Below the pieces are notes generated by a model that searched no databases, was not told the origin of the DNA, and saw only the letters and a list, made by a program, of their open reading frames with translations. A program made the translations under genes and the position numbers. From a virus, in IMG/VR virus record IMGVR_UViG_3300007515_000043, positions 1 through 22,228 of that record: a DNA stretch of 22,228 nucleotides. The stretch is one strand, 5' to 3'. This document shows positions 1 to 22,228 of the stretch, one piece after another (positions within the stretch are counted from its first letter, which is position 1; each line of letters starts with the position of its first letter).

Positions 1-719
1 TCACTTGATAATATCTTTTCATATTCATCAGTAGTTAAACCTGATTTAGAAAGTGTGCCATCTTTCTTTAGTTTAGGAGTAACCTCTTTAATATCAACCA
101 TTCTAGGTTTAAAAGTTTGTTGAACTTCTGTAGTTACCTTATTCATTTTATCTTTAAGACTTGCTAATAACATTGTTGCTTGTCGTTCATCAAATTTAAA
201 TCCATTCTTTTCTTGTTGGGATGTAATTTTAGCTGTAGTATGTTCTAAATCTACACAGTCTTCACTAAAACCACTGCTCTCTTTCAATAATGTAAAGTAA
301 ACTATCTCATTTAATCTCACATCATTAACACAATACTCAAGAGTCTTTGGTGTATACTCATTGAAATCAAGAGGTTGTTCTTTTTTAACAAAGTTAACTC
401 TATAACCCCAAGTTTTTAAACTGTGTCCGTTCTCTCGAATAGGATTAAAAAGTCTAGACATTACTAATGTATCTTCAATATCTTTATTAGATAAATCTAT
501 ATCATAGAGCTTTTTAATTGCAGGTATATCATAACTTATAATATTATGACCTATTAGTGTGTCAGCATCTTGTAAGAATTTAATTCCTTCTTCAATTTTA
601 TCAGGTGGGAATTCATAAACCTTACCATATAGTTCTTTTGCAACTATACAATGAATTTTAGTAGGTTTTAAACTATCACATTCAATATCAAATACTATTT
701 TAGAATTCTGTGTTGTCAA
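1..719 (-). CDS. Family-A DNA polymerase (T7 gp5-like), N-terminal 3'-5' exonuclease part, cut by window edge
   Basis: This is the proofreading end of a replicative phage DNA polymerase; 239 codons are visible and the polymerase domain lies outside the window. Seen: exonuclease motif I DIEC near residue 13, motif II GHNIISYDIP near residue 57, DTLVMSRL near 83, and motif III YCVNDVRLN near 128, in the order of T7-type DnaQ-like domains. The start is TTG at 717-719: an in-frame TGA lies five codons upstream, a strong GAGGAGG ribosome site sits six bases before the TTG, and the first in-frame ATG falls after motif II. The gene overlaps the end of the primase-helicase gene by 20 bases, so the two are probably translationally coupled. 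Family identification is firm; the TTG start is well supported. Confidence 0.93.
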   Translation of the reverse strand, partial: MTTQNSKIVFDIECDSLKPTKIHCIVAKELYGKVYEFPPDKIEEGIKFLQDADTLIGHNIISYDIPAIKKLYDIDLSNKDIEDTLVMSRLFNPIRENGHSLKTWGYRVNFVKKEQPLDFNEYTPKTLEYCVNDVRLNEIVYFTLLKESSGFSEDCVDLEHTTAKITSQQEKNGFKFDERQATMLLASLKDKMNKVTTEVQQTFKPRMVDIKEVTPKLKKDGTLSKSGLTTDEYEKILSS

Positions 720-2361
720 ATGTATCCTCCTCTGTCACTTCAGACAGTCTACCTGTTTCATTATTATATATAAGACTACATGCTAATCCTGTATCACCTG
801 TATATCTTGATTTAAGTACACGAACTTTAGTTGTATTAGATTCGTCTTCGTCCTCTGCTTGTTGGTTTCTTTCAAGAGCAATAACACAATCTGATAATTG
901 TGCTATACCTGCTGAACCTTTAAGGTGTGAGAGTGATACTTGAATACCTTTCTCATGTCCTTTCTCTCCTGCTGCTCTACGTAAGTGAGATACAAGTATC
1001 ATGCCGACACCTGTCTCTTCAACAAGACTTCTTAATTTATTCATAAGCAGGTCTATGCCTCGTCTTTCATCTGCTCCATCTATAACATTTACTAGCATAT
1101 GAAGATGATCTACAATAACCCATTTACATTCACAGCCTACAATTATATATCTTAATTTAGAAAAGATCTCATCAATACCAGTTGCTCCTAAATGAGCATG
1201 AATAAATACACGACCTTTAGTAATAATCCTATCAAACAGATTGGTTAATTCTTCATTAGTATATTGTGATCGTCTTTCATTTAAATAAACTCTATCGTTA
1301 GCTTCGATAGATATGATACCATCAGCAGTTCGTAGCCAATTCTCTTCAAGAGCTACAATACCTACATTATCTTTTGTATTTTTAATGAGCCAATGTTCTA
1401 ACTCACGAGTAACACTAGACTTACCAAGTCCTGTACCACCTGTCAAGGTTACGAGTTCACCTTTACGCATACCATAAAGTTTCTTGTTAAGACCATCCCA
1501 AGGATAAGCTATACTTTCTTTAATCTCTCTATGTAACCATTCAGATTTTTGAGCTGATAGTTCCATTATACCTGAAGGTGTGTAAGTTTTAGCTTCCCAC
1601 CAAGCAGACATAAATTCTTGAAACTTTTTCTGTTTAAGCATATCGTTAGCGTCTTTACTACCATTAGGTAGTACTACTATTTTAGCTTTGCCGGGTTTTA
1701 ATATCCGTGCTACATTTCTAGCAGCTTCTCGACCTGCTTTATCATTATCAAAACATAAGACTACATTGTCAAATGATTCAACAAACTCTATGCTTTCTCG
1801 TACATCTTTAACAGCACCCGATGCTCCTCGTTTTAAGGATACACATGCCCATTTAGACTGCATTAATTCATAAGCAGCCATGGCATCACACTCACCCTCA
1901 ACGATTGTTAAATATTTACCACCAGTATTACGGAAAAGTTGTTCTCCAAATAATCCTGTGCCCTCATATGTACCTGTAAAGGAAAAGCCTTTGTTTGCTA
2001 CAAATCTAGTTTTAGTTCCAACAACTTCATTACCATTAAAGAATGGGTAAATGTGTTGTGCTACTTCATTTTCAGAATTAACAACTCGTCTTACTCCATA
2101 CTTTTTAGCTGTGTCTTCAGAGATACCTCGGTCTATAAGAGGACCAAAGCTACCTGTATAGCTATTAAGAAATGTTGTAGTTGTTTTAGGTTTAGGTGTT
2201 GTATCCATAATTTTTCCATCACAAGCGTCAGGGTAATTAGGAAAGTGTGTCTCACAGCTAAAGCAATGAGCAGACTTATCCTTGTTCAACGACACAGGAT
2301 CACTTCCACCACATGATGGACAAGGTAACTTGTGTCTTATAAATTTACTTTGTTCTTGCAT
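700..2361 (-). CDS. Primase-helicase, T7 gp4-like (zinc finger, TOPRIM, RecA-type helicase)
   Basis: A bifunctional replication-fork protein of 553 aa: primer synthesis plus 5'-3' DNA unwinding. Seen in order: a Cys4 zinc finger (C14, C17, C33, C36); TOPRIM catalytic residues in VEGECD (about 153-159) and CFDNDKAG (203-210); Walker A GGTGLGKS (308-315); Walker B WVIVDHLH (414-421); helicase motif VSHLRR (457-462); and a DNA-binding motif HLKGSAGIAQLSD (479-491). All parts of the T7 gp4 layout are present, and the length is close to T7 gp4 (566 aa). A GGAG ribosome site precedes the ATG by five bases, and a 7-bp hairpin lies between this gene and its upstream neighbour. It would work with the DNA polymerase and SSB encoded on either side. 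Confidence 0.97.
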   Translation of the reverse strand: MQEQSKFIRHKLPCPSCGGSDPVSLNKDKSAHCFSCETHFPNYPDACDGKIMDTTPKPKTTTTFLNSYTGSFGPLIDRGISEDTAKKYGVRRVVNSENEVAQHIYPFFNGNEVVGTKTRFVANKGFSFTGTYEGTGLFGEQLFRNTGGKYLTIVEGECDAMAAYELMQSKWACVSLKRGASGAVKDVRESIEFVESFDNVVLCFDNDKAGREAARNVARILKPGKAKIVVLPNGSKDANDMLKQKKFQEFMSAWWEAKTYTPSGIMELSAQKSEWLHREIKESIAYPWDGLNKKLYGMRKGELVTLTGGTGLGKSSVTRELEHWLIKNTKDNVGIVALEENWLRTADGIISIEANDRVYLNERRSQYTNEELTNLFDRIITKGRVFIHAHLGATGIDEIFSKLRYIIVGCECKWVIVDHLHMLVNVIDGADERRGIDLLMNKLRSLVEETGVGMILVSHLRRAAGEKGHEKGIQVSLSHLKGSAGIAQLSDCVIALERNQQAEDEDESNTTKVRVLKSRYTGDTGLACSLIYNNETGRLSEVTEEDTFDNTEF

Positions 2362-2381
2362 TCTATCTCCAATAGAAAAGT

Positions 2382-2403
2382 GGCTAGGCTTTTACACCTA
2401 GCC
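2382..2403 (-). promoter_or_regulatory. Intercistronic hairpin upstream of primase-helicase
   Basis: A perfect 7-bp stem (GGCTAGG/CCTAGCC) with an 8-base loop lies between the 80-aa gene and the primase-helicase. On the leftward transcript it is followed by ACTTTTC, then the GGAG ribosome site. The U-run is too short for a convincing terminator, so a processing, stability or attenuation role is equally possible. Confidence 0.55.
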
Positions 2404-2410
2404 GAGTTAG

Positions 2411-2653
2411 TTAAGATTCAGATGTTTTATCTTTCTTCACTTTAGGTTTAACCTTTGCCTCGGGACAAGAATCCAAAAGCTTTTCAAGGTTAGCTCGATG
2501 AGTTCTACTTGCAAAATCTAAAGCCTCAATAACAACACTTAATGTGCCTGTCTTTTGGACAATTATTCTTGCCTCGTTTTGCTGTTGCTCATCTTTTACT
2601 TTAGCAATGTCAAATAAAGTTTCACCTTCATCATTGTTAATAGTAACAATCAC
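2411..2653 (-). CDS. Hypothetical 80-aa protein between SSB and primase-helicase
   Basis: I do not recognise this protein. It starts with GTG at 2651-2653, directly after the SSB stop codon (TAA then GTG), with GAGGA inside the SSB tail acting as ribosome site; no in-frame ATG gives a sensible start. It is 80 aa, has no membrane segment, and ends in a Lys/Pro-rich tail (KVKPKVKKDKTSES). The abutting stop and start and its place between SSB and primase-helicase suggest co-translation with SSB and perhaps a replication accessory role; that role is inference from position only. Confidence 0.75.
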   Translation of the reverse strand: MIVTINNDEGETLFDIAKVKDEQQQNEARIIVQKTGTLSVVIEALDFASRTHRANLEKLLDSCPEAKVKPKVKKDKTSES

Positions 2654-3070
2654 TTAAAATTCCTCACCATCAGTAAAGAATTCGTCACCATCAGCATTTT
2701 TGTAAGGCACTAAATCCACAACTTGTACAGCTTGAAGATCAAGTCCTACATAAGGACCAAATTTTCCTTCTCCACTATACTCATTGAATTGAACTCTAAC
2801 TTTAGAGCCATTACCAACAGCAACATTTAGTTCTTGCTTCTCGGTGTCAAGCAGTCTAGGTGCAGGTCTAACCATTCCGTTTGGACCATTTACCTTTCGC
2901 TTGATTACAAGTGCAGGACCTTCATCATGCTGTTTTACTTTATGTCCACGAGATGCAAAGTCATTTGCTATAGCCTCGTCAACGATTAAATCAACTGAAT
3001 AAACAGGCTCAAATTTAGTATTAGGTGTACTAATACTTGCCCATTTAGCAGTTCCTTCCATTATTGCCAT
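2654..3070 (-). CDS. Single-stranded DNA-binding protein (T7 gp2.5-like)
   Basis: 138 aa, predicted to coat single-stranded DNA at the fork and contact polymerase and helicase through its tail. Seen: an OB-fold-like C-terminal half with GNGSKVRVQF, KFGPYVGLDL and LQAVQVVDL, as in phage gp2.5-type proteins, and an acidic tail ending DGDEFFTDGEEF with a terminal Phe, the hallmark of phage SSBs. The ATG at 3068-3070 follows AGGAGG with good spacing. Transcription probably starts about 150 bases upstream at a consensus promoter (3226-3254). The leader contains a pseudoknot (3120-3151), which recalls autogenous control of T4 gene 32 by a leader pseudoknot. That parallel is inference. Confidence 0.88.
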   Translation of the reverse strand: MAIMEGTAKWASISTPNTKFEPVYSVDLIVDEAIANDFASRGHKVKQHDEGPALVIKRKVNGPNGMVRPAPRLLDTEKQELNVAVGNGSKVRVQFNEYSGEGKFGPYVGLDLQAVQVVDLVPYKNADGDEFFTDGEEF

Positions 3071-3119
3071 AATTACCTCCTATGGTTTTATATTTATTTA
3101 GAAGTCGGTTAAAAATTAG

Positions 3120-3151
3120 TGAGAGTTGTGAGCTGACTACTCTCAAAGTCA
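3120..3151 (-). promoter_or_regulatory. H-type RNA pseudoknot in SSB leader
   Basis: On the leftward RNA, stem 2 pairs TGAGAGT with ACTCTCA (7 bp; plus-strand 3120-3126 with 3139-3145). The hairpin loop begins with AGTCA (3134-3138), which pairs with TGACT just upstream (3147-3151, 5 bp). Loop 1 is one base and loop 3 is seven bases (GCTCACA), dimensions typical of an H-type pseudoknot. It is followed by CACTAATTTTTAAC, then AGGAGG and the SSB ATG. It belongs to the family described for 7741-9332. Confidence 0.7.
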
Positions 3152-3163
3152 TAGGCTTTGCTA

Positions 3164-3206
3164 AACCAACAGTGCTTTGGAGATAGAGGGCTAGAAATTG
3201 TTGGTT
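3164..3206 (-). promoter_or_regulatory. 8-bp stem in 5' part of SSB leader
   Basis: AACCAACA (3164-3171) and TGTTGGTT (3199-3206) are perfect inverted repeats separated by 27 bases. The structure would form near the 5' end of the transcript from the SSB promoter, upstream of the pseudoknot. Function unknown. Confidence 0.5.
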
Positions 3207-3225
3207 ACTCATCATACTAATGCCC

Positions 3226-3254
3226 ATTATACACTACAGTATTCTCCGTGTCAA
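3226..3254 (-). promoter_or_regulatory. Consensus sigma-70 promoter for SSB/replication operon
   Basis: Leftward TTGACA (3249-3254), a 17-base spacer and TATAAT (3226-3231): a perfect sigma-70 consensus. The predicted start near 3219 gives a leader of about 150 bases before SSB. The promoter sits between the 66-aa gene and SSB and would let the replication genes be expressed independently of the upstream small-gene operon. Confidence 0.88.
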
Positions 3255-3257
3255 GCT

Positions 3258-3458
3258 TTATTTAAAAATATCATCAAAACTTAAGATGTTATTATTATCT
3301 ATTGAAACTCTAAACTTTTCTCCAACAAGATTAACTTCATAAGTTACCTTATTCTCATACATTTCTTTATAATTTTTATCTATGTATTGTGTGAATATTC
3401 TATACTCATCTTTGGTTAGAGTTCTAACATACGACTCTTTTTCTGTCATATAATTCAT
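3258..3458 (-). CDS. Hypothetical 66-aa protein
   Basis: Not recognised. 66 aa, charged, no membrane segment or cysteine motif. The ATG at 3456-3458 has an AAAGGAG ribosome site eight bases upstream and overlaps the stop of the 50-aa gene (ATGA), so it is translationally coupled to it. It is the last gene of the small-gene operon; the SSB promoter follows directly. Confidence 0.8.
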   Translation of the reverse strand: MNYMTEKESYVRTLTKDEYRIFTQYIDKNYKEMYENKVTYEVNLVGEKFRVSIDNNNILSFDDIFK

Positions 3459-3607
3459 GGTGTTTTCTCCTTTAATATATCTATAATAAAATCTTTACAA
3501 GCCATTTCAATTCGTAGCTCATCCTCAATAACATTCATTGACGACTGTAATAAAATTACACCAGCAATAATTGCTATATATATTATATGCATTAGTTTGG
3601 TTTTCAT
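3455..3607 (-). CDS. Small 50-aa protein with N-terminal membrane/signal segment
   Basis: Starts MKTKLMHIIYIAIIAG and contains one hydrophobic stretch (residues 7-20) after a short basic N-terminus, then a charged C-terminal half. It could be a membrane-anchored small protein or an exported peptide; no family recognised. It is supported by one-base overlap with the upstream stop (TAATG), a four-base ATGA overlap with the downstream start, and an AGGA ribosome site eight bases before its ATG. Confidence 0.65.
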   Translation of the reverse strand: MKTKLMHIIYIAIIAGVILLQSSMNVIEDELRIEMACKDFIIDILKEKTP

Positions 3608-3813
3608 TATGCATATCCTGTTAAAAGAACTTCCCCGTGAAGTTCATATCCACTTGAACCTGTGCTATGTTCACTTATGCTATCAAGATTATGTTCTAGA
3701 AAATAGTTAGTCGTATCATAATCTTCATCTTCAGGTCTGTATTCTAGCACTCTAACAAATAAAGTTTTATCCTCTATTTTATTTAAAGCATCTATTAATT
3801 CTTGTACTGTCAT
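3607..3813 (-). CDS. Hypothetical 68-aa protein (MTVQELIDAL type)
   Basis: 68 aa, acidic. The N-terminus MTVQELIDALNKIEDKTL matches a style of opening helix common in small phage proteins of unknown function. It overlaps the preceding basic gene by four bases (ATGA) and shares one base with the following gene (TAATG), which supports both boundaries. No catalytic motif seen. Confidence 0.8.
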   Translation of the reverse strand: MTVQELIDALNKIEDKTLFVRVLEYRPEDEDYDTTNYFLEHNLDSISEHSTGSSGYELHGEVLLTGYA

Positions 3814-3965
3814 TTACCTTGCCCTCGATATTTTTTGTAGTTGCTTTTTTTATTTTTATTCATGGTAGAGAAAGCAACATTACCTCTACCTTGACTTGTT
3901 TTTTTACCTTTAACACCTGTCGGAGATACTCTTTCGTGTCTTGTTGACCATTTTCTAGTTGCCAT
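3810..3965 (-). CDS. Small basic 51-aa protein ending KKYRGQGK
   Basis: A Lys/Arg-rich protein, MATRKWSTRHERVSPTG through KKYRGQGK. The C-terminal KKYRGQG and the RVSPTG segment resemble a small basic protein that recurs in T7-like phages, from memory; its function is unknown. The high positive charge suggests nucleic-acid binding (inference). It overlaps the upstream gene by 11 bases and the downstream gene by four, as expected for a coupled operon. The ribosome site is weak (GGATG). Confidence 0.72.
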   Translation of the reverse strand: MATRKWSTRHERVSPTGVKGKKTSQGRGNVAFSTMNKNKKSNYKKYRGQGK

Positions 3966-4152
3966 TTTCTATTACATCCTTCTTGCGTTTGTCATTAAAC
4001 TCTGTCACCACTTTACCTGATGCGTAGCTTGTGATTTGTTCAGTCCACTTACCATTAGCAAAGCGTGTGTCAATAGAAAGAATTTTTTTATCTTCAGCTT
4101 CTTGTTTTAGTTCTTCCTTTCTGCCCTCAACTCTATCTTTATATTGTGTCAT
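3955..4152 (-). CDS. Hypothetical 65-aa protein
   Basis: 65 aa, highly charged, predicted helical at the N-terminus (DRVEGRKEELKQEAEDKK) then a beta-like segment (GKWTEQITSYASGKVVTEF). Family not recognised. The ATG at 4150-4152 has AGAGGA eight bases upstream, four bases after the previous gene ends. Confidence 0.75.
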   Translation of the reverse strand: MTQYKDRVEGRKEELKQEAEDKKILSIDTRFANGKWTEQITSYASGKVVTEFNDKRKKDVIENGN

Positions 4153-4156
4153 ATCT

Positions 4157-4411
4157 TTATTCCTCTTTTATTTTTTTAAAAGAAAATAACATCTCAATAT
4201 TATCAGGTATTTTCTTTCTTATTTCCCTCAACCTTTTAATGTCTTCGGAAAAATCCCAAGTTTCTAATGTGTCTATGTTTAATATAGTAAACAATTTATC
4301 AACGCCTTCTAGCTTAACCATATTATCTACTGCACCCTCAACCGAATTAGAAAAAGTTTTTAAAGTTTGAATGTTGTTATCCATTTCTACTTTAACTATA
4401 TATTCTTGCAT
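4157..4411 (-). CDS. Hypothetical 84-aa protein
   Basis: 84 aa, no recognised domain; begins MQEYIVKVEMDNNIQ with an alternating pattern that suggests a small alpha/beta fold. The ATG is preceded by AGGAG (eight-base spacing) and shares one base with the stop of the upstream gene (TAATG). A rightward frame over the same bases was judged a shadow because it lacks a ribosome site and runs against the operon. Confidence 0.78.
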   Translation of the reverse strand: MQEYIVKVEMDNNIQTLKTFSNSVEGAVDNMVKLEGVDKLFTILNIDTLETWDFSEDIKRLREIRKKIPDNIEMLFSFKKIKEE

Positions 4412-4674
4412 TAATAATTCTCCTGTAATTGTTGTAGTTCTCTATAACTTGTAATGCTTGGATTTCTTTTTAAGTTTTTCATTATCCATTTATCAGACAT
4501 AAAGGCTAGATAAATTTGAAATCCTGCAACAACATAAATATCTTTAGGTAAGAACTCTTCTATGTTTATCATAGATATTTTTTTAAATTCTTTATCAGAT
4601 AATAAAGATTGCAACCATTCTAATTGTAATGGTTTAATTCTTTTTCTTAATTGTTTTACTTTCTTTGCGTTCAT
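4411..4674 (-). CDS. Hypothetical 87-aa basic protein (MNAKKVKQLRKR type)
   Basis: Begins MNAKKVKQLRKRIKPLQLEW, a basic amphipathic N-terminus followed by a mixed segment that includes DIYVVAGFQIYLAF and KWIMKNLKRNP. The N-terminus resembles small phage proteins of unknown function in T7-like genomes, from memory. The frame stays open upstream to 4878, but that extension lies inside the DUF3846-like gene. The ATG at 4672-4674, one base after that gene's stop, is the better start. The ribosome site is weak, so translation probably depends on coupling. Confidence 0.72.
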   Translation of the reverse strand: MNAKKVKQLRKRIKPLQLEWLQSLLSDKEFKKISMINIEEFLPKDIYVVAGFQIYLAFMSDKWIMKNLKRNPSITSYRELQQLQENY

Positions 4675-4675
4675 T

Positions 4676-5020
4676 TTACCAAGCTTTAAATTCCATGTAA
4701 GGTGTTTCTCTATGTCCTTCAGGTAACCACTCAACTCTATTAATAACTTCCTGTAAATCATAGGTTGTTGCAATAGTTTCTCCCTCTTCATCATGAGATA
4801 GTATAAGTCCTTTACCTGCAAAGTTTCTACCATTCCAACTAAAGTATCTATTCTCATTTTTAAGTAAGCCTTCATCATCTATATATAAATCATCAACATC
4901 TGATAATCTTACGATATCAAAAAGCTGACAATCTATCAAGTGATATATCTCATGATAGTCTCCAGTGAATACTGCTTCTTTAATTGTTTGGTCAAATGGA
5001 TTTATTATAATTGTTCGCAC
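4676..5020 (-). CDS. DUF3846-like protein, 114 aa
   Basis: The run of NPFDQTIKEAVF, DIVRLSDVDDLYIDDEGLL, FAGKGLILSHDEEGETIA and the Asp/Glu-rich middle match phage and plasmid DUF3846-type proteins, whose function is not established. The start is GTG at 5018-5020 with AAGGAG and a seven-base spacer; an in-frame ATG 24 codons further up has no ribosome site and lies within the neighbouring gene. It overlaps the 84-aa gene upstream by 29 bases. A near-consensus promoter at 5237-5265 would start transcription about 210 bases upstream. Confidence 0.8.
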   Translation of the reverse strand: MRTIIINPFDQTIKEAVFTGDYHEIYHLIDCQLFDIVRLSDVDDLYIDDEGLLKNENRYFSWNGRNFAGKGLILSHDEEGETIATTYDLQEVINRVEWLPEGHRETPYMEFKAW

Positions 5021-5246
5021 TTTGTATCTCCTTAAATTTAACTCCAAGTAGTTTATGTATCCTGTCTTCAAATAAACTGACATGATCTTCAACTGCTTGT
5101 TGTTCTTTTTCTGTCATTAAATCCCAATCATCTACTAGTTCTTCGGGATTATGTTTTAATTTATCAAACACTTCCATCAAGTAATCTGATATAATGTGTT
5201 TAGCTTTTACCTTTGCTGTCACCTTAATCTTTTTGTATTGTATCAT
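4992..5246 (-). CDS. Hypothetical 84-aa helical protein
   Basis: 84 aa, largely helical and charged, no recognised domain. The ATG at 5244-5246 overlaps the upstream stop (ATGA) and has AGAGGGA upstream. A near-consensus promoter (TTGACA, 17, TACAAT) spans its start codon, so a transcript from that promoter would begin inside this gene and skip its ATG; the gene itself must be read from farther upstream. Confidence 0.75.
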   Translation of the reverse strand: MIQYKKIKVTAKVKAKHIISDYLMEVFDKLKHNPEELVDDWDLMTEKEQQAVEDHVSLFEDRIHKLLGVKFKEIQSANNYNKSI

Positions 5247-5265
5247 ATGGGTTCCCTCTTGTCAA
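5237..5265 (-). promoter_or_regulatory. Internal near-consensus sigma-70 promoter
   Basis: Leftward TTGACA (5260-5265), 17 bases, TACAAT (5237-5242) preceded by TGA, an extended -10. It lies across the junction of the 81-aa and 84-aa genes. Predicted start near 5230. It would boost the DUF3846-like gene and those downstream. Confidence 0.65.
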
Positions 5266-5488
5266 GCCCTTTAACTTTTAAAGTAAATATGTTTCCATCA
5301 CTTTCATAATAAGGTTTTCTTGACATGCCATATTTAATTGCTACTCTAAAGACATGGATAATATCCATATCTAAAAATTCTCTATACTCTTTCCTGCTTT
5401 CAGACCAATACTTATGTTCTTCATACATATCAGAAGGTATAGTAATACCTATTGCTTTTATTATATTTAATACTGTTTCTACTCTCAT
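5243..5488 (-). CDS. Hypothetical 81-aa protein
   Basis: 81 aa, no recognised domain; middle part rich in Tyr and charged residues (EEHKYWSESRKEYREF). The ATG at 5486-5488 has GAGGG upstream and overlaps the end of the GP88-like gene by four bases; its stop overlaps the next start (ATGA). Part of a continuous coupled series. Confidence 0.75.
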   Translation of the reverse strand: MRVETVLNIIKAIGITIPSDMYEEHKYWSESRKEYREFLDMDIIHVFRVAIKYGMSRKPYYESDGNIFTLKVKGLDKREPI

Positions 5489-6219
5489 GTTGCCCTCGTT
5501 TCTATTATATTTATATTGTTATCAATTACAAAGCCTGAATAATCTTTCTTGCCTTTGCCCTTTGCGACAAGTCCAACCACCACTTGAGTTTCATCAAGAA
5601 ATCTCATATCATGTTTGTCCCCATCAATTACCCTCAATCCTTTAAAGACTTTAGGTAGAACATCACGAAAGACTACTGCAATATTGTTTGATACTTTGTC
5701 AAACAGCGTAGCATACTTATCATTAGCTTCGGAATAACTCCAAGTCAAATGATAATTTGGTATGTGTCCTACCTTCCTTGTTGGTATTTTTGTGTAATCA
5801 TAAAACTGTATTTGTGGAAACAACTCAAACATATTTTTGCCCTCAACCTTAATATATTCCCATTGAATATCGCTTGTGCCATTGAGCCTTAAGGCAGGTT
5901 TTTTATCCAACCTAATACACTCCCTCAAAAAAGTATTTGCGTCCTTTACAAGCAACCTCATGAACTCCTGTTGGTCATTTAAGAAGAGTAGAGATTTTCT
6001 AATTCTTGCCTGTTGCACATTAGAAAATATACCCATACCTGCTGTGTTCAAACACGCTTCATTACACTTTGCAATTTTTGCAAAAGGGCATAAGGTATTC
6101 TTGCCGTCTGCTAAATCATCAGGAGCAAGATACATAATCCTACTAAAATATTTGTCCTGTATCTTATTGCTCTTGTCAATCTTGGTACTACCTGCTGATA
6201 GTAAATTATAGTGTGGCAT
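5485..6219 (-). CDS. GP88-like phage protein with conserved cysteines, 244 aa
   Basis: Matches a protein found in many unrelated phages (GP88-type family, function not established). Seen: LSAGSTKIDK, ILYLAPDDL-like MYLAPDDLADG, three cysteines in a C-x7-C-x3-C pattern (C44, C52, C56) followed by NTAGMG, then SNVQQARIRK, RLNGTSDIQW (111-120), QFYDYTK (138-144) and TWSYSE. The cysteine trio and the strand motifs ending RLNGTSD and FYDYTK are reminiscent of a metal- or Fe-S-dependent barrel enzyme; that is inference. A GGGGAG site lies ten bases before the ATG. It is the largest of the small early genes. Confidence 0.82.
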   Translation of the reverse strand: MPHYNLLSAGSTKIDKSNKIQDKYFSRIMYLAPDDLADGKNTLCPFAKIAKCNEACLNTAGMGIFSNVQQARIRKSLLFLNDQQEFMRLLVKDANTFLRECIRLDKKPALRLNGTSDIQWEYIKVEGKNMFELFPQIQFYDYTKIPTRKVGHIPNYHLTWSYSEANDKYATLFDKVSNNIAVVFRDVLPKVFKGLRVIDGDKHDMRFLDETQVVVGLVAKGKGKKDYSGFVIDNNINIIETRAT

Positions 6220-6556
6220 TTTTAAGACACTCCCCTCTATAAATAAAAGGAGTAGTTTTTTTGATAATAAAATCCTCTATCTTTTCTTGTTCTCCTTTTT
6301 CTCGTTCTGAATTATGTTCAACAAGCCATTGCTTTAAATCGTTGGTCGTTGCTACATGGTATCTGCCTTCACTACCTTCATAATAAATATTATACCATGT
6401 TGGTTCTATCTCCTTTACCTCATAGCCAAGATTAATAATCAATTCTAATAGCTGTTCGGTAAAATCCGGTGTGTAGATTTTTCCTTCACATACAACTACG
6501 CCTTCCTCGTTGAGAATTTGTAGTCTATCTTCTGCTGGTATTGTTCTTATTGTCAT
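6206..6556 (-). CDS. Hypothetical 116-aa protein
   Basis: 116 aa; N-terminal half resembles a small beta-rich domain (RLQILNEEGVVVCEGKIY, then YNIYYEGSEGRYHVAT). No family recognised. The ATG follows AAAGGAG by five bases and overlaps the preceding stop; the gene's end overlaps the GP88-like gene by 14 bases. Confidence 0.78.
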   Translation of the reverse strand: MTIRTIPAEDRLQILNEEGVVVCEGKIYTPDFTEQLLELIINLGYEVKEIEPTWYNIYYEGSEGRYHVATTNDLKQWLVEHNSEREKGEQEKIEDFIIKKTTPFIYRGECLKNATL

Positions 6557-6795
6557 AGTATCTCCTTTACTTTTTCGTCTGCTATAAATTTTAAATCTTG
6601 ATTAGATAATGCTTGATAACAAAGTGAAGAGAGAAACTCTATCACTAAATTTTCAATAGTATCTTCATCAAATCTTTCAAAGACATAATCGCAACAATCT
6701 GCTTCTAAATCAGGACGACCTTCAATCTTCCATATTATTGAAACAGTTTCACCTATTATGTCTGCTATTTTGTCATTACTTTCGTGGCTCATCAT
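6553..6795 (-). CDS. Hypothetical 80-aa acidic helical protein
   Basis: Begins MMSHESNDKIADIIGE; helical, acidic, with paired cysteines (DCCDYVFERF). The frame is open 11 codons further to a TTG, but the ATG at 6793-6795 overlaps the upstream stop as ATGA and follows GGGG at short spacing, so it is preferred. Function unknown. Confidence 0.72.
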   Translation of the reverse strand: MMSHESNDKIADIIGETVSIIWKIEGRPDLEADCCDYVFERFDEDTIENLVIEFLSSLCYQALSNQDLKFIADEKVKEIL

Positions 6796-7247
6796 ACAAC
6801 CCCATCTAACTCTTGTATTTTTTTCCAAGTCATATTCTTGTACTTATTAAACAAGTCTTTAATAAACTTGGGAACATCTATCTCTTTAAAAGAGTTCATC
6901 ATAATATCTCTCTCAACAAGGTTTTTATATAAACCATAACTATCCCATTCAATTCGCAAAGGCACATGCTGTGCATGATAAGGAACTTCAATGCCTGAAT
7001 TATATTGAAATCCTTTTCTACGATTGTAGTTTCTTATCTTGTTTTGAAGTTTGTTATGTCTAACCCTTGATTTTTCTTCTAGTTCTTCAATCTTCAGGTC
7101 TAATTCATACAAACTTTTACGCTCACTATCGAATACTTGATAGTCTTTAGTTTGTTTAAGTCTTTCTAATTTTTTTAAATGGTATTGTTCCATTAAATTC
7201 TCCACCTCTTTTGAAATGAAGTTCCTTTCTTTAGCTAATAATTTCAT
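6792..7247 (-). CDS. Hypothetical 151-aa coiled-coil protein
   Basis: The first 75 residues form a strongly charged, probably coiled-coil segment (KEVENLMEQYHLKKLERLKQ and onward), followed by a globular part with YHAQHVPLRIEWDSYG. No family recognised. The start has GAGGAGA six bases upstream and overlaps the acidic coiled-coil gene by 17 bases; the two adjacent helical proteins could interact (inference). Confidence 0.78.
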   Translation of the reverse strand: MKLLAKERNFISKEVENLMEQYHLKKLERLKQTKDYQVFDSERKSLYELDLKIEELEEKSRVRHNKLQNKIRNYNRRKGFQYNSGIEVPYHAQHVPLRIEWDSYGLYKNLVERDIMMNSFKEIDVPKFIKDLFNKYKNMTWKKIQELDGVV

Positions 7248-7503
7248 TTTTACTCTCCTCTAGTTTATCTTGTAAGTCTTCAAGCATGTGTTCTAAATCA
7301 GTAAGTCTTACTTCTAAAGCGTCAATGTTAGCCATTAAATTATCGTCTTCTGCTTCTAGGTCTGCTTGAACATCATCAATTTTAGCTTCTAAATCACACA
7401 GCTTATCATCTACATTATCATTAACAGTTTCTGATACTTCTTCAACCACAGTTTCTGTGAAGTCTTTTAAAGTATCGTGTAATTTTATATCATTATTTAA
7501 CAT
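7231..7503 (-). CDS. Hypothetical acidic coiled-coil protein, 90 aa
   Basis: Almost entirely helical, with heptad-like repeats (DLEAKIDDVQADLEAEDDN, then DALEVRLTDLEHMLEDLQ) and strong negative charge. It shares one base with the previous stop (TAATG). A scaffold-like or oligomerising role is plausible; no function can be assigned. Confidence 0.75.
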   Translation of the reverse strand: MLNNDIKLHDTLKDFTETVVEEVSETVNDNVDDKLCDLEAKIDDVQADLEAEDDNLMANIDALEVRLTDLEHMLEDLQDKLEESKNEIIS

Positions 7504-7715
7504 TATTCTACTACCTCAACTATATCGTCAACATAAATGCTACCGGTTTCATCAAACAAACCTATGTCTGAACCTTTAGCATGAACAAGTAAAGTTGTTT
7601 TAAAACCTCTACCTTGCTTAATGCTTTCCATAGCTGTTGCTCTTGTTGGAAATCCTAATTGTTTTGTAATTAGTTTTGTTCCTTTTTTTATTGTTTCAAA
7701 TCCTTCAATCCTCAT
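7503..7715 (-). CDS. Hypothetical 70-aa protein
   Basis: 70 aa, mixed alpha/beta, no recognised domain. The ATG follows AGGAG by six bases. It is the first gene after the long structured leader at 7716-8058 and so heads the operon that runs without gaps to 3258. The leader is preceded by a consensus promoter (8065-8094). Confidence 0.78.
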   Translation of the reverse strand: MRIEGFETIKKGTKLITKQLGFPTRATAMESIKQGRGFKTTLLVHAKGSDIGLFDETGSIYVDDIVEVVE

Positions 7716-7740
7716 ATCTATCTCCTATCATAAAATTAAG

Positions 7741-7776
7741 TGGTAGTTTTTTAAGCAGGTCTACCAACTACTGCCT
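7741..7776 (-). promoter_or_regulatory. Pseudoknot H1
   Basis: Leftward RNA: stem 1 AGGCAG with CTGCTT (one G-U pair; core GCAG/CTGC, 7771-7774 with 7755-7758); stem 2 TGGTAG with CTACCA (7761-7766 with 7741-7746). Linker TAGT, then an A-rich third loop (TTAAAAAA). Lies just upstream of the AGGAG site of the 70-aa gene. Confidence 0.6.
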
Positions 7777-7883
7777 ATCTCGGAATTATACTCTTGCTCT
7801 AGGCTCTCAAGAGTTTGTAATATAGCTTTCTTATTGATCAGATAAGCAATGCAAACTATTTTAATGCCTCGCTATTATACATG

Positions 7884-7934
7884 TGCTAGTTTGATTTGTT
7901 TTAGAACAGCTTGAATTACTAGCAAAGTCTGTTC
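7884..7934 (-). promoter_or_regulatory. Pseudoknot H2
   Basis: Leftward RNA: stem 1 GAACAG with CTGTTC (7929-7934 with 7904-7909, 6 bp); stem 2 TGCTAGT with ACTAGCA (7918-7924 with 7884-7890, 7 bp); third loop TAAAACAAATCAA, rich in A. Larger second loop (eight bases) than its relatives. Confidence 0.62.
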
Positions 7935-7941
7935 GCAATTT

Positions 7942-7978
7942 CAGTTTCGTTTTTTAAGTGGAGAAACTGGACGCACTT
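7942..7978 (-). promoter_or_regulatory. Pseudoknot H3
   Basis: Leftward RNA: stem 1 AAGTG with CACTT (7974-7978 with 7956-7960); stem 2 CAGTTTC with GAAACTG (7963-7969 with 7942-7948); linker CGTC and third loop AAAAAAC. The architecture matches H1, with different stem sequences. Confidence 0.68.
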
Positions 7979-8013
7979 GTTCAAAGCCCACTATATTTAC
8001 AAAGCGTTGTATT

Positions 8014-8051
8014 AGGATTATTCCTTTAAGTCCCATCCTTGTATTTAGGAC
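8014..8051 (-). promoter_or_regulatory. Pseudoknot K1 near the RNA 5' end
   Basis: Leftward RNA: stem 1 GTCC with GGAC (8048-8051 with 8030-8033, 4 bp); the intervening loop holds AGGAT, which pairs with ATCCT downstream (8035-8039 with 8014-8018, 5 bp). Third loop is A-rich. It begins about seven bases after the predicted transcription start. Weaker than H3 or H4 because stem 1 is short. Confidence 0.45.
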
Positions 8052-8064
8052 ACTTTGCAAAACT

Positions 8065-8094
8065 ATTATATCAGCTAGAGAATTCTGCTGTCAA
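8065..8094 (-). promoter_or_regulatory. Consensus extended -10 sigma-70 promoter inside 154-aa gene end
   Basis: Leftward TTGACA (8089-8094), an 18-base spacer and TATAAT (8065-8070) preceded by TGA. That TGA is also the stop codon of the 154-aa gene, so the promoter is built into the end of a coding region. It drives the structured leader and the operon starting at 7715. Confidence 0.85.
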
Positions 8095-8535
8095 CTCCTC
8101 AATAAGTTTGTAAACATCAAAGTCTCCTCCCATAGTTGTAAGTCTCAATTTAGTTTCTAGTGCTCTTGCTTGTTCTCTAGGCATATACCAACGAACTTTA
8201 TAGCTAGGAGCTCTATCACTATAATGTGTCGTTACATCAAAACCTTGTCCAGCTCTACGACCATAAGTGTATATACTTTCAAGGTCATTAGTTTCGTGAA
8301 ACTCTTTTACTAAATCTTCTATAACCTTTTTTCTCATTTTAATAGATTTAGTTAAGTCTTCTCTTTGTTGAACAAGGTCTTCAACTTCAACTATTGTAAT
8401 ATCAAGAGCTTTTACAAGTGCTTGAACATCTTTACGATTTTCAAATTCTTCTAATCCTTTACTCTCAATCCCCTCTTTTACTTGTGCCAAGATTAAATCT
8501 TGGTCTTTTATTCTCATCATTCTTCCTTGTGCCAT
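8071..8535 (-). CDS. Hypothetical 154-aa protein with coiled coil
   Basis: 154 aa. Residues about 45-85 form a charged helix or coiled coil (VEDLVQQREDLTKSIKMRKK), followed by a segment with YTYGRRAGQGFDVTTHYSD and RWYMPREQARALETKL. No family recognised. The ATG has GGAG and an eight-base spacer. The leader upstream (8571-8811) contains three clear pseudoknots, the last one close to the ribosome site. Confidence 0.78.
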   Translation of the reverse strand: MAQGRMMRIKDQDLILAQVKEGIESKGLEEFENRKDVQALVKALDITIVEVEDLVQQREDLTKSIKMRKKVIEDLVKEFHETNDLESIYTYGRRAGQGFDVTTHYSDRAPSYKVRWYMPREQARALETKLRLTTMGGDFDVYKLIEELTAEFSS

Positions 8536-8570
8536 AATATATCTCCATAAATATTAGCGTTAAAAAATAG

Positions 8571-8602
8571 TGCTAGTTTTTAAATGGAACTAGCAAACCA
8601 TT
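8571..8602 (-). promoter_or_regulatory. Pseudoknot H4
   Basis: Leftward RNA: stem 1 AATGG with CCATT (8598-8602 with 8583-8587, 5 bp); stem 2 TGCTAGTT with AACTAGCA (8588-8595 with 8571-8578, 8 bp); loop 1 two or three T, loop 3 TAAA. Followed by CACTATTTTTTAACG, nearly the same tail as after the SSB pseudoknot. The clearest member of the family. Confidence 0.75.
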
Positions 8603-8642
8603 CTGTTATATACTTTTTGTTCTAGGATATATATCACCTAGA

Positions 8643-8677
8643 GTAGTTTGTCTCTGAAGTAAACTACTAAACGCTTC
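8643..8677 (-). promoter_or_regulatory. Pseudoknot H5
   Basis: Leftward RNA: stem 1 GAAG with CTTC (8674-8677 with 8656-8659, 4 bp); stem 2 GTAGTTT with AAACTAC (8661-8667 with 8643-8649, 7 bp); loop 1 CGTTTA, loop 3 AGAGAC. An alternative partner for GGAAG is CTTCC in the neighbouring hairpin loop (8697-8707), so two folds may compete. Confidence 0.58.
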
Positions 8678-8724
8678 CACCTTCTTAAAATTAGCTAGGA
8701 AGTTTTCAGCTAACCATTAGTATA

Positions 8725-8752
8725 GTAGTTTTTACAGAACTACCAAACTGTA
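8725..8752 (-). promoter_or_regulatory. Pseudoknot H6
   Basis: Leftward RNA: stem 1 TACAG with CTGTA (8748-8752 with 8733-8737, 5 bp); stem 2 GTAGTT with AACTAC (8738-8743 with 8725-8730, 6 bp); loop 1 TTTG, loop 3 AAA. The 5' arm of stem 1 can instead take part in a separate hairpin AACTG/CAGTT (8746-8763), giving two mutually exclusive folds. Confidence 0.65.
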
Positions 8753-8839
8753 GGTTTTCAGTTGTTTAATTTATATCAGTATGAACTGTGGGCTTACCCA
8801 AAAGACTGATAGCTCGTCAGCATTTACCCCGAATTTAAT

Positions 8840-9265
8840 CTAGGATTTTATAGACATGGGAGTACCATATCTAATTCTGTTCCAAAGTCTTCCAAAGAAA
8901 GATGTTTCAGAATAGTATTGAATAGCGTCAATAGTTTCCAAAGTATTTTGGACATCTACATTAGAAGCTATCTCAAGTATTTGCATACCCTTGTTTACTT
9001 TAGTTAAAGGAACTCTCCTTGCAAAATATAAAGCGTCTTGCCTGTTAGGATTATCCTTCTGTCTGTAAACAGATACTTTTCCATTATGAAAAGAGTTAAA
9101 GGTACGACCTGTTTCGTTCCCATATCTAGTTTCATTTGCTCTAACTCTAACAATATTTGCTCCAAACGAATGAGCTTGTAGCCATATTGCTTTGACTAGA
9201 GGTGTAGCATTCTCAATGCTTTGAGTAGTCTCACTACCATTTCTACTGTAAGTAAATTTTGCCAT
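8840..9265 (-). CDS. Hypothetical 141-aa protein (MAKFTYSRNG)
   Basis: 141 aa, no recognised family; rich in Arg/Asn/Tyr around VRANETRYGNETGRTFN and ending IRYGTPMSIKS. The frame is open upstream, but the ATG at 9263-9265 has GAGGAT nearby and starts MAKFTYSRNG. The longer start would lie in the pseudoknot leader with no ribosome site. It is preceded by a roughly 250-base leader from the promoter at 9521-9549, which ends in pseudoknot-like H7 and the shared TTAACGCTAA element. Confidence 0.78.
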   Translation of the reverse strand: MAKFTYSRNGSETTQSIENATPLVKAIWLQAHSFGANIVRVRANETRYGNETGRTFNSFHNGKVSVYRQKDNPNRQDALYFARRVPLTKVNKGMQILEIASNVDVQNTLETIDAIQYYSETSFFGRLWNRIRYGTPMSIKS

Positions 9266-9299
9266 AATATTATCCTCATAATGTTTAGCGTTAATAGGT

Positions 9300-9332
9300 G
9301 TTAGTTTACTTCTACTCGAAACTAACAAAGAG
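9300..9332 (-). promoter_or_regulatory. Hairpin/possible pseudoknot H7
   Basis: Leftward RNA: an 8-bp stem GTTAGTTT/AAACTAAC (9319-9326 with 9300-9307) preceded by TTT and followed by CAC, like H4. The loop contains GAG, which can pair with CTC just upstream (only 3 bp), or GAGTA with TACTC about 50 bases upstream. The hairpin is solid; the knot is weak. Confidence 0.5.
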
Positions 9333-9518
9333 GATTTTCAAAAACAAATCTTAAGCGAATGTTTAAGTCGGGAGAGTACATGCAGGTTATTTTGTATTAT
9401 CAATCGCTGGTGTTTCTCTAAAGTTCCCTTGATATATGAGTGGTTTTATTTTATCTGATGTATATATTATCAGCTCTTTTACTCTATATCCAAAACTTTG
9501 CAATCCTCGATTGCCTTT

Positions 9519-9575
9519 ACACTATGCCACAAGGCAAAGCCGAAGTCAACCCCAAGTTATCTAAAAAAATAAAAT
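9519..9575. repeat. Promoter-bearing direct repeat, copy A
   Basis: An imperfect copy of 10188-10244. Shared blocks include ACTATGCCACAA, CGAAGTCAACC, and the run CAAGTTATCTAAAAAAATAA. The repeat covers the -10, spacer, -35 and an A/T-rich upstream segment of a leftward promoter. Confidence 0.85.
9521..9549 (-). promoter_or_regulatory. Leftward sigma-70-like promoter, repeat copy A
   Basis: TTGACT (9544-9549), 17 bases, CATAGT (9521-9526) with TGG immediately before it (extended -10). An A/T-rich stretch upstream could serve as an UP element. It sits between the 97-aa gene and the 141-aa gene and is duplicated at 10190-10218 with identical spacing. Confidence 0.72.
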
Positions 9576-9604
9576 TATTTATAAACCTTATATCTCCTTA
9601 AATA

Positions 9605-9898
9605 TTAAAGTGTTTCAATTACCCAAACAGTTCCCATTTCCATAGTATTATCATTAAGATAATCAAATGTAGATGATAACTTCACCCAAGAATTTTTAAA
9701 GTTCTTGTATAATAAAGTTCTATCCTCTTTGTGAGAATATACTTCTTGATACCTATAACCCCTTGATTTAAGGTATCTTTTTGCCTTCAACTCATCATTA
9801 AACTGAACAACAATTCTATACTTTGCAGATTTAATATCTTGAGCTTTAGCAGAATTTATTGCTCGTTGTGATTTAGTTAATCGTTTTTTCCCTGCCAT
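9605..9898 (-). CDS. Hypothetical 97-aa basic protein
   Basis: 97 aa with a basic N-terminus (MAGKKRLTKSQRAINSAK) and a region resembling a small alpha/beta domain (YRIVVQFNDELKAKRYLKSRG). No family recognised. A GGAGGG site six bases before the ATG lies inside the end of the acidic 76-aa gene; only two bases separate the genes. A basic protein coupled to a very acidic one invites the idea that they bind each other (inference). Confidence 0.78.
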   Translation of the reverse strand: MAGKKRLTKSQRAINSAKAQDIKSAKYRIVVQFNDELKAKRYLKSRGYRYQEVYSHKEDRTLLYKNFKNSWVKLSSTFDYLNDNTMEMGTVWVIETL

Positions 9899-9900
9899 AA

Positions 9901-10131
9901 TTAGCCCTCCAAATAATCAAAGAGATTATCATTGATAGGTTCAGTGGTTTCAAAATCTCTACACCATTGAGCAATATCTAAATGATCTCTCTCATCTATG
10001 TTATCATCTGACGAGTCATATAAATCATGTGGCTCATCTTGGTTAAGATTAACTTCCAAATCCTCGAAGTCGGTATAATAATCTAGCTCATCACTAGATT
10101 GTTTGTCGGTGTCGCTTATATCATATTGCAT
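9901..10131 (-). CDS. Very acidic 76-aa protein, candidate DNA mimic
   Basis: Of 76 residues, 26 are Asp or Glu and only three are Lys or Arg. Acidic runs include DFEDLEVNLNQDEPHDLYDS and SSDDNIDERDHLD. Such composition is typical of small phage DNA-mimic proteins such as T7 Ocr; no sequence relation to Ocr is claimed. The ATG at 10129-10131 has GGAGGG four bases upstream. A longer frame to 10179 would start at about the first bases of the predicted transcript and lacks a ribosome site. It is the first gene after the promoter at 10190-10218, so it is probably expressed early. Confidence 0.75.
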   Translation of the reverse strand: MQYDISDTDKQSSDELDYYTDFEDLEVNLNQDEPHDLYDSSDDNIDERDHLDIAQWCRDFETTEPINDNLFDYLEG

Positions 10132-10187
10132 AATGCCCTCCAAAAAATATATAAGGTTTCCACAATCGGCAAGTGCCAATCGCTTTT

Positions 10188-10244
10188 AAACTATGCCACA
10201 ACCAAATCCCGAAGTCAACCTCAAGTTATCTAAAAAAATAAAAT
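10188..10244. repeat. Promoter-bearing direct repeat, copy B
   Basis: Partner of 9519-9575, same orientation, about 670 bases away. Differences are concentrated in the spacer between the -35 and -10; the -35, the -10 and the upstream A-rich block are conserved. Confidence 0.85.
10190..10218 (-). promoter_or_regulatory. Leftward sigma-70-like promoter, repeat copy B
   Basis: TTGACT (10213-10218), 17 bases, CATAGT (10190-10195) preceded by TGG. The predicted start near 10183 gives a leader of about 50 bases to the acidic 76-aa gene. It is the first leftward promoter after the terminator at 10577-10614. Confidence 0.74.
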
Positions 10245-10320
10245 AATTAAATAATTTATTAATAAAATAAATCACTTTATATCTTTTGTTTATAATATAT
10301 TATCAACATAAATTATAGAG

Positions 10321-10401
10321 TTCACATAAATGACACATAAATGTCACATAACTGACACAATATGTTGCAGAATTGACACAATTTGTTACATGATTGTCAC
10401 A
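10321..10401. repeat. Eight helically phased TGWCACA-like heptamers
   Basis: Heptamers at 10321 (TTCACAT), 10331 (TGACACA), 10342 (TGTCACA), 10353 (TGACACA), 10363 (TGTTGCA), 10374 (TGACACA), 10384 (TGTTACA) and 10395 (TGTCACA), all in the same direction. Steps are 10, 11, 11, 10, 11, 10 and 11 bases, about one DNA turn each. This would place eight sites on one face of the helix: a candidate operator or origin iteron array. Confidence 0.78.
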
Positions 10402-10493
10402 TAAAATATAAAATCTCCTTCAACCAATCGCCATATTTTATTGTGGCAATTAAAATATTTTATTTTAATTTCCTTAATTTAAAATAGAATAGG

Positions 10494-10525
10494 CATGGTC
10501 TCCATAAAAATTTTAAGAGACCATG
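10494..10525. repeat. End hairpin of left arm
   Basis: CATGGTCTC (10494-10502) and GAGACCATG (10517-10525) form a perfect 9-bp stem with a 14-base loop; an outer 11-bp A/T stem (AATTTAAAATA/TATTTTAAATT) can extend it. The right arm has the corresponding hairpin at 11771-11819 with a different inner stem, so pairing is kept while sequence changed. Confidence 0.7.
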
Positions 10526-10576
10526 AACTCTTAAATTATTTTAAATTGGAAGTTGGAGATTGGAAAAAATAAAAGC

Positions 10577-10614
10577 AAAAAAAAACTCCCGAGCCTGTCG
10601 AAGACTCGGAAGTT
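10577..10614 (-). terminator. Strong intrinsic terminator after the 141-aa gene
   Basis: A 10-bp stem (10584-10593 with 10605-10614, including one G-U pair and a CCGAG/CTCGG core), an 11-base loop, then seven T beyond the stem on the leftward strand. It lies 20 bases after the stop of the 141-aa gene. In the rightward direction only TTTT follows, so it is mainly a leftward terminator. It isolates the two-gene unit from the early operon. Confidence 0.9.
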
Positions 10615-10634
10615 TTGAAAAATTCGATAAAAAA

Positions 10635-11060
10635 TTAGCTAGAACTAGCAGTTGCTTTATCTTTTTCGATAAGATAAGAATTGCAACTCTCTAAAAAGTT
10701 AGCAATTAATTTTTTATCATGTTTACCTAACCAACCTTGCTCTTGGAGTAGAGCTGATTGTTGGTAAGTAATTTCTTCACTAACAGCAAAGGAATTTTTC
10801 ATGTGAGCATACAAAGGATTATATGCTTTGCTTTTATTTTGAGAAAGCTCATCTTTTCTCGCAAAAAGTGCTGGATGCTTCGCTTTTCTAATACTTTTTA
10901 TCAAAGCATCTCTGTATGAATCTACAAACATATTGCAGACTGCATCAGATTGCGAAGCATTCTTGGTTGCCCATGATTTGCCTTCTAATTGAGTAGCAAA
11001 TTTACGAGCTTTCTCGGCTTTTTCCCCAGCCGATTGAGGGGTATAATTTTTATTAGACAT
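10635..11060 (-). CDS. Hypothetical 141-aa protein of the duplicated unit
   Basis: 141 aa, begins MSNKNYTPQSAGEKAEKARK; helical, Lys/Ala/Ser-rich, with one Cys pair widely separated (C42 and C126) and no membrane segment. No family recognised. The ATG has AAGGAG upstream and overlaps the 64-aa gene by eight bases. Its first codons (SNKNY and GEKA) are recognisable in the decayed right-arm copy, showing that the gene was once present twice. It ends just before a strong terminator. Confidence 0.82.
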   Translation of the reverse strand: MSNKNYTPQSAGEKAEKARKFATQLEGKSWATKNASQSDAVCNMFVDSYRDALIKSIRKAKHPALFARKDELSQNKSKAYNPLYAHMKNSFAVSEEITYQQSALLQEQGWLGKHDKKLIANFLESCNSYLIEKDKATASSS

Positions 11061-11247
11061 TATTTAACTCCTTGAGTATATCTAAATTAATTTTAGTATC
11101 CAATGACATTGGTATGTTATTGGACACCACCTTTACCGAACTCTTTAATTTAGCTAGATATCTAGCTGTCTTAAGGATATCGGATTCATCATAGCATGTA
11201 TATTTTATACCGTTCGGTAATATAAATAGTACATAAATTTTATTCAT
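11053..11247 (-). CDS. Hypothetical 64-aa protein of the duplicated unit
   Basis: 64 aa, begins MNKIYVLFILPNGIKYTCYD: a short hydrophobic opening strand, then a charged helix-rich part. It may be a small alpha/beta protein; no family recognised. The ATG follows AAGGAG and six bases (GTACTT region). Its leader contains a 9-bp stem GAAAACCTT/AAGGTTTTC. Transcription probably starts at the divergent promoter at 11338-11367. Fragments of its sequence survive on the opposite strand at 11603-11640. Confidence 0.78.
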   Translation of the reverse strand: MNKIYVLFILPNGIKYTCYDESDILKTARYLAKLKSSVKVVSNNIPMSLDTKINLDILKELNNV

Positions 11248-11337
11248 AAAGTACTCCTTGATGAAATATTAATAAAACATAGAAAACCTTGAAAGGCTTT
11301 TGAAGTTCTTATAAGGTTTTCTTTGCACATAAGCAAA

Positions 11338-11367
11338 AAAATAGCATATAAGTTTATTAAGTGTCAA
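11338..11367 (-). promoter_or_regulatory. Leftward promoter at the palindrome centre
   Basis: TTGACA (11362-11367), 18 bases ending TGC, then TATTTT (11338-11343). Perfect -35 and extended -10, but a weak -10 hexamer. Mirror image of the rightward promoter at 11400-11429. Confidence 0.6.
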
Positions 11368-11399
11368 GTCCGATTCTTATCGCCTATGCCTAGGTTGAC

Positions 11400-11429
11400 T
11401 TGACACTGATAAACTCTTTATGCTATTTA
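11400..11429 (+). promoter_or_regulatory. Rightward promoter at the palindrome centre
   Basis: TTGACA (11400-11405), 18 bases ending TGC, then TATTTA (11424-11429). It would transcribe the decayed copy and the two strong hairpins at 11684-11734 and 11757-11833. Its retention in the right arm suggests the relic may still be transcribed. Confidence 0.5.
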
Positions 11430-11591
11430 CCAATTTTTGTAGAAACCAAAACACTTTAAGTTTTATAAGCTGTCGTAAACCAGTACAATGCTGACAATGA
11501 AACGCACACAAGTGTGCCTTATGTGCAAAGAAGTTCTTTTAAGGTTCTCAAAACCGTCAAGGTTCTATGTTCGTTTCATCAAGGAGTACTT

Positions 11592-11686
11592 CGCTTTTTC
11601 CTAATAAAATTTATACAGCTCAAATAAGTAAGGTGGTGTCTACTAAATCTAATAAAAATTATCTAGTAGAAGGGGAAAAAGCCATT
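11592..11686 (+). pseudogene. Relic of the 64-aa/141-aa gene pair
   Basis: Downstream of a preserved AAGGAGTACTT ribosome site, the start ATG is replaced by CGC. Pieces of both genes follow in the original order: AATAAAATTTAT from the 64-aa start, ACAGCT, AAGGTGGTGTC, ACTAAA, then TCTAATAAAAATTAT (SNKNY) and GGGGAAAAAGCC (GEKA) from the 141-aa start, followed by TAA. Internal deletions remove the rest. It cannot encode either protein. Confidence 0.78.
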
Positions 11687-11734
11687 TAAACTTGGGAAAA
11701 CTAGCCAAACTTAACAAGTTTCCCAAGTTTAAAT
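11684..11734. repeat. Perfect 16-bp inverted repeat with 19-base loop
   Basis: ATTTAAACTTGGGAAA (11684-11699) and TTTCCCAAGTTTAAAT (11719-11734) are exact complements. No T-run follows on either strand, so it is not an ordinary terminator. It replaces the coding part deleted from the right arm. Confidence 0.85.
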
Positions 11735-11756
11735 ATAACAATCTCCAACTTCCTTA

Positions 11757-11833
11757 ACATAGGAAGAGTTCATGGTCTCCTGCGTCTGTTAAGTCCTGTA
11801 GGGTACGCAGGAGACCATGCCCTCTACCTATGT
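11757..11833. repeat. Long end hairpin of right arm
   Basis: CATGGTCTCCTGCGT (11771-11785) and ACGCAGGAGACCATG (11805-11819) form a perfect 15-bp stem with a 19-base loop. An outer AGAG/CTCT and ACATAGG/CCTATGT extend it. It is the counterpart of the left-arm end hairpin, with a GC-richer inner stem. Confidence 0.85.
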
Positions 11834-11862
11834 ATCTATGGCATGGTTATACATTTTAGACT

Positions 11863-11901
11863 AAAAAAACCCATTAACTAGATTAGCTATTATCTAGTTA
11901 A
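11863..11901 (-). terminator. Leftward intrinsic terminator of the candidate small RNA
   Basis: TTAACTAGAT (11874-11883) and ATCTAGTTAA (11892-11901) form a perfect 10-bp stem with an 8-base loop. On the leftward strand TGGG and seven T (11869-11863) follow. Confidence 0.85.
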
Positions 11902-12033
11902 CGCCCGGCTACTAGCACAAGTAAATTTTTCAAAGCTTATAAGTATTATTAAGACTAAAGGAATAGCCTTATGAGGGGAATAAAGATGGGGTGTGTGGTG
12001 TGAAATAGGTACTCTTAGACCCGGGGGACCACT
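11863..12033 (-). ncRNA. Candidate ~170-nt small RNA
   Basis: Defined by a perfect sigma-70 promoter at 12040-12068 and an intrinsic terminator at 11863-11901, with no ribosome site plus open frame between them. The RNA would begin AGTGGTCCCCCGGGTC, continue through a C-rich, G-poor segment (CACACCACACACCCCATC), and can pair GGCTA with TAGCC across its second half before the terminator stem. It lies immediately behind the late promoter and is read in the opposite direction. It does not match any small-RNA family I can recognise by eye. Confidence 0.75.
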
Positions 12034-12039
12034 AAGTTT

Positions 12040-12068
12040 ATTATACACCTCCCATTCAATTTTGTCAA
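12040..12068 (-). promoter_or_regulatory. Consensus leftward sigma-70 promoter for the small RNA
   Basis: TTGACA (12063-12068), 17-base spacer, TATAAT (12040-12045). Perfect in both hexamers and spacing. It is back to back with the late promoter (12096-12124), with 27 bases between the two -35 elements. Confidence 0.9.
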
Positions 12069-12095
12069 GTCTATTAAAGAAAAAACATTAAAAAC

Positions 12096-12124
12096 TTGAC
12101 AGGTTTACAATTGAACGCTATAAT
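12096..12124 (+). promoter_or_regulatory. Consensus rightward late promoter (leaderless)
   Basis: TTGACA (12096-12101), 17-base spacer, TATAAT (12119-12124). The predicted start is 12131-12132, which coincides with the TerS ATG at 12132. It opens the packaging and head operon. Confidence 0.9.
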
Positions 12125-12131
12125 AAAGAGT

Positions 12132-12566
12132 ATGGCTATACTTCCCAGCATAGATAATACATCTCAAAAACGAGAGCTAACAACTAAACAACAGTCTTTT
12201 TTAGATAACCTTATAGAATGTCAAGGTGATGCTAAGAAAGCTGCAGAACTTGCAGGGTACAAAAGCCATTATCATCATGTTGTTAAAACCCTTAGAAGTG
12301 AGATACTAGAACTAACCCAAGAGATTTTAGCAAATTCAGCACCTAAAGCAGCTTTTAAGCTTGTCGAGATTATGGAGTCTAAACGACCTATAGTTCAAGC
12401 AAACAATAAACTATCAGCAGCTCAAACTCTTTTAGATAGAGTGGGTGTAAGTAGAGTAGATAAAATAGATGTTAATCATAACGTGGGCTCGGGGAGTATC
12501 TTCTTAATGCCGGATAAAAAACCATTAGATTTGGAAGAAGGCGAGTATGAAGATATTTCTAAATGA
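12132..12566 (+). CDS. terS: Terminase small subunit (TerS)-like protein
   Basis: 144 aa, predicted to recognise phage DNA for packaging with TerL. Residues 17-60 form a helix-turn-helix: LTTKQQSFLDNLIE, GDAKKAAELAGYKS, then a recognition helix, the usual layout of TerS DNA-binding domains. A helical middle (KAAFKLVEIMESK) suits ring oligomerisation, and the acidic tail (LEEGEYEDISK) could contact TerL. The frame opens earlier, at a TTG at 12096, but that lies within the promoter; the ATG at 12132 falls on the predicted +1. There is no ribosome site on the transcript, so translation would be leaderless. TerL lies six genes downstream. A regulatory role cannot be excluded. Confidence 0.82.
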   Translation: MAILPSIDNTSQKRELTTKQQSFLDNLIECQGDAKKAAELAGYKSHYHHVVKTLRSEILELTQEILANSAPKAAFKLVEIMESKRPIVQANNKLSAAQTLLDRVGVSRVDKIDVNHNVGSGSIFLMPDKKPLDLEEGEYEDISK

Positions 12567-12684
12567 TTTGGTTATCTTTTGTAAAACCTATCCAGTTATT
12601 GCTACTTTACTATTTATTTGTGGTTGGTTTATAGGCTTGTTCGTGCGTAACTGGTATGGTCAATATTTAGGCTTAATAGTTTAA
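12547..12684 (+). CDS. Small 45-aa single-span membrane protein
   Basis: Overlaps the end of TerS by 20 bases in another frame, with GAAGG five bases before its ATG. The sequence is MKIFLNDLVIFCKTYP, then a hydrophobic span (about residues 17-33, ending GWFIGLFV) and a short polar tail. It could be a holin-like or other small membrane protein; one span and no charged lumen motif leave this open. Confidence 0.62.
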   Translation: MKIFLNDLVIFCKTYPVIATLLFICGWFIGLFVRNWYGQYLGLIV

Positions 12685-12691
12685 AAAGGGG

Positions 12692-12793
12692 ATGAGAAAG
12701 TTATTTTATAAACTGCATAAATTTATGAAATTTGGTAGAATACAAAACGTTCTACGCATTGCTCGTCTTAGTAAAATAAGAAAGAAAAAATGA
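12692..12793 (+). CDS. Small basic 33-aa peptide, tentative
   Basis: MRKLFYKLHKFMKFGRI and onward, ending in KIRKKK: basic and amphipathic. Starts seven bases after the previous stop and ends in an ATGA overlap with the next gene, which supports it. A GGGG sits too close to the ATG for a standard ribosome site, so translation would depend on coupling. Function unknown. Confidence 0.45.
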   Translation: MRKLFYKLHKFMKFGRIQNVLRIARLSKIRKKK

Positions 12794-13020
12794 AAATATT
12801 TTTAACTGAATTCATAGCACCCGATAATAAACTTTATAACGGTCCTAATATTATTGCTCAAGATCTGCGTACAGCAGAACTAGCTGCGTTTGAAAATGGT
12901 TTAATGGTATCCGGCGAACTTGATAGTCTTTATGTTACAGGCGAACCTGTAGAACAAAAAACTAAAACTAAATATAAAGATAACATTATTCCCTTTCCAA
13001 AAAATAGAACAATACATTAA
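12790..13020 (+). CDS. Hypothetical 76-aa protein (C-terminal NIIPFPKN)
   Basis: 76 aa: an alpha/beta front half (MKIFLTEFIAPDNKLYNGP, then a helix TAELAAFENGL) and a basic tail with NIIPFPKNR, a tail style seen in other phage proteins. No function. The start overlaps the preceding peptide (ATGA), and AAGAAAG upstream is only a weak ribosome site. Confidence 0.72.
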   Translation: MKIFLTEFIAPDNKLYNGPNIIAQDLRTAELAAFENGLMVSGELDSLYVTGEPVEQKTKTKYKDNIIPFPKNRTIH

Positions 13021-13026
13021 AAGATT

Positions 13027-13236
13027 ATGAGTAAAGGTAAAATGATAGGTAGCGAAGAGAAACCCATTACGTTTAAATCGCCTATCTATAAGAACGCACA
13101 CGGAAGTAAAGGTGCCAATCCCAGACCAGGCTTTTATACTCAAGACTACAGAGATAACTGGGAAAGAATATTTGGCAACAAGAATAAGAAGGAGTCTAAA
13201 GGTCACGAAGCTGATGAGAAATCTAAAGCTGAGTAG
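13027..13236 (+). CDS. Hypothetical 69-aa protein (PGFYTQDYRDNWERIFG)
   Basis: 69 aa, polar, with a central NPRPGFYTQDYRDNWERIFG segment that I recall from small uncharacterised proteins near terminase genes of marine phages. The charged tail (KNKKESKGHEADEKSK) is probably disordered. Six bases after the previous stop; weak ribosome site. A large RNA hairpin overlaps its last codons (13225-13293). Confidence 0.74.
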   Translation: MSKGKMIGSEEKPITFKSPIYKNAHGSKGANPRPGFYTQDYRDNWERIFGNKNKKESKGHEADEKSKAE

Positions 13237-13293
13237 GCATAAGAGACTTCCTGAATAGAAACTTTCCATTGACTGTTCAGGGAGCCCAGCTTT
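13225..13293 (+). promoter_or_regulatory. Intercistronic two-part RNA hairpin
   Basis: An inner 12-bp stem (13247-13258 with 13273-13284, two G-U pairs, 14-base loop) is enclosed by AAAGCTG/CAGCTTT (13225-13231 with 13287-13293). No U-run follows. It separates the 69-aa gene from the 46-aa gene and may be a processing or stability element. Confidence 0.55.
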
Positions 13294-13310
13294 ATTAAGA
13301 GGTATAAAAT

Positions 13311-13451
13311 ATGAGCTATTGGTTAAAAGAAAAACACGAAAAATTGATTATAGAATTTCAAGAACATTTTGAGTTAACAGATTACCAAATGTGGTGGGCT
13401 TGTTTTGCTGAAGGTCTTTTGGTTGGATTAATTTTAGCGTGGATATTTTAA
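13311..13451 (+). CDS. Small 46-aa protein with C-terminal membrane span
   Basis: A charged helical front (MSYWLKEKHEKLIIEFQE) followed by MWWACFAEGLLVGLILAWIF, a hydrophobic C-terminal span. The ATG has AGAGG nine bases upstream. Tail-anchored topology is likely. A holin-like or membrane accessory role is possible but not shown. Confidence 0.65.
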   Translation: MSYWLKEKHEKLIIEFQEHFELTDYQMWWACFAEGLLVGLILAWIF

Positions 13452-13558
13452 AAAACAAAACAAACAAAGGCTGGTATTGGGACGATGTTACTAAAAAACT
13501 TTATCGTTGGGATGAGCTTATGAAGTTATTAAAAGAAAGAGAAGATAAAGATATATGA
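13439..13558 (+). CDS. Small 39-aa Trp-rich protein, GTG start
   Basis: Reads MDILKNKTNKGWYWDDV, then KKLYRWDELMKLLKERE. GTG at 13439-13441 overlaps the end of the previous gene by 13 bases, and its TGA overlaps the next ATG (ATGA), which argues it is translated. There is no clear ribosome site. The aromatic WYWDD...LYRWDEL pattern looks like a small WW/WGR-style beta unit, but no family is claimed. Confidence 0.55.
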   Translation: MDILKNKTNKGWYWDDVTKKLYRWDELMKLLKEREDKDI

Positions 13559-13824
13559 TATTTAAACCCGATAACTATATAAGACGAACTTCTTCAACTA
13601 TACCTTTTGGTTATGAGTTAGATAATAATTTTGAAGGCTATTTAAAACCAAACGAAACACAGATACAAGTACTAGAAGAAGTAGCTCAAGCAGTCTTTCA
13701 TGGTGAAATTAGCCTAGGAATAGGTGTTGATTGGTTAGGAGCTGAAACAGGTAAGAGCATGTCAAGACCCGGATTAAAGAAATACGTAGATAAGAAATAT
13801 GGAAGATTGGGAAAAAAATCCTAA
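13555..13824 (+). CDS. 89-aa putative HTH protein upstream of TerL
   Basis: After FGYELDNNFEGYLKPNETQ comes a helical block, VLEEVAQAVFHGEISLGIG then VDWLGAETGKSMSRPGLKK. This resembles the linker and helix-turn-helix region found next to serine recombinase-like or terminase-associated DNA-binding proteins (a repeated-helix SLxxxxxWLxxxTG pattern). No recombinase catalytic domain is present, so a DNA-binding helper for packaging is the likelier reading. It overlaps TerL by 26 bases. Confidence 0.68.
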   Translation: MIFKPDNYIRRTSSTIPFGYELDNNFEGYLKPNETQIQVLEEVAQAVFHGEISLGIGVDWLGAETGKSMSRPGLKKYVDKKYGRLGKKS

Positions 13825-15445
13825 AAAATACTTGACAAACTCTTCAGGGGAGTATATACTAAAGAGAGATGGAACCCCTAAGAAAAAATCAGGGAGACCG
13901 AAAGATTCAGAACTTTCAGGAATACAGTTAGCTTTAAGAGCTAAAAATAAGTTAACTAAAAAGAATAAGAAAGTTAAAAAGCTAACAAGAAGTTTAGCAC
14001 GAGTTAAGAAAGAACTCGATACTGAAGAAAAAGTTTTAACATCTAATGTTATTACTGAATCAGAAAAGAAAACACTTCCTGATCCAATACAAAAACATTT
14101 AGATGAAACAGGTTCTCATGTGGCTTTTATGCCAAACAACGGACCTCAAACAGATTTTTTAGCTGCATCCGAGAAAGATGTTCTTTATGGTGGAGCAGCC
14201 GGTGGTGGAAAAAGCTTTGCAATGCTTATAGATCCACTAAGGTATTGTCATTTTTCAGAGCACAGAGCTTTGATATTAAGAAGGTCAATGCCTGAATTAA
14301 GAGAACTTATAGATAAGTCTCGAGAATTATATCCGGTAGCTTTTAAAGGTGCTAAGTTCCGTGAGGTTGAAAAACTTTGGAACTTTCCAAGTGGAGCTAA
14401 AATAGAATTTGGATTCCTTGAACGAGATGCAGATGTATATCGTTATCAAGGACAAGCGTACAGTTGGATAGGTTTTGATGAGATAACTCACCTTCCTACA
14501 GAATTTGGTTGGAATTACTTAGCCTCTAGGTTAAGAACTACTAACCCTGAGTTACCAACTTATTTAAGATGTACAGCTAACCCGGGTGGTGTAGGAGCAC
14601 AATGGGTTAAAAAAAGATATGTCGATCCAACAAAAGAAAATAAAACTTTTAAAGGTACAGACGGTCTAACAAGAAAGTTTATACCAGCAAGATTACAGGA
14701 CAATCCTTTTCTTGCTGAAGATGGTGAATATGAAAGGATGTTGCTTTCGTTACCTCCGGTACAAAGAAAACAATTACTAGAAGGTAATTGGGATGTAGCA
14801 GAAGGAGCAGCATTCGCAGAATTTGATATGTCAATCCATGTTATACCACCTTTTGATTTACCCTCATGGTGGGAAAGGTTAAAAGGAATTGACTATGGAT
14901 ATGCTTCAGAAAGTTGCTGTCTGTGGGGAGTAGTAGACCCTGAAGATAAGACCCTCATTATATATAGAGAATTATACAGAAAAGGTCTTACAGGCGAAGC
15001 TCTCGGCGACACTTTAACAAATATGGAAGCTGACGAAATTAAATCCATAACTGGTGTATTAGATACATCAGCTTGGTCAAGGACTGGTTATACTGGTCCT
15101 ACTATTGGTGAGTTATTGATCCGAAAAGGTCATAAATTAAGACGAGCCGATAAAAATCGAGTAGCTGGTAAAGTTCAGATACACGAGTATTTAAGAAAGA
15201 ATACAGAAACAGGTAGACCTAGATTGCAGATTTTTAGTAATTGCGTTAATTTAATTAAAGAATTACAGGGTATCCCTATTTCTAAAACAAATCCGGAGGA
15301 TGTTGATACTCATTCTGCTGATCATGCATACGATGCATTAAGGTACATGATAATGAGTAGACCTAGACTAGACCATCCTAGGGATAGAATGTTAAGAATT
15401 AAACAGGATATATATCAACCTGTTGATTCAACGTTTGGATATTAA
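13799..15445 (+). CDS. terL: Terminase large subunit (TerL)
   Basis: The 548-aa packaging motor: an ATPase that drives DNA into the prohead and a nuclease that cuts the concatemer. Seen: a basic AT-hook-like opening (LKRDGTPKKKSGRPK, 21-35); a Lys-rich helix; Walker A GGAAGGGKS (131-139); Walker B WIGFDE (223-228); coupling motif TANPGG (259-264); and RNase H-fold nuclease acidic residues in GIDYGYA (D365), LDTSAW (D422) and SADHAYDAL (D508, D512). The protein is complete. The ATG at 13799 lies inside the previous gene; the ribosome site is weak. A near-consensus promoter is embedded at codons 12-21. Confidence 0.96.
   Translation: MEDWEKNPKKYLTNSSGEYILKRDGTPKKKSGRPKDSELSGIQLALRAKNKLTKKNKKVKKLTRSLARVKKELDTEEKVLTSNVITESEKKTLPDPIQKHLDETGSHVAFMPNNGPQTDFLAASEKDVLYGGAAGGGKSFAMLIDPLRYCHFSEHRALILRRSMPELRELIDKSRELYPVAFKGAKFREVEKLWNFPSGAKIEFGFLERDADVYRYQGQAYSWIGFDEITHLPTEFGWNYLASRLRTTNPELPTYLRCTANPGGVGAQWVKKRYVDPTKENKTFKGTDGLTRKFIPARLQDNPFLAEDGEYERMLLSLPPVQRKQLLEGNWDVAEGAAFAEFDMSIHVIPPFDLPSWWERLKGIDYGYASESCCLWGVVDPEDKTLIIYRELYRKGLTGEALGDTLTNMEADEIKSITGVLDTSAWSRTGYTGPTIGELLIRKGHKLRRADKNRVAGKVQIHEYLRKNTETGRPRLQIFSNCVNLIKELQGIPISKTNPEDVDTHSADHAYDALRYMIMSRPRLDHPRDRMLRIKQDIYQPVDSTFGY
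13832..13860 (+). promoter_or_regulatory. Near-consensus promoter inside the start of TerL
   Basis: TTGACA (13832-13837), a 17-base spacer, TATACT (13855-13860). One mismatch in all. It could give a second rightward transcript for portal and capsid genes; TerL itself would not be translated from it unless an internal start is used. Confidence 0.55.
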
Positions 15446-15463
15446 AATATATAGGAAAAAATT

Positions 15464-15982
15464 ATGATGAATCAAAATGCAAGAAGAGTTATTAGAGTAA
15501 CACCAACTATTACAGGAGTTACCTATGCAAACAACGATATATTATTCGATACAACAGAAGTACCTTTGGCTGTTGGAAAACCCGGAGAATGCTCTAAATT
15601 AGTATCTGCTATGGTTTCCTCTAAATCTAATTCACTTTTTGATATGGAATTATTTTTCTGTACCGTTAATCAATCTATGGGTACTGTAAATTCTGCAAGA
15701 AGTGTCTCTGATTCTGATTGGGCTACTGCTAAAGTTTTAGGAAGATTAACACTTGACAGTTCAGCAGATAATTATAATTATGGTAACGGTAGAATTCATA
15801 ATTTTGACAGACAAAGTGAAACATATTCAACAACTGACCAATGGAAATCAAGGTTTCCTGTTCTGCTTCAAGCAGCAGCCGGTAGTACAAGTGTCTATAC
15901 TTTTGCTTTTGTTGCTGGTACAGATGTAACTCCGGATTTTTCAGTTGGCGATATAGAATTAGTACTCGGTGTAGAGTATTAA
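15464..15982 (+). CDS. Putative minor structural protein, 172 aa
   Basis: 172 aa, beta-rich, with a Gly/Ser/Thr/Asn composition typical of capsid decoration or fibre-like proteins (VTPTITGVTYANNDILFD, GSTSVYTFAFVAGTDVTP). No family recognised. It sits between TerL and the portal, where head-associated proteins are common. The start is MM with a GGA-type site; six bases separate its end from the portal start. Confidence 0.68.
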   Translation: MMNQNARRVIRVTPTITGVTYANNDILFDTTEVPLAVGKPGECSKLVSAMVSSKSNSLFDMELFFCTVNQSMGTVNSARSVSDSDWATAKVLGRLTLDSSADNYNYGNGRIHNFDRQSETYSTTDQWKSRFPVLLQAAAGSTSVYTFAFVAGTDVTPDFSVGDIELVLGVEY

Positions 15983-15987
15983 TAGCT

Positions 15988-18198
15988 ATGGCAAAAAACG
16001 AAAATACATTTTTAAATGCTAATAACCTATACGAAGAAGTAGAGGGTGAAGTAGGTAAAAGTCTTGCCCTAGAGTTTGACCAACAAACTAATCTTGTTGG
16101 GATTATTAAGAACAGATTTCAACAAGCTCAAGATTCTAGAAAGACAGACGAGTATCGTTGGTTAAAAGCATACGAAAACTATAGAGGACTTTATAATAAG
16201 TCTGTTAAGTTTAGAGAGTCTGAAAAGTCTAGAGTATTTGTAAAGATTACAAAAACAAAAGTACTTGCAGCCTTTGGTCAGCTTGTAGATGTTATCTTTG
16301 GTACAGGAAAATTTCCAATAGGAATTGCCGAAACTAAAATACCTGAAGGAGAACTAGGTCAAGCCCATATAGATCAAGGTCAACTTGGTTTAGAAACACC
16401 TTCAGAACAAGACATACCTGAAGAATTACCTGATGATATAGGTAATCGTGTAGAAGAAAATCCATATGATATTGGTTACGAAGGCGATGGTAAAGTTTTA
16501 AAACCGGGTGCTACTTTAGGTGATGGTTTATTTACTGAATCATTAGAAGACCAAGCAGAAGATAAATTAGTCGAAGGTTTTAGTCCAAACCCACAAGCTT
16601 TAGAAATTTCTCCAGCACAGAAAGCTGCAAGGAGAATGGAAAAACTTATTCATGATCAAATTGAAGAGTCTAGTGGTTCTTCTGAAATAAGAAATGCTTT
16701 ATTAGAAGGAGCACTATTAGGTACAGGTATTGTAAAAGGACCTTTCAACTTTAATAAAAAATTAAATAAGTGGGGTACTAATGAAGAGGGTGAAAGAACC
16801 TATAATCCATTAGAAGTTAGAGTACCTAGAATTGAGTTTGTAAGTTGTTGGGATTTGTATCCTGATCCTTCAGCTACAAGCATTGACGAATGTGAATATG
16901 TAATTCATCGGCATAAGATGAACAAGTCACAGCTTAGACAACTTCGTAACATGCCTTATTTTGATGAGGATGCTATTAGAAGTTGTATACAGATGGGAGC
17001 TAACTATACAGAACAAGACTTTGAATCTCGTCTTAAAGATGATTCAAGGTCAGATGAAGAAGTAGGAATTAACTTTGAAGTTTTAGAATACTGGGGAATC
17101 ATGGATGCAGAATATGCACGTGATGTAGGAATTGATTTACCTAAATCAGTAGATGATCTAGATGAAGTTCAAATCAATGCTTGGGTATGTGGAGATAAAA
17201 TACTACGAGCAGTTGTTAATCCATTTACTCCATACAGATTACCATATAATGCTTTTCCATACGAAAAGAATCCATATAACTTCTTTGGTATTGGTATTGC
17301 AGAGAACATGGATGATTCACAGCAAATTATGAATGGTCATGCGAGAATGGCTATTGATAATTTAGCCTTGAGTGGTTCATTAATATTTGATGTTGATGAG
17401 TCTGCCCTTGTTGGTGGACAATCAATGGAAATATATCCGGGTAAAATATTCAGACGACAAGCTGGAATGCCGGGACAAGCTATTCATGGGGTTAAATTCC
17501 CTAATACAGCACAAGAGAATATGATGATGTTCGACAAGTTTAGACAACTTGCAGACGAACAAACGGGCTTACCATCTTATTCACATGGACAAACAGGTGT
17601 TCAAAGTATGACAAGGACTGCTTCAGGCATGTCAATGTTACTTGGAGCAGCCAGTTTGAATATTAAAACAGTTGTCAAAAATCTTGATGACTTTTTATTA
17701 AAACCATTAGGTGAAGCATACTATCAATGGAACATGCAGTTCTTTGAAGGCTCACTTGATGTTAAAGGTGATTTAGAAGTTAGAGCTACAGGTACAAATA
17801 GCTTGATGCAGAAAGAAGTACGTTCTCAAAGATTGACTATGTTCCTTCAAACTGCACAAAGTCCTGCTATTGCTCCGTTTGTTAAGATTTCTAAACTCAT
17901 AAGTGAACTTGCCTACAGCTTAGACTTGGACCCTGATGAAATACTCAACGATCCTGAAGAAGCTGCAATCATGGCACAAATTATAGGAATGCAAAATGCT
18001 GGACAAAACGTTAGCCCGGAAGCTGAAAATATTAACCAACAACAAGGACCTATGGGAAGCCTTGCTGGAACACCTGCACAACCTCAAGACCTTGGACCTA
18101 CAGGCACTGGTGGTGGCAACATCGGAACAGGAAATGTTCCGTTACCAGGGGAAGATCAATTCGCTGGTACGCTTAGAGCAACTGCCGGAGCAGGTTAA
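15988..18198 (+). CDS. Portal protein (P22-type), 736 aa
   Basis: Forms the dodecameric ring through which DNA enters and leaves the head. Seen: an N-terminal helical region with RFQQAQDSRKTDEYRWL, the clip/stem-like core with DLYPDPSATSID-type text (WDLYPDPSA), and a conserved stretch with TGVQSMTRTASGMSMLLGAA and KTVVKNLDDFLLKPLGEAYY, as in P22-like portals of podophages. The C-terminus is Gln/Gly/Pro-rich and probably disordered. Length 736 aa is within the P22-type range (P22: 725). The ribosome site is weak. Confidence 0.9.
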   Translation: MAKNENTFLNANNLYEEVEGEVGKSLALEFDQQTNLVGIIKNRFQQAQDSRKTDEYRWLKAYENYRGLYNKSVKFRESEKSRVFVKITKTKVLAAFGQLVDVIFGTGKFPIGIAETKIPEGELGQAHIDQGQLGLETPSEQDIPEELPDDIGNRVEENPYDIGYEGDGKVLKPGATLGDGLFTESLEDQAEDKLVEGFSPNPQALEISPAQKAARRMEKLIHDQIEESSGSSEIRNALLEGALLGTGIVKGPFNFNKKLNKWGTNEEGERTYNPLEVRVPRIEFVSCWDLYPDPSATSIDECEYVIHRHKMNKSQLRQLRNMPYFDEDAIRSCIQMGANYTEQDFESRLKDDSRSDEEVGINFEVLEYWGIMDAEYARDVGIDLPKSVDDLDEVQINAWVCGDKILRAVVNPFTPYRLPYNAFPYEKNPYNFFGIGIAENMDDSQQIMNGHARMAIDNLALSGSLIFDVDESALVGGQSMEIYPGKIFRRQAGMPGQAIHGVKFPNTAQENMMMFDKFRQLADEQTGLPSYSHGQTGVQSMTRTASGMSMLLGAASLNIKTVVKNLDDFLLKPLGEAYYQWNMQFFEGSLDVKGDLEVRATGTNSLMQKEVRSQRLTMFLQTAQSPAIAPFVKISKLISELAYSLDLDPDEILNDPEEAAIMAQIIGMQNAGQNVSPEAENINQQQGPMGSLAGTPAQPQDLGPTGTGGGNIGTGNVPLPGEDQFAGTLRATAGAG

Positions 18199-18233
18199 AG
18201 AGGCAGTAGAAAGAAAAAAAGAGGAGATATAAA

Positions 18234-18410
18234 ATGTTAGATTTCATTTCAACAGTAATACAAATAATTCAAATCATACCTTGGTTGGTTGCTGGAGCAT
18301 CTTTAATAGCTGCTGTAACACCTACCCCTAAAGACGATAAAATAGTTGGAAAACTATATAAAGTTTTAGATTGGTTTGCACTTAATATAGGTAAAGCAAA
18401 GGATAAATAG
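18234..18410 (+). CDS. Small 58-aa membrane protein (TPTPKDD motif)
   Basis: Begins MLDFISTVIQIIQIIPW, has one hydrophobic segment (about residues 9-29, ending GASLIAAV), then TPTPKDDKIVGKLYKVLDW and an amphipathic C-terminal helix. Proteins with this TPTP(K)DD...GKLYKVID layout recur in phages, sometimes as putative holin-like proteins; the function is not established. GAGGAG lies eight bases before the ATG. It follows the portal by 35 bases. Confidence 0.78.
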   Translation: MLDFISTVIQIIQIIPWLVAGASLIAAVTPTPKDDKIVGKLYKVLDWFALNIGKAKDK

Positions 18411-18412
18411 TA

Positions 18413-19258
18413 ATGGCTTTTCTTAGTAGGTTTATTAAACCCCGAGATATATGGAAATATTTTAGATATAGAACTGAATTAAGTAGACCGTCTTTAAAAA
18501 AGGTTAAAAAAGATTTAGAAGAACTATCTGATGAAGAATTTGAAAGGCTGCAAAATATAAAGCTAGAAGATTTAACAGCAAAAGAGGAAGAACTAGTAAT
18601 GCATGGCATGGTTAATATGTCAGCTTTTGGACGAAAGTTTAAAGATAAGCGAATTGTAGATATGTCTACAACAGAGTTTAATAAATTTAAAAAAGTTATT
18701 GATAGTAATAGAGCTAATCAATTTGTAAAAGAAGGACATACAGTAATAAGAACAACTAAGATACTTCCTGAATCTAAGACGATGCCTGAAATTCCTTATG
18801 AATGGGTTCCTACCGGAGTTGGAGACGAAGGCTTATGGATACAGAGTGGTAAAGCACGAGTAAGCAATATACCTGATCAAGAAACTAACTGGTATAAAAA
18901 TATAGATGGTGATATTGTTTTTTATAAACATACTACAACACCGGATATAAATAAACTAGACGTTGTAGAAGACTTTTATCAGCCTACTTTTTTATTTGAT
19001 AAGGCTGGTATAAGTAAAAGAACTACAGGAGCTAGTATTATCGTTAGTAAAGCTAAAGCTAGATTAAAAGAATTAAATAAATTAAAAAAAGAATATGATT
19101 TACCTGAATTTTTATCTGACTCTAAAAAAGCTGAATTAGCTGACTTGGAAAATAAAATATTTGATATGGAAACTAGAATAGAGAGATATAGTAGAGAAGG
19201 CTATGCATTGGGTGGTCAAATAAATAATCAAATGAACACACTATTAGGAATAAGATAA
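18413..19258 (+). CDS. Uncharacterised 281-aa protein with C-terminal R-x-x-Y-x-x-GG motif
   Basis: 281 aa; charged helical N-terminus, a central segment with EIPYEWVPTGVGDEGLWIQ and a beta-like part, and a helical Lys-rich stretch (215-255). It ends with REGYALGG (261-268) followed by QINNQMNTLLGIR. That ending is echoed in the next protein (GGPIDDQMDTLM). The position between portal and scaffold suggests a virion-related protein. AAAGGA precedes the ATG; two bases separate it from the previous gene. Confidence 0.72.
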   Translation: MAFLSRFIKPRDIWKYFRYRTELSRPSLKKVKKDLEELSDEEFERLQNIKLEDLTAKEEELVMHGMVNMSAFGRKFKDKRIVDMSTTEFNKFKKVIDSNRANQFVKEGHTVIRTTKILPESKTMPEIPYEWVPTGVGDEGLWIQSGKARVSNIPDQETNWYKNIDGDIVFYKHTTTPDINKLDVVEDFYQPTFLFDKAGISKRTTGASIIVSKAKARLKELNKLKKEYDLPEFLSDSKKAELADLENKIFDMETRIERYSREGYALGGQINNQMNTLLGIR

Positions 19259-19259
19259 A

Positions 19260-20507
19260 ATGAGTTTATTACAAAACGATAGAGAAGCTTATGTTTTAGG
19301 TGGGATATCTAAAATAGTTAGTAAACAATTAAAAAAATTAACATCAAAAGAAATAGAAAAAATTAAAAAATATTTTAAAAAAGCTAATAAAGAAAGATTT
19401 CCCGATAGAGATGCATGGCTGGATGAAAGTGAATTAAACCCAGCATATGATGTTGAGGATTTAGTAAAACAAATTGAAGAAGAGTATAAAGGAAGTAAAG
19501 AATTTGATGATATATTTTTTGTTACTGGTTCATATGGAGAAGACTTTGCACTAAGTTATGACACTATAGATAGAATTATAGGGAGAAAAAAAATCTCTAA
19601 AGTTGAAGGTGGATTACTAGAAGACGATAGAGAACAATATATTGCTGGTGGTATAGCTTCTAAAGTTGTAAGTAAAATTTTAAAAAATACTAACGCTTTT
19701 GCAGGAAGAAAAGGTAAAATAACTTTAAAAGATGCTAAAGATGAATTAAAAAATGCACAAGAAAAAGTAAAAGATTTAAAAGACTCTCCTGATAGAGTAG
19801 ATGAGCTTGAATTTTATGAAGATGTAGTAGATGAATTAGAAGTAAAAATTCGTATGGTAGAAGAAGGTATTCCTGATGAAATGACAGCTAGAGGAATGGT
19901 TGCTGAAGGTGGTCCTATAGACGATCAAATGGATACTCTTATGCAATCAGAAACAGTACCAAGTGCTGTTGAAACACACACAATGCCCGACGGCACAGAA
20001 ATGCCCGGTGCAACTCATGAAGAATACGAAGCATCAATGTCTGATATGGAATCAGACGATGTTATGGAAGATAACTACATGGACTTCATATTAGATGAAG
20101 CCCTTGAAGAATCAGAAGAACAATATTTAATGGAACAATTAGAAGCGAATCCTGAACTATCAATGATATTTGATAAAGTTTTCGATGTCGCTTCAGAATT
20201 TGCTGGATCAGGTCCTGTTGATGGACCGGGTTCAGGAGTCTCTGACAGTATACCCGCAAGGTTATCTGACGGAGAATTTGTCTTTACTACTAAAGCTGTA
20301 GAAGAAATCGGAGCTGATAATCTTCAGCAGATGATGGAAGATGCAGAAGCTTCAGCAGACCAAAGACAACCAGTCGCTTATGGTGGCTATATGAATGGAA
20401 ACGAGGATAATGAGTATAATAGAAGACAACCTCTCACAGAGGAAGAACAACTATTAGACATGCAAAGAGCAAATCCTCGCAGATTCTATAGACCCATTAG
20501 TGGCTAA
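19260..20507 (+). CDS. Uncharacterised 415-aa virion-type protein with repeated GG motifs
   Basis: Contains three R-x-x-Y/V-x-x-GG modules: REAYVLGG (8-15), REQYIAGG (124-131) and RGMVAEGG (211-218), the last continuing GGPIDDQMDTLM. It also has an acidic middle and DGPGSGVSDSIPARLSDGEF (321-340) followed by VFTTKAVEEIG, a block known from structural proteins of marine phages. It ends FYRPISG. The GVSDSIPARLSDGEFV motif is the reason for calling it virion-associated; its exact place in the particle is unknown. It starts one base after the previous stop. Confidence 0.74.
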   Translation: MSLLQNDREAYVLGGISKIVSKQLKKLTSKEIEKIKKYFKKANKERFPDRDAWLDESELNPAYDVEDLVKQIEEEYKGSKEFDDIFFVTGSYGEDFALSYDTIDRIIGRKKISKVEGGLLEDDREQYIAGGIASKVVSKILKNTNAFAGRKGKITLKDAKDELKNAQEKVKDLKDSPDRVDELEFYEDVVDELEVKIRMVEEGIPDEMTARGMVAEGGPIDDQMDTLMQSETVPSAVETHTMPDGTEMPGATHEEYEASMSDMESDDVMEDNYMDFILDEALEESEEQYLMEQLEANPELSMIFDKVFDVASEFAGSGPVDGPGSGVSDSIPARLSDGEFVFTTKAVEEIGADNLQQMMEDAEASADQRQPVAYGGYMNGNEDNEYNRRQPLTEEEQLLDMQRANPRRFYRPISG

Positions 20508-20510
20508 TAA

Positions 20511-20600
20511 GGGATAGAGCTACCCTATTTATAGGCACTCTATCAAAAATAAACCGAAAGGCGACCTTTACAAAACAAGCCCTCTATGCATAGAGCTACC
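20511..20600 (+). promoter_or_regulatory. Structured leader before scaffold gene
   Basis: Three consecutive elements: a hairpin GATAGAG/CTCTATC (20513-20544) with inner CCTAT/ATAGG; AAAGG/CCTTT (20557-20569); and a perfect 14-base palindrome CTCTATGCATAGAG (20582-20595). The sequence ATAGAGCTACC occurs twice, after the first arm and after the palindrome. No U-run follows. It may control scaffold/capsid expression or be an RNA-processing site. Confidence 0.6.
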
Positions 20601-20632
20601 TTGTGAACGAAGCCCTTAGTAGGAGAAAAAAG

Positions 20633-21520
20633 ATGACTAAAAATAAAAAAGTCAAAGAAGAAACGCCAAACCCTTATAATAAAAATAAGCCTTGGCATGA
20701 AGGAGAAGATAAACCTTTTGTATCATCTAACAGTTTATACTTTGAAGAACCAAAGAATAGACTGTTTAAAAGCGATGACATTACTGCAGTGGAAGCTGAA
20801 GGAAGTGTTAATAAAGAAGAGTTGGAATCAAAGAAGGACGAACCTTACAAGAGACCGGACTACAAGAAACGCTACGATGATTTAAAAAAACATTATGATT
20901 CTAAACTGAATGAGTTTAAGTCGAGAGAACAAGAACTTTTAGATGAAGCTACTAGAAATAGACCAGCTTACAAAGCTCCAAAGTCTCCCGAAGAACTTGA
21001 AAAATTCAGAACAGATTATCCTGATGTGTATGATGTTGTAGAAACTGTAGCTCATATGGAATCGGAGACTAAAGCAAAAGTTCTAGAAGAACGCCTTAGT
21101 AAACTCCAAGAACGTGAGACAGAGTTAATACGAGAGAGTGCAGAAAAAAGGTTAATGGATAAACATCCTGATTTTGAAGATATTAGAAACAGCGATGATT
21201 TTCACGATTGGGCAAAAGAACAGCCTAAGTCTATTCAAGATTGGATATACAAGAACGCTGACGATGCCGACCTAGCTTCACGTGCTATAGATTTATTTAA
21301 AAAAGATATTGGAATGGACCTTCCGAAAACTAAGTCGTCTTCTACTAAACCGACCAAAGGCTCTGCTGCTGATATGGTTTCCACTAAAACAACTAGTGTA
21401 GATACCAAGCAAGAGAAAGTTTGGTCAGAAAAGGAGATTGCTGCAATGAGCATGGCTGAGTATGATAAGTATGAAAATGCTATTAGCGAGGCTTGGCAAG
21501 AAGGCAGAATCATAAAATAA
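20633..21520 (+). CDS. Scaffolding protein, 295 aa
   Basis: Guides assembly of the major capsid protein into proheads. Highly charged and helical through most of its length, with coiled-coil stretches (for example KVLEERLSKLQERETELI), a Ser/Thr/Lys-rich disordered linker, and a short helical C-terminus (MSMAEYDKYENAISEAW) of the type that binds coat protein. A frame extends upstream to GTG at 20603, but GGAG with a seven-base spacer points to ATG at 20633. It lies directly before the coat gene, the normal position for scaffold. Confidence 0.82.
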   Translation: MTKNKKVKEETPNPYNKNKPWHEGEDKPFVSSNSLYFEEPKNRLFKSDDITAVEAEGSVNKEELESKKDEPYKRPDYKKRYDDLKKHYDSKLNEFKSREQELLDEATRNRPAYKAPKSPEELEKFRTDYPDVYDVVETVAHMESETKAKVLEERLSKLQERETELIRESAEKRLMDKHPDFEDIRNSDDFHDWAKEQPKSIQDWIYKNADDADLASRAIDLFKKDIGMDLPKTKSSSTKPTKGSAADMVSTKTTSVDTKQEKVWSEKEIAAMSMAEYDKYENAISEAWQEGRIIK

Positions 21521-21524
21521 ACTA

Positions 21525-21548
21525 TATAGTTTAGTAAAATAAACTATA
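21525..21548 (+). promoter_or_regulatory. Hairpin just upstream of the capsid gene
   Basis: TATAGTTT (21525-21532) and AAACTATA (21541-21548) form an 8-bp A/T-rich stem with an 8-base loop. It is followed by AAAGGAG and the coat-protein ATG. An alternative is the overlapping palindrome AAACTATATAGTTT. It may affect mRNA stability or processing. Confidence 0.5.
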
Positions 21549-21567
21549 ACTTAAAGGAGAATATCCC

Positions 21568-22228
21568 ATGGCTCAATATTTTGAACCCTCTACGGATACC
21601 GATGCTAACTTTGCAAACTCTGTAAGTACTCAATCAAATAGTTTCTTTTTACCTGCGGTTTATTCTAAAAAGGTTTTAAACTTCTTTAGAAAGTCCTCTG
21701 TAATTGAAGCTATTACTAACACCGATTATTCAGGTGAGATTAGTGCATACGGAGACTCAGTTAACATTATCAAAGAACCCGTTATTTCAGTATCAGCGTA
21801 TACAAGAAATAGCGATACCACAGAAACTAGACTTACAGATGCTGAAACATCTTTAGTTGTTGACAGTGCTAATGCGTTTAAATTCATCGTAGATGATATT
21901 GAAACAAATATGTCACACGTTAACTTTAAAGAAGTTGCTTCAAGTTCTGCTGCATACGCATTGAAAGATGCTTACGATGCTGCTGTACTTGTAACTATGT
22001 TTGCTGGTCTATCTGCTTCATCACCTAACCATGTGTTAGGGTCTGACAGTGCTACTGATTTAGCTGCTGGAACTTTTGATGGAACAGGTAACTTAGACAT
22101 AGGTTTTGGTACTAGTGAACATGACCCTCTAGACCTTATGGGTAGAATGGCAAGACTATTAGACGATCAAAACGTACCTGAAGAAGGTCGTTGGTTCGTT
22201 GCTGGCCCTGACTTCTACGAAGTTCTAG
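21568..22228 (+). CDS. Major capsid protein, N-terminal part, cut by window edge
   Basis: 220 codons are visible. MAQYFEPSTDTDANFAN opens the protein; then NSFFLPAVYSKKVLNFFR, GDSVNIIKEPVISVSAY, LVVDSANAFKFIVDDIE, and DAYDAAVLVTMFAGL, the order and spacing seen in HK97-fold coat proteins of P22-like and related podophages. The ATG has AAAGGAG upstream. The last letters of the window read TAG but in another frame, so the gene continues beyond the window. It is paired with the scaffold gene upstream. Confidence 0.93.
   Translation, partial: MAQYFEPSTDTDANFANSVSTQSNSFFLPAVYSKKVLNFFRKSSVIEAITNTDYSGEISAYGDSVNIIKEPVISVSAYTRNSDTTETRLTDAETSLVVDSANAFKFIVDDIETNMSHVNFKEVASSSAAYALKDAYDAAVLVTMFAGLSASSPNHVLGSDSATDLAAGTFDGTGNLDIGFGTSEHDPLDLMGRMARLLDDQNVPEEGRWFVAGPDFYEVL

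Follow-up and report, generated by a model that had tools for sequence, protein, structure and literature searches.

The exoribonuclease-resistant RNAs (xrRNAs) of eukaryotic RNA viruses are compact pseudoknots, sometimes in tandem, with a ring-like fold. Small H-type pseudoknots are found in tandem in the type III antitoxin RNAs (ToxI, CptI, TenpI and antiQ), some of them with loop-stem triples, and in the preQ1-I riboswitch (RF00522), which has an A-rich loop near the SD; the telomerase and SAM-II pseudoknots contain U.A-U triples. Among phages, the T4/RB69 gene 32 operator is an H-type pseudoknot in the leader of a single-stranded DNA-binding protein (SSB) gene; in T4 a pseudoknot of ~28 nt precedes an unstructured stretch that is rich in UUAAA and contains the ribosome-binding site (RBS) (PMC535899). 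Phage PhiTE escapes ToxIN through pseudo-ToxI repeats (PMC3475682).

The window analysed here is an IMG/VR virus record of 22,228 bases with a G+C content of 34%. Its large terminase shares 65% identity with those of pelagiphages HTVC115P, HTVC103P and HTVC104P and 49% with that of HMO-2011, so the window is an HMO-2011-type marine phage; the host is probably an alphaproteobacterium. Among the leftward genes are those for a primase-helicase and a gp2.5-like SSB, together with many small uncharacterised ones; the 70-, 141- and 154-aa proteins have no PHROG match and no Pfam family above the cut-off.

Pseudoknots in the leftward leaders

The initial annotation described one family of repeated H-type pseudoknots, with stems that change together, in the leaders of the 70-, 154- and 141-aa genes. 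The complementary arms that it named are all present on the minus strand (Table 1), and the observation of leader pseudoknots holds and extends beyond the window. They do not form a single uniform family: most belong to class A, the SSB leader contains a separate class B, and those at 7978-7942 and 8713-8674 are of different make. Class A has the form S1 - U(n+1) - NNYRG - U(n) - S1' - A-rich loop - A(n) - CYRN'N' - AC.

Table 1. Coordinates of genes, promoters and predicted RNA structures in the window.
Feature	Coordinates	Strand	Details
Sigma-70-like promoter, 141-aa leader	9521..9549	-	TTGACT-N17-CATAGT with TG; 9/12; second copy at 10218-10190
Class A pseudoknot before 141-aa gene	9300..9333	-	CCTC TTT GTTAG TT TC GAG TAGAAGTA AACTAAC ACC
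141-aa gene	8840..9265	-	No family
Class A pseudoknot	8724..8752	-	TACAG TTT GGTAG TT CTGTA AA AACTACT; model R1 E 2e-6
Hairpin	8674..8713	-	TTAGCT-GAAAACTTCC-AGCTAA; loop CTTCC able to pair with downstream GGAAG
Class A-like pseudoknot	8642..8677	-	GAAG CGTTT AGTAG TTT A CTTC AGAGAC AAACTACT
Best class A pseudoknot	8572..8603	-	GAATGG TTT GCTAG TT CCATTT AAA AACTAGC; model R1 46.1 bits, E 1.7e-10
154-aa gene	8071..8535	-	No family; 13 relatives in IMG/VR
Sigma-70-like promoter	8065..8094	-	TTGACA-N18-TATAAT; 12/12; inside end of 154-aa gene
Pseudoknot, presumed 5' end of 70-aa leader	8014..8055	-	Enclosed by TTTGCAAAG/CTTTGTAAA; weak
Pseudoknot, not class A	7942..7978	-	AAGTG CGTC CAGTTTC TC CACTT AAAAAAC GAAACTG
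Class A-like pseudoknot, long L2 (9 nt)	7885..7934	-	GAACAG ACTTT GCTAG TAATTCAAG CTGTTC ... CTAGC AC; model R1 E 0.13
Possible pseudoknot	7773..7813	-	CTCTTG..GCCTA..CAAGAG..TAGGC; absent in L001, unsupported
Class A pseudoknot before 70-aa gene	7742..7774	-	GCAG TAGTT GGTAG AC CTGC TTAAAAA CTACC AC; model R1 E 7e-5
70-aa gene	7503..7715	-	No family
Sigma-70-like promoter, SSB leader	3226..3254	-	TTGACA-N17-TATAAT; 12/12
Class B pseudoknot, SSB leader	3121..3151	-	TGACT TT GAGAGT AGTCA GCTCACA ACTCTC
gp2.5-like SSB gene	2654..3070	-	phrog_112, E 7e-11

Relatives back six of the window structures, five in the 70-, 154- and 141-aa leaders and one in the SSB leader; the others are weak, and the evidence for 8055-8014 and 7813-7773 comes from the window alone. 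The MAFFT alignments of the 141-aa (A4) and 154-aa (A5) leaders misplace S1, and these leaders were therefore compared by hand. The 13 relatives of the 154-aa protein range from 81% to 43% identity, and their leaders keep pseudoknots near the start codon with stems that differ from one relative to another. The window, in which the best class A element sits 36 nt upstream of the ATG, has AATGG/CCATT with GCTAGT/ACTAGC, L002 has GAGG/CTTC with GGTAG/CTACC, L003 has AAGTG/CACTT with TGGGTA/TACCCA, and L012 has GTGG/CCAT with GCTAG/CTAGC; GGAAG/CTTTC is present in L004 and GCAG/CTGT in L005. The element before the 141-aa gene (CTC/GAG with GTTAG/CTAAC in the window and L171) has counterparts at an equal distance from the start codon, including CCCA/TGGG with GCTAG/CTAGC in L003 and others, CAG/CTG with GGTAG/CTACC in L007, ACCAT/ATGGT in L002 and ATGG/CCAT in L129.

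In the 70-aa leader, the element before the gene corresponds to ACAG/CTGT with GCTAG/CTAGC in the like leader of L012. Two members of this leader are weak in L001, the window's closest relative, with a single S2 mismatch at 7978-7942 and S1 lost at 7774-7742. The S1 of 7978-7942 (AAGTG/CACTT) also occurs in L003 leaders with a different S2, and homologues have TTTGTAGTTAG/CTAACTACAAA at the position of 8055-8014. The GGAAG downstream of the 8713-8674 hairpin is at the same time an S1 arm in the element that follows (8677-8642), and this sharing is possibly an either/or switch; the L182 counterpart has TTAGTT/AACTAA, with an identical loop and an identical shared GGAAG. At 8677-8642, L001 has AGTGG/CTACT (including a G-U pair) and L182 has GGTAGTTT/AAACTACC.

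Matches between a hairpin loop and its flank had been expected only occasionally by chance, and in this general form the claim fails. Counts of generic H-type pseudoknots by stacking energy in the three leaders are 5, 6 and 1 at -9 kcal/mol (shuffle means 4.3, 3.9 and 2.2) and 4, 5 and 1 at -11 kcal/mol (2.7, 2.7 and 1.2), with no significant excess over dinucleotide shuffles. Shuffling, one of the two refuting tests named in the initial annotation, does set apart a narrower form with short loops, in which UU precedes S2 and AC follows S2'. Of this geometry, defined after the elements had been seen, the leaders contain three, compared with a shuffle mean of 0.10, and 0 of 300 shuffles reach three. 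Because the geometry was narrowed post hoc, the comparative tests carry the weight. These strongly support the proposal of repeated, co-varying H-type pseudoknots, for which an absence of compensatory changes in homologous leaders had been named as the refuting outcome; such changes are evident in the 154- and 141-aa leaders and in 38 SSB leaders.

The class B element was examined without an RNA pattern, by fetching SSB relatives by protein, listing their 130-nt leaders and aligning 38 distinct ones. S1 (TGACT/AGTCA) and S2 (GAGAGT/ACTCTC) are paired in 98.8% of cells, compared with 27-49% in slid versions, and 5/5 S1 pairs have changes on both sides. Over the whole structure 42 cells have both-sided changes compared with 10 in shuffles (0/500 reach this number), and the covariation score is 0.357 compared with 0.148. 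L310-L312, L314, L315 and the L322-L326 group, in which the element is lacking or the leader cut, lie outside the alignment; class B is not universal, since some SSB leaders lack it. Its L1 is not U-only, so base triples are not implied. It is located mid-leader and not at a transcript end, a position that speaks against a boundary role. Minimum-free-energy folding of the SSB leader gives a z of 0.36, by a method uninformative for pseudoknots. Pairing of the conserved CCCUCUAUCUCC of this leader with the SD was considered and rejected; CUCC/GGAG is nearly always possible, and by eye no clear covariation extends further.

Recurrence of the class A fold and its contexts

Class A is also present in many unrelated phages, including outside leaders. 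Scans of IMG/VR, with patterns that fixed stem S2 alone and left S1 free, returned at least 120 stretches with TTGGTAGT-N4..18-AAAACTACCAC and 62 with the GC version of the S2 pattern; a scrambled stem of like composition returned 5. The main geometry is represented by 68 distinct hits, in which S1 positions 1-4 are paired in 87, 85, 90 and 74%, compared with 80, 57, 40 and 45% when S1 partners are swapped (maxima in 300 swaps of 84, 65, 54 and 57%), and the pairs at position 3 are C-G (20), A-U (16), G-C (13), U-A (7) and G-U (5). Where S1 is flush, the number of U residues before S2 is, with few exceptions, one more than at the S2 junction end, with (2,1) in 15, (3,2) in 28 and (4,3) in 11. 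A relaxed scan of 1.78 Mb for any NNXYZ recovered the cores UAG (66), UGG (8), CGG (4) and three others, with 2.7 hits per shuffled pass. Stem variants beyond the search pattern include GGUGG/CCACC, UCUGG/CCAGA, UCCGG/CCGGA and GCCGG/CCGGC, and the paired changes in UGG and CGG cores are not a search artefact because those cores lie outside that pattern.

Model R1 was built from an alignment of 37 chosen class A copies in which 95.6% of cells pair, a figure that describes only the set behind the model since the copies were selected for pairing. In the window it matches 8602-8570, 8751-8722 and 7773-7740 (E 1.7e-10, 2e-6 and 7e-5, respectively), and each of 18 related records has 1-6 matches at E 0.1; so few copies per record argue against a general stabiliser. 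Cultured phages Mosig (two copies), HTVC008M (one, GGCAGU/ACUGCC) and Melnitz (one) contain class A. It is absent from the cultured phages closest to the window by terminase, HTVC115P and HTVC103P, which likewise speaks against a boundary role. The GG pattern matched 38 times in the bacterial genomes of GTDB, and in no case was S1 flush. Rfam, searched by cmscan (at gathering score, and for the window also to E 5), has no family that matches the elements of the window or of eleven other loci. We found no description of the motif in the open-access literature searched. The predicted class A fold is thus one that recurs in unrelated phages and has no flush-S1 counterpart in the bacterial genomes searched.

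Five contexts are seen, in which SSB, primase and sHSP names beyond the window were assigned by sequence likeness by eye. In the window and its relatives, elements lie 20-50 nt upstream of start codons; among the genes that follow are those for sHSP, gp2.5-like SSB and primase-helicase, as well as the small genes of the window. Six tRNA arrays of phages have the element ~4 nt upstream of tRNA-Glu. T4-like marine phages have a ~400-nt non-coding region between the S21 and sHSP genes with elements inside it and at its end, and this region precedes a T4-like late promoter. In the L145 group the element follows a stop codon by 4-5 nt, directly before a TTGAC..TATAAT promoter. The fifth context is the second SSB group described below. 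By crude ORF calls, most elements lie on the same strand as the genes beside them. Complementarity and covariation of the fold, placement on the sense strand at transcript or cistron borders, and absence from the bacterial genomes searched are all directly observed.

A U-rich stretch is located downstream of the elements at +3 to +9 (T fraction 0.40-0.60) and is somewhat weaker in copies without an RBS; T-runs of at least 4 follow 33/93 elements compared with 6/93 and 7/93 in flanks. A lax RBS pattern was dropped as a context statistic, as 73/93 elements matched compared with 55/93 controls. In the window, the 8094-8065 promoter keeps 11-12/12 matches in 11/12 homologues; the 70-aa gene therefore probably has a 5' UTR of ~340 nt, starting at the first structure of its leader. 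Judging from this promoter, the window leaders are probably not on one long transcript.

Candidate functions

A border of an RNA or a cistron is common to all of these contexts, and for this reason we tentatively favour the view that class A is a phage-specific, cis-acting H-type pseudoknot serving as an RNA stability and boundary element; no protein-coding, riboswitch, terminator or antitoxin reading suits every context. The pseudoknot would fold upon transcription into a compact block, with the short U loop L1 running along S2, probably as U.A-U triples, and the A-rich loop lining S1. Such triples would account for the tracking of S2 length by L1 length. In the telomerase and SAM-II pseudoknots, too, L1 is U-rich and varies in length with the A-U part of S2; the triples here are deduced from lengths only. 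Positioned in a 5' leader, at a junction of cistrons, or just ahead of the next promoter or a tRNA, the block would stop or slow ribonucleases arriving from one side and RNA on the protected side would live longer; the U-rich tract behind the pseudoknot would leave the RBS open. Location of the first structure of the 70-aa leader at the presumed transcript 5' end fits such a boundary. We infer folding in the cell, as we do the triples, the ribonuclease block and the effect on mRNA life. The conserved S2 core could equally be compatible with recognition by a protein.

Next in probability is a T4 gene 32-like translational operator, in which a phage protein that binds RNA, most probably the gp2.5-like SSB, would nucleate on the pseudoknot, spread along the U/A-rich leader, cover the RBS and repress its own and some other early genes. 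The SSB leader resembles T4/RB69 in architecture, with an H-type pseudoknot in a phage SSB leader and then an unstructured U/A-rich stretch and RBS, and the UUUUAA-type stretches after the elements recall the T4 layout (PMC535899). Also in its favour are the covarying pseudoknot of the window's own SSB group (38 aligned leaders), a second gp2.5 group (38% identical) with class A before the SSB gene, and the primase-helicase genes that too stand behind class A. The like place of classes A and B before gp2.5-like SSB genes of two groups suggests that they may do the same work. They share topology and not sequence, which speaks against a common operator. The second group raises a difficulty: class A lies directly before the SD in some leaders, but in most it precedes a TTTACT..TATAAT-like promoter of the SSB gene, and an SSB mRNA started there would lack the element. 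In T4-like marine phages class A stands before sHSP, and the gp32 leaders examined contain none; the intervening promoters and these gp32 leaders weaken an SSB operator as the sole function. Further differences from T4/RB69 are that the SSB here is gp2.5-like and not gp32, that the sequence is other and the operator role predicted, and that class A also stands before non-SSB genes, tRNAs and promoters, the tRNA context being hard to reconcile with an operator. As an account of all elements we consider it unlikely; for class B alone the case is stronger, with perhaps an even chance of being correct.

The U-rich tract could instead point to a transcriptional pause site or attenuator, where the nascent pseudoknot would act on RNA polymerase in the tract ~5 nt downstream, lowering or timing read-through. 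The T fraction reaches 0.5-0.6, T-runs exceed those of the flanks, and several copies lie between units before a new promoter. Against this, many copies have no U-run, in leaders the element would shut off its own gene, and the window contains ordinary terminators with long T-runs, so that we regard a pause as improbable. An intrinsic terminator was rejected: the elements lack a GC-rich stem with a U-tract 0-2 nt behind it, their stem-to-U spacing is too long, and a terminator scan calls none of them. Very improbable is a role as RNA decoys or antitoxins mimicking ToxI, CptI or TenpI, which would neutralise or titrate a host endoribonuclease toxin. The topology, U-rich L1 and A-rich L3 are alike, and the PhiTE pseudo-ToxI is a precedent (PMC3475682), but mRNA leaders carry one copy or a small set, single copies stand before sHSP or tRNA genes, and there is no Rfam match in the sources tested. 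The initial annotation had already set ToxI repeats apart as near-identical; the stems here indeed differ between copies, and among the leftward-gene proteins tested, Pfam and PADLOC revealed no defence gene and no adjacent ToxN/CptN/TenpN/AbiQ gene. A ligand-binding riboswitch of the preQ1-I or SAM-II type we consider least credible, despite the small H-type pseudoknot with an A-rich loop close to the RBS. The L2 of 0-2 nt leaves no room for a known kind of ligand pocket, the downstream genes have no common pathway and include no queuosine genes, and no Rfam covariance model, preQ1-I and SAM-II included, matches the window, L001, L002, L006 or L012 at E up to 5.

Implications for phage RNA

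The stability and boundary reading has a possible, though doubtful, extension. Class A may represent a new RNA family confined to phages. Its H-type pseudoknot, common to unrelated DNA phages and probably held together by a triple helix, would protect or delimit phage RNAs against bacterial ribonucleases as the bacterial-virus counterpart of xrRNAs. Both are compact and sometimes tandem, but here DNA phages carry a plain H-type knot, whose resistance is putative and whose ribonuclease stop is a proposal.

A fold common to several kinds of phage, and found neither in the bacterial genomes searched nor in Rfam, points to a common problem of phage RNAs in bacteria. Direct study is possible because the cultured phages Mosig, HTVC008M and Melnitz carry it. 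If the SSB operator is true, gene 32-like autoregulation would have arisen with an unrelated SSB; if the ribonuclease block is true, it would open the question of how phages control RNA decay.

Conserved region before the sHSP gene

In T4-like marine phages a conserved non-coding region, for which Rfam gave no match, contains two class A pseudoknots (H-type, with an A-rich loop) and is modular, as the phage record L094 lacks one of its domains. The sHSP gene lies downstream of this region and a TATAAATA late promoter upstream. In the cultured phage Mosig the annotation treats the region as two hypothetical proteins (gp14 and gp15).

Coordinates of the leader and promoter features
Feature	Location	Remark
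Pre-sHSP region	L015:8380-8820; L245:6120-6500; L033:860-1260	~400 nt; T4-like marine phages
GCCCTCTATCTCCA	window 3191-3178	SSB leader; strongly conserved across SSB leaders
HTVC115P SSB leader	L243 7500-7921	
Leaders 3' of 154-aa homologues	L006 2620-2890; L012 6450-6680	
GGAAG pairing	window 8713-8642	
Promoter regions TTGACTTCGG..TTGTGGCATAGT	window 10218-10190; 9549-9521	near-identical pair

SSB leaders

GCCCTCTATCTCCA is partially complementary to the SD. Arms AACCAACA/TGTTGGTT may form a 5' hairpin with this sequence in its loop. The SSB gene of cultured phage HTVC115P is preceded by a ~400-nt non-coding leader, with a possible pseudoknot of different make (GTTGG/CCAAC and GAGTAGT/ACTACTC).

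Presumed leader starts and possible alternative pairing

The TTGACTTCGG..TTGTGGCATAGT promoter regions precede two leftward gene groups of the window. Downstream of the 154-aa homologues in two other phage records, TTTGTAGTTAG/CTAACTACAAA closes the first leader domain, presumably at the transcript start, and the window has TTTGCAAAG/CTTTGTAAA in the same place. GGAAG in the window can pair with either an upstream CTTCC loop or a downstream CTTC, an arrangement also present in L001 and L182 that possibly constitutes a switch.

Follow-up and report, generated by a model that had tools for sequence, protein, structure and literature searches.

At the locus described here, eight direct heptamers occupy an intergenic position in a viral DNA fragment of 22,228 bases (the whole stretch analysed, hereafter the window), between the conserved gene c6 on the left and the gene c26 on the right. 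The features of the locus and of its surroundings are collected in Table 1.

Table 1. Features of the array locus and neighbouring DNA, in window coordinates
Feature	Position	Strand	Remarks
GP88-family protein gene	5485-6219	-	early block; PF17338, E 1e-41
Second promoter copy	9549-9521	-	near-identical to the early promoter
c6, 97 aa	9605-9898	-	conserved left neighbour; in 21/24 compared loci
77-aa very acidic protein gene	9901-10134	-	first gene past the early promoter; no family match
Leftward early promoter	10190-10218	-	TTGACT-17-CATAGT, extended -10 (TG ahead of -10)
A/T-richest 80 bp of the window (92.5%)	10223-10302		candidate DNA unwinding element
TTATCAACA	10300-10308	+	DnaA box with one mismatch, on the array's strand
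Array of eight direct TGWCACA-like heptamers	10320-10401	+	10- or 11-bp steps; 9-mer class AWTGTYACA
CTCCTTCAACCAATCGCC	10417-10434	+	degenerate copy of a CCCTCAAC-type G/C-rich element, which follows the array in relatives
Intrinsic terminator of gene 11060-10635	10582-10616	-	15 pairs, T tail
c26, 141 aa	10635-11060	-	right neighbour, all-helical model; c9 instead in most relatives
CCATGCCCTCTACC...TATGGCATGGTTA element	11814-11849		conserved, with inverted ends; precedes the small terminase gene
TerL gene	13799-15445		identity 64-66% to HTVC115P, HTVC103P, HTVC104P; 49% to HMO-2011

The early block reads leftward and includes genes for a primase/helicase (phrog_239) and a gp2.5-like SSB (phrog_112). 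The gene layout is like that of HTVC115P: the early genes lie on one strand, and the terminase and structural genes are divergent. The closest TerL proteins among cultured phages are those of the Pelagibacter phages HTVC115P, HTVC103P and HTVC104P. Judged by TerL, primase/helicase and gene layout, in which it resembles the HMO-2011-type phages (PMC9038755), the window is assigned to an HMO-2011-type podovirus, and its host, going by the nearest cultured phages, is probably SAR11. Phages of this type are reported to be dominant and widespread in the ocean (PMC9038755); a term search of that article found no account of an origin or array. The acidic 77-aa protein could be a DNA mimic or have a role in host takeover. 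The CCATGCCCTCTACC...TATGGCATGGTTA element, a possible terminator or packaging site, is also present in two relatives (G003 and G004), about 1.5 kb to the right of the array.

The phased array and its flanks

On the + strand, the array units are as follows: GTTCACA (10320), TGACACA (10331), TGTCACA (10342), TGACACA (10353), TGTTGCA (10363), TGACACA (10374), TGTTACA (10384) and TGTCACA (10395, ending at 10401). The unit-to-unit steps are 11, 11, 11, 10, 11, 10 and 11 bp (mean 10.7). TGWCACA is matched exactly by five of the eight units, at 6/7 positions by TGTTACA and at 5/7 by GTTCACA and TGTTGCA; the + strand of the entire window contains six exact TGWCACA sites, five of them inside the array. 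With a 10/11-bp step the array obtained a chain score of 19, against a maximum of 6 when the whole 22 kb was shuffled (100 first-order, 200 second-order) and of 7 when the local A/T-rich region was shuffled (3000 second-order), and chain scores for other step pairs (8/9 to 16/17) were 10 or less. The eight same-orientation heptamers every 10 or 11 bases reported by the first-pass annotation, an earlier reading of the same DNA, were thus confirmed, with the start at 10320. No match was obtained for the array DNA in cultured phages, nor for the array locus in Rfam, where structured RNA was sought.

The flanking elements named by the first-pass annotation were also recovered. The A/T-rich DNA that it placed beside the array is the A/T-richest 80 bp of the window and abuts the array, ending 18 bp ahead of it. 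Two properties of iteron-type origins are therefore present: regularly spaced direct repeats (eight units, far above shuffles) and an adjacent A/T-rich element, which by its composition is a candidate for unwinding. The early promoter that it had put at 10190-10218 was found there and reads leftward. Promoter-like sites are not enriched as a class in the window (12 found, 10.1 expected), so that this call is based on the near-identical second copy. The two promoters belong to near-identical leftward cassettes at 9521-9580 and 10190-10250, whose + strand reads CTATGCCACAA...GAAGTCAACC.CAAGTTATCTAAAAAAATAAAA; in each, A-rich DNA lies upstream of the -35. To the right of the array, the terminator annotated at 10577-10614 was found at 10616-10582, reading leftward; terminators number four in the window (0.7 expected).

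The near-consensus TTATCAACA at 10300 is the site closest to a DnaA box in the window and has aligned copies in L147 and L151. Near-consensus DnaA boxes were found around arrays of the window type in 6/25 regions against a background of 15%, without clear enrichment, and the proposal that every such array retains a neighbouring DnaA box is unsupported. The G/C-rich element lies 97 bp from the array start in the window and 94-113 bp from it in four large relatives. A CCCTCAAC...(C/G)CC element follows the array in L213, L216, L229, L124, L253 and L266, whatever the unit class or orientation, and in many relatives elements of this type occur as two copies about 25-45 bp apart, alike within a phage and different between phages.

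Arrays in related and unrelated phages

Relatives, all uncultured, were collected with a TerL scan (80 loci) and with c9 and c26 scans (58 loci, on contigs partly shared). The slot is intergenic, adjoins a leftward early promoter and lies 3.1-4.6 kb upstream of terL. A 10/11-bp phased array is present there in many of the TerL loci that extend far enough upstream; in the relatives the slot is nearly always occupied by such an array, and the unit varies. Across the 24 compared loci the left neighbour c6 is conserved, and the right neighbour is usually c26 (the window type) or c9. ACA-to-ACA distances, pooled over 50 regions, peak at 11, 20-22, 31-33 and 41-44 bp and fall well under expectation at half-turns; an extra peak at 9 arises where TTATCCACA is followed by TTATACATA, the ACA being two bases off within one 11-bp step. 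Conservation of the spacing, on which the first-pass annotation had let its reading depend, was thus observed at the slot. No array was scored in L236 and L250, and none was present in the stretches examined of the cultured relatives HTVC115P, 103P, 104P and 033P.

With hand-seeded models, 163 units at 24 loci were assigned to class D (TTATNCAYA, the DnaA box; single orientation throughout) and 155 units to class T (AWTGTYACA, the window type; either orientation), counts that do not represent independent events since the loci are related. The motif search in relatives proposed earlier recovered phased arrays at the same slot, which in about half of the relatives are made of tandem consensus DnaA boxes (TTATCCACA/TTATACATA). 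In these class D arrays, consensus 9-mers are separated by 1-2 bp, and perfect boxes stand among weaker ones. Class G units (AAAGGTACA) rarely make up whole arrays and also occur at the ends of T arrays. Mixed arrays were found in L256 and L259 (a D block, then a T block), and reverse-orientation DnaA boxes lie near the T array in L196, L118 and L093. In L153 (2875-3005), about twelve AGGTACA units follow one another at an 11-bp step; because the spacers alternate between ATTA and GTTA, the repeat proper spans two turns, or 22 bp.

On a TerL tree the unit class follows descent (6 changes, 11.9 when shuffled), and the window falls within a T clade (98/96). L169 and L178 branch early with the particular outgroup chosen, and both have DnaA boxes, L178 together with T units; the root and the direction of unit change are unsure because the outgroup branch is long. 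Genes for primase/helicase, polymerase and SSB are common to D and T phages. It is tentatively suggested, at somewhat less than even odds, that one lineage may have kept its origin geometry while the site switched, by way of mixed intermediates, between boxes for host DnaA and units of the TGTCACA or AGGTACA kind.

The position of the arrays beside a promoter would also suit an early operator or enhancer. The protein that polymerises on it to activate or repress the 10218-10190 promoter would then be a regulator from phage or host, DnaA in a transcription-factor role, or a member of the OmpR/PhoB type. The window array is upstream of that promoter, a TTGAC-like -35 is seen by eye to the left in many relatives, and the direct 10-11-bp repeats fit OmpR/PhoB-type regulators, which bind direct half-sites at that spacing. 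However, the array is always near a leftward promoter but at a spacing to the -35 that, judged by eye, ranges between about 20 and 105 bp; the orientation of class T arrays flips while the promoter stays put; perfect DnaA boxes occupy the slot in half of the relatives; the window yielded no regulator gene; and SAR11 genomes are without such site pairs. An operator is therefore considered unlikely as the explanation of the array, and the two readings are not mutually exclusive, as a promoter can also be under the control of an origin.

GC skew was examined in four relatives of 51-57 kb, where it passes from about -0.2 to positive values around the 2-kb bin with the array. In three of the four, the cumulative minimum lies 197, 539 and 716 bp to the right of the array start, and, because the leftward early genes run about 0.9 kb past the array in these phages, the minimum precedes the divergence of transcription. 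Coding-strand GC3 skew is reversed in the right-hand gene c8 (-0.28, compared with +0.05 to +0.26 in left genes) and not in c9 (+0.07) or c26 (+0.16). The sign change was thus found at the array in the four large relatives; in the window itself the minimum (11918) is at the divergence, 1.6 kb from the array. Skew is confounded by divergent transcription and is supporting, not decisive, evidence for an origin.

In a pattern scan, phased arrays of TGTCACA were also detected in unrelated viral contigs, whose GC contents range from 25 to 63%. Several are located within replication genes or at their borders: a replication initiation protein gene (L035, eight units), a Phage_rep_org_N gene beside a DnaC-like loader (L019, seven units) and genes in L066 and L043; the L079 array is 9 bp off a replisome organizer gene and the L020 array is between primase and helicase genes. 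Temperate phages have iteron origins inside genes for replisome organizer or O-like initiators, and the arrays of L019, L035, L066, L043 and L079, which are inside or abut such genes, have the TGTCACA unit in the same phase; the window array differs in being intergenic, with no replisome organizer recognised. Iterons are likewise combined with A/T-rich DNA in lambda-type origins. Four named cultured phages (streptococcal, Roseburia and Paenibacillus) with related initiator genes have no TGTCACA array there.

Arrays of 3-4 TGTCACA units also lie beside tyrosine integrase genes in unrelated contigs (L097, L037, L031, L059, L022, L011, L038, L082), where they are perhaps integrase arm-type sites. 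By this likeness, the window array could be the arm-type sites of an attP region, and some HMO-2011-type subgroups do have an integrase (PMC9038755). Yet the integrase domain PF00589 is absent (E up to 1) from six large relatives of 42-57 kb, no integrase gene was identified in the 22-kb window fragment, the integrase-linked arrays are short, and DnaA-box arrays at the homologous place are unlike arm sites; attP is accordingly rated the most improbable of the readings.

Candidate binders and the origin reading

DnaA is encoded in 9/9 SAR11 genomes. A phage-encoded DnaA was rejected as the initiator, as no DnaA C-terminal domain is present in the six large relatives. Among the early genes of the window, no initiator gene was found with Pfam and PHROGs and no partition gene was identified, so that the centromere mentioned as an option in the first-pass annotation is unsupported. 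Known families gave no function for c6, c9 or c26. As a binder, c26 was rejected: its fair model (pLDDT 85) has no fold match, and the gene is absent from loci with the same unit type (L239 and L249 have c9, L147 and L151 neither). Used alone as a query, c26 found no relatives. The c9 model is of low confidence (pLDDT 57), with no family and no detectable similarity to c26, and neither c9 nor c6 had a tblastn match in cultured phages. Mimicry of the host oriC was rejected because 16 SAR11 genomes contain neither same-strand DnaA-box pairs up to 24 bp apart nor TGWCACA pairs at a 10/11-bp step. The SAR11 DNA upstream of hemE (L396-L402), a putative chromosomal origin, is conserved and noncoding, with scattered TTATTAACA, TTATTCACA and TTATCTACA sites. 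A reading as T7 primase sites was dropped by reasoning alone, D-type arrays being without such sites.

In E. coli oriC, weak DnaA sites form clusters with 2-bp gaps beside the unwinding element and are filled cooperatively from strong sites (PMC6070618). The arrays described here share the same-orientation 9-mers, the 2-bp gaps (11-bp step) and the adjacent A/T-rich DNA, and D-class relatives also share the mixture of perfect and weaker boxes. The window differs from oriC in being a phage locus with a single run of sites and with units that are not DnaA consensus: its units retain the box's YACA end, have TG in place of the box AT and differ in the first half. Consensus boxes (TTWTNCACA) are absent from the window array and present in the arrays of 24 relatives.

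Taken together, we favour the window array as the initiator-binding core of a phage replication origin (probability about 0.6), because arrays of the same phase recur at the slot, many of them made of DnaA boxes, the skew changes sign, and TGTCACA arrays occur in initiator genes of unrelated phages. The choice between origin and early operator left by the first-pass annotation thus tips towards the origin. Points counted against an origin are that no phage initiator was identified, that T arrays occur in either orientation with the A/T-rich side unchanged, that short TGTCACA arrays lie beside integrases elsewhere, and that the stretches checked in cultured relatives have none.

At such an origin, the initiator would assemble cooperatively along one helix face into a directional filament, which would strain and open the adjoining A/T-rich DNA; the phage primase-helicase, SSB and polymerase would then load at the opened DNA. 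DnaA is likely the binder of the arrays in DnaA-box relatives, and host DnaA would be the class D initiator, given the consensus boxes, the oriC-like geometry, the replication genes common to D and T phages and the failure to find a phage DnaA. In class T phages, an initiator filament of the same geometry would form. The window lineage may have kept the architecture with an AWTGTYACA site, which would be either a weak site for DnaA or the site of a different protein; that DnaA itself binds the window array is possible but doubtful on the sequence of its units.

The array could alternatively be a sink, similar to datA of E. coli, in which DnaA of the host or some other host protein is sequestered early in infection so that host replication halts. 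Consensus DnaA-box clusters do occupy an early-region intergenic slot in D-class relatives, but a sink has no need for strict helical phase, a single orientation, A/T-rich adjacency or a GC-skew switch, and the window units differ from the DnaA consensus. This role is regarded as improbable.

Implications for phage replication

In the open-access literature searched, no published description of this array and no description of the replication start of HMO-2011-type phages were found, and a search on the motif returned nothing relevant. Phased initiator arrays are of a known kind; what is new is that the unit is replaced while place and phase stay fixed. The candidate origin exists in DnaA-box, box-free and mixed versions, which makes dependence on host DnaA and initiator switching directly testable, and it offers a marker for locating origins in uncultured phages. 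If one lineage did keep its origin geometry through such switches of site, these phages would form a natural series of origins that changed their initiator, or the specificity of their initiator, while the geometry was retained.
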